From Actinomycetes bacterium (GTDB lineage: Bacteria; Actinomycetota; Acidimicrobiia; Acidimicrobiales; RAAP-2), in assembly GCA_021848365.1 (NCBI GenBank), contig JAJZUS010000001.1, positions 959,517 through 1,023,516 of the forward strand: a stretch of DNA of 64,000 nucleotides, read 5' to 3'. This document shows, piece by piece, positions 1 through 64,000 of the stretch. Made by a program: the position numbers and the translations under genes. Position 1 is the stretch's first letter, and each line of letters opens with the position of its first letter. The notes under the pieces are model-generated. The model made no database searches, was not told the DNA's origin, and saw nothing but the letters and a program-made list of their open reading frames with translations.

Positions 1-678
1 GCCGAGCAACTGCCCGGCCGCGACGAGTTCGGGGGCGTCGCCGACAACCTCCGTCGCGAGGCGCAGCGGGCCGGCGTCGAGATCGTCACCGGTCAGCGGG
101 TCGACGTCGACCTCGTCGAGCGGGACGATCCGGACGTGGTCGTCGTCGCGACCGGAGCTCAGCCCTACACGCCGCCGGTCGAGCGGCGGGGGAGTCCCCG
201 GGTCGTCGACGCCTGGTCGGTCGTGCGCGACCTCGAATCGGCACCGACGGGGCACGTCCTCGTCGCGGACTCTCGCGGGGACTGGACGGGTCTTGGCGTG
301 GCGCGCTTGCTGGCCCGCGCCGGGCGGCGCGTGACCTTGGCGGTGACCGGCTACGCGGCGGGTGACCGACTGCAGCAGTACGTGCGCGACGGTCAGCTGG
401 TCGCCCTCGAGCGTGAGGGGGTCGTCACTCGAGCCCTCCTGCGGCTCGGCGGGGTCGACGAGGACACGGCGTACCTCGAGAGCGTCCTCACCGGCAACCC
501 GGTCCTCGTCGCGGACGTGAACGGCGTGGTGGTGGCGGCCGGAGGCACCCCCGACTCGGCTCTCGCGGAGGCCCTACGGAAGCGGGACCGGGCCCCGATC
601 GTGGTGGGCGACTGTCGCGCGCCACGCACCGTCGAGGAGGCCGTCCTCGACGGTCTGGTTGCGGCGAGCGATCTCTAG
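1..678 (+). CDS. NAD(P)/FAD oxidoreductase, C-terminal part (5' truncated)
   Basis: The reading frame is open from base 1, so the gene begins outside the window; about 225 residues are visible. They resemble the C-terminal dinucleotide-binding half of old-yellow-enzyme-type reductases (2,4-dienoyl-CoA reductase FadH, trimethylamine dehydrogenase): a GRDEFGGV segment where FadH has its GKEEF-like stretch, an hhVVATGA strand (VVVVATGAQPY) typical of two-dinucleotide-binding flavoproteins, and a late VGDCRAPRTVEEAVLDG segment like the closing GD-CxxPRxxxxAI motif of that family. The FMN/Fe-S barrel would lie upstream. The substrate cannot be told. It converges on pdhC with a 5-base gap and no visible terminator. 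Confidence 0.75.
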   Translation, partial: AEQLPGRDEFGGVADNLRREAQRAGVEIVTGQRVDVDLVERDDPDVVVVATGAQPYTPPVERRGSPRVVDAWSVVRDLESAPTGHVLVADSRGDWTGLGVARLLARAGRRVTLAVTGYAAGDRLQQYVRDGQLVALEREGVVTRALLRLGGVDEDTAYLESVLTGNPVLVADVNGVVVAAGGTPDSALAEALRKRDRAPIVVGDCRAPRTVEEAVLDGLVAASDL

Positions 679-683
679 GACCG

Positions 684-1979
684 CTACAGGACGAGCGAGT
701 AGGGGTGTTCCAGGATCCCGCTCAGAGTCTGCAGGAACTGGGCCGCGAGCGCCCCGTCGATGATCCGGTGGTCGGACGACATCGTGAAGCGCATTCGGTG
801 GTGCAGGACGATCTCGTCGCCCACCGCCACCGGCTCGCGGAACGTGGAGCCGACGGCCAGGATCGCCCCCTCGGGAGGGTTGATGATGGCGGTGAACTGC
901 TCTACGCCGAACATCCCGAGGTTCGAGATCGTGAAGGTCCCGCCCGACATGTGGTCGATGGTCAAGCGCTTCGCGTCCGCCAGGGCCGCCAACTCTCGGG
1001 CCCGGGCCGAGATCTGCACGAGGGACATCTCGTCGGCGTCCATGATGACCGGCACCACGAGACCGTTGTCCGACGCCACGGCCATGCCGATGTTGATTCG
1101 CTCGTGGATCAGCATCGTGGGGCTGTCGTCACCGACGTAGGAGGCGTTGACCTCGGGGTGAGACCGCAGGGCCAGGGCGACGGCGCGGATGACGAGGTCG
1201 TTCAGGCTGATCTTCGGCTGACCCGTCGCGATGAGGTGCGCGTTCATCTCGGTCCGTAGGCGGACGAGGTCCTCGACGTCGGCGACGGCCGTCACGAAGA
1301 AGTGCGGGATGGTGCGCGCGCTCTCTCCGAGGCGTCGGGCGATCACCCGGCGCGGGTTGTTCATCGGGACGGTGCGGCTGCCGCGCTTCTCCTCGGCCGA
1401 GGCGACCTGGACAGACGGGCGGGGCGAACCGGGGGGGGCGGCGGCGGTCGCCACCGAGGTGGTGGCCGCACTCGCGGCGAGGAGCTCCTCGATGTCGCTG
1501 CGGATGATGCGACCGCCGGGCCCGGTACCGGTGACGGCGCGCAGGTCGAGGTGGTGCTCGCGTGCGAGTCGGCGCACGAGCGGCGAGGCGGTGCGAGCGT
1601 CGAGTTCGGCGTCGCTCATGGCCGGGGCGCTCGCCGTCGGAGTGGCGGGGGCGGCCGGGACCGGTGCGGGGCGAGCCGCGTCGGCCGTCACCGACTCCGG
1701 CTCGGTGGCCATCTCCGCGGTGGCGACGACCGAGCCGCCCGCCCGGCCGTCGTCGAGGAGCGCGATGGGCGTGCCGATGGGCACGGTATCGCCCTCGCGT
1801 ACGAGCACGGCCGCCAGGGTTCCCGCGTCGTAGGCCTCGTACTCCATCGTGGCCTTGTCGGTCTCGATCTCGACGAGGACCTCACCGGGCTCGACGTGGT
1901 CCCCGGGACGCTTGCGCCACGCCGAGATAGCCCCCTCCTCCATCGTGTCGGAGAGTCGGGGCATGGTGATCTCGATCAT
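684..1979 (-). CDS. pdhC: Dihydrolipoamide acyltransferase, E2 of pyruvate dehydrogenase complex
   Basis: Residues 1-75 are a lipoyl domain with the lipoylated lysine in ETDKA (Lys42). A Pro/Ala linker follows, then a peripheral-subunit-binding domain near residues 128-167 (SPLVRRLAREH, GTGPGGRI). The catalytic acyltransferase domain runs from about residue 200 to the end and holds the DHRIIDG active-site motif (His404, Asp408). There is a single lipoyl domain and a total of 431 residues, normal for a simple 2-oxoacid dehydrogenase E2. It lies four bases after the E1 beta stop, third in an E1 alpha-E1 beta-E2 operon. No E3 (lipoamide dehydrogenase) follows within the window. Acetyl is the likely acyl group because the E1 subunits look PDH-like; a branched-chain substrate cannot be excluded. 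Confidence 0.93.
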   Translation of the reverse strand: MIEITMPRLSDTMEEGAISAWRKRPGDHVEPGEVLVEIETDKATMEYEAYDAGTLAAVLVREGDTVPIGTPIALLDDGRAGGSVVATAEMATEPESVTADAARPAPVPAAPATPTASAPAMSDAELDARTASPLVRRLAREHHLDLRAVTGTGPGGRIIRSDIEELLAASAATTSVATAAAPPGSPRPSVQVASAEEKRGSRTVPMNNPRRVIARRLGESARTIPHFFVTAVADVEDLVRLRTEMNAHLIATGQPKISLNDLVIRAVALALRSHPEVNASYVGDDSPTMLIHERINIGMAVASDNGLVVPVIMDADEMSLVQISARARELAALADAKRLTIDHMSGGTFTISNLGMFGVEQFTAIINPPEGAILAVGSTFREPVAVGDEIVLHHRMRFTMSSDHRIIDGALAAQFLQTLSGILEHPYSLVL

Positions 1980-1983
1980 CGGG

Positions 1984-2994
1984 TTACCTCCGCGCGGCCG
2001 GCCGACGGCGGCCGACGGCGTCCAGGGTCTGGTAGACGGCGTTGATCACGTCCTCGTGCGAGGGCAGTGCCGCGGTCTCCAGGACCTTCGAATAGGGGAG
2101 CGGGACCTCGGCCATCGCCACGCGACGCACCGGGGCGTCGAGGTAGTCGAAGGCCCCGTCCGAGATGGTGGCGGCGACCTCAGCGCCAATGCCGTAGGTC
2201 AGCCAGTCGTCCTCGAGTACGACGGCGCAACTGGTGCGCTTGACCGACTCGACGATCGTCGCGCGGTCGAGCGGACGCAGGCTGCGCAAGTCGACGACCT
2301 CGATGTCGAGTCCCTCGGTCTCGGCGAGTTCCTGGGCGACCTGGTTCGCGACGAACGCGGTTCGCGAATAGCCGATCAGCGTGAGGTCGCTGCCACGACG
2401 GGTGATCGCGGCTCGGCCGATCTCGGCGGGCGTATCGCCATCGGGGACGTCGCCCTTCGTGTTGTAGAGGGCCAGGTTCTCGAGGAAGAGGACCGGGTCG
2501 TCATCGCGGATCGCGGCGAGCAGGAGGGCCTTCGCGTCGGCCGGCGTCGACGGCGCGACGACCTTCATTCCCGGGACGAAGGCGTAGTAGAGCTCGATGT
2601 TCTGCGAGTGGGTCGCGCCGAGCTGCTGTCCGCCGCCGCCCGGAGTCCGGATCACCAGTGGCACACGGGCCTGTCCACCGAACATCCCGTAGATCTTGGC
2701 GGCGTGGTTGACGATCTGGTCGAGCGCGAGCAGGGAGAAGTTGATCGTCATGATCTCCACCACGGGTCGCAGACCCAGCATCGCGGCGCCGATCGCCGCT
2801 CCGGTGAAGCCCTCTTCGGCGATCGGCGTGTCGCGCACCCGACGCTCGCCGAACTCCGGGAGCAGACCCGCGGTGATCTTGTAGGAGCCCTCGAAGACGC
2901 CGATCTCCTCGCCCATGAGAACGACGTTCTCGTCGCGGTGCATCTCGTCGCGCAAGGTGTCGTGCAGAGCCTGGCGGAAGGTCATCACGGCCAT
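1984..2994 (-). CDS. pdhB: Pyruvate dehydrogenase E1 component, beta subunit
   Basis: The 336-residue protein matches the transketolase pyrimidine-binding and C-terminal domains of E1 beta: TPIAEEGFTG (TPP-activating Glu60), the RTPGGGGQQLGATHSQN loop and PGMKVVAPSTPADAK. The frame stays open upstream as far as 3744, but that part is antisense-like shadow inside pdhA. The start at 2994 (MAVMTFRQAL) gives the family's usual length and overlaps the pdhA stop codon by one base (TGATG), which implies translational coupling. With pdhA it forms the alpha2beta2 thiamin-diphosphate decarboxylase that feeds acetyl groups to the E2 lipoyl arm. Confidence 0.95.
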   Translation of the reverse strand: MAVMTFRQALHDTLRDEMHRDENVVLMGEEIGVFEGSYKITAGLLPEFGERRVRDTPIAEEGFTGAAIGAAMLGLRPVVEIMTINFSLLALDQIVNHAAKIYGMFGGQARVPLVIRTPGGGGQQLGATHSQNIELYYAFVPGMKVVAPSTPADAKALLLAAIRDDDPVLFLENLALYNTKGDVPDGDTPAEIGRAAITRRGSDLTLIGYSRTAFVANQVAQELAETEGLDIEVVDLRSLRPLDRATIVESVKRTSCAVVLEDDWLTYGIGAEVAATISDGAFDYLDAPVRRVAMAEVPLPYSKVLETAALPSHEDVINAVYQTLDAVGRRRPAARR

Positions 2995-4097
2995 CACGCC
3001 ACCTCCGTGGGTCGGGGGCGAGCCGCGAAGAGGGGCTCGCCGGGAAGTCGGTGCAGATCGTTCGCGACGGGCGTCGCGTACGTGTAGTCGAAGAGGGTCG
3101 AGGGGTCGGGGTGCGGACTCGCCTCCGCGAAGGCCGAGGCTCGCTCCGCGATCGCCTTGGCCTCCTCGTCGAGGGCGGCGAGCCCCTCGGCGTCGAGCAG
3201 TCCCTCGACCATGAGGCGGGCTCCCACCGTGTGGATGGGGTCGTGACTGGTGAGGGCCTCGACCTCCTCGGCCGTGCGGTACTTCGCCGGGTCGACGACC
3301 GAGTGGCCGCGCAGGCGCTCGCTCACGACCTCGAGCAGGAACGGCGCACCGGCTCGTGCCGCCGCGACCGCCGAACGCGTCGCCTCGTAGGTGGCCAGGG
3401 GGTCCAGGCCGTCGACGCGCGCCGAGGCCATGCGGTAGCTGGCGGCGCGACGAGCGAGCTCGGGCTCGGCCGAGGACTTCTCGACTGTCGTACCCATGCC
3501 GAGCCGGTTGTTGATGATGACGTAGACGATGGGAAGGTGCCACAGGGCGGCCAGGTTGAGCGATTCGTGGAACGCCCCGATGTTGGTCGTCCCGTCTCCC
3601 ATGGTGCACATCACGACCTCGTCGCTGCCGCGATACGAGATGGCGAGGGCCGCCCCGGTCGCGAGCGGGAGCTGGCCGCCGACGATGCCGTAGCCACCGA
3701 GGAGGCGATGGTCGACGTCGAAGAGGTGCATCGAGCCTCCCCAACCCTTCGAGACCCCGTCGACGCGCCCGTAGAGTTCGGCCATGACGCGCTCGGGCGA
3801 GATCCCTCGCTCGATGGCGTAGCCGTGCTCGCGGTAGTTGGTGAAGAGGTAGTCGCGGTCCTCGAGCGCGGCGACGAGGCCGACGACCGCCGCCTCCTCG
3901 CCCAGGTTGAGGTGGCAGTAGCCCCCGATGAGGGCCTGGGTGTAGCCGCGGGCCGCCCGTTCCTCGAAGCGACGGATGATGACCATGCGGCGGTAGAAGT
4001 CGAGCAGGCGTCGCCCCTCGTCGTCGGTCAGGCCCGACGGTACGCTCCCGTCGGCCGAGGGGGATCCCTTCTTCGCGCTACGCGTCCGCTCGCTCAT
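2994..4097 (-). CDS. pdhA: Pyruvate dehydrogenase E1 component, alpha subunit
   Basis: The 367-residue protein carries the thiamin diphosphate motif starting at GDG 167-169 and ending with NN 196-197, plus GGYCHLNLGEEA near residue 60 and the phosphorylation-loop-like RGHSVVDPAKYR segment. GGSMH and GGYGIVGGQ are typical of PDH alpha subunits. The start ATG at 4097 follows GAAGGATGAG, a good Shine-Dalgarno. It is first in the pdhABC operon and is divergent from the LLM oxidoreductase; a TAGAAT hexamer on this strand at 4154-4159 is the likely -10 box. Acetoin or branched-chain dehydrogenase is a less likely alternative. Confidence 0.93.
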   Translation of the reverse strand: MSERTRSAKKGSPSADGSVPSGLTDDEGRRLLDFYRRMVIIRRFEERAARGYTQALIGGYCHLNLGEEAAVVGLVAALEDRDYLFTNYREHGYAIERGISPERVMAELYGRVDGVSKGWGGSMHLFDVDHRLLGGYGIVGGQLPLATGAALAISYRGSDEVVMCTMGDGTTNIGAFHESLNLAALWHLPIVYVIINNRLGMGTTVEKSSAEPELARRAASYRMASARVDGLDPLATYEATRSAVAAARAGAPFLLEVVSERLRGHSVVDPAKYRTAEEVEALTSHDPIHTVGARLMVEGLLDAEGLAALDEEAKAIAERASAFAEASPHPDPSTLFDYTYATPVANDLHRLPGEPLFAARPRPTEVA

Positions 4098-4153
4098 CTC
4101 ATCCTTCGGTCCGAACCCACGGCGGTCGAGGTCGGCGCGGGTGACGTCTGGTC

Positions 4154-4159
4154 ATTCTA
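4154..4159 (-). promoter_or_regulatory. Putative -10 box of pdhABC
   Basis: TAGAAT on the minus strand lies about 57 bases before the pdhA start and fits the TAnnnT pattern seen before many genes here. It implies a roughly 50-base leader that includes the pdhA Shine-Dalgarno. No clear -35 box was recognised. Confidence 0.4.
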
Positions 4160-4226
4160 GATGGTTGGTTCACCAGGACCTCCGTCGGGTCGGTCATCGT
4201 CCTTACCCTTCGGTAGTGTGCGGCTC

Positions 4227-5243
4227 GTGAAACTTGACGCCACGCTCGACTTCCCGGGCGACGGTGCTCGCGCGATCGAGTCCCTCGGTCTCGACGGCGC
4301 CTGGGCGTCGGAGATCGGGCACGACCCCCTGCTGACCCTCGCGGGCGCGGCGCGAGCAAGCTCGTCTCTCACCCTCGGCACCAGTGTGCTCGTCGCCTTC
4401 GGGCGCAGCCCGATGAACACCGCCATGTTGGCGAACGACGTCCAGGAGCTGAGTGGCGGGCGACTCGTCCTGGGACTCGGCAGTCAGGTGCGCGCCCACA
4501 TCGAACGTCGCTACGCGATGCCCTGGTCCCAGCCCGCCGCACGGATGAGGGAGTACGTGGCGGCGCTGCGCGCCATCTGGGCGAACTGGAGCGACGATCG
4601 TCCCCTCAACTTCCGTGGCGAGTTCTACCGACTGACGTTGATGCCCCCGTTCTTTCGACCGGCACCGCACTCCTTCGGCGCCCCCCGGGTCTTCGTGGCG
4701 GCCGTGGGGCCCGCGATGACCGAGGTCGCGGGTGAGGTCGCGGACGGACTCCTCGTCCACCCCTTCACCACGGCTCGCTACCTCGACGAGGTGACCCGAC
4801 CCGCCCTGGAGCGAGGCTTCGCGCGGCGCGAGAGGGAACGCGCCGACTTCGAGGTGTCCCTCTCGGCCCTCGTCGGCGTCGGCGAGGGCGAGAGCGCGGC
4901 GCGGGCCGTCCGGGACCAGGTGGCCTTCTACGCCTCGACGCCCGCCTACCGGGGCGTGCTCGAGGTGGCCGGTCTCGGAGACCTGGGCGACGCGCTCGGC
5001 CGTCACGCGGTGCGGGGTCGCTGGGGGGAGATGGGGCGGCTCGTCCCCGATGACTTCCTCGAGCAGGTGGCGACGGTCGGTCCCGCCACGTCCGTCGCCG
5101 ACGATCTGCTCGCGCGATGGGGGTCGCGCGTCGACCGCCTCGGGGTGAGCGACCCCGGGGGCGACCCCGCGGCAGCCTGGGAGGTCCTCGCGGCGTTGGT
5201 CGCCCGTCGCGGGCCCGCGGCTCCGACCCCGACGCGTCAGTAG
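4227..5243 (+). CDS. LLM-class (luciferase-like) oxidoreductase, probably F420-dependent
   Basis: The 338-residue protein is a luciferase-like monooxygenase barrel: VKLDATLDF at the start, GLDGAWASE, TLGTSVLVAFGRSP, an SGGRLVLGLGSQ strand-loop, and PRVFVAAVGPAMTEVAGEVADGLLVHPF. This pattern is that of actinobacterial TIGR03617-type F420-dependent oxidoreductases. The frame is open from 4161 with an ATG there, but GTG 4227 gives a family-like N terminus and lies 7 bases after a TAGTGT hexamer, as in other apparently leaderless genes here. GTG 4218 is the alternative. The substrate is unknown, and cofactor F420 is inferred from family membership rather than from a diagnostic residue. Confidence 0.85.
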   Translation: MKLDATLDFPGDGARAIESLGLDGAWASEIGHDPLLTLAGAARASSSLTLGTSVLVAFGRSPMNTAMLANDVQELSGGRLVLGLGSQVRAHIERRYAMPWSQPAARMREYVAALRAIWANWSDDRPLNFRGEFYRLTLMPPFFRPAPHSFGAPRVFVAAVGPAMTEVAGEVADGLLVHPFTTARYLDEVTRPALERGFARRERERADFEVSLSALVGVGEGESAARAVRDQVAFYASTPAYRGVLEVAGLGDLGDALGRHAVRGRWGEMGRLVPDDFLEQVATVGPATSVADDLLARWGSRVDRLGVSDPGGDPAAAWEVLAALVARRGPAAPTPTRQ

Positions 5244-5280
5244 ATTCGGGGGCGAGAGGGCGCGACGCGGGGAGGTCCCG

Positions 5281-5634
5281 ATGAAGGTGCTGATCGTCCT
5301 GAACGACCCGCCCTACGGCAGCGAGCGAACCTACAACGCTCTGCGGCTCGCGGGCAACCTCGGTCGTCGCGACGGCGACCTCGAGATCACCGTCTTTCTC
5401 ATGGGCGACGCCGTCCTCGCGGCGAAGCGGGGCCAGACGACCCCCGACGGCTACTACAACGTCGAGCGGATCCTCAAGGGCGTCGGGGTGAAGGGCGGTC
5501 GGGTCCTCGTCTGCGGGACGTGCATCGATACCCGAGGACTCGGACTCGACGACCTGAGCGACGGGGTGGCACGCAGCTCGATGGATGAGTTGGGTGACCG
5601 CGTGCTCGCGGCCGATCGGGTCCTGTGGGTCTAG
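5281..5634 (+). CDS. DsrE/DsrF-like family protein
   Basis: The 117-residue protein has the DsrE fold pattern: MKVLIVLNDPPYGSERTYNAL, ITVFLMGDAVLAAKRGQ, and a C-terminal cysteine pair in CGTC (Cys78, Cys81). Related proteins (YchN, DsrE) relay sulfur or act in sulfur oxidation or tRNA thiolation, but stand-alone members like this are mostly uncharacterised. The CxxC pair suggests a sulfur-relay or redox role. A GGGGAGGT Shine-Dalgarno sits just before ATG 5281. The last codons overlap the stop end of the convergent MFS gene by 4 bases. Confidence 0.85.
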   Translation: MKVLIVLNDPPYGSERTYNALRLAGNLGRRDGDLEITVFLMGDAVLAAKRGQTTPDGYYNVERILKGVGVKGGRVLVCGTCIDTRGLGLDDLSDGVARSSMDELGDRVLAADRVLWV

Positions 5635-6899
5635 TCGATGGCCGGGGCGAGTTCGCGCCCGTCCTCCGCCGGCGTCAGGCGCCGTCGTAGTCCGAGCATC
5701 ATCGCCGAGCCGACGAGGGCCGTGATGCCGGTCGACAGCGGCCACCAGTTGCCGAGGCCTCGGCTGAAGTAGAGGGCGGTGAGCAGGGGCGCCACGACGC
5801 TCGACAGGCTCCACGTCGTGCCGGCCGCGGCGTTGTAGCGGCCGCGCAGGTGCTCGGGGGCGATGTCGTTGACGAGGGCTTGGCCGACCGGCTGCAACAT
5901 CGTCTCGCCGATGGCGAACACCACCATCGCCGCACAGAGTGAGGCCACGGCGAGTCCGGCCGGGACGGCCAGGGTCACGGCGAGGATCACCCAGAAGAGG
6001 AACCAGAGGACCCCGACGGCGGCGAGGACTCGGGTGCGGCTCTTGCCGGTCACGAGGTGCAGAGTGCCCAACTGTCCGAGGACGATCGTCGTGGTGTTGA
6101 AGAAGAAGATCAGTCCGATCGCGTGGACCGAGAGATGGACGTCGTTCACGACGAAGAGGCTGAATCCGGCTTCCTGGGAGCCGTAGCCGCCGATCATCAA
6201 GACCAGAGCGGCGACGACGTAGCGCACGAGCCGACGATCTCGGATGACGACGCCCCATCCGCGGGCCTCGTCATCGTGGTGCTCGTCGCGGACGGCCTGC
6301 CCGTGGGCCCGCAGCGGGATGATGAAGGCGCCGGCGACGAGCGTCACGGCGCCGTCGATGAGGTAGAGGAGGGTGAACGTCGCGGGGTGGCGCAGGTTCA
6401 CGATCGTGGCCGATACGAGGCTCCCGAGGCCGATGCCGAAGTTGAGGAGCATGAAGTTCATCCCGAAGGCACGGGCCCGCTGCTCCGGACCGGCGATCCG
6501 CGCGAGCAGGACCATCCCCGGACCCCACTGGGCTCCGCCCAGGGCCGCCATCGTGAGGCCACAGGCGATCGCCTCACCGTGGGTGTGGACCGTCGCCCAC
6601 CACCCGAGGACGGCTCCATTCATGGCGAAGCCGGCGAGCGCCACTCGCCACGGGCCGACGTGGTCCACCAGGGTTCCCCAGAGCGGGCCCACGGCGAGAC
6701 TGGCGACGGCGGCTCCGGCGAGCAGCAGGGTGGCGAAGCCGGTCGTGAAGTGGCGGACGTTGTGCAGGTAGACGACCATGAACGAGAGGGTGAGTCCGTT
6801 GCCCACGGCGTTCAGCAGGGTGGCTCCGTAGTAGATGCGCAGGGGGCCCCGCAACGACTGCCGAAAGTCGGCGGGGAGAAGGGTGTCCAGGATTTTCAC
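5631..6899 (-). CDS. Major facilitator superfamily transporter
   Basis: The 422-residue polytopic protein has about 12 hydrophobic segments. The MFS motif-A-like loop is present as WGTLVDHVGPWRV after helix 2, and a second-half equivalent near GTLHLVTGKSRTRV. A central charged cytoplasmic loop (VRDEHHDDEARGW) separates two six-helix halves. It resembles the MFS_1 drug or metabolite exporter group; the substrate is not predictable. GTG 6899 lies 9 bases after a TAGGCT hexamer on this strand, so a leaderless or very short leader is likely. Confidence 0.85.
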   Translation of the reverse strand: MKILDTLLPADFRQSLRGPLRIYYGATLLNAVGNGLTLSFMVVYLHNVRHFTTGFATLLLAGAAVASLAVGPLWGTLVDHVGPWRVALAGFAMNGAVLGWWATVHTHGEAIACGLTMAALGGAQWGPGMVLLARIAGPEQRARAFGMNFMLLNFGIGLGSLVSATIVNLRHPATFTLLYLIDGAVTLVAGAFIIPLRAHGQAVRDEHHDDEARGWGVVIRDRRLVRYVVAALVLMIGGYGSQEAGFSLFVVNDVHLSVHAIGLIFFFNTTTIVLGQLGTLHLVTGKSRTRVLAAVGVLWFLFWVILAVTLAVPAGLAVASLCAAMVVFAIGETMLQPVGQALVNDIAPEHLRGRYNAAAGTTWSLSSVVAPLLTALYFSRGLGNWWPLSTGITALVGSAMMLGLRRRLTPAEDGRELAPAID

Positions 6900-6908
6900 G
6901 AGCCGATC

Positions 6909-6914
6909 AGCCTA
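6909..6914 (-). promoter_or_regulatory. Putative -10 box of the MFS transporter
   Basis: TAGGCT on the minus strand ends 9 bases before GTG 6899, and no Shine-Dalgarno is visible between them. Confidence 0.4.
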
Positions 6915-7001
6915 CGCCCGGGGGTGGCTCCGTGGGTTGCGATGAGGTGACAAGAGTTCAGCGGGTGGTTACGATGTCGTGACTGCGCTGAAGGAGATCC
7001 C

Positions 7002-7931
7002 GTGGACAGTGAGACGACGGGTGACGAAACCCTCTACGACGCGCTACGCGACGACGTGGCACGCCTCCTCGACCGACACCTCGAGAGCCCCCGGGACTGG
7101 ATGCCCCACGAGCAGATCGCCTGGGGTGAGGGGGAGAGCTTTCGCGACCGTCCCTGGAGCCCCGAGGACTACCCCCTGCCCGACGGCGTGCGCAGCTCGA
7201 TCTACGTGAACCTGCTGACCGAGGACAACCTGCCCTACTACACGACCTCCATCCTGCGCCACGCCCCCCACGGCCACCCGTTGCGGGACTGGACTCAGCA
7301 GTGGACGAGCGAGGAGAACCGTCACTCGATGGTGATGCGGGACTGGGCGCACGTCTCGCGCTGCCTGGATCCCGTCGCGCTCGAGGAGGGCCGCCGGGCT
7401 CAGATGGCGGGGGCGCACGTTCCCGAGCCGGCCTCGCTGGCCGACCTCGTCTGTTACGTGACCCTGCAGGAGAAGGCGACTCAGATCGCGCACCGCAACA
7501 CAGCCGCTCGCCTGCCGAAGGAGGATCGCGCGGGTCGGGCGGTGCTGGGCCTCGTCGCCGGCGACGAGACGAAGCACTTCCTCTTCTACCGCGACCTCGG
7601 CACGGCCGCCTTCGCCGTCGACCCCTCCGCCATGACGCGCGCCCTCTCGCGGCAGGTGGCCACCTTCGAGATGCCCGGCGTGGGCATCCCGCAGTTCACC
7701 CGTCACGCCGTGCGGATCGCGCGCGAGGGCATCTACGGGCTGGGCCACTTCGTCCGCGACGTCCTCGAGCCGGTGCTCGAGCTCTGGGACGTGACGGCGC
7801 TCGAGGGATTGAGTCGCGAGGCGTCACAGGCCCGCGACGACCTGCTCGCGACCCTGGTGCACCTGCGCGAGACCGTGGAGCGCGCGGCTGCGCGCGCCCT
7901 GCTGCGCGGTCCGGGAGCTCAGCCGGCGTAG
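7002..7931 (+). CDS. Acyl-ACP desaturase (ferritin-like diiron enzyme)
   Basis: The 309-residue protein has the full diiron ligand set of soluble stearoyl-ACP desaturases: Glu74 (LLTEDNLPYY), EENRH (Glu105, His108), a second Glu157 with His164 (LQEKATQIAH), and DETKH (Glu189, His192). Such enzymes put a double bond into acyl chains on acyl carrier protein using O2 and ferredoxin; actinobacterial homologues are DesA1/DesA2. The GTG start has a near-perfect AAGGAG Shine-Dalgarno five bases upstream. The 3' end overlaps the convergent DUF167 gene by 13 bases. Confidence 0.9.
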   Translation: MDSETTGDETLYDALRDDVARLLDRHLESPRDWMPHEQIAWGEGESFRDRPWSPEDYPLPDGVRSSIYVNLLTEDNLPYYTTSILRHAPHGHPLRDWTQQWTSEENRHSMVMRDWAHVSRCLDPVALEEGRRAQMAGAHVPEPASLADLVCYVTLQEKATQIAHRNTAARLPKEDRAGRAVLGLVAGDETKHFLFYRDLGTAAFAVDPSAMTRALSRQVATFEMPGVGIPQFTRHAVRIAREGIYGLGHFVRDVLEPVLELWDVTALEGLSREASQARDDLLATLVHLRETVERAAARALLRGPGAQPA

Positions 7932-8233
7932 CCGAGGTCGCGAAGGCTCTCCGCGCGTTGGGAGAGCGCGCCGGGGTCGCCCACGATGCCGAGGGTCTTG
8001 TGGCGCGACGTCGCTCCCCGTAGACAGCGCACGGCGCTGGGGCGTACCCCGAAGGCGAGCGCGATGAGCGAGCAGGCCTCGGAGGTCGCGGCGCCCTCGA
8101 CGGCCCGGGCCCGCACCCGCACGACGAGTCCGTCCTCCTCGGCCTCGATCGAACGCTCGCGGGAGCCCGGGACCACCCGCACCCGCAGCCGCAGTCCGTC
8201 CGTCACCGGGAGGTAGGGGGGAGCCGAGCGCAC
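7919..8233 (-). CDS. DUF167/YggU family protein
   Basis: The small 104-residue protein has the DUF167 pattern: LRLRVRVVPGSRERSI, then VRVRARAVEGAATSEACSLIALAFGV, and the closing VRCLRGATSRHKTLGIVG, where the family has SG-TSR-K. No function is established for the family in bacteria. GTG 8233 is taken as start; a TAGAAC hexamer (+ strand 8240-8245) lies 6 bases upstream, consistent with a leaderless message. It is divergent from the acyl-CoA ligase. Confidence 0.85.
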   Translation of the reverse strand: MRSAPPYLPVTDGLRLRVRVVPGSRERSIEAEEDGLVVRVRARAVEGAATSEACSLIALAFGVRPSAVRCLRGATSRHKTLGIVGDPGALSQRAESLRDLGYAG

Positions 8234-8273
8234 CCACCCGTTCTACCAATCCCGTTCGCCCGCACGCCGTCGT

Positions 8274-8279
8274 TAGGAT
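8274..8279 (+). promoter_or_regulatory. Putative -10 box of the acyl-CoA ligase
   Basis: TAGGAT is followed about 10 bases later by a GGAGGGGG Shine-Dalgarno (8290-8297) and GTG 8303, giving a short leader of about 18 bases. Confidence 0.45.
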
Positions 8280-8302
8280 GAGGCCCAACGGAGGGGGTAT
8301 CC

Positions 8303-9979
8303 GTGGGACTGTCGATGACCGAGGCGATCGCGGCCGTGACCGCGCCGGGTCAGATGTTCGAGGTGGCGGACGTCGAGCGTGGCGGCGTGGTCAATCGCGA
8401 GTTCGTGAACGCGCCCGAGACGCTGCGCTCGTACTTCGAGCAGCTGGCCGGCGACGATCGGACCTTCCTCGTCTACGAAGACGAGGAGTGGACGTTCGAC
8501 CGCGTTCACCAGGAGATCTCGGCGCTGGCCGACGCCCTCGTCGCTCACGTCGGCGTCAAGCCCGGTGATCGGGTGGGCATCGCGATGCGCAACCTCCCCG
8601 AGTGGATCGTGAGCTTCGGGGCCATCGTCTCGATCGGCGCGGTCTCGGTCTCGCTGAACGCGTGGTGGACCGAGGACGAGATGGCTTACGCGATCGAGGA
8701 CGCCGGACTCACGCTGCTCATCGCCGACCAGGAGCGACTCAGTCGAGCCCACGCGACGTGCCGCGCGCGGGGAGTGGCCATGCTCGGGGTGCGTCTCGAC
8801 CAGCTCCAACCCCCTCCGCCGGGCGTCGAGCGATGGAGTCGCGTGGTCGTCGCGGGTCGTCCGATGCCTCCCGCCGATCTCCACGGGGACCTCGACGCGA
8901 CGATCCTCTACACGTCGGGAACGACGGGGCGGCCCAAGGGGGCGGTCTCGACCCACCGAGCCGTCAGCCAGGCCATCATCGCCTTCGCCTCGAACACCGC
9001 CGTGATCGAGGCGCGTCGCGATCCGGGCGAGGAGGGGTCGGGCCTCGCGCCGTGCTTCATCCTCATCGTCCCGCTCTTCCACGTGACCGGATGCATCCCC
9101 GTCATGATGAGTTGCGTCGCGTGGCACTTCAAGCTCGTGATGATGTACCGCTGGGATCCCGAGCGGGCCCTGAGCCTTATCGACCGTCATCGCGTGACGA
9201 GCTTCGTCGGGGTCCCGACCCAGGCCTGGGATCTCCTCGAGCACCCCCGGTTCTCGGAGTTCGACACGTCGTCACTCGTCTCGATCGGGGGCGGCGGGGC
9301 GCCAGCGCCCCCGACCCTGGTGGCCCGCGTCGAGTCCAGCTTCACGCGGGGGCGCCCCCAGCTCGGCTACGGAATGACCGAGACCAACGCCTACGGTCCG
9401 GGCAACTACGGCGAGGACTACGTGACGCACCCGTCCTCGACGGGCCGGGTGCGCACGGCCGTGCTGGACGTGGCGATCCGCGACGACGAGGGACGCGACC
9501 TACCCGTCGGGGAACGCGGTGAGATTTGGCTGAAGTCACCGACGCTCATCCGCGGCTACTGGCGCCAGCCGGAGTCGACGGCGGCCACGATCGTGAAGGG
9601 CTGGCTGCGCACCGGCGACGTGGGTCGGGCCGACGCCGAGGGCTACCTGTACATCGAGGACCGCAAGAAGGACATGATCCTGCGCGCGGGTGAGAACGTC
9701 TACTCGGCCGAGGTCGAGGCGGCCATCTACGAGATGTCGGCCGTCTACGAGGCGGCGGTGCTCGGGGTTCCCCACGAGCGCCTCGGCGAGGAGGTGGCGG
9801 CGGTCATCGTGCGCAAGGCCGGGATGGAGCTGAGCTCGGAGGCCCTGCGGGACCACCTCGCCGATCGCCTCGCCGCCTTCAAAGTGCCGACGAGGGTCGC
9901 GGTGATCGACGAGCCCCTACCGCGCAACGCGGCCGGCAAGGTCCTCAAGCGCGACCTGGCCGGGCTCTACTTCGCGTAG
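8303..9979 (+). CDS. AMP-forming acyl-CoA ligase (fatty acid-CoA ligase family)
   Basis: The 558-residue ANL-superfamily enzyme activates a carboxylic acid with ATP and loads it on CoA. Visible motifs are the P-loop LYTSGTTGRPKGA (about residue 200), GYGMTETNAYG (about 355), the GWLRTGDVG hinge region (about 433), DRKKDMILRAGENVYSAEVE, and the catalytic lysine motif NAAGKVLKRDL close to the C terminus. The GTG start is supported by the strong Shine-Dalgarno. Medium- or long-chain fatty acids are the usual substrates of this subgroup but cannot be fixed here. It overlaps the convergent Nudix gene by 13 bases. Confidence 0.88.
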   Translation: MGLSMTEAIAAVTAPGQMFEVADVERGGVVNREFVNAPETLRSYFEQLAGDDRTFLVYEDEEWTFDRVHQEISALADALVAHVGVKPGDRVGIAMRNLPEWIVSFGAIVSIGAVSVSLNAWWTEDEMAYAIEDAGLTLLIADQERLSRAHATCRARGVAMLGVRLDQLQPPPPGVERWSRVVVAGRPMPPADLHGDLDATILYTSGTTGRPKGAVSTHRAVSQAIIAFASNTAVIEARRDPGEEGSGLAPCFILIVPLFHVTGCIPVMMSCVAWHFKLVMMYRWDPERALSLIDRHRVTSFVGVPTQAWDLLEHPRFSEFDTSSLVSIGGGGAPAPPTLVARVESSFTRGRPQLGYGMTETNAYGPGNYGEDYVTHPSSTGRVRTAVLDVAIRDDEGRDLPVGERGEIWLKSPTLIRGYWRQPESTAATIVKGWLRTGDVGRADAEGYLYIEDRKKDMILRAGENVYSAEVEAAIYEMSAVYEAAVLGVPHERLGEEVAAVIVRKAGMELSSEALRDHLADRLAAFKVPTRVAVIDEPLPRNAAGKVLKRDLAGLYFA

Positions 9980-10392
9980 AGGCCCTCGAGCGCCTCGCGG
10001 GCGAAGGCGGCGAGGTTGAGGTCGACGATCTCGAGGAGAGGGAACCACTGAGCGCGATCGGTCGTGCCGTGGGCCTCGTGGCGCAGGACGCCGCCGTCGC
10101 GAGCGACGCGATAGATGATGCGCACGGTGTGAAGGCGATCCCCGTTCGGTCGCCGGCGAAGGTCGCTGGTCACCCCGAGGAGTTCGGGCTCGCGGATGTC
10201 GAGCCCGGTCTCCTCGCGGAACTCGCGAAGGAGTGTCTCGTGGGGGGTCTCCCCGAACTCGATCCCGCCCCCGGGGAGCCACCACAGGGGCGGGACGTGC
10301 TCGGGGTTGCTCGAGCGCACGAGCAGGACGTGCTCACTCTCGACCAGCACGCCGTAGGCGCGCACCGTCGTCCGCTCGCGCGCGCGGCTCAC
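9967..10392 (-). CDS. Nudix hydrolase
   Basis: The 141-residue protein has a complete Nudix box (GX5EX7REUXEEXGU) at residues 42-64, with Gly42, Glu48, Arg56, Glu57, Glu60, Glu61 and Gly63 in place. Nudix enzymes hydrolyse nucleoside diphosphates linked to another group; the particular substrate is not evident. The frame is open well upstream, but GTG 10392 (VSRARERTTVRAYGV) gives a normal domain and overlaps the stop of the upstream YHS-permease gene (GTGA), implying coupled translation. Confidence 0.88.
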   Translation of the reverse strand: MSRARERTTVRAYGVLVESEHVLLVRSSNPEHVPPLWWLPGGGIEFGETPHETLLREFREETGLDIREPELLGVTSDLRRRPNGDRLHTVRIIYRVARDGGVLRHEAHGTTDRAQWFPLLEIVDLNLAAFAREALEGLYAK

Positions 10393-11945
10393 GAGGGCGT
10401 GCCGTGGAGGGCGAGGTAGGTCCTCCGGCACCCCTCCCCGCAGAAGTAGTGGGTGACCCCGTCGGCGCCCACGGCCGACAGGGCGGTTGCCGAGTCGACG
10501 CGCATCTCGCAAATCGGATCGACGGCGTCGCCGTTCACGTCCCCGCGCATGGGAGTGCCCGACTCCATGGCGTCGAGCTTCAGGAAGGCCCTCCGGCACC
10601 CCTCCCCGCAGAAGTAGTGGGTGACCCCGTCGGCGCCCACGGCCGACAGGGCGGTCGCCGAGTCGACTCTCATCTCGCAGATCGGATCGACGGCGTCGCC
10701 GTTCGGGTCCTCGTTCATCATGGTGGGCTCCTCTCCCTTGTCGAAGCGCTCGGCGCAGCGCACCGAGCAGAAGTAGACGGTCTGGCCGTCGCGGTAGCGG
10801 ACGGCCACCGGGGCCGTGACGTCGACGTTCATGCCGCAGATGGGGTCGATCGCGACCTCCTCGCCCTCCTCACGACCGCGGGAGAGGACGATGAGCACGA
10901 CGACGACGACGGTGGCGAGGACGTTGAGGACGAGCGTCGAGCCGAGGGGGAAGTGCCCGCTGAGGGCGGCGGAGTGCCGAGCGCCGGGGATGAGGTGCAG
11001 TTGGCGGAAGAGCACCTCGACGACGAGCCCGCCGGCGCTCATGACTACCCAGAGCAGTCCGAAGAGTCGCAGGGCCATCCCGGTGCCGTAGAAGCGGCGG
11101 TAGATGAGCAGCAGTGGCAGGGTCACGAGGTCCGCGAAGATGAAGGCGATCACGCCTCCGAAGGCGACCCCGTGGGCCCACAAGGCAGCCGCGAGGGGGA
11201 TGTTGCCCACCGAGCACACGAACGAGATGACGGCCAACAGTGGGGCGATCACGGCGTTCTCCACGACCGTCAACCAACCGTGCCCGGTGATGAAGAGGTG
11301 ACTCCAGGCGTCGTTGGAGACGTGCACGGTGAGGAAGCCCGCTATGAGGAAGCCCGCGCCGAGCTCCTTGCGCAGCATGGTGAAGTCGCCGATCGTGTAG
11401 CGGGCCGCCAGGCGGTAGTGGCGGCGGGTCGCCAGGCGCTCGCGCCACGTCGAGCAGGCCGGCATGGCCGGCGGGGGAGCGTCCTCGAGGACGCGCTCGC
11501 GCATGGCCGCCTGCGAGCGGGCGTTGTAGACGACCCCGGTCAGGGCGGCGAGTCCGATCACCATGATCACCCCGCCGACCAGCTGGGCCGCGAGGAACTG
11601 CCAGCCGAGGAGGATGTAGAGGACGATCCCGAGCTCGATGACCAGGTTGGTCGAGGCGATCATGAAGATCAACGAGTTCGTCCACGAGGCGCCTCGCGCG
11701 AAGAGCGCGCGCGACATGGCGCTCGCGGCGTAGCTGCACGAGGACGAGATGATCCCCAGCGCCGAGGCCGTCAGGGCGGTGCGGGGCGAGGTACGGCCGA
11801 GCTGGGCCCGAAGCCCGTCACGCGGCAGGAAGCTCTGAACGAGTCCCGAGAGTGTGAAACCGAGGACCAGTGGCCACCACGTCATCCAGACCATGGCGGC
11901 TGCTTCGCGCAGCCCCAGGTAGAGCCAGTGCGCGAGGCCGCTCAC
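10389..11945 (-). CDS. Permease (UPF0718/COG0701-like) with three C-terminal YHS domains
   Basis: The 518-residue protein has an N-terminal membrane region of about eight to ten helices, with small-residue/cysteine stretches SSSCSYAA and FVCSVGNIPLAAALW typical of COG0701 permeases such as ArsP. A soluble tail carries three YHS metal-binding modules at about 363-405, 413-455 and 471-513, each with a PICxM cysteine and a CxxxC pair. The second and third modules are identical over 38 residues. GTG 11945 starts two bases after the upstream mmsA stop; the longer frame reaching 12002 lies inside mmsA. A role in metal or metalloid export or trafficking is inference from YHS/TRASH domains. Confidence 0.82.
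   Translation of the reverse strand: MSGLAHWLYLGLREAAAMVWMTWWPLVLGFTLSGLVQSFLPRDGLRAQLGRTSPRTALTASALGIISSSCSYAASAMSRALFARGASWTNSLIFMIASTNLVIELGIVLYILLGWQFLAAQLVGGVIMVIGLAALTGVVYNARSQAAMRERVLEDAPPPAMPACSTWRERLATRRHYRLAARYTIGDFTMLRKELGAGFLIAGFLTVHVSNDAWSHLFITGHGWLTVVENAVIAPLLAVISFVCSVGNIPLAAALWAHGVAFGGVIAFIFADLVTLPLLLIYRRFYGTGMALRLFGLLWVVMSAGGLVVEVLFRQLHLIPGARHSAALSGHFPLGSTLVLNVLATVVVVVLIVLSRGREEGEEVAIDPICGMNVDVTAPVAVRYRDGQTVYFCSVRCAERFDKGEEPTMMNEDPNGDAVDPICEMRVDSATALSAVGADGVTHYFCGEGCRRAFLKLDAMESGTPMRGDVNGDAVDPICEMRVDSATALSAVGADGVTHYFCGEGCRRTYLALHGTPS
10422..10536 (-). repeat. Tandem direct repeat, copy encoding the last YHS module
   Basis: This 115-base stretch matches 10590-10704 at an offset of 168 bases with 4 mismatches by eye. 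It encodes the third YHS module of the permease. Two of the differences are clustered in one codon pair and all appear silent, since the encoded residues are identical. Confidence 0.95.
10590..10704 (-). repeat. Tandem direct repeat, copy encoding the middle YHS module
   Basis: This is the second copy of the 115-base direct repeat, encoding the middle YHS module. The 53 bases between copies encode a linker and do not repeat. The near identity points to a recent duplication or ongoing gene conversion. Confidence 0.95.
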
Positions 11946-11947
11946 GG

Positions 11948-13426
11948 CTATCGCGTCGTTGGGAATCCGAGGTCGATCTGGGACTCGGACGGCTGCGGCC
12001 AACGCGTCGTGACGACCTTCGCCCGGGTGTAGAAGGCGATGCCCTCGGGCCCGTACATGTGCGCGTGGCCGAACAGCGAGTCCTTCCAGCCACCGAACGA
12101 GTAGGAGGCGACCGGCACCGGGATCGGGACGTTGACGCCGATCATCCCCACGGTGACGTCACGGGTGAAGTGGCGCGCGGTGTTGCCGTCCCGAGTGAAG
12201 ATGGCGGTGCCGTTTCCGTAGGGGTTCGCGTTGATCAGGGCCACGGCGTCGGCGTAGGTCTCGACGCGCACGACGGCGAGGACGGGACCGAAGATCTCGT
12301 CGTCGTAGGCCGGGGTGCCGGGGCGGACGCGGTCGATGAGGCACGGCCCGAGGAAGAAGCCCGGTCCGAGGTCGACGGTCGTCCCGTCGCGCACGACGGT
12401 GAAGCCGTCCTCGCTGGCGCGCGCCACGTAGCCCGCGACTCGGTCGCGGTGGGCGGCCGTGATGAGCGGACCGAAGTCGCTGCGGGGATCGTCACCGGGG
12501 CCGACGACCAGCCGGTCCAGGCGCTCGGTGATCTTGGGCACGAGGCGGTCGCCCACGTCGCCCACGGCCACCACGACGCTGATCGCCATGCAGCGCTCAC
12601 CGGCCGATCCGTAGCCGGCGTTGATGGCGGCGTCCGCGGCCACGTCAAGATCGGCGTCGGGCATCACCACCATGTGGTTCTTCGCTCCGCCGAGGGCCTG
12701 GGCCCGCTTGCCGGCCGTCGTCGCCGTCCGGTAGACGTGCCGGGCCACCGGCGTCGATCCGACGAAGCTGATCGCGTCGATCCCGGGATGCTCGAGCAGC
12801 TGGTTCACGGTCGAGGCGTCGCCCTGGAGGACCGTGAACACGCCGTCGGGCAGTCCGGCCTCCTTCATGAGCTCGGCGACCCGGACCGAGACCGACGGGT
12901 CCCGCTCGGAGGGCTTCAGGATGACCACGTTGCCCGTGGCCAGCGCGTTCGCCGTCATCCACAGCGGCACCATGATCGGGAAGTTGAAGGGGGTGATCGC
13001 GGCGACCACGCCGACGGGCTCGCGCAACGAGTGGACGTCGACTCCCGTGGCCACCTGGGGAGAGAAGGATCCCTTCAGCAGCTCGTTCAGCCCGCACGCG
13101 TACTCCACGTTCTCGAGGCCCCGGGCGATCTCACCACGCGCGTCGGCGAGGGTCTTGCCGTGCTCCGCGGTGATGAGTCGGGCCAGCTCGTCGGTGTGCT
13201 CGACGATGAGGTGACGCAGCGTGAACAGGATGTTCGTCCGCTCCGACAGCGTGGATCGACTCCACGTGGCGGCCGCCCGACGAGCCCCCGCGATCACGTC
13301 GTCGACGAACGCAGCGTCGGGAACGGGGACGTGCCCCGTGATCTCGCCCGTGGCCGGGTTGAAGACCGGGAGGGTCCCCGGTGCCTCGTGGCGCTCTCCA
13401 TTGATGACGTGCGGGATTGTCGACAT
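11948..13426 (-). CDS. mmsA: Methylmalonate-semialdehyde dehydrogenase (CoA-acylating)
   Basis: The 492-residue aldehyde dehydrogenase family protein has Asn148 in TPFNFP and catalytic Cys279 in GERCMAIS. The usual general-base glutamate is replaced by the LGGAKNH sequence, the hallmark of the CoA-dependent methylmalonate-semialdehyde dehydrogenases. The enzyme turns (methyl)malonate semialdehyde into propionyl- or acetyl-CoA in valine, beta-alanine and inositol breakdown. ATG 13426 is preceded by GAGGCGAT; a frame extension to 13462 is less family-like. Its product, propionyl-CoA, is shared with PrpE encoded at 18.2 kb. Confidence 0.92.
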   Translation of the reverse strand: MSTIPHVINGERHEAPGTLPVFNPATGEITGHVPVPDAAFVDDVIAGARRAAATWSRSTLSERTNILFTLRHLIVEHTDELARLITAEHGKTLADARGEIARGLENVEYACGLNELLKGSFSPQVATGVDVHSLREPVGVVAAITPFNFPIMVPLWMTANALATGNVVILKPSERDPSVSVRVAELMKEAGLPDGVFTVLQGDASTVNQLLEHPGIDAISFVGSTPVARHVYRTATTAGKRAQALGGAKNHMVVMPDADLDVAADAAINAGYGSAGERCMAISVVVAVGDVGDRLVPKITERLDRLVVGPGDDPRSDFGPLITAAHRDRVAGYVARASEDGFTVVRDGTTVDLGPGFFLGPCLIDRVRPGTPAYDDEIFGPVLAVVRVETYADAVALINANPYGNGTAIFTRDGNTARHFTRDVTVGMIGVNVPIPVPVASYSFGGWKDSLFGHAHMYGPEGIAFYTRAKVVTTRWPQPSESQIDLGFPTTR

Positions 13427-13472
13427 ATCGCCTCGCTTCCTCCCCAATCTTACGGGGGCCACCGCGGGGGGT

Positions 13473-13478
13473 TAGCGT
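13473..13478 (+). promoter_or_regulatory. Putative -10 box of arfB (leaderless)
   Basis: TAGCGT ends 6 bases before GTG 13485, leaving no room for a Shine-Dalgarno, so transcription would start at or next to the start codon. Confidence 0.45.
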
Positions 13479-13484
13479 GACGGC

Positions 13485-13892
13485 GTGACGGTCGATCCGC
13501 TGATCGCACCGGGTGTCCATCTCCGCATCGACGACCTCACGGAGCGGGTGACGACCTCCGGGGGGCCCGGGGGGCAGCACGCCAACCGCTCCCGGACCCG
13601 CGTGGTCATCACCTGGTCCCTCGACGACGCTGCACTCCCCGACGGCGTGCGCGAGCGCCTGCGGGCCCGGTTCGGGGATGGGGTGACCTCCAGCGCGTCG
13701 CGATTCCGCTCCCAGTCCCAGAATCGTGAGGCGGCCATCGAGCAGCTGGTCCGGCGCGTGCGCGCCGAGCTCATCGAGGCCCCACCGCGTCGGCCAACAC
13801 GGCCGACGCGAGCCTCCGCGCAGCGCCGGGTCGAGGCGAAGAGGGCGCGCTCGCGGCTGAAGCGCGAGCGCCGCGGCGGTGCCGAGGACTAG
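13485..13892 (+). CDS. arfB: Peptidyl-tRNA hydrolase ArfB (release-factor-like, ribosome rescue)
   Basis: The 135-residue protein is a release-factor catalytic domain without the codon-recognition domains. The catalytic GGQ lies at residues 29-31 in SGGPGGQHANRSRTRV, and a strongly basic C-terminal tail (PTRASAQRRVEAKRARSR) matches the tail that ArfB/YaeJ places in the empty mRNA channel. It hydrolyses peptidyl-tRNA on stalled ribosomes. It has its own start at GTG 13485 and overlaps the convergent surE by four bases. Confidence 0.9.
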   Translation: MTVDPLIAPGVHLRIDDLTERVTTSGGPGGQHANRSRTRVVITWSLDDAALPDGVRERLRARFGDGVTSSASRFRSQSQNREAAIEQLVRRVRAELIEAPPRRPTRPTRASAQRRVEAKRARSRLKRERRGGAED

Positions 13893-14740
13893 CGGGCCCG
13901 GCCGAGGTGCCGGTCGATCGCGCGCAGGGCGTCGGAGACGGCCGCGTCGAGTCCGGGGTCCGATTCCTCGTGGGGTCCGCGCAGTGGGGTGAGCGACGCG
14001 TAGCCCGCCGTGATCAGGGCGCCGTCCTCGTCCGCCGCCTCGTCGCTGACGTCGCCGATCTCCGGGCTCGCCGCTCCGACGCGCAGGGTCAGCTCGCCCT
14101 CCTCGGCGAGGGGTTCGCCTCCGGCGAGTGGGCCCGCCGACTTCACGACCCCGGCCATGGAGATACGCCCCCGTCGCACGCCGCGCAGTTGAGCCGTGGG
14201 GAGATTGGGGACGTTCAGGTTGAACAAGGTTCGCGACGGTGCCGCGAGCAGCCCCTCGACGACCTCCATGGCGACGTTCGCCGCTGTCTCGAAGTGGATC
14301 TCCTCACCCCACTGGATGGAGACGGCGAGGCCCGAGAGACCGAGCTGGGCCGCGGTGAGGACTGCCCCGACCGTGCCGGAGTGCAGCACGCTGCGGCCGA
14401 CGTTCGCCCCCGCGTTGATGCCCGAGATCACCAGGTCGGGTGCGACGCCGAGGCTCCCGAGCGAGCCGACGAGCGCGCAGAGGGCTGGAGGGGCGTCCAG
14501 GCCGTAGGTCGGGATCGACTCGGCTCCGGAGATGTAGTGGCGCCGGTAGGGGATGGAGGGGCGCTCGAAGACGTCGCCCACGGCGGCCGACATCCCGGAG
14601 TGGTTGGTGAGGGGCGCGACGATGACGGCCTCGCGCGTCTCGCCGTCCGGCGCGGCGTCGATCCAGCGAACGACCGCCCGAGCCAGCGTGGCCAGTCCCG
14701 GCGCGCCCACGCCGTCATCGTTCGTGAGCAGCAGGCGCAT
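13889..14740 (-). CDS. surE: 5'/3'-nucleotidase SurE
   Basis: The 283-residue protein begins with the SurE metal-binding signature MRLLLTNDDGVGAPG (Asp8, Asp9), followed by LTNHSGMSAAV, ISGINAGANVGRSVLHSGTVGA and FNLNVPN. SurE is a divalent-metal-dependent phosphatase acting on nucleoside monophosphates, linked to stationary-phase survival. A TATCGT hexamer 7 bases upstream suggests a leaderless message. It converges on arfB with a 4-base overlap. Confidence 0.93.
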   Translation of the reverse strand: MRLLLTNDDGVGAPGLATLARAVVRWIDAAPDGETREAVIVAPLTNHSGMSAAVGDVFERPSIPYRRHYISGAESIPTYGLDAPPALCALVGSLGSLGVAPDLVISGINAGANVGRSVLHSGTVGAVLTAAQLGLSGLAVSIQWGEEIHFETAANVAMEVVEGLLAAPSRTLFNLNVPNLPTAQLRGVRRGRISMAGVVKSAGPLAGGEPLAEEGELTLRVGAASPEIGDVSDEAADEDGALITAGYASLTPLRGPHEESDPGLDAAVSDALRAIDRHLGRAR

Positions 14741-14747
14741 ACGTCGT

Positions 14748-14753
14748 ACGATA
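14748..14753 (-). promoter_or_regulatory. Putative -10 box of surE (leaderless)
   Basis: TATCGT on the minus strand ends 7 bases before the surE ATG at 14740, and no Shine-Dalgarno lies between. Confidence 0.4.
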
Positions 14754-14793
14754 ACGGTCCGGGGTTACCTAACAGTGAGAAGGGACGCGACGA

Positions 14794-15705
14794 ATGCTCC
14801 CGTCGGGTGAACAGATCGCGATTGCCCACGGCGACCAGCGGGCCGTCGTCACCGAGGTCGGGGCGACGCTGCGCACGTACGTGCAGTCGGGCGTCCCGGT
14901 CGTGGAGGGATTCGCGGCGGACGAGGTGCCGTCGGGCGCCCATGGGCAGGTCCTCTTCCCGTGGCCCAACCGGATCGGTGCCGAGCCGTGGGGCTTCTCG
15001 GAACGGGAGGCGGAGCCGATCGTGGACGACGTCGCGGGCCGCACCGCGCTCCACGGTCTCGTGCGGTGGCGGCCGTTCCGTATTGAGTCGGTCAACCAGA
15101 ACCGCTGCGTGCTCTCACTGTTGCTGCACCCCTCGCCCTCGTACCCCTTTGCCACGGAACTGGCCGTCGCCTACCACCTGGGGTCGCTCGGGCTCACCGT
15201 CACCACCACGGTGACCAACCGCGACGAGGTCCCCATTCCCTTCGGCGTGGGGTTCCACCCCTACCTCGCCGTCACGACGCCCACGATCGAGGGGGCCGAG
15301 TTGTGCGTGCCGGCTCGGGCCTTCATCGACGTCGACGATCGCCGACTCCCGACGGGCGTGATCCTGCCGGTGACGGGTCATCCCGTCGACTTCCTCGCTC
15401 CGAAGTCGGTGAGTGGGCACGAGCTGGACGTGACCTACACCGAACTGCTGCGCGACGACTTCGGCCTCGCGACGGTGAGCGTCGTCGACCGGGAGGGTGG
15501 GGCGGTCGAGCTGTCGATGGATCGCAACTTCCCCTACGTCCAGGTCTACACGGGTGACGGGCTCGCGCACGGGCGACGACGGACGTCGATCGCCGTCGAG
15601 CCGATGACCTGCCCTCCGGACGGGCTGCGCAGCGGCAAGGACGTCGTCGTCCTCGAGCCGGGACAGCACTGGGCGGGCTCGTGGCGTCTTCGGAGGCGGC
15701 GGTGA
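14794..15705 (+). CDS. Aldose 1-epimerase family protein (mutarotase-like)
   Basis: The 303-residue beta-sandwich protein has the galactose mutarotase layout: EVGATLRTYVQSGVPVVEGF, HGQVLFPWPNRI, TALHGLVRW with the substrate His, GVGFHPYLAV, and a late catalytic Glu region (TSIAVEPMTCPPDGL). It interconverts sugar anomers; the exact sugar is unknown. A GAGAAGGGA Shine-Dalgarno precedes ATG 14794. Its stop overlaps the start of the next gene (GTGA), so the two are co-translated. Confidence 0.87.
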   Translation: MLPSGEQIAIAHGDQRAVVTEVGATLRTYVQSGVPVVEGFAADEVPSGAHGQVLFPWPNRIGAEPWGFSEREAEPIVDDVAGRTALHGLVRWRPFRIESVNQNRCVLSLLLHPSPSYPFATELAVAYHLGSLGLTVTTTVTNRDEVPIPFGVGFHPYLAVTTPTIEGAELCVPARAFIDVDDRRLPTGVILPVTGHPVDFLAPKSVSGHELDVTYTELLRDDFGLATVSVVDREGGAVELSMDRNFPYVQVYTGDGLAHGRRRTSIAVEPMTCPPDGLRSGKDVVVLEPGQHWAGSWRLRRRR

Positions 15706-16418
15706 GCCGCGTCGTTCTCGTGACGGGCTCGACGAGCGGCATCGGACGCGCGACGGCCCTGCGTTTCGCCGGCCGGGGCGACACGGTGGTCTTCAACTCT
15801 GCGCGCAGCGTGGAGGAGGGGGAGCGCCTCGCCGCGGCGACGCCGGGCTCCTTCTACGTTCGCGGGTCGATCGCCGACGACGCTGAGGGCATCGTGGCGG
15901 AGGTCGTCGCGCGGGCGGGGCGACTCGACGTACTCGTCAACAATGCCGGCACGACCCGGGTGATTCCCCATCGCGATCTGGCGGCCGCCTCCGTCGAGGT
16001 GTGGCGGGAGATCTTCGAGGTGAACGTCTTCGGAACGTGGGCGGTCTCGGTCGCCGCGATGGAGGCGCTCCGGGCGTCACGCGGCGCGATCGTCAACGTG
16101 TCCTCCCTCGCCGGCGTGCGCGCCACGGGGTCGTCGATCCCCTACGCCGCCTCGAAGGCGGCCCTCAACCACCTCACGATGCTCCTGGCCAAGGTCGTCG
16201 GCCCGGAGGTGCGTGTGAACGCCGTCGCCCCCGGACTGGTGGACACGCCCTGGACGGCCGACTGGGACACGGTGCGCGGGTTCGTCACGGCGACGGCACC
16301 GCTGCGTCGGTCGGGCAGCGCGAGCGACGTGGCCCAGGTGGTGCTCGACCTCGCGGACGCCGAGTACGTGACCGGTCAGGTCCTGGTGGTCGACGGAGGT
16401 CTCGGACTCGTCACCTGA
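15702..16418 (+). CDS. Short-chain dehydrogenase/reductase
   Basis: The 238-residue classical SDR has the cofactor motif TGSTSGIG at residues 8-15, NNAG at 80-83, Ser134/Ser135, and the catalytic Tyr148 and Lys152 (YAASK). The ending VTGQVLVVDGG is typical of FabG-like members. The frame is open 21 bases further upstream, but GTG 15702 forms a four-base overlap with the epimerase stop and gives a standard N terminus. The substrate is unknown; co-transcription with an aldose epimerase hints at a sugar or polyol. Its 3' end overlaps the convergent MpaB-like gene by 43 bases. Confidence 0.88.
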   Translation: MSRVVLVTGSTSGIGRATALRFAGRGDTVVFNSARSVEEGERLAAATPGSFYVRGSIADDAEGIVAEVVARAGRLDVLVNNAGTTRVIPHRDLAAASVEVWREIFEVNVFGTWAVSVAAMEALRASRGAIVNVSSLAGVRATGSSIPYAASKAALNHLTMLLAKVVGPEVRVNAVAPGLVDTPWTADWDTVRGFVTATAPLRRSGSASDVAQVVLDLADAEYVTGQVLVVDGGLGLVT

Positions 16419-17281
16419 GGGGCCGGCGGGACGACCGCGCGGATGGCTCGTGACAGGAGTCGCATCGTCGGGCGCACGACCGCTCGTCGCCAGAGAGGCC
16501 GCGACGCCACCCCGAGGAGCTCGGGGGCCCACCACGGCAACAGGGAGTACGAGCTCTCCACGATGACGCGATAGGCGACGCGCTGGAGGGCCCCCCCGGG
16601 GACACCGGCGGCGAGAAAGTCGCGGGCCGTGATGCCGTCGATGCTCAGTCGCAGCTCGGGGCGAAACCGCTCGAGCCGCTCCCTCAAGTCGGCGTACGAC
16701 GTGGGGGGGTCGAGGACTCCGAGGTCACGGGCGACCTGGACCTGGTCGTTCACGTACTCGTCGAGCTCTTCCGGGGCGAGCCGACGGGCGCCGAACGCCT
16801 CGTAGGCGCGTAAGAACATGTAGGTGCCGGCGACGTGGACCCACTCGAGCAGGTGGGGATCGCTCGCCACGTAGGGCGTGCCGTCGTCGGCGACCCCGCG
16901 CACGGCCTCGTGGATCGCACGCACGCGCTCGATGGTCGCGAGGGCGGTGCGCCGCTCCCCGTACGTCGTGACGCCGATGAAGTTGGCCGTCTGGAGCACG
17001 CGTCCGAGGGTGTCCTCGCGGTAGCGCGAGTGGTCGGCAACGCCGGCCATGGAGTAGGGGTGCAGCATCTCGAGGAAGAGCGAGCCGACGCCCCCGACCA
17101 GCATCGACGCGAGATCCCCGTGAACCAGTCGCGCCACGGCGTCCACCCGCTGGTAGGAGAGTCCGGGGTCGTCGCAGCGATCGGGCGGGTCCTGGGTCAG
17201 CCCGACGGCTCCGCGAATGCGCTGGTTCGCGGCCGTTCGCCACGTCGCCCACGCCCGCGAGGCCCTCGCCCGCACCACCAC
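16376..17281 (-). CDS. MpaB/DUF2236 family oxygenase-like protein
   Basis: The roughly 301-residue protein resembles the DUF2236/MpaB_C family, whose named members are latex-clearing (rubber) oxygenase Lcp and the fungal MpaB oxygenase; many actinobacterial copies are uncharacterised. Family-like segments include LVHGDLASMLVGGVGSLFLEMLHPYSMAGV, TANFIGVTTYG, DPHLLEWVHVAGTYMFLRAYEAF, and the final SYSLLPWWAPELL. The frame is open to 17557 but overlaps clpS there. GTG 17281 has an AAGGGAG Shine-Dalgarno five bases upstream; GTG 17302 is an alternative. The haem-binding His cannot be assigned with certainty. Confidence 0.78.
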   Translation of the reverse strand: MVVRARASRAWATWRTAANQRIRGAVGLTQDPPDRCDDPGLSYQRVDAVARLVHGDLASMLVGGVGSLFLEMLHPYSMAGVADHSRYREDTLGRVLQTANFIGVTTYGERRTALATIERVRAIHEAVRGVADDGTPYVASDPHLLEWVHVAGTYMFLRAYEAFGARRLAPEELDEYVNDQVQVARDLGVLDPPTSYADLRERLERFRPELRLSIDGITARDFLAAGVPGGALQRVAYRVIVESSYSLLPWWAPELLGVASRPLWRRAVVRPTMRLLSRAIRAVVPPAPQVTSPRPPSTTRT

Positions 17282-17356
17282 CGCCGCTCCCTTCGTCGCC
17301 ACGAGTGTACGGGTCGGGGACTCGCATCGGGTCGGGCGCTCTGCGACACTGGGACG

Positions 17357-17665
17357 ATGGCCGCCGGTACCCGCACGCAGCGAGAGGGGACGAGCGTCGC
17401 CGTCTCCGAGCGCTCGCGGCCGACGGCCCGCGAGACCTGGGACGTCGTCGTCTGGAACGACCCCGTCACACCGATGAAGGTGGTGGTCGTGATCTTCAAG
17501 CGCGTCTTTGGCTACGCGAACAATCGCTGCACGCAACTCATGCTGATGGTGCACCACGAGGGGCGAGCGGTCGTGTGGACGGGGGCCCGCGAGCGGGCCG
17601 AGTCGTACACCGCGAAGCTCCAGGCGGCCGGGCTGCGCGCCACGGTCGAGCGGTCGGGCGAGTGA
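17357..17665 (+). CDS. clpS: ATP-dependent Clp protease adaptor ClpS
   Basis: The 102-residue protein has the ClpS core VVVWNDPVTPMKVVVVIFKRVFGY, with the Asn-Asp pair that binds N-end-rule residues, and the MLMVHHEGRAVVWTG segment contacting ClpA/ClpC. It delivers N-degron substrates to the ClpCP protease. The first about 25 residues are a flexible extension, as usual. ATG 17357 follows a GACACT hexamer by 7 bases. The stop overlaps the next gene by GTGA, so it is coupled to the DUF2017 gene. Confidence 0.92.
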   Translation: MAAGTRTQREGTSVAVSERSRPTARETWDVVVWNDPVTPMKVVVVIFKRVFGYANNRCTQLMLMVHHEGRAVVWTGARERAESYTAKLQAAGLRATVERSGE

Positions 17666-18090
17666 GCGGGCGTCTCTTCCAGCGACGTCGGGACGGCCGG
17701 GTGGAGGTGCGACTGAACGAGATCGGACGATCAGTGGTGCGCGACGCGGCCCAGCGGATCGTCCAGGCCGAGCGGGGCGAGGACGGATGGTCGTCGAGCG
17801 TCCGTCCGCCGATCGTGCCCGAGCGGGACGACGACGACCCCCTGCGCATCCTGGAGCGCGACACCGCGGTGACGACCCAGGCCGAGCTCGTCCTGGTGAC
17901 CGTCGAGGAGGCGCTGCTCAGCGCGGACGAGGCGTGGGCGTGGCTCGTCACCCTGCAGGTGGCCCTGCGGGCGACGGCCGACGAGGCCGGTCTCGCGGGC
18001 GACGACGAGTGGGGCCGGGCCGAGGCCCCGGTGCGCGAGCGCGTCGAGGGCCTCCAGATGCTCCTCTGGGGACTCGCTGACTGCCTCTAG
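17662..18090 (+). CDS. DUF2017 family protein
   Basis: The 142-residue, acidic and helical protein matches the DUF2017 family in its context directly after clpS and in its ELVLVTVEEALLSADEAWAWL and RATADEAGL segments. The family has no established function; the clpS-DUF2017 pairing is common in Actinobacteria and suggests a link with Clp proteolysis (inference). GTG 17662 overlaps the clpS stop by four bases. The larger frame upstream is a shadow in clpS. Confidence 0.8.
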   Translation: MSGRLFQRRRDGRVEVRLNEIGRSVVRDAAQRIVQAERGEDGWSSSVRPPIVPERDDDDPLRILERDTAVTTQAELVLVTVEEALLSADEAWAWLVTLQVALRATADEAGLAGDDEWGRAEAPVRERVEGLQMLLWGLADCL

Positions 18091-18214
18091 CGTTCGTTCA
18101 ACCCATTCCATCAGGGATTTCAATTCCTAGTGCAGCGTTGGACTTTTTGCCCTACGTCGATCCGGCGGGTGTCGGCCAATATGGGCCCAGATCACCAGCG
18201 ACTGGGGGGAAAGC

Positions 18215-20098
18215 ATGGGAGCGTACCGCGACGCCTGGGAGCGCAGCATCACTGCGCCGGCGGAGTTCTGGGGCGAGGCGGCCGACGGCATCAGTTGGTA
18301 CACGAAGCCGTCGGTCATATTGGATGAGAGTCAGGCTCCGTTCTACAAGTGGTTCGCCGACGGCGTCATGAATACCTGCTTCAACGCCGTGGATCGTCAC
18401 GTGGACGCCGGTCACGGTTCGCGGGCGGCGCTCATCTACGACAGCCCGGTGACGGGACTGAAGCGCCAGTACAGCTACGCGGAACTGCTCGACGAGGTGT
18501 CCCGCTTCGCCGGTGTCCTCTCCTCGCTCGGGGTGGTGAAGGGCGATCGCGTCGTCATCTACATGCCGATGATTCCCGAAGCGGTCATCGCGATGCTGGC
18601 CTGTGCGCGCCTCGGCGCCATCCATTCGGTCGTCTTCGGAGGGTTCGCCGCCCACGAGCTCGCGATGCGCATCGACGACGCGAACCCGAAGGCCGTCGTG
18701 TCCGCCTCCTGTGGGATCGAAGTGGCGCGAGTGATCGAGTACAAGCCGCTGCTCGACGCCGCCATTGAGGAGGCGACGCACAAGCCCGAGGCCTGCGTGA
18801 TCGTCCAGCGCCCGCAGGCGGCGGCGGCGATGACCCCGGGACGAGACCACGACTGGGCCGAGATGATGGCGTCGGCGACGCCCGCACCGTGCGTCCCGGT
18901 CGCCGCGACCGATCCGCTCTACATCCTCTACACCTCGGGGACGACCGGGCGGCCGAAGGGGGTCGTGCGCGACAACGGGGGTCACGCCGTGGCCCTCAAC
19001 TGGTCGATGCCCAACATCTACGACACCGGGGCGGGCGAGGTCTTCTGGGCCGCCTCGGACGTCGGGTGGGTCGTCGGGCACTCCTACATCGTCTACGCCC
19101 CCCTGCTCGCGGGAGCCACGACGGTCCTCTACGAGGGCAAGCCGGTCGGCACCCCCGACGCCGGGGCCTTCTGGCGGGTCATCAGCGAGTACGGCGTGAA
19201 GACCCTCTTCACCGCTCCGACGGGATTCCGGGCGATCAAGCGGGAGGACCCCGAGGGCCAGTTGATCGGCGACTACGACCTCTCGGGGTTCAAGTACCTC
19301 TTCCTCGCGGGCGAACGGCTCGACCCGGAGACCCACACCTGGGCGAGCAACCAGCTCGGCGTCCCCGTCGTCGATCACTGGTGGCAGACCGAGACCGGCT
19401 GGCCCATCGCCGCGAACCTGCTGGGACTCGAGCCCATGCCGATCAAGGCTGGATCGCCGACGGTACCGGTGCCCGGCTTCGACGTTCGCATCGTCACCGA
19501 GGCCGGTGACCCGGCACCCGCCGGCACCGAGGGCCTGATCCTGGTGAAGACGCCCCTGCCCCCGGGCTGCATGATCGGGGTGTGGGGCGACGACCAGAAG
19601 TTCATCGACACCTACCTCAGTCACTCCCCGGGCTTCTACCTCACCGGTGACGGGGGGCACTTCGACGAGGACGGGTACCTCTTCGTGATGGGGCGTGTGG
19701 ACGACGTCATCAACGTCGCCGGCCACCGGCTCTCGACCGGGGAGATCGAGGAGATCATCGCCTCGCATCCCGACGTCGCCGAGTGCGCCGTGATCGGCGT
19801 CGCCGACGCCCTCAAGGGGCAGGTGCCGCGCGGGCTCGCCGTGCTCAAGGCGGGCGTCGATCGTGACCACGACGCGATCGCGGCCGAGCTCGTCCAGAGC
19901 GTGCGTGACCGGATCGGCGCCGTCGCGAGCCTGCGCCACGTGGACATCGTCGCCGCACTGCCGAAGACCCGGTCGGGCAAGGTGCTGCGCAAGTCGATGC
20001 GCGCTATCGCCGACGGGGTCGACATGCCGGTCCCCTCGACGATCGACAACCCGGCGGTTCTCGACGCGCTCCGTCCGGTGCTACGTCCCGAGGGGTAG
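18215..20098 (+). CDS. prpE: Propionyl-CoA synthetase (AMP-forming)
   Basis: The 627-residue acetyl-CoA-synthetase-like ANL enzyme has YILYTSGTTGRPKGV followed by VVRDNGGHAVAL, and SDVGWVVGHSYIVYAPLL, both typical of PrpE rather than AcsA. WWQTETGWPIA, GGHFDEDGYLFVMGRVDDVINVAGHRLSTGEIE and the catalytic lysine in KTRSGKVLRKSMR complete the set. It makes propionyl-CoA from propionate, ATP and CoA. A GGGGGGAAA Shine-Dalgarno precedes ATG 18215. The 125-base upstream region is unusually AT-rich for this genome and probably holds the promoter. Acetate or another short acid could also be used. Confidence 0.87.
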   Translation: MGAYRDAWERSITAPAEFWGEAADGISWYTKPSVILDESQAPFYKWFADGVMNTCFNAVDRHVDAGHGSRAALIYDSPVTGLKRQYSYAELLDEVSRFAGVLSSLGVVKGDRVVIYMPMIPEAVIAMLACARLGAIHSVVFGGFAAHELAMRIDDANPKAVVSASCGIEVARVIEYKPLLDAAIEEATHKPEACVIVQRPQAAAAMTPGRDHDWAEMMASATPAPCVPVAATDPLYILYTSGTTGRPKGVVRDNGGHAVALNWSMPNIYDTGAGEVFWAASDVGWVVGHSYIVYAPLLAGATTVLYEGKPVGTPDAGAFWRVISEYGVKTLFTAPTGFRAIKREDPEGQLIGDYDLSGFKYLFLAGERLDPETHTWASNQLGVPVVDHWWQTETGWPIAANLLGLEPMPIKAGSPTVPVPGFDVRIVTEAGDPAPAGTEGLILVKTPLPPGCMIGVWGDDQKFIDTYLSHSPGFYLTGDGGHFDEDGYLFVMGRVDDVINVAGHRLSTGEIEEIIASHPDVAECAVIGVADALKGQVPRGLAVLKAGVDRDHDAIAAELVQSVRDRIGAVASLRHVDIVAALPKTRSGKVLRKSMRAIADGVDMPVPSTIDNPAVLDALRPVLRPEG

Positions 20099-20776
20099 TC
20101 GCCGCCACCGCACCAGCCGAGCACGGTGCACGAATCCGAGGTCGAGGTAGAGCTGGCGGGCGCCCGCGTTCTCGAGGCCGACGCCGAGGGCGACCTCGGG
20201 GAGGCCCCGGCGGTGGGCGTCCGCGAGCACCCCGGCGACCAGTCGTCGGGCGTGACCGCGGCGCCGCGAGTCGGGGGCCGTGGCGACGGACGCGATGATG
20301 TGGCGACCCGAGCCCCAGCGTGTGAGGGCCGCGACGGCGACCAGACGGTCGTCATCGACCTCGCCGTACCACGCCACGACGGACGGATCGCCCGGCCAGA
20401 CGGACGACGTGGGGGCGGCGCCCTCGAGCAGCCGTTGCACCTCGTCGAGGTCGTTCGTTGCGGTGGCCGGCGAGCCCGTCGCGACGGTGGCCCGGTCGAA
20501 GAGGTCCCATCCCCCGACGCGCGTCACGGGGGCCGACCCGACGAAGGCTCCGTCGATCAGGCACTCTCCCCATTCGTCGCGGGGCGTCGCGTGGGGCCCC
20601 GTCGCGACCCCGAACGGCTCGTCACCCTCGAGGGTGAGCCACAGGGTCCCGCCGCATCGCTCCAGCGCCACGAATCGGTCGGGGTCGAGGAAGTAGCCGA
20701 CGGGTCCTCGTCCCGCGTGGAGCTCGTGCTCCCACTCGATCGCCTCGGCTAGCGACGTCGTTCGCTCGACGGACAC
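20081..20776 (-). CDS. GNAT family N-acetyltransferase
   Basis: The 231-residue protein has a C-terminal GNAT domain with acetyl-CoA-binding motif A (VATAPDSRRRGHARRLVAGVL, where R/Q-x-x-G-x-G/A is RRRGHA) and motif B (NAGARQLYLDLGFV). The N-terminal half is not recognisable by itself. The acceptor is unknown. GTG 20776 lies 6 bases after a TAGCAT hexamer, suggesting a leaderless message. It overlaps the convergent prpE by 18 bases. Confidence 0.85.
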   Translation of the reverse strand: MSVERTTSLAEAIEWEHELHAGRGPVGYFLDPDRFVALERCGGTLWLTLEGDEPFGVATGPHATPRDEWGECLIDGAFVGSAPVTRVGGWDLFDRATVATGSPATATNDLDEVQRLLEGAAPTSSVWPGDPSVVAWYGEVDDDRLVAVAALTRWGSGRHIIASVATAPDSRRRGHARRLVAGVLADAHRRGLPEVALGVGLENAGARQLYLDLGFVHRARLVRWRRLPLGT

Positions 20777-20782
20777 GCGACG

Positions 20783-20788
20783 ATGCTA
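20783..20788 (-). promoter_or_regulatory. Putative -10 box of the GNAT gene (leaderless)
   Basis: TAGCAT on the minus strand ends 6 bases before GTG 20776. A TATGGT hexamer on the plus strand at 20851-20856 may serve the divergent glutamine-synthetase-like operon. Confidence 0.4.
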
Positions 20789-20895
20789 CGGGCCAGCTCG
20801 GTGGGATTCTCCGGCTCGGCGTCGTTCCGGTCACAGGGGGAGGCCTTCGCTATGGTGGGGCCGCGGCGACGACGGTCGCCGCGTGGGGGTGCGCG

Positions 20896-22260
20896 ATGTC
20901 GAGTTCTCAAGGGCGTCTCACGCGGGAGGAGTTGCTCTCGGCGATCGAGCGGGGTGACGTCGACACCGTGGTGCTGGCCATCACCGACATGCAGGGACGA
21001 TTGCAGGGCAAGCGACTCGACGCGACGTTCTTCGCCGAGGAGTTCCTGAACGGCGCCGTGGAGGGATGCAGTTACCTGCTCGCCTCGGACGTCGACATGC
21101 GCACGGTGGACGGGTTCGCCCTCACCTCGTGGGAGCGCGGTTACGGCGATCTCGGATTCCGCCCCGACTGGTCGACGATTCGCCTGGTTCCCTGGCACGA
21201 GCGCACGGTCATCGTGTTCGCCGACGTGGAGACCGTCGAGGGCGACCCGGTCGCCGTGTCCCCCCGCCAAGTCCTCGCTCACCAGGTCGAGCGCCTCGCC
21301 GATCGAGGTTGGCACGGCCTCACGGGAACCGAGCTCGAGTTCATCGTGTTCCGCGACACCTACGAGGAGGCGTGGAGCAGCGGCTACCGCGATCTGACGC
21401 CGGCGAATCAGTACAACGTCGACTACTCGCTCCAGGGAACGGCGCGCATCGAACCACTGCTCGGCCGGATCCGCAGGGCCATGCGGGGCGCGGGGATGGT
21501 GGTCGAGTCGGTGAAGGGGGAGTGCAACTTCGGCCAGCACGAGATCGCCTTCCAGTACGCGACGTTGATCGACAAGTGCGACGAGCACGGCCTGTACAAG
21601 CTCGGGGCGAAGGAGATCGCCGCCCAGGACGGCTACAGCCTCACCTTCATGGCCAAGTTCAACGAGCGCGAGGGCAACTCGTGCCACATCCACCTCTCGC
21701 TGCGCGACGCCAACGGTCGAGCGGTCTTCGCCGGCGACGGGCCGCACGGGATGTCGACCGTGTTCGGCCAGTTCCTCGGGGGGTTGCTCGCGTACTCGCG
21801 CGAACTCTCGCTGTTCTTCGCGCCGAACATCAACAGCTACAAGCGCTACGTCGAAGGCTCGTTCGCCCCGACGGCCTTGCTCTGGGGCTTCGACAACCGC
21901 ACCTGCGCCTTCCGTGTGGTGGGTCACGGGCCGTCCTTGCGCGTCGAGTGTCGTATTCCGGGTGGCGACGTGAACCCCTACCTCGCGGTCAGCGCCCTGG
22001 TGGCGGCAGGACTGCGCGGGGTCGAAGAGGAGATGTCGACGCCGGAGCCCTTCGCGGGGAACGCCTACGTGGCCGACGCGCCCCGCGTCCCCACGACGCT
22101 GCGCGACGCGATGGAGCTCTTCGCGCGCAGTACGGTGGCACGCGACGCCTTCGGCGACGAGGTCGTGGACCACTACGCGCACGCCGCGCGCAATGAGGTC
22201 GACGCCTTCAACGCTGCGGTGACGGACTGGGAACGCTACCGAGGATTCGAACGCCTATGA
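20896..22260 (+). CDS. Glutamine synthetase-like ligase (probable gamma-glutamyl-amine synthetase)
   Basis: The 454-residue protein has the glutamine synthetase fold: TDMQGRLQGKRL in the N-terminal beta-grasp domain, GTELEFIVF with metal-binding Glu, KGECNFGQHEI, GNSCHIHLSL with the metal-binding His, and NSYKRYVEGSFAP followed by FDNRTCAFR and GGDVNPYLA. The large insertions and the C-terminal pattern are those of GlnA homologues that glutamylate amines (PuuA, actinobacterial GlnA2-GlnA4), not of housekeeping GlnA. It starts an operon with an aldehyde dehydrogenase and an SDR, arguing for amine catabolism via a gamma-glutamyl intermediate. The specific amine is unknown. Confidence 0.82.
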   Translation: MSSSQGRLTREELLSAIERGDVDTVVLAITDMQGRLQGKRLDATFFAEEFLNGAVEGCSYLLASDVDMRTVDGFALTSWERGYGDLGFRPDWSTIRLVPWHERTVIVFADVETVEGDPVAVSPRQVLAHQVERLADRGWHGLTGTELEFIVFRDTYEEAWSSGYRDLTPANQYNVDYSLQGTARIEPLLGRIRRAMRGAGMVVESVKGECNFGQHEIAFQYATLIDKCDEHGLYKLGAKEIAAQDGYSLTFMAKFNEREGNSCHIHLSLRDANGRAVFAGDGPHGMSTVFGQFLGGLLAYSRELSLFFAPNINSYKRYVEGSFAPTALLWGFDNRTCAFRVVGHGPSLRVECRIPGGDVNPYLAVSALVAAGLRGVEEEMSTPEPFAGNAYVADAPRVPTTLRDAMELFARSTVARDAFGDEVVDHYAHAARNEVDAFNAAVTDWERYRGFERL

Positions 22261-23621
22261 CCACCCCCCTCGACATCATCAACCCCTCGACCGAAGAGGT
22301 CATCACCCAGGTCGCCATGCTCGACGTGGGCGAGGCCGACCGGGTGATCGAGCGCGCCGCCGTGGCGGCCCCGGCCTGGCGTCGGGTCACGCCCGCCGAT
22401 CGCGGGCGTCTCCTGCGCCGCTTCGCCGAGGCGGTCGACGCGCACATCGAGGAGTTGGCCCAATTGGAGGTCGCGAACTCCGGCCACACGATCGGCAATG
22501 CCCGCTGGGAGGCGGGTAACGTCCGCGACGTCCTCACCTACTACTCGGCCGCCCCCGAGCGTCACATCGGCAAGCAGATCCCGGTCGCCGGGGGGGTCGA
22601 CGTGACGTTCTACGAGCCCCTCGGCGTGGTCGGGGTCATCGTCCCCTGGAACTTCCCGATGCCCATCGCCGGCTGGGGCTTCGCCCCGGCGCTCGCGGCG
22701 GGTAACACGGTGGTGCTGAAGCCCGCGTCGCTCACCCCGCTCACGGCGCTGCGCATCGGTGAGCTCGCCCTCGAGGCGGGCCTGCCCGAGAACGTCTTCC
22801 AGGTGGTGGTGGGGGAGGGGTCGTCGGTTGGTCAGCGCTTCGTCACGCACCCGTCCGTCCGCAAGGTCTGCTTCACCGGGTCGACCTCGGCGGGCCAGCG
22901 GATCATGGAGGGCTGCGCGGCGCAGATGAAGCGCGTGACCCTCGAGTTGGGCGGCAAGAGCGCGAACGTCATCTTCGCGGACGCCGATCTCGAGCGAGCC
23001 GCGGCGGCCGCGCCCTACGCGGTCTTCGACAACGCGGGGCAGGACTGCTGCGCGCGGTCGCGGATCCTGGTGGAGGCCAGCGCCTACGACCGGTTCATGG
23101 AGCTGTTCGAGGTGGCGGTGCGCAATGTCAAGGTCCTCGACCCGCGCGACGAGGCCAGCGAGATGGGGCCGCTGATCTCGGCGGGCCAGCGAGAGTCGGT
23201 GTCCTCGTACGTCGAGGGTGCCCCGGTGGCTTTCCGGGGTCACGCGCCAGAGGGGCCGGGCTACTGGTTCCCGCCGACCGTCCTCGAGACGACCGACCGC
23301 TCCGAGCGCACCTACTGCGAGGAGATCTTCGGCCCCGTGGTCTCGGTCGTCCCCTTCGCCGACGAGGCGGAGGGTGTCGCCATGGCGAACGACGGCCCCT
23401 ACGGGCTCTCCGGCTCGATCTGGACCCGCGACGTGGGACGCGCCCTGCGCGCCGCGCGGGGCATCGAGACCGGGACGATCTCGATCAACTCGAACTCCTC
23501 GGTGCGCTACGCGACGCCGTTCGGCGGGTTCAAGCAGTCGGGTCTCGGGCGTGAGCTCGGCCCCGACGCGCTGCGCTCGTTCAGCGAGGAGAAGAACGTC
23601 TTCATATCAACGGAGGAGTAA
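22257..23621 (+). CDS. Aldehyde dehydrogenase (NAD(P)+-dependent)
   Basis: The 454-residue protein has Asn132 in VPWNFP, the general-base Glu230 in LELGGKS, the nucleophile Cys264 in GQDCCARS, and the late EEIFGPVVSV and PFGGFKQSG segments. All catalytic residues are intact. ATG 22257 overlaps the stop of the glutamine-synthetase-like gene (ATGA), so it probably oxidises an aldehyde derived from the gamma-glutamyl amine, as PuuC does. It runs directly into the next SDR with a one-base overlap. Confidence 0.9.
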   Translation: MTTPLDIINPSTEEVITQVAMLDVGEADRVIERAAVAAPAWRRVTPADRGRLLRRFAEAVDAHIEELAQLEVANSGHTIGNARWEAGNVRDVLTYYSAAPERHIGKQIPVAGGVDVTFYEPLGVVGVIVPWNFPMPIAGWGFAPALAAGNTVVLKPASLTPLTALRIGELALEAGLPENVFQVVVGEGSSVGQRFVTHPSVRKVCFTGSTSAGQRIMEGCAAQMKRVTLELGGKSANVIFADADLERAAAAAPYAVFDNAGQDCCARSRILVEASAYDRFMELFEVAVRNVKVLDPRDEASEMGPLISAGQRESVSSYVEGAPVAFRGHAPEGPGYWFPPTVLETTDRSERTYCEEIFGPVVSVVPFADEAEGVAMANDGPYGLSGSIWTRDVGRALRAARGIETGTISINSNSSVRYATPFGGFKQSGLGRELGPDALRSFSEEKNVFISTEE

Positions 23622-24385
23622 TGGGACGACTGGACAACAAGGTGGCGATCATCACCGGTGCCGCGAGCGGCATCGGGCGGGCGACCGCTCGTCGATTCGG
23701 TGCTGAGGGTGCGAAGGTCGTGGTGGCGGACCTTGACGCCGAGACGGGGCGGGCCCTCGCTCAGGAGATCGGTGGGCACTTCGTCCACGTGGACGTGGCC
23801 GACGAGCAGAGCGTCCAGGCGATGTACGCCGAGGTCGTCGAGGTCTTCGGTGGAGTGGACGTCCTCTTCAATAACGCGGGGATCTCACCCGCCGACGACG
23901 ACTCGATCCTCACCACGGGGCTCGAGGCGTGGCGGCGGGTGCAGGACGTGAATCTCACGTCCGTCTACCTCTGCTGCAAGTACGGGATCCCCCTGCTGCT
24001 CGAGCGCGGCGGCGGATCGATCATCAACACGGCCTCCTTCGTGGCGGTCCTCGGGTCGGCGACCTCGCAGGTCTCCTACACGGCGTCGAAGGGTGGCGTG
24101 CTCTCGATGACGCGAGAGCTCGGCGTCCAGTTCGCCCGTCAGGGCGTGCGCGTCAACGCGCTCTGCCCCGGACCGGTGAACACGCCGCTCCTGCAGGAGC
24201 TCTTCGCGAAGGACCCGGAGCGGGCCGCGCGTCGCCTCGTTCACGTCCCGATGGGTCGATTCGCCGAGCCCGAGGAGATCGCGAGCGCGGTCACCTTCCT
24301 CGCGAGCGACGACGCCTCGTTCATCACCTCGTCGACCTTCCTGGTGGACGGAGGGATCTCGGCGGCGTACGTGACGCCGCTCTAA
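23621..24385 (+). CDS. Short-chain dehydrogenase/reductase (FabG-like)
   Basis: The 254-residue classical SDR has TGAASGIG at residues 12-19, NNAG at 84-87, Ser139 or a neighbour, and Tyr153/Lys157 (YTASK). The C terminus SSTFLVDGGISAAYVTPL is typical of FabG-type reductases and of glnA4-linked SDRs. A GGAGGAG Shine-Dalgarno lies over the end of the aldehyde dehydrogenase gene, and the stop and start overlap by one base (TAATG). It is the last gene of the three-gene operon. Confidence 0.88.
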   Translation: MGRLDNKVAIITGAASGIGRATARRFGAEGAKVVVADLDAETGRALAQEIGGHFVHVDVADEQSVQAMYAEVVEVFGGVDVLFNNAGISPADDDSILTTGLEAWRRVQDVNLTSVYLCCKYGIPLLLERGGGSIINTASFVAVLGSATSQVSYTASKGGVLSMTRELGVQFARQGVRVNALCPGPVNTPLLQELFAKDPERAARRLVHVPMGRFAEPEEIASAVTFLASDDASFITSSTFLVDGGISAAYVTPL

Positions 24386-25279
24386 TCACTCGGCGAAGTA
24401 CTCGCTGAGGTACTTCTCGCCCTCGTCCGCGAAGATCGTGACGACGAGGGCATCAACCCCGAGTTCGTCGCGCAGGCCGCGCGCCGCGATCAGGTTGGCC
24501 CCCGAGCTGGGGCCGACCAGGATCCCGTGCTCGCGCGCCAGCCGACGCATCTCGGCCACCGCGTCGTCGGAGTGGACGCTCACGACCCGGTCGACCAGCG
24601 ACGCGTGGCGCTGGTAGATCGGCGGCACGAAGCCGTCGCTGATGCCCTCGATGCGGTGCAGCCCCGTGTCGCCACAGGCGATGGTGCACGACTCGCTGGG
24701 CTCGAGGGCCACGATGAGGGCGTCGGGGTTCACGGCGCGGAACGACTGGCCCACGCCGATGAGGGTCCCACCGGTGCCCACGCCCATGACGAAGGCGTCG
24801 GGACGTCGCCCGGCGAGCTGTCCGAGGATCTCCGGGCCCAGCCAGGTCCGGTTCTCCTCGACGTTCCACTCGGACTCGAACTGGTGAGGCGCGAAGTAGC
24901 CGGGCTGATCCGCCAGGCGGTCGACCTCGGCGAGGGCGTCGTTCACGTAGAAGTTGCCGATGGTGCGGATCTCGGCACCGAAGGAACGGGTGATGGCGGC
25001 TCGCTCCTGACTGAGCCCCTCGGGCATGACGACGATCATCCGGTAGCCCTTCACGGCGGCCACCATGCTCATGGCGTTGCCCGTGTTGCCACTCGAGGCC
25101 TCGACGATGGTGTCACCGGGGTGGAGGAGTCCCTCGCGCTCCGCTCGCTCGATGATGTAACGCGCCATGCGGGACTTGATCGAGCCGGACGGATTGCGGT
25201 ACTCGAGCTTGACGGTCACCCCGTCGATCTCGATGAGCGGCGTTGACCCTATGGCGTCGAGTACGGAACCCATCATCAC
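24386..25279 (-). CDS. Cysteine-synthase-like PLP-dependent enzyme
   Basis: The 297-residue fold-type II PLP enzyme has the Schiff-base lysine in NPSGSIKSR (Lys35), SSGNTGNAM binding the substrate carboxylate, GVGTGGTLIGVG binding the PLP phosphate, and GPSSGANLIA near the end. It belongs with the cysteine synthase/cystathionine beta-synthase group but is slightly shorter and has GSIKSR in place of the usual GSVKDR, so its acceptor substrate is uncertain. The start cluster GTG-ATG-ATG follows a GGGGGGAC Shine-Dalgarno. Its stop abuts the convergent SDR stop with no spacer. Confidence 0.85.
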   Translation of the reverse strand: MMMGSVLDAIGSTPLIEIDGVTVKLEYRNPSGSIKSRMARYIIERAEREGLLHPGDTIVEASSGNTGNAMSMVAAVKGYRMIVVMPEGLSQERAAITRSFGAEIRTIGNFYVNDALAEVDRLADQPGYFAPHQFESEWNVEENRTWLGPEILGQLAGRRPDAFVMGVGTGGTLIGVGQSFRAVNPDALIVALEPSESCTIACGDTGLHRIEGISDGFVPPIYQRHASLVDRVVSVHSDDAVAEMRRLAREHGILVGPSSGANLIAARGLRDELGVDALVVTIFADEGEKYLSEYFAE

Positions 25280-25310
25280 GTCCCCCCGTCGACGACCGCC
25301 CGGGCCCTCC

Positions 25311-25386
25311 TGGTGCGCCGGCCGGGACTTGAACCCGGAACCTGTTGATTAAGAGTCAAATGCTCTGCCAATTGAGCTACCGGCGC
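25311..25386 (-). tRNA. tRNA-Lys (CTT)
   Basis: The minus strand reads as a full cloverleaf beginning GCGCCGGTAGCTC. The 7-bp acceptor stem is perfect, the anticodon loop is CTCTTAA with anticodon CTT, the T arm has GGTTCAAGTCC, and CCA is encoded (25311-25313). It lies between the cysteine-synthase-like gene and an aldehyde dehydrogenase. Confidence 0.97.
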
Positions 25387-25420
25387 GAGTCGATCTTACA
25401 CGACCACGCCGCCGAGAGGT

Positions 25421-26845
<1,425 letters not shown>

Positions 26846-26937
26846 GTCTTCCCCCTCGGTCGCCCGCGGTGGGCGCCCTAGGGGGAAATCTATCCCCGGG
26901 GTGCCCTCACCGCGGCACGTCGTTCGGTGAGGGAAGG

Positions 26938-27015
26938 TGGGGTGAGCGACGGGGGTCGAACCCGCGACCTCCAGGACCACAACCTGGCGCTCTAACCAAC
27001 TGAGCTACGCCCACC
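26938..27015 (-). tRNA. tRNA-His (GTG)
   Basis: The minus strand folds as a cloverleaf with the extra 5' G expected for tRNA-His opposite the discriminator C. Anticodon stem CAGG/CCTG encloses TTGTGGT (anticodon GTG). The T arm holds GGTTCGACC and CCA is encoded at 26938-26940. Confidence 0.96.
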
Positions 27016-27070
27016 AGGTCGTTCCAGTATGGCACAGCGGTCGCGGTCTCCGACCGTACGATGGGGGGAC

Positions 27071-27144
27071 GCCCCTGTAGCTCAACTGGATAGAGCGGAC
27101 GGCTTCTACCCGTCAGGTTGCGGGTTCGATTCCTGCCGGGGGCA
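27071..27144 (+). tRNA. tRNA-Arg (TCT)
   Basis: The plus strand forms a cloverleaf starting GCCCCTGTAGCTC. The anticodon stem GACGG/CCGTC encloses CTTCTAC with anticodon TCT. The T arm contains GGTTCGATTCC and the acceptor stem closes with CGGGGGC. CCA is not encoded; CGA follows the discriminator, so the end must be added by nucleotidyltransferase. Confidence 0.96.
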
Positions 27145-27148
27145 CGAG

Positions 27149-27226
27149 TGGTCGGGAAGGCGGGATTTGAACCCGCGACCTCCTGGTCCCAAACCAGGCG
27201 CGCTAACCAAGCTGCGCTACTTCCCG
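27149..27226 (-). tRNA. tRNA-Pro (TGG)
   Basis: The minus strand forms a cloverleaf starting CGGGAAGTAGCGCAGC. The anticodon loop is TTTGGGA with anticodon TGG; the T arm has GGTTCAAATCC. The acceptor stem CGGGAAG/CTTCCCG is perfect and CCA is encoded at 27149-27151. It converges on tRNA-Arg with only 4 bases between the 3' ends. Confidence 0.96.
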
Positions 27227-27262
27227 TCGTCCCATCGTGGCACACGGCTCTCGGGACCGGCC

Positions 27263-27268
27263 TAGGGT
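27263..27268 (+). promoter_or_regulatory. Putative -10 box of the MDMPI_N gene
   Basis: TAGGGT lies about 21 bases upstream of ATG 27290, with a Shine-Dalgarno AGGGGG between them. Confidence 0.4.
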
Positions 27269-27289
27269 ATCGGCGACGAGGGGGTGCCC

Positions 27290-28102
27290 ATGGCCTACGA
27301 GTGGATCGTCGACGCGCTGGAGGCAACGTGGGACTCGGTCGACCGCGTCGTGCGCGACCGCCCGGCGGAGGCCTATCGCGCGGCCACCCCGTGCCCCGGC
27401 TGGAGTGTCCAGGACGTGCTGGCGCACCTCCTCGGCTTCGAGTCGGCGCTCAACGGTGAGCCGGCGCCCGAGTTCGCCGGTTCCTACCCGGAGTACGTAC
27501 GCAACGACATCGGTCGTCTGAATGAGGCCTACGTCGCCCACTACCGCGACGTCCCCGGCCCGGAGGTTCTCGCCCGCTTCCGCGACGTGACCGCGGCCTC
27601 CGTGGTGCGATTGCGGGGGCTGAGCGACGAGGCGTGGGAGACGATCGGTTGGAGCCCGGAGGGGGATCGCCCGTACTACCGCTTCATGGAGACTCGCGTC
27701 CTCGACAGTTGGATCCACCTCCAGGACATCCGCGACGCCCTCCTCGAGCCGGCCGACGATCACGGCCCGGGGGAGGAGATCGTCGTCAATCGCTTCGAGG
27801 CGGCCCTGCCCTACGTGGTGGGCAAGAGGATGTCGGCGCCGGAGGGCTTCCGACTGCGGTTGAACGTCAGTGGCCGAGCGGGCCGCAGCGTGACGGTCGA
27901 GGTGGTGGACGGACGAGCGCGAGCGGTGCCGAGCGTCGAGGGCGACGTCACCGTCGAGGTGACGACACCGGTCGCCCTGTTCTGGCGTCGCGCGGCCGGC
28001 CGCATCTCGGCGGAGGCCTTCCTCGGTGCGTCGGCGACCGACGTGCGCGGCGACCGACGGGCGGCGCAAGACTTCGCCGAGGGTCTCGCCATCATGATTT
28101 AG
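27290..28102 (+). CDS. Mycothiol-dependent maleylpyruvate isomerase-like (MDMPI_N, DinB-fold) protein
   Basis: The roughly 270-residue protein has the DinB-like four-helix N-terminal domain of the TIGR03083/MDMPI family: RAATPCPGWSVQDVLAHLLGFE with metal-binding His, and RFMETRVLDSWIHLQDIRDAL with a second conserved His. The C-terminal part resembles an SCP-like sterol-carrier fold. Family members use mycothiol or bacillithiol as thiol cofactor; most actinobacterial copies have unknown substrates. ATG 27290 with Shine-Dalgarno AGGGGG five bases upstream is preferred over GTG 27284. Confidence 0.8.
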   Translation: MAYEWIVDALEATWDSVDRVVRDRPAEAYRAATPCPGWSVQDVLAHLLGFESALNGEPAPEFAGSYPEYVRNDIGRLNEAYVAHYRDVPGPEVLARFRDVTAASVVRLRGLSDEAWETIGWSPEGDRPYYRFMETRVLDSWIHLQDIRDALLEPADDHGPGEEIVVNRFEAALPYVVGKRMSAPEGFRLRLNVSGRAGRSVTVEVVDGRARAVPSVEGDVTVEVTTPVALFWRRAAGRISAEAFLGASATDVRGDRRAAQDFAEGLAIMI

Positions 28103-28123
28103 GTGGGCCGACGACGAACCCGG

Positions 28124-28129
28124 TAGGCT
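28124..28129 (+). promoter_or_regulatory. Putative -10 box of tig
   Basis: TAGGCT ends 10 bases before the tig ATG at 28140. No Shine-Dalgarno is visible in the short interval. Confidence 0.4.
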
Positions 28130-28139
28130 GGAAACTCCT

Positions 28140-29468
28140 ATGCGCGCAACCGCCACTTCGCTGGAAAACAACCGGGTCAAGCTGAGCGTGGAGGTCGACG
28201 AGGACGAGATGTCCACGGCGATCGACCGAGCCGCGAAGTCCCTCGCCTCGCAGATCTCCGTCAAGGGATTTCGCAAGGGCAAGGTCCCGAAGAGCGTCCT
28301 GATCGCGCACCTCGGGGGTCCGGCCGCGTTGCGGAGCGAGGCGATCCGCGAGTCCGTGCCGGACTTCTACGCGAAGGCGGTCGCCGACACCGCGATCGAC
28401 CCGATCGCCGATCCCTCGATCACCGTGACCGCGGGCGAGGAGGAGGGCACCCTCGCGTTCGAGGCCGAGGTCGAGGTGCGACCCGAACTCGAGATCAGCG
28501 GCTACGGCGACCTGCGGGTGACCCTGCCGTCGCCTCAGGTGACTGACGTCGAGGTCGACGCCCAAATCGACCGCTTCCGCGAGACCGACGCCACCCTGAG
28601 CGACGTCGACCGCCCGATCGTGACCGGCGACCTCGTGACGATGGACGTGACGGTCTCGGAGGTGGGCTCGGACGCCGATCCGCTGTCGATGAGCGACTAC
28701 ATGTACACGGTCGGCTCCGGCACGATCATCGAGGGAGTCGACGAGCTCATCCTGGGATTGCGCGCCGGCGAGGATCTCGTGCTCAACGGGAGTCCCGCGG
28801 CGGGTCACACCGCGACGTACCAGCTGCGACTGAAGAAGGTGCAGGAGCGCATCCTGCCCGAGCTGACGGACGCGTGGGTCGAGGAGAGCACCGAGTGGGC
28901 GACGGTCACCGAGATGCGGGACCAGCTGATCGAGCAGATGCGGTCGATGAAGGTGACCGAGGCCCAGTTCGTCCAGCGGGACGCGTCGCTCGTGGCCCTC
29001 AGCGAACTGATCGCCGAGGACCTGGTGCCCGAGGCCCTGGTGAACAGTGAGGTCAACGAGCGGCTGCACGACTTGGGGCACCGCCTGGACAACCAGAAGA
29101 TGAGCCTCGAGACGTTCCTCCAGGTGACGAATCAGACCCCCGACGCCTTGCTCGAGTCACTGCGCTCGGACGCCCGTCGGGCTGTTCGCGTCGATCTCGC
29201 ACTGCGGGCGCTGGCTCGCGTCGAGGGACTTCAACCCTCGGACGAGGACATCGAGGAGGAGCTCGCGCGCACGGCGGAGTCCCTCGGAGTGGGGGCCGAC
29301 GTCCTGCGTCAGAACCTCCACGACACCGGCCGAAGCGTGGCCTTCGCCGCCGAGGTGGCGAAGATGAAGGCGTCGCGGTGGCTGCTCGACAACGTGACCT
29401 ACGTGGACTCGATGGGCGTCGCGATCGACCGCGAGATGCTGCGCGCCGAGCCCCTGGCCGACGCTTAG
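28140..29468 (+). CDS. tig: Trigger factor (ribosome-associated chaperone)
   Basis: The 442-residue protein has the ribosome-docking signature GFRKGKVP at residues 43-50, a central FKBP-like domain (about 150-235, VTGDLVTMDV and TIIEGVDELILGL), and a helical C-terminal domain. The FKBP domain is poor in the aromatic residues of active prolyl isomerases, so isomerase activity may be weak (inference). It binds ribosomal protein L23 and shields nascent chains. It heads the tig-clpP-clpX group, a common bacterial arrangement. Confidence 0.94.
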   Translation: MRATATSLENNRVKLSVEVDEDEMSTAIDRAAKSLASQISVKGFRKGKVPKSVLIAHLGGPAALRSEAIRESVPDFYAKAVADTAIDPIADPSITVTAGEEEGTLAFEAEVEVRPELEISGYGDLRVTLPSPQVTDVEVDAQIDRFRETDATLSDVDRPIVTGDLVTMDVTVSEVGSDADPLSMSDYMYTVGSGTIIEGVDELILGLRAGEDLVLNGSPAAGHTATYQLRLKKVQERILPELTDAWVEESTEWATVTEMRDQLIEQMRSMKVTEAQFVQRDASLVALSELIAEDLVPEALVNSEVNERLHDLGHRLDNQKMSLETFLQVTNQTPDALLESLRSDARRAVRVDLALRALARVEGLQPSDEDIEEELARTAESLGVGADVLRQNLHDTGRSVAFAAEVAKMKASRWLLDNVTYVDSMGVAIDREMLRAEPLADA

Positions 29469-29471
29469 GGT
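29466..29471 (+). promoter_or_regulatory. Putative -10 box of clpP overlapping the tig stop codon
   Basis: TAGGGT shares bases with the tig stop codon and ends 6 bases before GTG 29478, so clpP may have its own leaderless transcript besides read-through from tig. Confidence 0.35.
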
Positions 29472-29477
29472 GGAGGC

Positions 29478-30086
29478 GTGCGCGTGACCTCGTCCCCCCA
29501 GAACTACCTCGTCCCCACCGTCGTCGAGTCGTCCAACCGCGGTGAGCGGGCCTACGACCTCTACAGCCGACTGCTGCGCGAGAGGATCATCTTCCTCGGC
29601 ACGCCGATCGACGACACCGTGGCGAACCTGATCTGCGCCCAGATGCTGTTCCTGGAGTCGGAGGACCCCGACAAGGACATCAACCTGTACATCAACTCGC
29701 CCGGCGGCGACATCACGGGACTGCTCGCGATCTACGACACGATGAAGTACATCAAGCCCGACGTCTCGACCTTCTGCTTCGGTCAAGCCGCGTCCGCGGC
29801 GGCGGTGCTCTTGGGAGCGGGAGCCCGGGGCAAGCGCTACGCGCTGCCGCACGCGCGCGTTCTCCTGCACCAGCCCTGGGGTGGCGTCGGAGGGCAGGCC
29901 TCGGACATCGAGATCCAGGCCCGTGAGATCCTGCGGATGAAGGACATGCTCAACGAGATGCTCGCGGCCGACACCGGACAGACGGTGGAACGTATCGCGA
30001 AGGACACCGACCGAGACTTCATCATGGAAGCTCCCGAGGCCGTCACGTACGGACTGATTGACGAAGTCATCTCGGCCCGCGCCTAG
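29478..30086 (+). CDS. clpP: ATP-dependent Clp protease proteolytic subunit
   Basis: The 202-residue protein has the serine-protease triad of ClpP: Ser106 in FGQAASAAA, His131 in VLLHQPWGG and Asp180 in DTDRDF. The hydrophobic strand [21 protein letters not shown] matches the oligomerisation core. It forms the tetradecameric chamber fed by ClpX and ClpC. Only one clpP is present here, whereas many Actinobacteria have a clpP1-clpP2 pair in this position. GTG 29478 is 9 bases after the tig stop. Confidence 0.95.
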
Positions 30087-30203
30087 TTCGGCGTCGCTCG
30101 CGGTGATTCGTACCCTCTGACCAGGTCCGAGGACCTCGTCGCGGCGCACGGACGATCGCCGGATGCCGACGTGGAGATTCCCGAATCTCGGGTGGGGGCC
30201 CCC

Positions 30204-30209
30204 TAGGAT
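30204..30209 (+). promoter_or_regulatory. Putative -10 box of clpX
   Basis: TAGGAT lies 29 bases upstream of the clpX GTG 30238, within the 151-base clpP-clpX gap, and is followed by a GGAGG Shine-Dalgarno (30228-30232). Confidence 0.4.
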
Positions 30210-30237
30210 GGGTGGGTCCGGTGTGTCGGAGGTAGCC

Positions 30238-31494
30238 GTGGCCAAGTTCGGCGAGGGTAACGACCTCATCAAGTGCAGCTTCTGCGCTAAGGGTCAAAAA
30301 CAAGTCAAGAAGTTGATCGCGGGACCCAGCGTCTACATCTGCGACGAGTGCATCGAGTTGTGCAACGACATCATCGCGGATGAGTTCGGCGATCGACCCG
30401 AGTTCGTCCTGGAGGACCTCCCCACACCCCGGGAGATCTCGTCGTTCCTGGACGAGTTCGTCATCGGTCAGCAGGAGGCCAAGAAGATCCTGTCGGTCGC
30501 CGTGTACAACCACTACAAGCGGATCCAATCGGGCCCTCTGCACGACGACGACGTGGAGGTCGCGAAGTCCAACGTCCTGCTCCTCGGGCCGACGGGATGC
30601 GGTAAGACCTTCCTCGCCCAGACGCTGGCCCGCATGCTCAACGTCCCCTTCGCGATCGCCGACGCGACGGCGCTCACCGAGGCGGGTTACGTCGGTGAGG
30701 ATGTGGAGAACATCCTGCTCAAGTTGCTCGCGGCCGCCGACTTTGACGTCAAGCGAGCCGAGCGCGGGATTATCTACATCGACGAGATCGACAAGATCGC
30801 CCGCAAGGCCGACAACCCGTCGATCACGCGAGACGTGTCGGGGGAGGGCGTTCAGCAGGCGTTGCTCAAGATCCTCGAGGGAACCGTGGCGAGCGTGCCG
30901 CCCCAGGGTGGGCGCAAGCATCCGCACCAGGAGTTCATCTCGATCGACACGTCGAACATTCTCTTCGTGTGCGGAGGCGCCTTCGCGGGACTCGAGGCGA
31001 TCATCGAGCGTCGGCTGGGGAAGAAGTCGATTGGCTTCAACTCGCCCATCGAGTCGAAGCGCGCCGGCGACATCGACGTGTTCCGTCACGTGCTGCCCGA
31101 GGACCTCATGAAGTTCGGCCTCATCCCCGAGTTCATCGGGCGGCTCCCGGTGGTGGGATCCGTCCAGAACCTCGATCGTGACATGCTCATCCGAGTCCTG
31201 ACCGAACCGAAGAACTCGTTGGTGCGACAGTTCCAGCAGGTCCTCGCCATGGACGGCACCGAGCTCGTGATCGATGACGACGCCCTCGAGGCGATCGCGG
31301 ATCTCGCCCTGGAGCGTGGGACGGGGGCACGCGGCCTTCGGTCAATCCTCGAGGCTGTGCTCCTCGACGCCATGTATGACCTACCCGGACGCGACGACGT
31401 GGCTCGCTGCGTCGTGACCGCGGCGGCCGTCCGGGGAGACGAGGCGCCGACGTACGAGACGCGTCGGACCTCGCGCACCCGGCGCGCCAGCTGA
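30238..31494 (+). CDS. clpX: ATP-dependent Clp protease ATP-binding subunit ClpX
   Basis: The 418-residue AAA+ unfoldase has the N-terminal zinc-binding domain (Cys13, Cys16, Cys35, Cys38), Walker A GPTGCGKT at residues 117-124, Walker B IYIDEIDK at 179-186 and sensor-2 GARGLR near the end. It recognises substrates and feeds them to ClpP. The frame has an ATG at 30163, but GTG 30238 has a GGAGG Shine-Dalgarno five bases upstream and yields the canonical N terminus. It has its own putative promoter. Confidence 0.96.
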
Positions 31495-31499
31495 GGGAC

Positions 31500-32828
31500 G
31501 TGCGCTTCTCGACCTACGCGGAGGCGCTCGCCTGGTTGGAGTCTCGGGTGGACTTCGAGCGCGAGACTCCGCATCGCCACCGACCCCCCACGCTAGAGCC
31601 GGTGTCGTCGACGCTCGCCCTGCTCGCCGACCCTCATCGGGACTACCCCAGCGTGCACGTCACCGGCACGAATGGCAAGGGAACGACGACGACGCTCGCG
31701 AGCGCGCTCCTTCGCGCGGCGGGACTGCGGGTGGGGACCTACACCAGTCCCGACCTACACGCGGTCAACGAGCGCATCGCCATCAACGGTGAACCGATCG
31801 ACGACGACACCTTCGTCGAGCTCTTCTCTCGCGTGGCGGACGTCGAGTCCGTGTCGGGCATCACGCTGACCCGCTTCGAGGCGCTCACGGTCGCCGCGCT
31901 GCTGCACTTCTCGGACGAGGGGGTGGACGTGGCGGTCGTCGAGGTGGGTCTCGGGGGGACCTGGGACGCGACCAACGTGATCGACAGCGACGTCGCGGTT
32001 CTCACCAACGTGGACCTCGACCACACGGCCGTCCTCGGCCCCACCGTTGGGGCCATCGCGCGCGACAAGGTGGGCATCTTCCGCGAGGACGGCATCGCGA
32101 TCGTGGGGACGAGCGACGACGAGGTGGTCGAGATCGCGCGCGAACGCGCCGAGCGCCTCGGCGCCACGCTGTGGCTGTCCGGGCGTGACGTGATCGTCGA
32201 GCGCAACGACCTGGCCGTCGGCGGACGGCGACTGAGTGTGCGAACGCCGTACGCGCGCCACGACGACGTCCTCCTCAGCCTTCACGGTGTCCATCAGGGG
32301 CGCAACGCCGCCGTGGCGATCGCCGCGGCCGAAGCCTTCCTCGGGCGGAGGCTCGACGACGACCTGGTCACGCGGGTGCTGGGTTCGATCCGGATGCCTG
32401 GTCGTCTCGAAGTCGTCGGGCACGATCCGATGGTCGTCATCGACGGGGCCCACAACCCGGCCGGCCTGCGCGCCCTCGTGGCGTCGCTCGCCGATGGGTT
32501 CCACGTCGCGGGGGAGCGCCGCTGCGTCATGGGCGTTCTCGAGGGCCGCGACATCGGGGACATGCTGGACCCGCTCGTGGAGGCCGGAGTCACCTGGTTC
32601 TACGTCGCGGCACCACGGTCCCCGCGCGCGGTCGATCCCGAGATCCTCGCCGCAGCGGCTCGAGAACGTGGCGTGGGCGCCTCGGTCCACCCGAGTGGGG
32701 CGGCGGCTCTCGCCCACGCCCGGGAGAACGCGCGTGACGATGACTTGGTGATCGTCACCGGGAGCCTCTACCTCGTTGGCGAGGTTCGAGCGGAACTGCT
32801 CGGTATCGCGCACCGCCACGCGTCCTGA
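31500..32828 (+). CDS. folC: Bifunctional folylpolyglutamate/dihydrofolate synthase
   Basis: The 442-residue Mur-ligase-fold protein has the ATP-binding loop HVTGTNGKGT (residues 53-62), VEVGLGGTWDATNVI, NVDLDHTAVLG and the C-terminal DGAHNPAGLRAL motif. It adds glutamate to folates. GTG 31500 is five bases after the clpX stop, so it is probably co-transcribed with clpX. In many Actinobacteria valS sits between these two genes; here it is absent. Confidence 0.94.
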   Translation: MRFSTYAEALAWLESRVDFERETPHRHRPPTLEPVSSTLALLADPHRDYPSVHVTGTNGKGTTTTLASALLRAAGLRVGTYTSPDLHAVNERIAINGEPIDDDTFVELFSRVADVESVSGITLTRFEALTVAALLHFSDEGVDVAVVEVGLGGTWDATNVIDSDVAVLTNVDLDHTAVLGPTVGAIARDKVGIFREDGIAIVGTSDDEVVEIARERAERLGATLWLSGRDVIVERNDLAVGGRRLSVRTPYARHDDVLLSLHGVHQGRNAAVAIAAAEAFLGRRLDDDLVTRVLGSIRMPGRLEVVGHDPMVVIDGAHNPAGLRALVASLADGFHVAGERRCVMGVLEGRDIGDMLDPLVEAGVTWFYVAAPRSPRAVDPEILAAAARERGVGASVHPSGAAALAHARENARDDDLVIVTGSLYLVGEVRAELLGIAHRHAS

Positions 32829-32842
32829 CGCGAGTGCGCTGT

Positions 32843-32848
32843 TAGATT
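32843..32848 (+). promoter_or_regulatory. Putative -10 box of ndk (leaderless)
   Basis: TAGATT ends 8 bases before GTG 32857, with no Shine-Dalgarno between. Confidence 0.45.
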
Positions 32849-32856
32849 GGGCGCCC

Positions 32857-33267
32857 GTGAACCGAACCCTGATCATCGTGAAGCCCGATGGAGTTGCTCG
32901 TGGACTCGTCGGTGAGGTCCTCCACCGGATGGAGCGGCGAGGACTCCGGCTGGTCGAGGCCGAACTGCGCACCCTCGACGCCGCGACGGCGGCGCGCCAC
33001 TACGCGGAGCACGAGGGTCGTCCCTACTACGACGGTCTGGTCTCGTTCATCACGAGTGGTCCGGTCCTCGTCGCCGTCGTCGAAGGGCCCGAGGACACCT
33101 GGAGGATGGTGCGCACGATGATGGGGCCGACGAACCCCGTCGACGCGCCGCCCGGAACGATCCGGGGCGACCTCGCGACGGTGATGGCGCAGAACGTGAT
33201 TCACGGGTCCGACTCCGCCGAGTCCGCGGTGCGGGAGATCGGGATCTTCTTCCCCCACTTGGCTTAG
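32857..33267 (+). CDS. ndk: Nucleoside diphosphate kinase
   Basis: The 136-residue protein has the NDK signature NVIHGSDS with the phosphorylated His116, and the N-terminal [18 protein letters not shown]. It balances nucleoside triphosphate pools. GTG 32857 gives the standard length; a frame extension to 32776 runs inside folC and is rejected. Own promoter likely. Confidence 0.96.
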
Positions 33268-33300
33268 CCCCCGGTCTGGTCGGCGCCCGCCGGCGTGCCC

Positions 33301-33306
33301 TAGCCT
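33301..33306 (+). promoter_or_regulatory. Putative -10 box of the mreBCD-mrdA operon
   Basis: TAGCCT lies 46 bases before the mreB ATG 33353, giving a leader of about 40 bases with an AGAAGG Shine-Dalgarno at 33342-33347. Confidence 0.4.
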
Positions 33307-33352
33307 AAGGGGGAGAGTGGGCGACGTCGGGACCCGCTGTCAGAAGGTTGAG

Positions 33353-34384
33353 ATGGTGGACAGTCGTTTCTCGTTGCTCGGTCGTGACATGGCGGTGGAC
33401 CTTGGTACGGCCAACACGCTCGTCTACGTGCGCGGGCGGGGCATCATCCTCAACGAGCCCTCCGTGGTCGCCGTCGACGTGAAGGACGGCAAGCCGCTCG
33501 CCGTCGGGGCGGAGGCGAAGCGGATGATCGGCCGCACGCCGAGCAACATCCAGGCGATTCGTCCGCTGAAGGATGGCGTCATCGCCGACTTCGAGATCTG
33601 CGAGAAGATGTTGCGCTACTTCATCCACCGCGTGCACCAGCGCCGATTCGCGAAGCCGAGGATGGTGATCTGCGTGCCGTCCGGCATCACTGGCGTCGAG
33701 CAGCGAGCGGTGATGGAGGCGGCCGAGTTTGCCGGCGCCCGTAAGGCGTACATCATCGAAGAGCCGATGGCCGCGGCGATCGGTGCGGGCCTGCCCATCC
33801 ACGAGCCGAGCGGCAACATGGTCGTCGACATCGGTGGAGGAACGACCGAGGTCGCCGTCATCTCCCTGGGCGGCATCGTGACGAGCCAGTCCATCCGAGT
33901 GGGTGGCGACGAGCTCGACGAGGCGATCGTGGCCTTCGTGAAGAAGGAGTTCCAACTGGCCCTCGGTGAGCGGACCGCGGAGGAGATCAAGATCCAGTTG
34001 GGGTCCGCGTACCCGTTGGAGCGCGAGCTCCACGCCGAGATTCGCGGCCGCGACCTCGTGACGGGACTGCCCAAGACGGTCGTCATCTCGACCGAGCAGA
34101 TCCGCCAAGCGATCGAGGAACCGGTCCAGGCGATCGTCGACGCCGTGAAGGTGACGCTCGACCGCACGCCGCCTGAACTCGCATCTGACCTGATGGAACA
34201 GGGAATCGTTCTGACCGGAGGCGGCGCGTTGCTGAACGGCCTGGCCCAGCGGCTCGAGGTCGAGACCAACATGCCGATCATCGTGGCGAACGACCCCCTG
34301 AACTGTGTCGCACTCGGTAGTGGCATGTGCCTCGAGGAGCTCGAGACCTTCTCCCGCATGCTCAAGTCGAGTCCGACGCGCTAG
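33353..34384 (+). CDS. mreB: Rod shape-determining actin homologue MreB
   Basis: The 343-residue actin-fold ATPase has phosphate-1 motif [32 protein letters not shown] (phosphate-2) and [12 protein letters not shown] (adenosine). ATG 33353 with Shine-Dalgarno AGAAGG gives the family length; a frame-compatible GTG at 33317 would add 12 residues. It forms membrane-bound filaments that guide lateral wall synthesis, so the organism is probably rod-shaped. First gene of mreB-mreC-mreD-mrdA. Confidence 0.96.
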
Positions 34385-34387
34385 CGC

Positions 34388-35206
34388 GTGGCCCACGATC
34401 GCGCGCGTCGGCGGGCGTGGACCCTCGGGGTCGCGTCCCTTCTGCTGGTCACCGTCCTCTACTCCACGGTCGGCATCATCTCGGGCTTGCGCAGCGCGGC
34501 CAATATCGTGGTCGCGCCGTTCGCGTGGACGATCGACACCGTGGCGCGTCCGATCGGACACCTCTTCGCGGGCGCCATCAACTACTCCGACGTCGTCGCC
34601 CAGAACGAACGACTTCGCTACCAACTCGGCCAGGCACAGACCACGGCGCGTGAAGCCTGGGCCCTCGACCGCCAACTGCAGCAGATCTCGGCGTCGACGC
34701 ACGTCCCCTTCGTGAGTGGCCTCCCGGTCGTGACCGCGCAAGTCGTGACCTTCTCGCCGACCAACTTCGCGGCCACCTTCGACATCTCGGTCGGTCGCGA
34801 CCAGGGGGTGCTCACGGGAATGCCCGTCGTGGCGAACGGCGGACTGGTCGGCTCGGTGATCTCCACGACGCCGCGAGGGGCGACCGTTCGACTGATCACC
34901 GACGCGGCCTCCTCGGTGGGCGTGACCTACGGCAACGGGCAGGAGTCGATGGTCGTGAGTGGCCAGGGGGTCAACAACGGCCTCGCGACGTCGGGGGCCG
35001 CCGTGACGGCTCCGCCGTCGGCGGGGATGCTGCTCTCGACCGATGGGCTGAGCGGGGGACTCTTCCCCGCGGGTCTGCCCGTGGCTCGCGTCACTCACTC
35101 GTCGCTGTCGCCGGGGGCGACGACCTACGACGTGACGGCCGTGCCGGCTGCGGACTTGCGGCACCTCTTCTACGTCGACGTGGTGCTCTGGGAGCCCTCG
35201 ACGTGA
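34388..35206 (+). CDS. mreC: Rod shape-determining protein MreC
   Basis: The 272-residue protein has a short cytoplasmic N terminus, one membrane helix (about residues 12-32), a coiled-coil-like stretch (AQNERLRYQLGQAQTTAREAW) and the periplasm-facing MreC beta domain (GRDQGVLTGMPVVANGGLVGSV). It links MreB to the wall synthases outside the membrane. It starts three bases after the mreB stop and overlaps mreD by GTGA. Confidence 0.93.
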   Translation: MAHDRARRRAWTLGVASLLLVTVLYSTVGIISGLRSAANIVVAPFAWTIDTVARPIGHLFAGAINYSDVVAQNERLRYQLGQAQTTAREAWALDRQLQQISASTHVPFVSGLPVVTAQVVTFSPTNFAATFDISVGRDQGVLTGMPVVANGGLVGSVISTTPRGATVRLITDAASSVGVTYGNGQESMVVSGQGVNNGLATSGAAVTAPPSAGMLLSTDGLSGGLFPAGLPVARVTHSSLSPGATTYDVTAVPAADLRHLFYVDVVLWEPST

Positions 35207-35715
35207 CGCGGGCCCTCGTGCCCGTGACCCTGATGACACTGGTCGTCGTGGGACTGCAGCTCGCGATCTTCTCGACGTTGCGCGTCGAGGGAGTCGTGGT
35301 GATGCTGGTGTGGCTCTGGCCTGCGGTCATGGGGCTGATGGGCTTCACCTCGATCGCCGTGGTGGTCGCGATGGAGTCGGGCTTCTTCTTCGACACCCAT
35401 AGCGCGGCGCCCTTTGGCCTCACGATCGTCGTCGGCGTCGTGTTGGCGTGGCTGGCCTCACGCCTGGGACGCGAGGGCGTCGGTGACCTGGACTCGGCCG
35501 CCTGGTGGGTCACGCCGGTCCTCGCCGCCGTCGCCGGGGCGGTGGCACCATTCCTCTACGTCGCCCTCGGGTACCTGGAGCTCAACGGCACCCTGTGGCG
35601 CGGGAGCGTCCTCGCGAGCGCCGAGGTCAACGCGGTCGCCTTCTTCGTGTTGGCTCGCCCGGTGGCGCGCCTGGCACGCTCCGTGGGTCGGGTCGGGGAG
35701 AGGGTTCGACGGTGA
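35203..35715 (+). CDS. mreD: Rod shape-determining membrane protein MreD
   Basis: The 170-residue protein is almost wholly hydrophobic with about five transmembrane helices, in the place and size of MreD. It starts with GTG overlapping the mreC stop and its own stop overlaps the mrdA start (GTGA). Sequence conservation in this family is weak, so the call rests mostly on topology and context. Confidence 0.88.
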   Translation: MTRALVPVTLMTLVVVGLQLAIFSTLRVEGVVVMLVWLWPAVMGLMGFTSIAVVVAMESGFFFDTHSAAPFGLTIVVGVVLAWLASRLGREGVGDLDSAAWWVTPVLAAVAGAVAPFLYVALGYLELNGTLWRGSVLASAEVNAVAFFVLARPVARLARSVGRVGERVRR

Positions 35716-37976
35716 AGCGTTCCTGGCGCGAGCGTCCGACGGCCCCGCTCTTCGCACGGCTGTGGCGGCCCTGGGAGAGCATCAACCCGTTCCGCCGCCG
35801 CGGGCGCTCGATCAACGAGCCACGAAGCCTCGGCATCCGCGACCTGGTCGCCGGTCCCGAGGAGATCGAGGCGCGGCCGGAGCGTCGCTGGCGCATCATC
35901 GGGGGATTCTTCGTCGTCCTCCTGCTCCTGCTCATCTACCGGCTGTTCACCCTCCAGATCCTCGACTACCGGGTCGCGGTGGCGACGGTCGACCAGAACT
36001 CGTTGCGGGTGTCGACGATCCCCGCCCCGCGGGGACTCATCCTGGACCGGTCGGGTCACCCCCTCGTCTCGAACACCACGACGACCGAGGTCCAGCTCTC
36101 ACGCGCCGAGGCGGCGCTCAACCCGTCGATCAAGGGTTCCCTCTCCGCCCTGACCGGCGTCAGCGTGAACCAGATCAACGCGGCGCTCAATAACGTGCAG
36201 TATTCGCCGTACCAGCCGGTGCCCATCATGACCAACGCCCCGGCCCGGGTCGTGGAGTTCCTGAAGCTGCACCCCAGCGAGTTCCCCGGGGTCACCGTGA
36301 TCAATGTGGCGACGCGCCACTACCCGCTCGGGGGCAACGTGGCGACCCAGGTCCTCGGCTACGTCGGACCGATCACGGGAGCCGAGCTCGCCGCGTTGCC
36401 GAACCAGGGCTACACGACCTCCTCCCAGATCGGCAAGACGGGCCTCGAGTCCTTCTACGAGCGGTACCTACGGGGGCGGCCGGGGACTCAGACGGTCGAG
36501 GTCGACGCCTTCGGGAACATCGTCGGGACGGTCACCACCGCTCCGCCGGTGACGGGCGACACGGTCGTGACGAACATCGACGCGGGCCTCCAGCAGACCC
36601 TGGACGGTCTGCTCACCCAGCAGATCCTGTCGGACCGACAGTCGATCGACCCCCGGTCGGGCAAGCACCCTCAGGCGATCAACGGGGCCGCGGTGGTGCT
36701 GGACCCGAACACCGGAGCCGTACTCGCCATGTCGAGCTACCCGTCGTACAACCTCAACTCGTTCACCAACGGGCTGTCCCAGTCAACCTTCAACAAGCTG
36801 TTGAAGGTTGGCGCGTTCAACAACTACGCGATCCAGGGCATCTACACCCCCGGCTCAGTCTTCAAGCTCATCACGGCGACGACGGAGCTGCAGACGGGCG
36901 TCATGTCCCCCTGGACCCTGATCGACGACACCGGCATCTACAAGGTGCCCGGGTGTCTCCAGGGGTATCACGGCTGCGTCTTCCACGACGACGAGACGTT
37001 CGGCAACGGCTGGGTGAACCTCCCGCTCGCCCTCACGGTCTCGTCCGACTACTACTTCTACAACCTCGGCTACCTCTTCTGGATCCATCAGAAGCAGTAC
37101 GGGCAGACTCCCATCCAGAACGTGGCCCACCTCTACGGACTCGATCAGTACTCCAACATCGACCTGCCCAACGAAGTGGTGGGGCGTGTCGACTCCCCGG
37201 CCGTGCGGCGCGCGCTGCACGCCGCCGCGCCGAAGGCCTTCCCCAACGTGGCGTGGTACACGGGTGACAACATCGAGATGGCCTTCGGTCAGGGGACGAC
37301 GGCCGTCACGCCGATCGCGTTGGCGGACGCCTACGCGACATTCGCCAACGGGGGGACCCGTTACGCGCCCGAGGTCGCGGCCGCCATCCTCAGCCCGACC
37401 GGCAAGGTCCTCGTCCACTACCAGCCTCGGGTGCTCGCGCACGTCTACCTGCCGGCGCGTATCCGCAACCCGATGATCCAGGGCTTCCTCGGGGTCGTCA
37501 ATAACCCACGCGGCACCGGGTACTACGCGTTCCACCAGTACGCCAACTTCTCGCTCTCGTCGTTCCCCATCGGCGGCAAGACCGGTACGGCCACCAACGC
37601 CCCGGGTCTCGAGCCGAACTCGGTCTTCGTGGGCTTTGGTCCGGTGGGGCACCCGAAGTACGTGGTGGTCTGCGTGATCGGCGAGGGGGGCTACGGAGCC
37701 GACGCGGCGGCTCCGCTCGTCGCCAAGACGTTCGACTACCTCGTCGCCCACCCGGTGGGGCCGCTGTCGCTCCACCCCGACCTCGCCCCACCCACCACGA
37801 CCACGACCACCCCCAGGGGGAAGTCCGCGGGTCACGGGACGTCGACCTCGACCGGGGCCACGACGACGACCACGGTCCCCGCCGGATCGCCGACCACGAC
37901 CACGCGGCCGGGCGCCCCCTCGGGGACCACGACGACCGTTCGCCGCCTTACGCCCCCCACCGTCCCGCGGGGATGA
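35712..37976 (+). CDS. mrdA: Penicillin-binding protein 2 (elongasome transpeptidase)
   Basis: The 754-residue class B PBP has one N-terminal membrane helix (about 56-78), a pedestal domain with RGLILDRSGHPL, and the transpeptidase domain with SxxK Ser382-Lys385 (TPGSVFK), an SSD motif in VSSDYYFYNLGY, and KTG 623-625. It cross-links peptidoglycan during elongation. A Thr/Pro-rich low-complexity tail of about 60 residues ends the protein. Translation is coupled to mreD through a GTGA overlap; the longer open frame is shadow. No rodA follows. Confidence 0.93.
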   Translation: MKRSWRERPTAPLFARLWRPWESINPFRRRGRSINEPRSLGIRDLVAGPEEIEARPERRWRIIGGFFVVLLLLLIYRLFTLQILDYRVAVATVDQNSLRVSTIPAPRGLILDRSGHPLVSNTTTTEVQLSRAEAALNPSIKGSLSALTGVSVNQINAALNNVQYSPYQPVPIMTNAPARVVEFLKLHPSEFPGVTVINVATRHYPLGGNVATQVLGYVGPITGAELAALPNQGYTTSSQIGKTGLESFYERYLRGRPGTQTVEVDAFGNIVGTVTTAPPVTGDTVVTNIDAGLQQTLDGLLTQQILSDRQSIDPRSGKHPQAINGAAVVLDPNTGAVLAMSSYPSYNLNSFTNGLSQSTFNKLLKVGAFNNYAIQGIYTPGSVFKLITATTELQTGVMSPWTLIDDTGIYKVPGCLQGYHGCVFHDDETFGNGWVNLPLALTVSSDYYFYNLGYLFWIHQKQYGQTPIQNVAHLYGLDQYSNIDLPNEVVGRVDSPAVRRALHAAAPKAFPNVAWYTGDNIEMAFGQGTTAVTPIALADAYATFANGGTRYAPEVAAAILSPTGKVLVHYQPRVLAHVYLPARIRNPMIQGFLGVVNNPRGTGYYAFHQYANFSLSSFPIGGKTGTATNAPGLEPNSVFVGFGPVGHPKYVVVCVIGEGGYGADAAAPLVAKTFDYLVAHPVGPLSLHPDLAPPTTTTTTPRGKSAGHGTSTSTGATTTTTVPAGSPTTTTRPGAPSGTTTTVRRLTPPTVPRG

Positions 37977-37989
37977 GGGGGGTGACGTG

Positions 37990-38242
37990 TACCATGGTGC
38001 CGTGGGATGCCGCGCAGGGTGCGCGGCCCGGATGGTCGCAAGCCCGTGGCGGTGATGGCCGGCGGGTGGTGAGGACAGAGTGGACCAGGTGAGCACCGAG
38101 GTCATCGTCAGCGTGTGCGCGACGCTCGTCCTGCTCGGACTGATTCGGAATCCCGAGGTCGCGGCGCGAGATATCGCGCGACCAGGCGAGGAGCGGGTGC
38201 CACGGTGCACGCCCTCGCACACGAACGCAAGGAGTGTCCGTC
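37990..38242 (+). promoter_or_regulatory. Putative promoter and long structured leader of rne
   Basis: No gene is supported in these bases. A TACCAT hexamer at 37990-37995 could be a -10 box, giving a leader of about 240 bases. It holds a small hairpin at 38010-38026 (six-base stem, five-base loop) and one at 38157-38183 whose outer stem is seven perfect pairs. RNase E transcripts in other bacteria are autoregulated through structured leaders, so these may do the same; that is inference. An open frame from 38080 runs into rne and lacks support. Confidence 0.35.
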
Positions 38243-39874
38243 GTGAGCGACGTGAACAATGCCCCCAGCCCGTCCACCGGTCCCCGGATCGGTGACACCC
38301 GTCCCGCCCCCCAGATAGGCGACACCCGACCCGCATCGTCGAGCGGTGACGCGCGAGCGTCGGGGGGGTCGTCGACTCCGTCCGCGAGCGGGGGGGTGAG
38401 TGGGAACGGAGCCCGCCGACGTCGCCGCGGTGGTCGGGGTCGGGGTAGTTCGGGGGGGTCCGGAGGTGCCGGTGGCTCCGGAGCGAAGGCACCCACGGCA
38501 TCGGGTGCACCGCGCGTGAGCGAGGCCCCGGTCGAAGCCTCGGCACCGAGTGCCTCCGACGGGGGGCGGGCGAAGACTCGCCGCCGTCGCGGCGGCGAGC
38601 GCCGCACCCGACAGGGTCGTTATCTCATGTGCGTGCACACCACGACCGACGCCACCCACATCGCCACCCTCGAGGGGCGCTCGATGGTGGAGTACCGGGT
38701 GGCGAAGAAGGCGGACGAGGTCAGCCAGATCGACGGCAACATCTACGTCGGGCGCATCCAGAACGTCTTGCCCGGCATGGAGTTGGCTTTCGTCGACATC
38801 GGAATCCCGAAGAATGCCGTGCTCTACCGCGGAGACGTCTCCTTCGACGAGGAGGACGTGGACACCCGGTCGGGAGATCGCCGGATCGAAGAGATGATCC
38901 GGGCCGGCCAGACGATCGTCTGCCAGGTCACGAAGAACGCGATCGGCGCCAAGGGCGCGCGACTGACCCAGGAAGTGTCCCTGCCCGGTCGATTCGCCGT
39001 CCTCGTCCCGAACTCCGCGACGGTCGGCATCTCGAAGCGTCTGCCCGACGGGGAGCGTCGACGGCTGCGCAAGATCATCGACGACGTCAAGCCCGAGCGC
39101 CACGGGATCATCATCCGCACCGCGGCCGAGGGCGTATCGGCGGAGGACCTGTCGCGCGACGTGACGTCACTGGCCGAGAAGTGGGACGCCATCGAGTCGG
39201 AGGTGAAGCGGTCGAACCAGCCCCGTCTCGTCTATCGCGACCTCGACCTGGCCGTGCGGATCCTGCGCGAGGAGTTGAACGACGAGTACCGGGGCATCCT
39301 GATCGATGATCGGGACCTCTTCGACAAGGTGCGCGACTACGTGATGGCGGTCAATCCCGAGCTCGCCGACCGGATCGAGTACTACGACCGGGCAGTCGAG
39401 GACCTACCCCTCTTCGAGCGCTACTTCGTTCACGAGCAGCTCCACCGAGCGCTCGACCGGAAGGTCTTCCTGCCCTCGGGAGGGTCGCTCATCATCGAGC
39501 GGACCGAGGCTCTGACCGTGGTGGACGTCAACACGGGTAAGAACGTCGGCAAGACGAACCTCGAGGAGACGGTGTTCCGCAACAACCTGGAAGCGGCCGA
39601 GGAGGTCGCCCGGCAGCTGCGCTTGCGCGACATCGGCGGGATCATCGTCATCGACTTCATCGACATGGAGGCGAAGGCCAATCGAGAGGCAGTCACCTCG
39701 GCCCTACGCCAGGCGCTCAGTCGGGACAAGACGCGCACGCAGGTCTTTGACATCTCGGAGCTGGGACTCGTGGAGATGACCCGCAAGCGGGTGAACGAGG
39801 GGCTCCTCGAGTCGGTCTCGAACGTCTGCACCGTCTGTGACGGACGGGGATTCCTGCTGGAGGCGGGACTGTAA
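38243..39874 (+). CDS. rne: Ribonuclease E/G
   Basis: The 543-residue protein has a Gly/Arg/Ala-rich low-complexity N-terminal arm of about 125 residues, then an S1 domain (IYVGRIQNVLPGMELAFVDIG) and the catalytic core with the metal-binding aspartates in VVDVNTGKN and IIVIDFIDM. The zinc-link CTVCDGRG sits just before the C terminus. It initiates mRNA decay and rRNA processing. The arm replaces the C-terminal scaffold of proteobacterial RNase E, as in other Actinobacteria. GTG 38243 has AAGGAG eight bases upstream; GTG 38234 is the alternative. It precedes rplU and rpmA. Confidence 0.93.
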   Translation: MSDVNNAPSPSTGPRIGDTRPAPQIGDTRPASSSGDARASGGSSTPSASGGVSGNGARRRRRGGRGRGSSGGSGGAGGSGAKAPTASGAPRVSEAPVEASAPSASDGGRAKTRRRRGGERRTRQGRYLMCVHTTTDATHIATLEGRSMVEYRVAKKADEVSQIDGNIYVGRIQNVLPGMELAFVDIGIPKNAVLYRGDVSFDEEDVDTRSGDRRIEEMIRAGQTIVCQVTKNAIGAKGARLTQEVSLPGRFAVLVPNSATVGISKRLPDGERRRLRKIIDDVKPERHGIIIRTAAEGVSAEDLSRDVTSLAEKWDAIESEVKRSNQPRLVYRDLDLAVRILREELNDEYRGILIDDRDLFDKVRDYVMAVNPELADRIEYYDRAVEDLPLFERYFVHEQLHRALDRKVFLPSGGSLIIERTEALTVVDVNTGKNVGKTNLEETVFRNNLEAAEEVARQLRLRDIGGIIVIDFIDMEAKANREAVTSALRQALSRDKTRTQVFDISELGLVEMTRKRVNEGLLESVSNVCTVCDGRGFLLEAGL

Positions 39875-39895
39875 CCGCGGGCCCTCGCCGTCGGA

Positions 39896-39901
39896 TAGAC
39901 T
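39896..39901 (+). promoter_or_regulatory. Putative -10 box of rplU-rpmA
   Basis: TAGACT ends 9 bases before the rplU ATG 39911. The interval is AT-rich (TTTCAACCT) and has no Shine-Dalgarno. Confidence 0.4.
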
Positions 39902-39910
39902 TTTCAACCT

Positions 39911-40222
39911 ATGTACGCCGTCATTCGAGTAGGTACGTCCCAGGAGCGCGTCTCCGAGGGGCAGGTCGTTCGGGTCGACCGTCGTCGTGAGGCCGTGGGC
40001 GAGGACGTGAGTTTCGAGCCCGTGCTGATCGTCGACGGCGACCGTGTCGTCTCCGGACCGGCCCTGGCCGGCAGCACCGTGACCGGTCGGGTGCTGGGTG
40101 AGGAGAAGGGTCCGAAGATCCGCGGCCTCACCTACAAGCCCAAGGCGATTCAGCGCCGCCACTGGGGGCACCGTCAGAAGTACACGTCCGTCGAGATCAC
40201 GACGATCACGGCGAAGGCCTAA
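39911..40222 (+). CDS. rplU: 50S ribosomal protein L21
   Basis: The 103-residue protein has the L21 pattern [23 protein letters not shown] and the C-terminal [16 protein letters not shown]-like basic signature ([18 protein letters not shown]). It binds 23S rRNA. It is followed after eight bases by rpmA, the usual partner. Confidence 0.97.
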
Positions 40223-40230
40223 GGAGCGAT

Positions 40231-40482
40231 ATGTCTAAGACCAAAGGTGGCGGCTCAACCCGCAACGGCCGTGACTCTCACGCCCAGCGCCTGGGTGTGA
40301 AGACCTTCGACGGAACCGCGGTACGCACGGGCAGCATCCTGGTGCGTCAGCGGGGCACCCAGTTTCACCCCGGCCGCAATGTCGGCATCGGCCGCGACGA
40401 CACCCTCTTCGCGCTCAGCGATGGGACCGTCAAGTTCGGCTTCCGCGGTGGCCGCCGTCTGGTGGACGTGGAGACCAACTAG
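40231..40482 (+). CDS. rpmA: 50S ribosomal protein L27
   Basis: The 83-residue protein has the L27 signature [19 protein letters not shown] and the basic N terminus [16 protein letters not shown] that reaches the peptidyl transferase centre. No cleavable N-terminal extension of the Firmicute type is present. A strong terminator follows. Confidence 0.97.
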
Positions 40483-40499
40483 CGATCTCGCATCGTCGT

Positions 40500-40541
40500 A
40501 ATGCAGAAGGCCCCGGGCTCGCGCCCGGGGCCTTCTGCATT
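40500..40541. terminator. Bidirectional terminator between rpmA and hup
   Basis: A perfect 19-base-pair inverted repeat encloses a TCGC loop (40519-40522). The stem core is CCCCGGGC/GCCCGGGG. There is no T-tract on either side, which is common for actinobacterial terminators. It lies between two convergent genes and can serve both. Confidence 0.85.
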
Positions 40542-40552
40542 GGGCGGAGTGC

Positions 40553-40828
40553 CTAGCCCTTAACGATCTTCTTGAACGTCGAGCCCACGCTCACCTTGGG
40601 CGCCCGGGCGGCCGGCACCTGGATCGCCTCACCGGTCTGGGGGTTGCGCGCGGTGCGCGCCTTGCGCTGTACTCGCTCGAACGACAGGAACCCGGACAGG
40701 ACGACCTTCTCACCCTTCGACACGTTCCGGACGACGACGTCCTCAAAGGCCTTCAGAACCTCCGCCACCGTGCTCTTCGCCGCACCGCTCTCGGCGGCGA
40801 TTGCGTCTACCAACTCGGCCTTGTTCAC
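40553..40828 (-). CDS. hup: HU-family DNA-binding protein
   Basis: The 91-residue protein is a classical HU: MNKAELVDAIAAESGAAKSTV at the start (GTG), the GFLSFERVQRKARTARNPQTG arm region with DNA-intercalating proline context, and VSVGSTFKKIVKG at the end. It has no Lys/Ala-rich C-terminal tail, so it is shorter than mycobacterial HupB. GTG 40828 is preceded by TTAGGAG. In-frame codons upstream to 40873 are considered leader. A TAAAAAT hexamer on this strand (+ coordinates 40885-40891) may be its -10 box. Confidence 0.95.
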   Translation of the reverse strand: MNKAELVDAIAAESGAAKSTVAEVLKAFEDVVVRNVSKGEKVVLSGFLSFERVQRKARTARNPQTGEAIQVPAARAPKVSVGSTFKKIVKG

Positions 40829-40884
40829 CGATCGACTCCTAACTTTCATCTCACGTGAGCTGGGGATTCCCAACTGCCGGAGCC

Positions 40885-40891
40885 ATTTTTA
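40885..40891 (-). promoter_or_regulatory. Putative -10 box of hup
   Basis: TAAAAAT on the minus strand lies in an AT-rich island about 57 bases before the hup GTG. It implies a leader of about 50 bases. The rest of the 198-base gap shows nothing else recognised. Confidence 0.45.
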
Positions 40892-41014
40892 CCGACCGGA
40901 CCGTGAAAACCCGGCATTTTCAGCCGTTTCTTACGGCGTCGGGGTGCCGGGGGCACCCGAAAGGCCTTGTGGGCGCGGGTTTTCGTCCGGCGCGCCGTCA
41001 CCGGGCGGTCGTCG

Positions 41015-41020
41015 TACCAT
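41015..41020 (+). promoter_or_regulatory. Putative -10 box of the aminotransferase gene (leaderless)
   Basis: TACCAT ends 6 bases before ATG 41027. Confidence 0.4.
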
Positions 41021-41026
41021 GATGCG

Positions 41027-42394
41027 ATGCCGACCTCAATCGACCGCCAGCGCCTTCGCGAGCTCTTCAGCGCCGAACGGGAGCGCTACGCCCGTGAGCA
41101 TCCCCGATCCCGCGAGCTGCACGCCGCCGCGGACCACCTCTTCGGACGCGTCCCAATGACGTGGATGAACAAGTGGGTGGGGGGCTTCCCCCTGGGCTTC
41201 CGCGAGGCGCACGGGGCGATCGTGACTGATCTCGATGGACACGACCTCGTGGACTTCTCGCTGGGCGACACCGGGGCGATGGCCGGGCACTCGCCCGAAC
41301 CGCTGATGCGAGCCCTGACCCGTCGGGTTGGGGTCGAAGGGGGCGTCACCACGATGATGCCCAACGAGGACGCCGAGTGGGTCGCGGCCGAGCTGACGCG
41401 TCGCTTCGGGCTGACGCGATGGAGTTTCACCCTGTCGGCCACGGACGCCAATCGGTGGCTCCTGCGCCTCGCGCGCCTGGCGACGGGGCGCCCGAAGGTC
41501 CTCGTCTTCTCGTACTGCTATCACGGAACCGTCGACGAGACCTTCGTCGTACGGGATGAGGACGGTGAGGCGCGGTCACGTCCCGGCAACGCCGCTCCGG
41601 CGGTCGATCCCGTGTCCACGACGCGAGTCGTCGAGTTCAACGACCTTGAGGCGTTGGAGCGCGAACTCGCTTACGGCGACGTCGCCGCCGTCCTCACCGA
41701 GCCCGCCCTCACCAACATCGGCATCGTCCTGCCCGAGCCCGGATTCCTCGAGGGCGTGCGCGCCGCGTGCGACCGTACCGGGACGTTGCTCATCATCGAC
41801 GAGACGCACACGTTCTCGGCGGGGCCCGGGGGGGCGACGCGACGCTGGAACCTCCGACCCGACGCCTTCACGATCGGCAAGTCACTGGGTGGTGGCGTGC
41901 CCTGCGGGGCCTACGGCCTCACGGAGGAGTTGGCCGATCGTGTGACGCGAGCGGCGGCCCTCGGTGCGGACATCGTGGATGTCGGCGGGGTCGGGGGAAC
42001 GCTCGCCGGGAACCCCCTGAGCCTCGCGGCGATGCGCGCGGTCCTGGGCGAGGTCCTCGTCGAGGAGGCCTTCGTCGGGATGGAGGAGCTCGCCACCACG
42101 TTCGCCGACGGAGTTCGCGGGACGATCGAGCGCCACGGCCTCCCCTGGTCGGTGAGCCAGCTCGGAGCCCGCGCCGAGTACCGCTTCGCGAATCCCGCTC
42201 CGCGGGACGGCGGAACGTCGGCCGCCAGCTCCGACGTCGAGCTGGAGGACTACCTCCACCTCTACGGCCTCAACCGGGGCGTCATGATCACGCCCTTCCA
42301 CAACATGGCGCTGATGTGTCCGGCGACGACGGCGGACCACGTGACGACGCACCAACGCGTCTTCGACGAGGCCGTCCAGACGCTGCTCGCGTGA
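41027..42394 (+). CDS. Class III aminotransferase (glutamate-1-semialdehyde aminomutase-like)
   Basis: The 455-residue PLP enzyme of fold type I has IIDETHTFSAGPGGATRRW with the cofactor-binding Asp, the Schiff-base lysine in FTIGKSLGGGVPCGAYG, and VGGTLAGNPLSLAAMRAVL. DFSLGDTGAMAGHSPEP is a HemL-like N-terminal region, but the protein is not an obvious HemL and no haem genes are near. Amino donor and acceptor are unknown. ATG 41027 sits 6 bases after a TACCAT hexamer. The frame-open extension to 40967 is not supported. Confidence 0.85.
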   Translation: MPTSIDRQRLRELFSAERERYAREHPRSRELHAAADHLFGRVPMTWMNKWVGGFPLGFREAHGAIVTDLDGHDLVDFSLGDTGAMAGHSPEPLMRALTRRVGVEGGVTTMMPNEDAEWVAAELTRRFGLTRWSFTLSATDANRWLLRLARLATGRPKVLVFSYCYHGTVDETFVVRDEDGEARSRPGNAAPAVDPVSTTRVVEFNDLEALERELAYGDVAAVLTEPALTNIGIVLPEPGFLEGVRAACDRTGTLLIIDETHTFSAGPGGATRRWNLRPDAFTIGKSLGGGVPCGAYGLTEELADRVTRAAALGADIVDVGGVGGTLAGNPLSLAAMRAVLGEVLVEEAFVGMEELATTFADGVRGTIERHGLPWSVSQLGARAEYRFANPAPRDGGTSAASSDVELEDYLHLYGLNRGVMITPFHNMALMCPATTADHVTTHQRVFDEAVQTLLA

Positions 42395-42402
42395 GTCCCT
42401 CG

Positions 42403-44821
<2,419 letters not shown>

Positions 44822-44828
44822 GCGCCGG

Positions 44829-44834
44829 TACGCT
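44829..44834 (+). promoter_or_regulatory. Putative -10 box of proA (leaderless)
   Basis: TACGCT ends 6 bases before ATG 44841, immediately after the proB stop, so proA and the genes behind it may have a separate leaderless transcript. Confidence 0.35.
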
Positions 44835-44840
44835 ACGGGA

Positions 44841-46076
44841 ATGAGTCCGCGCACACTGCCGGAGCAGGGCCGCGCCGTGCGAGCCGCCGCTCGCACGCTG
44901 GCGACGGCCCCGGACGCGGTGCGTCGCGACGTCGTGCGCCGGGCGGCCGATCGTCTCGAGGAGAGAGCCGACGAACTGCTCGAGGTCAACGCACGCGAGG
45001 TCGCCGCCTACGACCAGGGCGGGCCCGGGCGCGACCGCCTGCTCCTCACACCCTCGCGCATCACTGGAATGGCCACGGCGCTACGGGAGGTGGCCGAGGC
45101 CGACGACCCACTCCGCGAGGTCGTCGATCGCGACACCCGACCCAATGGCCTGCGGGTCGAGCGCGTCCGCGTCCCCCTGGGGGTGATCGGCGTCGTCTAC
45201 GAGAACCGGCCCAACGTGACGAGCGACGTGGCCGGACTGTGCCTGCGGAGCGGGAACGCGGCGTTCCTCCGGGGATCGTCGTCGGCTCAGGCGAGCAACC
45301 GGGCGATCGTGGAGGTGTGGCACGAGGCCCTCGAGCCCTCCGGCCTCCCGCGGGACGCCGTTGCCCTCGTCGAGGACCCCTCGCGGGACGCGGCCGTCGC
45401 CTTCATGCAGCTGACGGACGTGTTGGACTGTCTGATCCCCCGCGGGGGACCCAGCCTGATCGCCGCGATGCGCGAACACGCCCGCGTCCCCTACGTGCTC
45501 GACGGCGACGGCAACTGTCACATCTACGTGGACGCAACGGCGAACTTCCCCCAGGCGCTCGACATCGTGGACAACGCGAAGCGCTCTCGCCCGGGGGTCT
45601 GCAACGCGGTGGAGACGGTCCTCGTGCACTCGGCGGTCGCCCCCACCTTCCTGCCGGCCCTAGCGGAGCGACTGGACGACGTCGAGCTGCGCGCCGACGC
45701 CCGGGCCCGATCATTCCTACCTCGAGCCGTCGCGGCGACGGACGAGGACTACGCCACGGAGTTCCTCGACTTGATCCTGGCCGTCAAGGTCGTCGACGAG
45801 ATCGATGAGGCCATCGATCACGTCGCCCGCTACGGGACGGGACACAGCGAGGCCATCCTCACGGGTGATCCGGCCCACGCCGACGAGTGGGTGCGTCGCG
45901 TGGACGCGGCAGCGGTGCTCGTGAACGCCTCGACCCGCTTCATCGACGGTGGCGAGCTGGGCCTTGGTGGAGAGGTCGGCATCTCGACTCAGAAGCTGCA
46001 CGCCCGGGGCCCCATGGGCCTGCGGGAGCTCACGTGCCTGAAGTGGGTCGTTCGAGGAGAGGGGCAGATCCGATGA
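44841..46076 (+). CDS. proA: Gamma-glutamyl phosphate reductase
   Basis: The 411-residue aldehyde-dehydrogenase-fold enzyme has VPLGVIGVVYENRPNVT, the catalytic Cys254 in RPGVCNAVET, and the ending GGEVGISTQKLHARGPMGL. It reduces gamma-glutamyl phosphate to the semialdehyde for proline synthesis. ATG 44841 gives the usual length. Its stop overlaps the next gene by ATGA, coupling it to the MoxR ATPase. Confidence 0.95.
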   Translation: MSPRTLPEQGRAVRAAARTLATAPDAVRRDVVRRAADRLEERADELLEVNAREVAAYDQGGPGRDRLLLTPSRITGMATALREVAEADDPLREVVDRDTRPNGLRVERVRVPLGVIGVVYENRPNVTSDVAGLCLRSGNAAFLRGSSSAQASNRAIVEVWHEALEPSGLPRDAVALVEDPSRDAAVAFMQLTDVLDCLIPRGGPSLIAAMREHARVPYVLDGDGNCHIYVDATANFPQALDIVDNAKRSRPGVCNAVETVLVHSAVAPTFLPALAERLDDVELRADARARSFLPRAVAATDEDYATEFLDLILAVKVVDEIDEAIDHVARYGTGHSEAILTGDPAHADEWVRRVDAAAVLVNASTRFIDGGELGLGGEVGISTQKLHARGPMGLRELTCLKWVVRGEGQIR

Positions 46077-47017
46077 GCACGCTCGATCCGCGGGCGGAGC
46101 TCGCGGCCCGACTGGGGCTCGCCACGGTGCCGGAGCCCCGCTTCGGCTCGTCGGCGGAGGTTCGCGAGCGACTCGCCGCGCAGGACTACCTCAGCGATGA
46201 CGCGATCGCGTCGGTGACCTTCCTCGCCGACCGGCTGGCCAAGCCCGTCCTCGTCGAAGGACCGGCGGGCACGGGCAAGACGGCTCTGGCCCAGGCGGTG
46301 GCGGCCGCGTCGGGGGCCCGGCTCATCCGACTCCAGTGCTACGAGGGTCTCGACGAGTCGAAGGCACTCTACGAGTGGAACTACCGCAAGCAGTTGCTCC
46401 GCATTCAGGCGGGGCGGCCCGACGGCGGGGCCACCGAGTCGTGGGGCCAGATCGAAGAGGACATCTTCTCGCGGGAGTTCCTGTTGACGCGACCGCTCCT
46501 CGAGGCGATCTCCGCTCGCGAGCCGGTGGTCTTGCTGATCGACGAGGTCGATCGCGTGGAGATGGAGACCGAGGCGCTCCTGCTCGAGATCCTCTCCGAG
46601 TACCAGGTGTCGATCCCAGAGCTGGGAACGGTGACGGCGCAGCAGATCCCGATGGTCTTCTTGACCTCGAACAACACGCGCGAGCTCTCCGAAGCCCTCA
46701 AGCGTCGCTGTCTCTACCTCTACGTGGGCTACCCGGACGTGGCTCGCGAGCGCGACATCATCCTCGCCCGCGTCCCGGGCATCTCGGAGCAGCTCGCCCA
46801 CCAGATCGCCGAAGTGGTGCGCTCGTTACGCCAGCTCGACCTGAAGAAGGCGCCGTCGGTCTCCGAGACCCTCGACTGGGCTCGCACACTGGTCCTCCTT
46901 GGTCGCACCGAGATCGGCACTGACGACGCCGTCGCCACGCTGCACATCCTCCTCAAGTACCAGTCGGACATCGAGCGCGCCGCGAAGGAGCTGCGCGGAC
47001 GCGAGAGCGGTGCTTGA
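46073..47017 (+). CDS. MoxR-family AAA+ ATPase
   Basis: The 314-residue protein has Walker A EGPAGTGKT (about 62-70), Walker B VVLLIDEVD (152-160), an AAA sensor region VFLTSNNTRELSEALKRRC and the MoxR lid. The LQCYEGLDESKALYEWNYRKQLL segment is typical of the MoxR subgroup next to CoxE-like VWA proteins (CoxD-like). Such pairs act as chaperones for metal-centre insertion or complex assembly. It overlaps proA by four bases and the VWA gene by eight, so it sits within one coupled operon. No CO dehydrogenase genes are near, so the client is unknown. Confidence 0.9.
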   Translation: MSTLDPRAELAARLGLATVPEPRFGSSAEVRERLAAQDYLSDDAIASVTFLADRLAKPVLVEGPAGTGKTALAQAVAAASGARLIRLQCYEGLDESKALYEWNYRKQLLRIQAGRPDGGATESWGQIEEDIFSREFLLTRPLLEAISAREPVVLLIDEVDRVEMETEALLLEILSEYQVSIPELGTVTAQQIPMVFLTSNNTRELSEALKRRCLYLYVGYPDVARERDIILARVPGISEQLAHQIAEVVRSLRQLDLKKAPSVSETLDWARTLVLLGRTEIGTDDAVATLHILLKYQSDIERAAKELRGRESGA

Positions 47018-48428
47018 CGTACTCGCCGACTTCATCGGCGAGCTGCGCTCGGCCGGTATTCCGGTCTCGACGACCGAGCACCTGGACGCGGTGAGGGCTC
47101 TCGGGGTCATCGACCTCGGAGTGCGGCGGGACCTCCACGACGCCCTCGCGGCCACGCTCGTGAAGAACGGGGACCATCTGGCGGTGTTCGACACGGCGTT
47201 CGAGGTCTTCTTCGCCCTGCGTGACGAGGACGTCGAACCCCCGCGCGACGAGACGGCTCCGCCGCCGAGTCCCCCGGGCGCGGGGTCGGATCCCGGCGAG
47301 GGACGGGGCTCGGGGGCCGGGGGGTCGTCCTCGTTGTCGGCCGAGGAGATCGCCGAGATGCTCTACCGTGCACTCCGCGACGGGGACGCCTCGGGACTGC
47401 GACGGGGAGCGTCGGCCGCGGTCGCCCGTTACGCGGGAATGGAGCCCGGTCGCCCCGTCGGCGGGACCTACTACCTCTACCGGACGTTGCGTCACCTGGA
47501 CCTCGAGTCCCTCGAGCGACGCCTGGTCGGCGAGCAGCCGTCGGGGGAGGACGCGTTGCGAGCCCGCGTCGCGCGCGACGAAGCGCGAGCGCGGATCGAG
47601 CGTCTGAAGCGTGAGGTGGAGCGCGTGATTCGCGAGCGCCTGGTCGAGGATCGGGGGGCGGCCACCCTCGCCAAGTCGGTGCGACGACCTCTGCCCGAGG
47701 ACATCGACGTGATGCACGCCAATCGGGAAGAACTAGCCCAGCTTGAGCGGGCGCTGCGCCCCCTCAGCCGAAAGTTGGCCACTCGGTTGGCCCGGCGGCG
47801 CCGCCGACGTCACCGCGGGCCGGTCGATCTCCGCCGCACGGTGCGCGGATCGCTGTCGACGGGTGGCGTACCGCTCGACCTGCGCTTCAAGCCGCCCCGG
47901 CCGGCCAAGCCCGAGATCATGGTCGTCGCTGACGTCTCGGGCTCGGTGGCCTCGTTCGCGCGCTTCACGCTCCATCTCGTCCACGCGATCTCCACCCAGT
48001 TCTCGAAGGTGCGCAGCTTCGTCTTCGTCGACGGGCTCGATGAGGTCACGTCCTTCTTCGAAGGGGTCGACGACCCTCTCGAGGCCGTCGCCCGCATCAA
48101 CGCCGAGGCGGACGTGGTGGCCTTCGACGGCCACTCGGACTACGGGCGGGCCCTGGGAGACTTCTACGCCCGTTTCGCGCGCGACGTGACGCGTCGCACC
48201 ACGATCCTCATCCTCGGCGACGGGCGCAACAACTATCACCCGTCGCGGGCGGACGTCATCGGGGCGCTGCGGACGCGAGCCCGGGCCGTCTACTGGCTGA
48301 ACCCGGAGCCCACCAGCTACTGGAACAGTGGTGACTCGATCATTGCGGAGTACGCCCCCTACTGCGACCGGGTGGTGGAGTGTCGCACGCTCCGTCAGCT
48401 CGAGGCCTTCGTGGGGACGCTCGAGTGA
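47010..48428 (+). CDS. VWA-domain protein, CoxE-like
   Basis: The 472-residue protein has a helical N-terminal region, a Gly/Ser/Pro-rich linker (about 80-108), a charged helical middle part (184-265) and a C-terminal von Willebrand A domain with a complete MIDAS: DVSGS (Asp308, Ser310, Ser312), then later FDGHSDYG and LGDGRNNY. It is the usual partner of a MoxR ATPase. GTG 47010 overlaps the ATPase gene by eight bases. The role is inferred as an adaptor in an assembly or maturation complex with the MoxR protein. Confidence 0.88.
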   Translation: MLDVLADFIGELRSAGIPVSTTEHLDAVRALGVIDLGVRRDLHDALAATLVKNGDHLAVFDTAFEVFFALRDEDVEPPRDETAPPPSPPGAGSDPGEGRGSGAGGSSSLSAEEIAEMLYRALRDGDASGLRRGASAAVARYAGMEPGRPVGGTYYLYRTLRHLDLESLERRLVGEQPSGEDALRARVARDEARARIERLKREVERVIRERLVEDRGAATLAKSVRRPLPEDIDVMHANREELAQLERALRPLSRKLATRLARRRRRRHRGPVDLRRTVRGSLSTGGVPLDLRFKPPRPAKPEIMVVADVSGSVASFARFTLHLVHAISTQFSKVRSFVFVDGLDEVTSFFEGVDDPLEAVARINAEADVVAFDGHSDYGRALGDFYARFARDVTRRTTILILGDGRNNYHPSRADVIGALRTRARAVYWLNPEPTSYWNSGDSIIAEYAPYCDRVVECRTLRQLEAFVGTLE

Positions 48429-49111
48429 GCCCGGCGATCGAGCCGCCCGAGGGGTTTCGCACGACCGGAGAGCCCCCCCGCGGGACGCGCCTGCTCCTCA
48501 TCCGCCACGGCGAAGCGCACTGCAACGTGAACGGCGTGGTCGGGGGGCCGATCGGGTGCGGCGGCCTGACCCCGCGGGGGCGCGAACAGGCGCTGGCGCT
48601 ACGCGAGCGCCTGGCGAGGTCTCGGGAGCTCGCCGACGCCGCGGCGCTCTACACGTCGATCCTGCCGCGGGCACGCGAGACGGCGGCCCTCATCGCCCCG
48701 GCCCTGCCGCCGAGCGTGCGTCCGCGCGAGGACTGCGACCTCTGCGAACAGCACCCGGGCGAGGCCGACGGCCTGACCTGGGACGAGTTGCTCGCGCGTT
48801 TCGGAGGTCCCGACTGGGACCGTGATCCGACGATGGTCTTCGCTCCGGGGGGAGAGTCGTGGGTCGGCTTCTACGAGCGAGTGCGTCGCACGCTCGACGC
48901 CATCGCGGATCGACACCGAGGGGAACTCGTCGTCCTCGTGGTCCACGGTGGCGTGATCGAGCAGCTCATGAAGGTCGTGCTCGGCTCTTCCGGGAGTGCT
49001 CGCCTCGGACTTCGCACGGAGCACTGCTCGATGACGGAGGTGGAGTTCGACGGAGTGCGGCGACGCCTCCTGCGCTACAACGACCGGGTCCCTCTGGTCG
49101 AGGAGGCGTAG
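48425..49111 (+). CDS. Histidine phosphatase family protein
   Basis: The 228-residue protein has the RHGE catalytic motif (Arg27-His28-Gly29-Glu30) and the second catalytic histidine at His174 in VVHGGVIEQ, with Arg83-containing [10 protein letters not shown] as the phosphate pocket. It belongs to the phosphoglycerate-mutase-like phosphatases; the substrate is unknown. The start overlaps the VWA gene stop (GTGA), so it is the third gene coupled after proA. Its 3' end overlaps the convergent DAHP synthase gene by 37 bases. Confidence 0.88.
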
Positions 49112-50460
49112 TGCCGAAGGAACTCGGCCACGTGGAACGCGAGGTCGAGGCTCTGAGTGGCGTTTAGTCGTGGGTCGCAGATCGACGTGTAGTTGAGGTC
49201 GAGGTCGTCCTCGTCCAGTCGTGATCCGCCACCGAGGCACTCGGTGACGTCGTCGCCGGTGAGCTCGACGTGGAGTCCGCCGGGCCACGTGCCGAGGGCC
49301 TGGTGGATAGCGAAGAAGCGGCCCGTCTCGGCGAGCACGTCGTCGAAGTGGCGCGTCTTCTGGCCGCCGACCACGCGGAAGGTGTTCCCGTGCATCGGGT
49401 CGCAGGCCCAGATGACCTGGGCGCCGTCGTTTCGCAGGGCGTCGACGAGCGGCGGCAGGGCGTCGTCGATCTTCGACACGCCCATACGAGAGATGAGGGT
49501 GAGCCGTCCGGGGACGTTCTCGGGATTGAGCGCGGCGACGAGTCGCCGCAGATCCTCGACACTGGTGCTCGGGCCGACCTTCAGTCCGAGCGGGTTGCCG
49601 ACGCCCCGCAGGAACTCGACGTGGGCCCCCTCGGGCTGGCGGGTGCGATCACCGATCCACAGCATGTGGGCCGAGCAGTCGTACCAGTCGCCGGTCAGGG
49701 AGTCGCGCCGGGTCAGGGCCTGCTCGTAGGGGAGGATGAGCGCCTCGTGGCTCGTGTAGAACTCGACGCCCTGGAGCGCCGCGTCGTCCTGCAGGTCGAT
49801 GCCGCAGGCGCTCATGAACTGCAGTGCTCGCTCGATCTCGTCGGCGATCATCGCGTAGCGCTTGCCCTCGAGGGAGTTGGCGACGAACTCCTGATTCCAC
49901 GCGTGGACGCGGGAGAGGGCGGCGAATCCTCCGGTGGTGAAGGCTCGTAGGAGGTTGAGCGTCGCCACGCTCTGGTGGTAGGCGGCGAGGAGGCGATCGG
50001 GATCGGGCCGACGGGCCGTGGTCTCGAAGTCGTCCGAGTTCACGATGTGGCCCCGGAAGGATTCGAGCCGCACCCCATCGCGCTCCTCGAAGTCATCGGA
50101 GCGCGGTTTCGCGAACTGACCGGCGATGCGGCCCACCTTCACGACGGGCACGCCTCCCGCGTAGGTGAGGACGACGGCCATCTGGAGGATGACCTTCAAC
50201 TTGTCCCGGATCGCGTCCGCGCTGCCCTCGGCGAAGGACTCGGCGCAGTCACCCGCCTGGAGCAAGAAGGCCTCTCCTCGCGCCACGCTCGCGAGGTGCT
50301 CCTGAAGACGGCGAGCCTCGCCCGCGAAGACGAGGGGAGGCTTCGTCGCCAACTCACCCTCGACTCGGGTCAGGTGCTCGGCGTCCGGCCACCGGGGGCT
50401 CTGCGCGACCGGCCGGGCGCGCCAGGAATCCGGTGACCAATCGAGGAGGGGGGAGGTCAT
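49075..50460 (-). CDS. aroG: 3-deoxy-D-arabino-heptulosonate 7-phosphate synthase, class II
   Basis: The 461-residue enzyme is a type II (plant/mycobacterial) DAHP synthase: QAGDCAESF with the metal-binding Cys, [47 protein letters not shown] and CDPMHGNT. It joins phosphoenolpyruvate and erythrose 4-phosphate at the head of the shikimate pathway. ATG 50460 gives the family length; codons further upstream are shadow in nadD. A TACGCT hexamer six bases upstream suggests a leaderless message. Confidence 0.95.
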
Positions 50461-50466
50461 CCCTCT

Positions 50467-50472
50467 AGCGTA
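50467..50472 (-). promoter_or_regulatory. Putative -10 box of aroG (leaderless)
   Basis: TACGCT on the minus strand ends 6 bases before ATG 50460. Confidence 0.4.
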
Positions 50473-50502
50473 GGGGCCTGCCCTCGGGACGGGCAATCGG
50501 CC

Positions 50503-50508
50503 TACAGT
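50503..50508 (+). promoter_or_regulatory. Putative -10 box of nadD (leaderless)
   Basis: TACAGT ends 7 bases before GTG 50516. Together with the aroG hexamer it makes a 55-base divergent promoter region. Confidence 0.4.
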
Positions 50509-50515
50509 TGTCGCC

Positions 50516-51085
50516 GTGAGCGTGCGGCGCCTCGGGCTCTTCGGGGGAACCTTCGACCCCCCGCACTTCGGCCACGTGGCGGCCCTGCGGGCAGCGGCGC
50601 GGACGCACCGGTTCAACGTCATCGAGGTGACGGTCGCCGGCGATCCCTATCAGAAGCGAGCTCGCGGGGCGGTACGGCCGGCCGCCGTGCGACTCGCGAT
50701 GGCGAGGACGGCCTTCGAAGGGCTCGACCTGGTGCGGGTGAGCGATCGCGAGATTCGTCGAACGGGGCCCTCGTACACGATCGACACCGTTCGCGAGCTC
50801 CTGGAAGAGGTCGACGAGGTCGACCTCATCATCGGGGCGGACCTGGTCGACCAGATCGACGGCTGGCACGAGGCGGCGGCCCTCCGGCGCCTCGTGCGGG
50901 TGGGGGTCGTACCCCGCCCCGGGGCCGCCACGAGGTTGCCCGACGGGTGGGTGGCCTACGAGATCGCCATGGAGCCGGTCGACCTGTCATCCACCTTCAT
51001 CAGGAGCGACGTCGAGGACGACGGTGATCTCGGCCAGTACGTACCCGCCGACGTGATACCGATCTACCAGGGGTCGCAGGAGTAA
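50516..51085 (+). CDS. nadD: Nicotinate-nucleotide adenylyltransferase
   Basis: The 189-residue protein has the nucleotidyltransferase motif [11 protein letters not shown] (residues 10-20) and the C-terminal SSTFIRS motif. It converts nicotinate mononucleotide to deamido-NAD in NAD synthesis. The GTG start lies 7 bases after a TACAGT hexamer. It is followed by a small membrane protein gene and rsfS, the usual nadD-rsfS neighbourhood. Confidence 0.94.
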
Positions 51086-51097
51086 GGTGGGGCCGTC

Positions 51098-51277
51098 ATG
51101 GCGGTACGGAACTTCGACGTCACCAGCCCGCGCGGGGCCGCCTTCGTGCCCCTCGCGCCGGCGCCGCGACCCCGTCGCGAGCGTCGCCGGGCGCGGCAGC
51201 GCTGGATGGTGCTGGGAGCCGTGGCCCTGGTGATCCCGTTCGGAGCAGCCCTGGTCGTCCTCGGGGTGGCCCACTGA
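51098..51277 (+). CDS. Small membrane protein between nadD and rsfS
   Basis: A 59-codon frame begins at ATG 51098, 12 bases after nadD, with an AAGGTGG Shine-Dalgarno 8 bases upstream, and ends at TGA 51277, 8 bases before rsfS. The product has a polar N-terminal part, a dense Arg cluster (about residues 24-35) and one strong hydrophobic helix (about 37-58, MVLGAVALVIPFGAALVV) ending in GVAH. This fits a tail-anchored, type II-like protein with Arg on the cytoplasmic side. Its position is like that of LytR/CpsA-Psr or other small ORFs between these genes in Actinobacteria, but I do not recognise a family. It is supported by spacing, Shine-Dalgarno and membrane topology only. Confidence 0.65.
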   Translation: MAVRNFDVTSPRGAAFVPLAPAPRPRRERRRARQRWMVLGAVALVIPFGAALVVLGVAH

Positions 51278-51285
51278 GCGAGTCC

Positions 51286-51669
51286 GTGAGCGACCGGGAG
51301 ATCCGGGCCTTCGCCCCCGAGCTCCACGCCATCATCGAGGCCGCCCTTGAGGGGGCGGCCGAGAAGTTGGCGCGCGAGCCCGTGGTGCTCGACCTGCGTG
51401 AACTCGTGGACTCCTTCGACGCTTTGATCGTGACCTCGGGTGGAACGGATCGGCAGGTGCGCGCGATCGCCGAGGAGATCGAGGAGTCGGTCACTCGCGC
51501 CACGGGCATCCGGCCGCTACGCGTCGAGGGGATGCGGGAGGGCGAGTGGGTGGCCCTCGACTACGGCGACCTCATCGTGCACGTGTTCGACGACGCCGCC
51601 CGTGAGTACTACGACCTCGAGCACCTGTGGCGCGCCGCGCCCGCCCGCCGCGTCGAGGTTCGTCGTTAG
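51286..51669 (+). CDS. rsfS: Ribosome silencing factor RsfS
   Basis: The 127-residue protein has the RsfS/Iojap pattern: VVLDLRELVDSFDALIVTSGGTDRQVRAIAEEIEE, then GEWVALDYGDLIVHVFDDAAREYYDLEHLW. It binds L14 on the 50S subunit and blocks subunit joining in starvation. GTG 51286 gives the normal length. It overlaps the convergent lipoprotein gene by four bases. Confidence 0.94.
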   Translation: MSDREIRAFAPELHAIIEAALEGAAEKLAREPVVLDLRELVDSFDALIVTSGGTDRQVRAIAEEIEESVTRATGIRPLRVEGMREGEWVALDYGDLIVHVFDDAAREYYDLEHLWRAAPARRVEVRR

Positions 51670-52244
51670 CCGTTGAGTAGGGGGCGGTACTCCGCCTCGC
51701 TGGCGATGGTGGTGAGGCCGCCGCGGGGCGTGGGGAAACGCTCGGGAGTTCCGGCGGCCTCGATCTCGATCCCGCGGGTCGCCCCGACCGCGGCCGCGGT
51801 GTAGACGAGCTGACCGATGGCCATGACCAACTGGGGTCGCGGGATGCTCGAGAGGGGACGGGGGACGGCGATGACGCCGATGCCGTGGATCACCGACGCC
51901 TGCTCGATCACTACGTTCTCGGGTATCGCCGAGGTGTAGCCGGTTCCCGTCTCGATCGCGGTCGGGCCGAGGATGAGCTCGCGCAGGACCGAGAGCAGGG
52001 TTGGGGGAGCCGGGACGATGCGGCTCGACGGAGCGAGGTGGCCCGTCGCGTCGACGATGTACACGGGCTGAGTGATGAAGGTGACTCGGCCGTTGTCGGT
52101 CCCCGGGATGGACTTGCCGAGCAGCCCGAAGGGAACCGTGCGGGGGTTGATGGTCTCGGGCCCCGGGGCGACCGGCACCAGGGTGCAGGCCGAAAGGCCG
52201 AGGGAGGCCGTCACGATCGCGAGGAGGGTGAGGGCACGACGCAT
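51666..52244 (-). CDS. GerMN-domain lipoprotein (LpqB-like, short)
   Basis: The 192-residue protein has a lipoprotein signal peptide with lipobox LSAC (Cys20) and a GerMN-like domain after it (LLSVLRELILGPTAIETGTGYTSAIP, VYTAAAVGATRGIEIEAAG). It overlaps the stop of the histidine kinase gene by one base, the position of lpqB behind mtrAB in Actinobacteria. LpqB is about 580 residues with a beta-propeller; this protein lacks the propeller. A role as external accessory of the kinase is inference. Confidence 0.85.
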   Translation of the reverse strand: MRRALTLLAIVTASLGLSACTLVPVAPGPETINPRTVPFGLLGKSIPGTDNGRVTFITQPVYIVDATGHLAPSSRIVPAPPTLLSVLRELILGPTAIETGTGYTSAIPENVVIEQASVIHGIGVIAVPRPLSSIPRPQLVMAIGQLVYTAAAVGATRGIEIEAAGTPERFPTPRGGLTTIASEAEYRPLLNG

Positions 52245-53653
52245 CAGGCCTCCTCCAGGGTCGACGCCGCGTCGAGGCTGATGGGCAGCGTGAGGACCAG
52301 CCGGGCGCCCCCCTCGGGGCTCGACTCGGCCCGGATAGCGCCCCCGAAGGACGACACGTGATCGCGAACGAGAGCGAGCCCGAGGCCCGTGCCCCGCGCC
52401 ATGCCGCGATCGTGGGCGGCGCGACCGCGGAAGAAGCGCTCGAAGACGCGCTCGCGCTCGTCCGAGGGGATACCGGGCCCGTCGTCGTCGACGGCTACGA
52501 CCAGGGTGTCGCCGTCACGGCTGACCCGGATCGCGACCACCCCGTTCGCGTAGCGCTCCGCGTTGGAGACCAGGTTCGCCATCACGCGCTCGAAGCGGCG
52601 CCGGTCCACCCTGACGCGGAGCCCCTCCACCTCGGGAGCGACGTCGAGCGGGGGAGAGGTGCGTCCCAGGCGACGGGCGGCGCTGCGGGCGGCGTGGCGC
52701 ACCAGGTCGGCCGCCGTCACGGTCTCGAAGACGTGGGGCGTCGCTCCGGCGTCGCCCCGTGCCATCTCGAGCAGGTCATCGACGAGCGACTGGAAGATCG
52801 CGAGGTCCGCGTTGAGGAGGTCGAGGCTGGCGCGTCCCGCGGGTGACAGTTCGTCACGGTGCTGCTGGAGAACCGCGGCCGTCGTGGTGAGCGTCGTGAG
52901 GGGGCTGCGCAACTCGTGGCTGACGTCGCTCGCGAAGCGCGCGTCGCGCTCCATTCGATCGACGAGTCGACTCACCATCGTGTTGAACGACTCGGTCAAC
53001 TGCTGGACCTCCTCGTCGGCCTGGGAGACGGCGACGCGCGTGTTGAGCTCGCCGTTCGCCACGGCCGCCGCGGCGGTGGAGACGCGCTGGAGGGGGCGAA
53101 TCGTGCGGCGGCTCACCCAGAGACCGCCACCGACGCCGATGAGTGCGGTGGCGAGGGCCCCGAGCCCGAGGACCGCGACCAGGGTCCCGAGGGTCGATTC
53201 GAGGTGGTGAAGGTGAAAGACCTCGAAGACCTGGGTCTCGACGGCGGGAATGGGGATCCCGACGATGTAGAAGAGCTGGTGGCCCACGGCCACGGTCTGC
53301 TGGATCACGCGGCCCCGGTCGACGAGGGAGATGATGTTCTGGGGCACGTCGCCGGTCGCGGCGCCGGGGCTCTTCGACAGCCACTGGTGATGGGTGTGGA
53401 CCAGGACCGCGGAGTTCGTCGCCTGTTCGATCGACGAGAGCTGGTTCGCGAGACTCGGCGGGGAGGTGTAGAGGGTGTAGCGGATGATCGCCGCGTCGGC
53501 AAAGCTCTGGCGCAGGTCGGTCTGCTGCTGGCTGTTGACGAGAACGCGCCGCACGCCGATGAACGTGAGGACGGCGAAGACCGAGCTCAGCACGAGGGCG
53601 CCGAGCCCGAAGGTCGCGAGGAGCCGTAGCCGGAGGCTGCGGCGAGCCATCAC
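52244..53653 (-). CDS. Sensor histidine kinase, MtrB-like
   Basis: The 469-residue protein has two membrane helices (about 8-30 and 150-172) around an extracytoplasmic domain of about 120 residues. A HAMP domain follows (RRTIRPLQRV, AAVANGELNTRV), then DHp with the phosphorylated His246 in DVSHELRSPLT, and a HATPase domain (NLVSNAERYANG, VDDDGPGIP, GTGLGLALV). Its start overlaps the response-regulator stop (ATGA) and the order regulator-kinase-lipoprotein matches mtrA-mtrB-lpqB. The signal sensed is unknown; MtrB in other species couples to cell division and envelope state. Confidence 0.9.
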   Translation of the reverse strand: MMARRSLRLRLLATFGLGALVLSSVFAVLTFIGVRRVLVNSQQQTDLRQSFADAAIIRYTLYTSPPSLANQLSSIEQATNSAVLVHTHHQWLSKSPGAATGDVPQNIISLVDRGRVIQQTVAVGHQLFYIVGIPIPAVETQVFEVFHLHHLESTLGTLVAVLGLGALATALIGVGGGLWVSRRTIRPLQRVSTAAAAVANGELNTRVAVSQADEEVQQLTESFNTMVSRLVDRMERDARFASDVSHELRSPLTTLTTTAAVLQQHRDELSPAGRASLDLLNADLAIFQSLVDDLLEMARGDAGATPHVFETVTAADLVRHAARSAARRLGRTSPPLDVAPEVEGLRVRVDRRRFERVMANLVSNAERYANGVVAIRVSRDGDTLVVAVDDDGPGIPSDERERVFERFFRGRAAHDRGMARGTGLGLALVRDHVSSFGGAIRAESSPEGGARLVLTLPISLDAASTLEEA

Positions 53654-54324
53654 AGGACCAGCTTGTAGCCGGCGCCCCGCACCGTCACCAGGAAGGTGGG
53701 GTTGCTCGCGTCCGGCTCGATCTTCGTGCGCAGGCGCCGAATGTGGACATCGACTAGTCGGCTGTCACCGAAGTAGTCGTAGCCCCAGACGCGCTCGAGG
53801 AGGTCTTCTCGCGAGAGGACGCGCCCGCTGACCGACGCGAGATCGACGAGGATGCGGAACTCGGTCGAGGTCAGGTGCAGTTCGGTGCCATCGTCGTGAC
53901 GGACCACCCCCTCGTCAGGAATGACCTGCAGCGATCCGAGCTTGAAGGCGTGCGTCGCCTTGTCGGGTCGGCGACGGAGGTGGGCGCGTACCCGTGCGAG
54001 TAGCTCCTCGGGGACGAAGGGCTTGGTCACGTAGTCGTCGGCACCCGACTCAAGGCCGAGGATCACGTCGGCCGTCTCGTCGCGGGCCGACACGATGACG
54101 AGGGGAATATCGCTCCGTCGGCGCAGCGCCTGGCACGTCTCGAATCCCGTCATGCCGGGAAGCATGACGTCGACGATCGCCACGTCACTCGACATGCGCT
54201 CGAAGAGGGCCAGCCCGACTTCACCGCTCGGGGCGTCGTCGACGGCGAAACCCTCGCCTTCGAACATGAGTCGAAGGGCGGCGCGGATGTGGTCGTCGTC
54301 CTCGACGATCAGGATGCGAGGCAT
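53650..54324 (-). CDS. mtrA: OmpR-family response regulator, MtrA-like
   Basis: The 224-residue protein has a receiver domain with Asp9/Asp10, phosphoacceptor Asp52, Ser79 and Lys101, joined to a winged-helix domain ending VHIRRLRTKIEPD and VRGAGYKLVL. GLESGADDYVTKPF is close to MtrA. ATG 54324 has an AAGGAG Shine-Dalgarno eight bases upstream; the longer frame is shadow. A -10-like TAGGCT on this strand overlaps that of divergent xerC. The MtrA name rests on sequence resemblance plus the kinase and lipoprotein neighbours. Confidence 0.87.
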   Translation of the reverse strand: MPRILIVEDDDHIRAALRLMFEGEGFAVDDAPSGEVGLALFERMSSDVAIVDVMLPGMTGFETCQALRRRSDIPLVIVSARDETADVILGLESGADDYVTKPFVPEELLARVRAHLRRRPDKATHAFKLGSLQVIPDEGVVRHDDGTELHLTSTEFRILVDLASVSGRVLSREDLLERVWGYDYFGDSRLVDVHIRRLRTKIEPDASNPTFLVTVRGAGYKLVL

Positions 54325-54387
54325 CCGAGTACTCCTTCGGGTCCGGGCCCGGGCGCCGACGTCCCTCGGTCGCGCGGGGCGTCTCGG

Positions 54388-54396
54388 TAGCCTAGG
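54388..54396. promoter_or_regulatory. Shared bidirectional -10 element of xerC and mtrA
   Basis: The sequence TAGCCTAGG contains TAGCCT on the plus strand (54388-54393) and TAGGCT on the minus strand (54389-54394), almost fully overlapping. The first ends 7 bases before xerC GTG 54401, as in leaderless genes. The second would give mtrA a leader of about 58 bases. Both fit the TAnnnT pattern. Confidence 0.45.
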
Positions 54397-54400
54397 CCAG

Positions 54401-55315
54401 GTGAGGGGCGCCGACGAGCCCAACCGGGTCCAGGCCGCGGGGCGATGGGACCTGTCGACGTTCGCGACGGCCCTGCGCGCCGCCGACCGTGCGGCTCCCA
54501 CGCGCCGGGCCTATCAGGGCGACGTACGGGCGTTCGTCGCGTGGGCTGAGGAGCGGGGTCGGAGGGCTCCGAGCGAGGTCACCCTGCGAGACCTGCGCGC
54601 TTACCTGAGCGAGCGTGCGGGTCGGGGCGACGCGCGCGCCACGGTGGCGAGGATTCGCGCGTCGCTGCGGGCCTACTTCCGCTGGCTCGCCGAACGCGGA
54701 CGAGTCGACGTCGACCCCTCCTCTCGCCTGGCGGCACCCCGAGTGGTTCCGACCCTCCCGGACCTGGTCGTGCGGGAGCAGCTCGACCGACTGCTCGACG
54801 AGGACTGGGGCGACGACGAGTGGGCCCTGCGTGACCGGGCGATCTGCGAAGTCCTCTACGGGGCGGGACTTCGGGTGTCGGAGCTGTGCGATCTCGACCG
54901 CGACGGCGTCGACTGGTCTCAGGGGCGGCTGCGCGTCCGGGGCAAGGGCGACAAGGAGAGGATCGTCCCGCTCCACGAGCGGGGCCTGACCGCGGTCCGG
55001 ACCTGGCTCGAGGAAGGGCGCGAGGAGGTGGCCGGCCCCGAGAGCCCACGCGACGCGCTCTTTCTCAATCGCCGTGGACGGCGCCTCGGACCCCGGGACG
55101 TGCGCCGCATGCTCGACCAGCGGGTCGCGCGGGGCCACGTTCACCCCCACGCCCTGCGTCACACGTTCGCGACCCACCTGGTGGAGGGGGGAGCCGATCT
55201 GCGGATCGTTCAGGAGCTCCTCGGTCACGAGAGCCTCACGACGACCCAGATCTACACGCACGTCTCGAAGTCGCGACTGCGCAACGTCCATCGCTCGACT
55301 CATCCCCGAGGCTGA
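54401..55315 (+). CDS. xerC: Tyrosine recombinase XerC
   Basis: The 304-residue protein has an N-terminal SAM-like domain and a catalytic domain with Arg158 (GAGLRVSEL), Lys182 (GKGDKER), His250 and Arg253 (HPHALRHTF), His276 (LLGHESL) and nucleophile Tyr285 (TQIYTHV). It resolves chromosome dimers at dif with XerD. Length, position beside rpsB and lack of phage genes mark it as chromosomal XerC and not an integrase. GTG 54401 is favoured over upstream in-frame codons. Confidence 0.93.
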   Translation: MRGADEPNRVQAAGRWDLSTFATALRAADRAAPTRRAYQGDVRAFVAWAEERGRRAPSEVTLRDLRAYLSERAGRGDARATVARIRASLRAYFRWLAERGRVDVDPSSRLAAPRVVPTLPDLVVREQLDRLLDEDWGDDEWALRDRAICEVLYGAGLRVSELCDLDRDGVDWSQGRLRVRGKGDKERIVPLHERGLTAVRTWLEEGREEVAGPESPRDALFLNRRGRRLGPRDVRRMLDQRVARGHVHPHALRHTFATHLVEGGADLRIVQELLGHESLTTTQIYTHVSKSRLRNVHRSTHPRG

Positions 55316-55321
55316 CTCGGC

Positions 55322-55354
55322 TAGCATGGTCGGGCCCTCCCACGGTGGGAGGGC
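55322..55354 (+). promoter_or_regulatory. Putative rpsB promoter and leader hairpin
   Basis: TAGCAT at 55322-55327 fits the -10 pattern. Starting about 7 bases later is a perfect nine-pair hairpin (55334-55342 with 55346-55354, three-base loop), which would be at the very 5' end of a leader of about 100 bases before rpsB. It may stabilise the mRNA or serve S2 autoregulation. Both are inference. Confidence 0.4.
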
Positions 55355-55435
55355 GCTGAGTTCGCCTCGGATTTCCGTGCGGTCGCCCCTCGGGGCGCGC
55401 TCCGGGGTGTGCGGAACCGAACGGAAGGAAGAGTC

Positions 55436-56224
55436 GTGGCTCTCGTCACTCTGCAGGACCTGCTGGACGCCGGTGTGCACTTCGGGCACCAGACGCGGCG
55501 CTGGAACCCCAAGATGCGTCGTTTCATCCTGGGCGACCGCAACGGGATCTACCTGATCGACCTGCGCAAGACGCTCGCGGGAATTGAGGCCTCCTACGCC
55601 TTCGTCCGTGAGCTGTCCTCGAACGGAGGGACGATCCTGTTCGTTGGGACGAAGAAGCAGACCCAGGGACCGGTTGCGGACTACGCCCAGGCCTGCGGCA
55701 TGCCGTTCGTGAACGAGCGGTGGTTGGGCGGCATGCTGACGAACTTCTCGACGGTCGCGGGTCGCGTGAAGCGGATGTCGGAGCTGCGCACCATGCAGCG
55801 GGCCGGTGACTTCGAGAGCATGCCGAAGCGTGAGGCCCTGCGTCACTCGCGCGAGCTCGAGAAGCTCGAGCGCAACCTGGGTGGCATCGCCAACCTCGAG
55901 CGCGTCCCCGACGCCATCTTCGTGATCGACACGAAGAAGGAGCACATCGCCGTGACCGAGGCTCGCAAGTTGGGGATCCCGGTCGTGGCGGTGGTCGACA
56001 CGAACTGCGACCCCGACCTGATCGACTACGTGATTCCGGGCAACGACGACGCGATCCGCTCCGGGGCCCTGCTCTGCCGTCTGATCGCTGACGCCGTGAC
56101 CGAGGGTCGATTCATCCGCCAGAACCGTGGCGCTGCCGTGCGGGCGGCCCAGGCGTCGGCTTCGGCCGCGCCGTCCACCGAGGCTCCGGCGAGCGCCGAG
56201 GCGTCGGTCGCGCCTGCCAACTGA
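55436..56224 (+). CDS. rpsB: 30S ribosomal protein S2
   Basis: The 262-residue protein has both S2 signatures: [25 protein letters not shown] at the start and [26 protein letters not shown]-like ([28 protein letters not shown]). An Ala/Ser-rich tail of about 30 residues follows. GTG 55436 with GGAAGGAAGA upstream gives the canonical N terminus; in-frame codons from 55409 are leader. It begins rpsB-tsf-pyrH-frr-cdsA-dxr-rseP. Confidence 0.96.
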
Positions 56225-56254
56225 TAACGAACGATCGAAAGAGGAGACACCACG

Positions 56255-57046
56255 GTGGCGATTACCGCTAAGGACGTGCAGGCCCTGCGTCAGTCGACGG
56301 GCGTCGGCATGATGGACGCGAAGAAGGCCCTCGAGGCGAACGGTGGCGACATGGAGGCGGCGGCCCAGTGGCTACGCGTCCAGGGACTCGCGAAGGCGGC
56401 CGAGCGCGCCGACCGCGAAGCCGGCGAGGGGGCGGTGGCGGTGGTGCGCGACGGGCGCGCGGCGGCCATCGTGGAGCTCCGGTGCGAGACCGACTTCGTG
56501 GCGAAGTCCGAGGACTTCGTCGCCCTCGTCGACGAGATCGCGGCGCGCGTCGCCACCGAGGGTGAGGCGGCCACCTCGGAGTTCCAGGGGCGGCTCGAGA
56601 CGCTGCTCACCACGTTGAAGGAGAACATCTCGCTCGGTCAGGTCTTCCGGCTCCAGGCAGGTGAGGGTGAACTGGTCGAGACGTACCTGCATCAGCAGGC
56701 CGGCCGTGGCGTGAACGCGGTGGCCGTCGTGCTGGCCGGTGGCAACGAGGAGATCGCCCACGAGGTGGCCGTCCACATCGCCTTCGCTCGCCCGCAGTAC
56801 CTGACCCGCGACGAGGTACCCGCCGAGGCCATCGAGAGGGAGCGAGCCATCGTCGAGGAGATCTCTCGTAACGAGGGCAAGCCGGAGGCCGCGTTGCCGA
56901 AGATTATCGAGGGCCGTCTGAACGCTTGGTTCAAGGAGCGGGTCCTGCTCGAACAGCCCTACGTGCGCGACGAGAAGCTCTCGATAGAGCAGTTCCTGAA
57001 GGGTGCGACGATTCGCTCCTTCGCGCAGGTCGTCGTCGGGGCGTAG
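56255..57046 (+). CDS. tsf: Translation elongation factor Ts
   Basis: The 263-residue protein has EF-Ts signatures LRQSTGVGMMDAKKAL near residue 11 and ELRCETDFVAKSEDF near residue 73, an N-terminal UBA-like domain and the dimerisation core. It recharges EF-Tu with GTP. GTG 56255 is preceded by AAAGAGGAGA. It lies 30 bases after rpsB. Confidence 0.97.
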   Translation: MAITAKDVQALRQSTGVGMMDAKKALEANGGDMEAAAQWLRVQGLAKAAERADREAGEGAVAVVRDGRAAAIVELRCETDFVAKSEDFVALVDEIAARVATEGEAATSEFQGRLETLLTTLKENISLGQVFRLQAGEGELVETYLHQQAGRGVNAVAVVLAGGNEEIAHEVAVHIAFARPQYLTRDEVPAEAIERERAIVEEISRNEGKPEAALPKIIEGRLNAWFKERVLLEQPYVRDEKLSIEQFLKGATIRSFAQVVVGA

Positions 57047-57047
57047 C

Positions 57048-57758
57048 GTGCGCCGCGTCGTCCTCAAGATGTCGGGGGAGGCCCTGGCCTCCGCCGCCAG
57101 TGACGAGACGATCGACGCGTCGACCGTGGACTTCCTGGCTCGCGAGATCGCGAGCGCGATGGAGCGCGGCGGCCTCGAGCTCGCGGTCGTCGTCGGTGGC
57201 GGCAACATCTGGCGCGGGGCGACCGGAGCGATGGCGGGCATGAACCGCGCGAACTCGGACCTGATGGGAATGCTCGGGACGGTGATCAACGCGCTGGCCC
57301 TCCAGGACGCGATCGAGAGCCACGGCCGACCGACCCGGGTGATGTCGGCCATCGGGATGGATCAGGTGTGCGAGCCCTACATCCGGCGCCGAGCCGTCCG
57401 TCACCTCGAGAAGGGGAGGGTCACGATCTTCGCGGCCGGTATGGGCAATCCGTACTTCACGACCGACACGCCCGCGGCCCAACGGGCGGCGGAAGTCGAG
57501 GCCGACATCGTGCTCAAGGGGACGCACGGGGGAGTGGATGGCGTCTACAGCGCCGATCCGCGCGTACACCCCGACGCGGTGCGCTACGAGGAGATCTCCT
57601 TCGATGACGTGATCGCCCAGAACCTTCGGGTGATGGATCTGACGGCGATCACGTTCTGCAAGGACAACAACCTCCCGATCAGGGTCTTCGATCTCATGGC
57701 CCCGGGCAACCTGGGTCGCGCCCTCGACGGCCACGCCGTCGGTACGCTGGTGAGGTAG
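57048..57758 (+). CDS. pyrH: Uridylate kinase
   Basis: The 236-residue amino-acid-kinase-fold protein has VVLKMSGEAL, VVGGGNIWRG and MGNPYFTTDTPAAQRAAE, the hallmarks of bacterial UMP kinase, then GVDGVYSADPR. GTG 57048 lies one base after the tsf stop. It makes UDP from UMP. Confidence 0.96.
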   Translation: MRRVVLKMSGEALASAASDETIDASTVDFLAREIASAMERGGLELAVVVGGGNIWRGATGAMAGMNRANSDLMGMLGTVINALALQDAIESHGRPTRVMSAIGMDQVCEPYIRRRAVRHLEKGRVTIFAAGMGNPYFTTDTPAAQRAAEVEADIVLKGTHGGVDGVYSADPRVHPDAVRYEEISFDDVIAQNLRVMDLTAITFCKDNNLPIRVFDLMAPGNLGRALDGHAVGTLVR

Positions 57759-57762
57759 CGCC

Positions 57763-58332
57763 ATGGACAACGAACTCGTCGAACTAGTGCTGGATGAGAC
57801 CCGCGACAAGATGTCGCGGGCGCTCGAGCACGTCAGGGGAGAGTTCGGGGCCGTGCGCACCGGGCGCGCCTCGTCCGCGCTCGTCGAGCACCTGCTCGTC
57901 GACTACTACGGGGCGGAGACCCCCCTTCGCCAGCTCGCGAACTTCTCCGTGCCGGAACCTCGCCTGCTGGTGGTCACTCCCTTCGACAAGGGTGCGGTCA
58001 ACGCCATCGAGAAGGCGATCTCCGTGGCTGACCTGGGACTGACCCCGTCGAACGACGGATCGGTGATCCGACTGCTCTTCCCGACTCTGACCGAGGAGCG
58101 CCGAAAGGCCTTCGTGAAGTTGGTTCGCACGAAGGCCGAAGAGGGTCGCGTCGCGGTGCGCGGTGTACGTCGCCACGCTCGTCAGGAGCTCGAGAACCTC
58201 GAAAAGGAGCACGGGCTGCCCCACGACGAGCTCGAGCGCCTGGAGAAGGTGCTCGACAAGATGACCCAGGACGAGGTCGCTCGCATCGACGAGCTCCTCG
58301 CGCACAAGGAGCAAGAGCTTCTTGAGGTCTGA
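57763..58332 (+). CDS. frr: Ribosome recycling factor
   Basis: The 189-residue protein has RRF segments [64 protein letters not shown] and the helical tail rich in Glu/Lys. It splits post-termination ribosomes with EF-G. ATG 57763 follows pyrH by four bases. The end overlaps cdsA by 11 bases. Confidence 0.97.
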
Positions 58333-59671
58333 CGACGGCTCCTTCCGCGACGAGCCGACCGGCGAGACGCCGGTGGTCAGCCCGACCGACCCCCGGGTGA
58401 CCTTCACCGGAGCCGTGCCCGCGGCCGATCTGGCCCGCGACGACGATCCGGGGTGGATCCCCTCGGCGGATCCGTCCGAGTTGCCCCATTGGACCGAGGC
58501 CCCGACGGGCCAGGTGCCCATCGTGGTGGCGCGCGAGCCGCTCGTGAGTGACGATCCGTGGGCCTCGATCCCGGCGCCGGCGTGGCGCGAGGGGGAGGCC
58601 GACTGGGTGGCTCACGAGGAGCAATTCGACGCATCCCTCCTCGCCGGCGAGACCCGCGAGGACACCGCTCGTCCGTGGGAGTTCCTCGACGACGAGTCAC
58701 TGTCGTTCGTCGACGCCCCGGTCGCGTCCGAGGTGGTCAACGAGCCACTGGCCGACGTTCCCCGCCCGGAACCCACCGAGGCCGGTCGACGCCACCGGAC
58801 GCGTCAGCGCCCGGGGGGCGAGGCGCTCGCGGGTCGGGCAGTGCGGTCGGCTCCGTCGCGCAACGTGTCACTCGCGACCTTCACGGGCGTCGTCCTAGCG
58901 CTCGCCGTCGCGGCCGTCTTCCTCGCCGGCGCGGTTCCCGTCGCGGTGCTCGTGCTGATCGCCCTCGCGCTGGCGACGGGTGAGGCCTACGCCGGATTCC
59001 GTCGGGCGGGTGCTCACCCCGCGACGATCCTCGGCATCGTGGCCGTCGTGACGTTGGGCGTCGCGGCGTACCAAAAGGGCCTTCCCGCGATCGGGGCGGT
59101 GACGGTCCTGCTCTTCATCTTCGGCTTCGTGTGGTACGCGAGTGCTCATCGACGCCTCGACGTGCTGGATGGCCTGGGCGCGACGCTCTTCGTGTACCTC
59201 TGGATCGGGGTCCTCGGCTCGTACGCGCTGATGATGATCTCGCCCCGCTACTCGACCGACAAGCACGGCCTCGCCTACCTCTTCGGAGCCCTGGTGCTCA
59301 CGATCGCGAACGACTCGGGAGCCCTGTTCATCGGCCGATGGCTAGGGCGGCGTCCCCTCAACCGGGATCTCTCGCCCAATAAGACGGTGGAAGGGCTCAT
59401 CGGGGGCACCCTGATCACCCTGGTGGTGGGGGCAGTCGCGGTGCCGCTGATCAGCCCCTGGACAACGACGGCCGCCGTAGAGATGGCGGTGGCCCTCTCG
59501 GTCGTGGTCCCGGTGGGCGATCTCTTCGAGTCGATGGTCAAGCGGACGCTGGGGGTGAAGGACCTCGGGCGGCTCCTGCCCGGCCACGGCGGACTCCTCG
59601 ATCGGGTCGACGGACTCCTCTTCGCTCTGCCGACCGTGTTCTACCTGACCCACGTCCTTCACCTCGGGTGA
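58322..59671 (+). CDS. cdsA: Phosphatidate cytidylyltransferase with long N-terminal extension
   Basis: The C-terminal part, from about residue 181, has about eight membrane helices and the CDP-diglyceride synthetase signature at about 402-430 ([18 protein letters not shown], then LDRVD). It makes CDP-diacylglycerol for phospholipids. The first 180 residues are soluble, acidic and low in homology, rich in Asp, Glu, Pro and Trp-containing short motifs such as [20 protein letters not shown] 58322 has AAGGAG upstream and overlaps frr by 11 bases. A start further in cannot be excluded, though the open frame and codon use continue throughout. Confidence 0.9.
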
Positions 59672-60837
59672 CCGTGGCGCGTGGCGTCGCCCTCTTGGGC
59701 GCCACCGGGTCGATCGGACGTCAGACGCTGGACGTCCTGAGGCGTTCCGGAGAGGCGTTCTCGCTCGACTCGGTCGCCGCGGGGCGTGGACACCTCGCGG
59801 AACTGGTCGCGATCGCGCGAGAGTTCGGTGTACGACGCGTCGGCGTCGCTCACGAGGATGACGTCGAGCAGGTTCGTCGACACCTCGGGGACCGGGTCGA
59901 GATCGTGGTCGGGGAGGGCGGACTCGCCGAGCTCGCGGCGCGATCGGAGATCGTGGTGAACGCGGTGGTGGGGTTCGCCGGACTGCCGGTCACGGTGGCG
60001 GCACTCGCCGCGGGTCGTCGTCTCGCTCTGGCGAATAAGGAGTCCTTCATCGCGGCCGCGCCCCTGGCGCGGCGCCTGGCGGCGACGCCGGGGGCCGAAG
60101 TCCTGCCGATCGACTCGGAGCACTGCGCCATCCACCAGTGCCTCGCGAGTTCGACCACGCCGGGTTACCCGGACGTTCGGCGACTGATTCTGACGGCCTC
60201 CGGAGGGCCGTTCCGGGGCTGGTCTCGTGAGGAGCTCGAGGGGGCGACGAAGGAGAACGCCCTGCGCCACCCGACGTGGTCCATGGGACCGAAGATCACC
60301 GTCGACTCGTCGACGCTCATGAACAAGGGATTGGAGGTCCTCGAGGCCTCGGCCCTCTTCGGGATCGAGGTGGATCGGGTCGACGTCGTGATCCATCCTC
60401 AGTCCATCGTCCATTCGATGGTCGAGTACCTGGATGGCTCGGTGATCGCCCAGCTGTCGATGCCCGACATGCGTCTGCCGATCGCGTACTGCCTCGGGTA
60501 CCCGGTCCGTCTGGACCACGCGTGGGGGGCCCTCGACTTCACGTCGAGCCACACCCTCAGCTTCGAGCCACCCGATCACGCGGCCTTTCCCGCCATCGGC
60601 CTGGCCCACCGGGCCGTCGCCCTGGGCGACGCCGGGCCCGCCTGGCTCTCGGCGGCCAACGAGGTGGCGGTCGAGTCGTTCCTGCACGACGAGATCCGTT
60701 GGGCCGATATCGTCCCCGTGGTGACGACCACGCTGGAGCGATTCGAGGACGGGCCGCTCAACTCGGTGGAGGACGTGGTGGCCCACGACGGTGCGGCGCG
60801 TCGGGAGGCGCGTCGCGCGATCGGTGGGCGATCGTGA
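59668..60837 (+). CDS. dxr: 1-deoxy-D-xylulose 5-phosphate reductoisomerase
   Basis: The 389-residue protein has the NADPH motif [40 protein letters not shown] with metal/substrate ligands, and [13 protein letters not shown]. It makes MEP in the non-mevalonate isoprenoid pathway, which is completed downstream by ispG in this window. GTG 59668 overlaps the cdsA stop by four bases. Confidence 0.96.
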
Positions 60838-62081
60838 ACCCCCGGGGCGCGATCACGCGCTTTCTGGTCGTCGTCGCGGCCATCGCGGTGGGGCTGGCCT
60901 GGTGGGGCGGCTGGGCCCTGCCCGTCGTGATCTTCGCGCTGCTCGTGATGATCATGGGTCACGAGTGGGGTCACTACATCACGGCTCGGCGTGCCGGTCT
61001 TCTCGTGACGGACTTCTTCGTCGGGTTCGGGCCCGTCGTCTGGTCGACCACGCGAGGCGAGACGCGCTACGGCGTTCGCTTGCTGCCCCTCGGGGGCTAC
61101 GTGAAGGTCCCCGGCATGACCTGGCGCGACGAGGTCGACCCGGCGATCGAGGACCGGACGTACCGTCGAGCGAGCTACCCCCGCAAGGTGCTCTTCGCCT
61201 CCGCCGGCTCCCTCATGCACGTCGTCATGGCGCTGGTGCTGGCGTGGGCCTCCCTGGCGCTGGTCGGCCTGCCGGCCGCGAATCACGTGGGCGTCGCGGG
61301 CTTCACCCACTTCGACGGGATCTCGCGCAACGCGGCGCAGGTGGCGGGACTGCGGGTGGGCGACCGTATCGTGGCGGTCGACGGCCACACGGTCACCGAC
61401 GCCACCGTCCTCGTGGCGCTGGTGCACGATCACGCGGGACAGACCGTGCGCCTGACGATTCAGCGCGGAGGAGCCACGCTGCACCTGGTGGCGACGCCCA
61501 TGGACGGGCGACGCCTGACGGTGGGTGGGGTCCGTGTCGCCTCGGGTGCGACACCGGTGGGCTATCTCGGTATCTCCCTGGTGGACCAGGTGGCGCGACA
61601 GTCGGCCCTGGCCGCGATCCCCGCGGCGGGAGCTCGCGTGTGGGGGATCTTTGTGGCGTCCCTCCACGGGATCGCTCACGTGTTCTCACCCGGTGAGTTC
61701 TCCAGTCTCTTCCACCAGGTCACGTCGGCCCGCGCGGCGAGCAATCCGACGGCGCAGCTGAATCGCCCCCAGTCGATCGTGGGCGTGGTGCGCATCGCGG
61801 TCCAGGGATCCCAACTCGGGCCGGGCGTCCTACTCGCCATCCTGATGGCGGTCAACATCTTCGTCGGCGTCCTCAATATGGTGCCGCTGCTCCCGCTGGA
61901 CGGCGGCTACGTGGCGGTCGCCACGTACGAGCGGCTGCGCAGTCGCCGGGGTCGACCGTACCGCGCGGACGTCACCAAGCTGAATCCGGTGATCTACGCC
62001 TTCATGGCGGTCCTGCTCGTCCTCTTCGCCTCCACGCTCTACCTGGACATCGTCCATCCGATCGCGAATCCCTTCCAGTAG
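60834..62081 (+). CDS. rseP: Site-2 protease family membrane metalloprotease (RseP-like)
   Basis: The 415-residue protein has the zinc motif HEWGH (His43, Glu44, His47) in a membrane helix, one PDZ domain (about 150-220), and the third zinc ligand in NMVPLLPLDGG (Asp356). Such proteases cleave anti-sigma factors and membrane-bound remnants. GTG 60834 overlaps dxr by four bases; the much longer open frame upstream is a shadow of dxr. Confidence 0.93.
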   Translation: MNPRGAITRFLVVVAAIAVGLAWWGGWALPVVIFALLVMIMGHEWGHYITARRAGLLVTDFFVGFGPVVWSTTRGETRYGVRLLPLGGYVKVPGMTWRDEVDPAIEDRTYRRASYPRKVLFASAGSLMHVVMALVLAWASLALVGLPAANHVGVAGFTHFDGISRNAAQVAGLRVGDRIVAVDGHTVTDATVLVALVHDHAGQTVRLTIQRGGATLHLVATPMDGRRLTVGGVRVASGATPVGYLGISLVDQVARQSALAAIPAAGARVWGIFVASLHGIAHVFSPGEFSSLFHQVTSARAASNPTAQLNRPQSIVGVVRIAVQGSQLGPGVLLAILMAVNIFVGVLNMVPLLPLDGGYVAVATYERLRSRRGRPYRADVTKLNPVIYAFMAVLLVLFASTLYLDIVHPIANPFQ

Positions 62082-62120
62082 GGGGATCGGTGCGGTCCTC
62101 GCGCACGGCAGAATGGATGC

Positions 62121-64000
<1,880 letters not shown>

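Follow-up and report, generated by a model that had tools for sequence, protein, structure and literature searches.

Near-identical YHS modules in an ArsP_1-family permease: an older duplication that appears to be reset by recombination

When two neighboring domains of a single protein are nearly identical in DNA, are they fresh copies, or old ones that have been kept alike? A permease gene in the genome of an Actinomycetes bacterium (G000) raises this question. It lies in what we call the window, the whole 64,000-nucleotide stretch of DNA that was analyzed. The relevant features, in positions of the window, are these:

9967 to 10392, minus strand: Nudix hydrolase (PF00293, 3e-21)
10389 to 11945, minus strand: ArsP_1/COG0701-type permease with C-terminal YHS modules (ORF, PF03773, AlphaFold2 model)
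10422 to 10536, minus strand: homogenized 115-nt block, module 3 copy (4 mismatches to 10590 to 10704; covariation between genomes)
10428 to 10520, minus strand: YHS module 3 core, the same in protein as module 2
10537 to 10589, minus strand: unlike linker of 53 nt between the blocks, not homogenized (common to relatives)
10590 to 10704, minus strand: homogenized 115-nt block, module 2 copy (sequence, covariation, tree test)
10596 to 10688, minus strand: YHS module 2 core (DPICEM...CGEGC)
10755 to 10847, minus strand: YHS module 1 core (DPICGM...CSVRC), diverged from modules 2 and 3
11948 to 13462, minus strand: aldehyde dehydrogenase, upstream of the permease (PF00171, 6.2e-138)

The permease starts with GTG at 11945, 2 nt after the aldehyde dehydrogenase stop, and ends with a stop codon at 10391 to 10389. 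Its last bases overlap the GTG start of the Nudix gene (10392 to 10390), GTGA being common to both, as an initial annotation of this DNA had described. That annotation had also seen a COG0701-like permease ending in three YHS modules, and the profile searches agree: ArsP_1 (PF03773) matches across the body (E, 2.9e-55; 187.9 bits against a gathering cutoff of 32.3), YHS (PF04945) matches the entire protein (E, 9.3e-14; 51.6 bits against a cutoff of 30.3), and, with the ORF read from 12002, residues 386, 439, and 495 each open a DPIC...FC...C module. Scored singly against PF04945, module 1 reaches 30.1 bits and module 2 18.9 bits, and module 3 is not listed alone. The putative metal site of YHS domains, given as one Asp and three Cys in the excerpted text of PMC4626032, is complete in all three modules, as expected of members of this family; in module 1, the Asp and the three Cys are kept in 60 of 60 aligned sequences.

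Modules 2 and 3 stand out by their likeness. The tandem repeat reported initially, 115 bases with four mismatches and 38 identical residues, is there in every detail: the mismatches (10488, 10500, 10502, and 10512) fall in three codons and are all silent, so that 38 codons specify identical protein. The repeat has a period of 168 nt, with the linker of ∼53 nt separating the blocks. With its default score, Tandem Repeats Finder misses it; a separate repeat search lists it, as 151 nt at 89%. At the DNA level, identity is 62% between the cores of modules 1 and 2 and 96% between those of modules 2 and 3, and thus the repeat is not a product of chance.

To place the gene among its relatives, we used 99 genomes of the genus, in 91 of which the permease was matched; 80 loci kept from a scan of named genome contigs (L050 to L129), which by their titles are mostly Acidimicrobiaceae and other actinobacterial metagenome bins; and 20 further genomic stretches. 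Genes with ≥56% identity in the permease body were treated as orthologs and those below as paralogs, a cutoff of our own. After removal of duplicates and exclusion of a broken fragment (L144), 48 distinct orthologs remained. The locus is stable and includes the Nudix gene: the ORF covering this gene was matched anywhere in the locus in 25 of 26 ortholog loci, as was an acyl-CoA ligase ORF (25 of 26), and the aldehyde dehydrogenase was found in 16 of the 26.

G000 shares its three modules and their linker with its nearest relative, G107. Over 401 codons of body and module 1, 98 codons differ silently between the two genomes and 2 by a change of amino acid. The 111-nt core of module 2 differs between the genomes by 9 bases and that of module 3 by 8, with six differences identical in both copies; within a genome, modules 2 and 3 are separated by 4 bases (G000) or 1 base (G107). 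Matching codons have changed in parallel, e.g., ACC/ACG, GCC/GCG, and three instances of GGG/GGC. Silent differences in the 37 core codons number 3 within G000, 1 within G107, and 7 to 8 between the genomes; judged by G107, the new mismatches of G000 are AGA in module 2 and ATT and GCA in module 3. Five matched third-position changes link the two copies, and control windows from the same gene reach at most 4, with 0 of 13,490 pairs reaching 5. The modules and linker are shared and the changes parallel; thus, we conclude that the duplication predates the split of G000 and G107 and that the copies were homogenized afterward, a reading that the sequence comparison supports well. A recent duplication of modules 2 and 3, as first proposed, finds no support, given the same modules in G107 at this silent distance and three modules in 11 of 48 orthologs. 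Gene conversion, the other process put forward at the time, or an equivalent recombination, fits the shared silent differences, the control windows, and the grouping of copies by genome.

Could the protein alone hold the modules together? Between G000 and G107, neither core shows an amino acid change, against 7 and 8 silent ones, a pattern that shows purifying selection on the YHS modules; selection for more metal-binding capacity, as initially suggested, is conjecture. Constraint on the protein would account for the identical residues, but the silent sites are alike within genomes too; it is refuted as the sole cause, and we regard it as highly improbable. Misassembly is unlikely too, and a duplicated or collapsed repeat has next to no credence with us: going by their titles, the relatives are all draft or metagenome derived, yet four bases distinguish the copies, their flanks are unlike, the separately assembled genome of G107 has the same arrangement, nine further distinct orthologs from other assemblies have three modules, and G000 itself is in just 3 contigs.

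Homogenization is spread unevenly among the other orthologs. In a DNA tree of module copies, modules 2 and 3 pair by genome in G026, G021, G030, G087, and G116, and the four copies of G000 and G107 fall together. A single clade of all group A module 3 copies was rejected (approximately unbiased [AU] test, P = 1.3e-11), as was a clade of the G000 and G107 module 3 copies (AU P = 0.041). At silent sites, copies are more alike within a genome than by position, the mark of concerted evolution, in G000/G107 and not in G096/G094 or G091/G102. These four three-module orthologs show a more ordinary divergence of modules 2 and 3, with 11 to 19 differences in 111 nt (e.g., module 2 has GPGC where module 3 has GEGC), and identical changes in both copies number 0 for G096/G094 and 2 for G091/G102, suggesting that little homogenization has taken place among them.

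Alternatively, each lineage may have undergone its own recent tandem duplication, with no homogenization afterward. The cores of modules 2 and 3 are 100% identical in DNA within G021 and within G030, two-module orthologs (L035 to L038) sit among three-module relatives, and G116 is a separate case, probably an independent one; all of this would suit such a history. For G021/G030, seven changes are shared, with two at third positions, which lies within the range of control windows. In G000 and G107, however, the linker and module flanks are shared and yet both cores have changed in parallel, which contradicts separate duplications there, and the linkers of G107, G096, G091, G102, G026, and G094 resemble that of G000, the linker of group A being of one design despite ∼20% residue divergence of the body. 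Overall, we find separate duplications decidedly unlikely, and homogenization of an older pair remains our preferred reading.

How many modules a permease carries is itself variable. Among the 48 distinct orthologs, three modules occur in 11, two in 33, and one in 4, so the initially envisaged outcome that all relatives share three modules of normal divergence does not hold; in paralogs, the number rises to four. In the one-module orthologs (G034, G073, G077, and G121; loci L013, L131, L132, and L141), TGA stands where module 2 would have the codon for its first Cys, and what follows has decayed, with Cys lost or nothing YHS-like left. YHS selenoproteins are listed in the accessible parts of PMC13188914 and PMC9312934, and we considered selenocysteine at this TGA; the decayed module downstream, as expected after a nonsense change, led us to reject it. 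The counts and the TGA losses together imply that module number shifts in both directions.

The order of these events is harder to read from trees. The two-module L035 to L038 fall inside the three-module clade, which indicates either loss or parallel gain, and a single clade of three-module orthologs was rejected both for group A (AU P = 0.016) and for groups A and B together (AU P = 0.0225). G000 and G107 themselves are placed with group A in the protein tree of the body and with group B in the DNA tree (92/92), from which L068 (G094), ending at a contig end, was excluded. On the tree, one gain plus one loss appears to be exactly as short a history as two gains; the shared linker design would favor the former.

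Does module number follow habitat? Records with at least three modules made up 13 of 20 whose names begin with a mine-site prefix, 0 of 17 named for palsa, bog, or fen, 0 of 28 named for lakes or water, and 6 of 15 others. The DBS, WY, and TL prefixes denote mining areas according to the part of PMC12153355 available; for the remaining mine prefixes, and likewise for palsa, bog, fen, and lake, only the record names were used. Kinship explains too much of this pattern for it to be significant: it comes down to 2 independent pairs that are supported, or 5 when all branches are counted, with a median sign test P value of 0.5.

G000 holds a second YHS permease (G000:C1:1210041-1211465), whose body is ∼49% identical to that of the window gene. 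Besides these two, no YHS-bearing gene was found in G000 at E ≤ 0.01, and a third ArsP_1 permease of this genome (G000:C1:714301-715173) has no YHS match. Like the window gene, the paralogous type is a YHS permease with variable module number (one to four) and, in some species, homogenized terminal modules. The 80 named loci include ten distinct paralogs with at least three modules. The core DNA of their last two modules is 95 to 100% identical in eight of them and less alike in L080 (82%) and L091 (46%). In L078, L083, L089, and L111, modules 2 and 3 pair by genome; the tree test rejects a clade by position (AU P = 6e-9). Pairs of these paralogs share 8 to 15 changes each. In three of six pairs, control windows reached 6 to 8 matched third positions, with 0.7 to 1.6% of such windows at 5 or above. 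The hypergeometric P values are therefore too optimistic, and the tree test is firmer than the counts of shared changes. A further paralog, L084 (7980 to 9917), has four modules, of which the last two, with their preceding linkers, are identical in protein, and very recent unequal crossing over is the likely source.

The surroundings of the paralog point to copper. CsoR-type matches flank 25 of 52 YHS-bearing paralog loci, and 24 of the 25 are on the same strand and end at most ∼190 bp from the permease match. In 8 of the 52, cupredoxin-like matches lie near the paralog. In G000, its neighbors are a CsoR-type protein (PF02583, 1.1e-24), a protein with a sulfocyanin domain, and a P-type ATPase whose CPC and DKTGT motifs were read by eye, and the stretch around it at the contig end (L145:1-6900; G000:C1:1205000-1211899) is likely a copper island. 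The window gene, by contrast, sits in a fixed locus with the Nudix gene, and CsoR, CopA, and cupredoxin matches were found in 0 of 28 ortholog loci. Separately, we noted that in paralog L149 (G096:C21) a long Ser/Gly/His-rich linker precedes the last YHS module.

What kind of transporter carries the modules? An AlphaFold2 model of the permease (pLDDT, 86.2; pTM, 0.73), built on 60 sequences out of 101 usable ones plus the window gene, shows the tail as three small strand-strand-helix modules. A Foldseek search of the PDB with this model gave no match at E ≤ 0.001, and a sequence search of the PDB returned weak matches (E, 0.05 to 0.6), the best being ribosomal L24e and, for the profile, phenol hydroxylase; in VIA-align, toluene monooxygenase rows (Z, ∼4) cover module 1. 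The top VIA-align row is ArsB (10tp_A; Z, 16.1; 296 residues; rmsd, 4.4; 8% identity), with further IT-superfamily transporters, NaCT (14.0) and NaS1 (13.1), next in rank. Mostly helical models can attain a best Z of ∼14 in this comparison, and the likeness to ArsB is thus not proof; still, it is a strong hint that the fold of the body (model residues 1 to 323) is like that of ArsB and of the IT superfamily. ArsB is described in the portion of PMC13381914 at hand as an inverted 2-fold repeat with elevator-type architecture. When the permease halves are aligned, C70 falls on C244 (hhalign probability, 67.6; P = 5e-5 in local mode; probability, 1.3 in global mode), and both cysteines are kept in 60 of 60 sequences.

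Which metal would the tail bind? Probably a soft one, copper. Copper is the best guess because of the YHS literature, the CsoR-linked paralog, and SO_0444. In the excerpt of PMC4626032, a YHS domain makes a mycobacterial cyclase copper responsive, and PMC3219624, as far as its accessible text goes, reports a need for SO_0444, a member of this broad permease group, under copper and zinc stress. At the window-type locus, the neighbors are Nudix, aldehyde dehydrogenase, and acyl-CoA ligase genes and no CsoR, CopA, or cupredoxin match occurs, so copper is carried over to the window gene from its paralog and from the YHS domain. Alternatively, the permease may export arsenicals, as named ArsP members do, with the YHS tail acting as a sensor or as a trap for As(III) or Sb(III) thiolates. 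It belongs to PF03773, and the closest solved fold is that of the arsenite pump ArsB; however, fold likeness reveals no substrate, and the paralog is linked to CsoR. Arsenical export thus strikes us as possible but doubtful, and we continue with copper.

Taken together, these observations suggest the following model. The gene would encode an ArsP_1-family secondary efflux permease with an inverted-repeat, ArsB-like elevator-type fold, and each of its C-terminal modules, with one Asp and three Cys, would suit a soft metal ion. Modules 2 and 3 may have arisen by tandem duplication in the ancestor of the clade of G000, G107, G026, G096, G094, G091, G102, G021, G030, and G087. Gene conversion or unequal crossing over would afterward have repeatedly overwritten one core with the other, keeping the copies alike within a genome while they drift between genomes, and the same recombination machinery could also add and remove modules. 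In the cytosol, the tail may capture a thiophilic metal, with Cu(I) the likeliest, and either hand it to the symmetry-related cysteines C70 and C244 of the permease or gate the permease. As a whole, we consider it probable that this is an elevator-type efflux permease, that its YHS tail lies in the cytosol, and that recombination adds, removes, and homogenizes the modules, with metal and function as presumptive elements.

Near-identical tandem domains are usually taken as recent duplications. In G000 and G107, an older duplication appears to have been reset by recombination, and repeat identity is therefore a poor clock. The range from one to four modules offers a natural series for metal-module dosage, and the CsoR-linked paralog makes copper the first metal candidate. 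One could go further and picture a recombination-driven rheostat in which, in metal-rich acidic habitats, crossing over and conversion adjust the number and sequence of YHS modules. We rate this idea as speculative and rather unlikely. If it were true, the terminal modules would stay interchangeable, populations could switch their metal-capture capacity quickly, and homogenization would be a maintained feature, independent in the window-type and the CsoR-linked permeases.

How does this permease compare with known systems? From the ArsP_1 family (PF03773) it differs by its added YHS tail. The SO_0444 copper/zinc efflux transporter (NF033936) and SaoE (NF040736) are its best NCBIfam matches, over residues 24 to 354, yet at 53.9 of 300 bits and 56.7 of 325 bits, respectively, both lie far below the NCBI equivalog cutoffs. 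Like ArsB and the IT superfamily, it may be an inverted repeat of two halves, at the low identity given above; the superfamily assignment of ArsP in the available part of PMC7176098, by contrast, is TOG.

In the excerpt of PMC4626032, the adenylyl cyclase of Mycobacterium phlei and a permease of Halovivax ruber likewise carry a C-terminal YHS domain with one Asp and three Cys, and a YHS-bearing permease as such is therefore already in print. Unlike the proteins in that excerpt, the window permease has three modules, two of which are apparently kept near-identical by recombination. Our search of the open-licence literature returned no paper on tandem or homogenized YHS modules. Polyubiquitin is the textbook case of concerted evolution of tandem repeats, in which copies are alike within species and different between them. 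Here, the repeated unit is instead a metal-binding module inside a single bacterial transporter gene. The system is thus a variant of known things, YHS permeases on the one hand and concerted evolution on the other.
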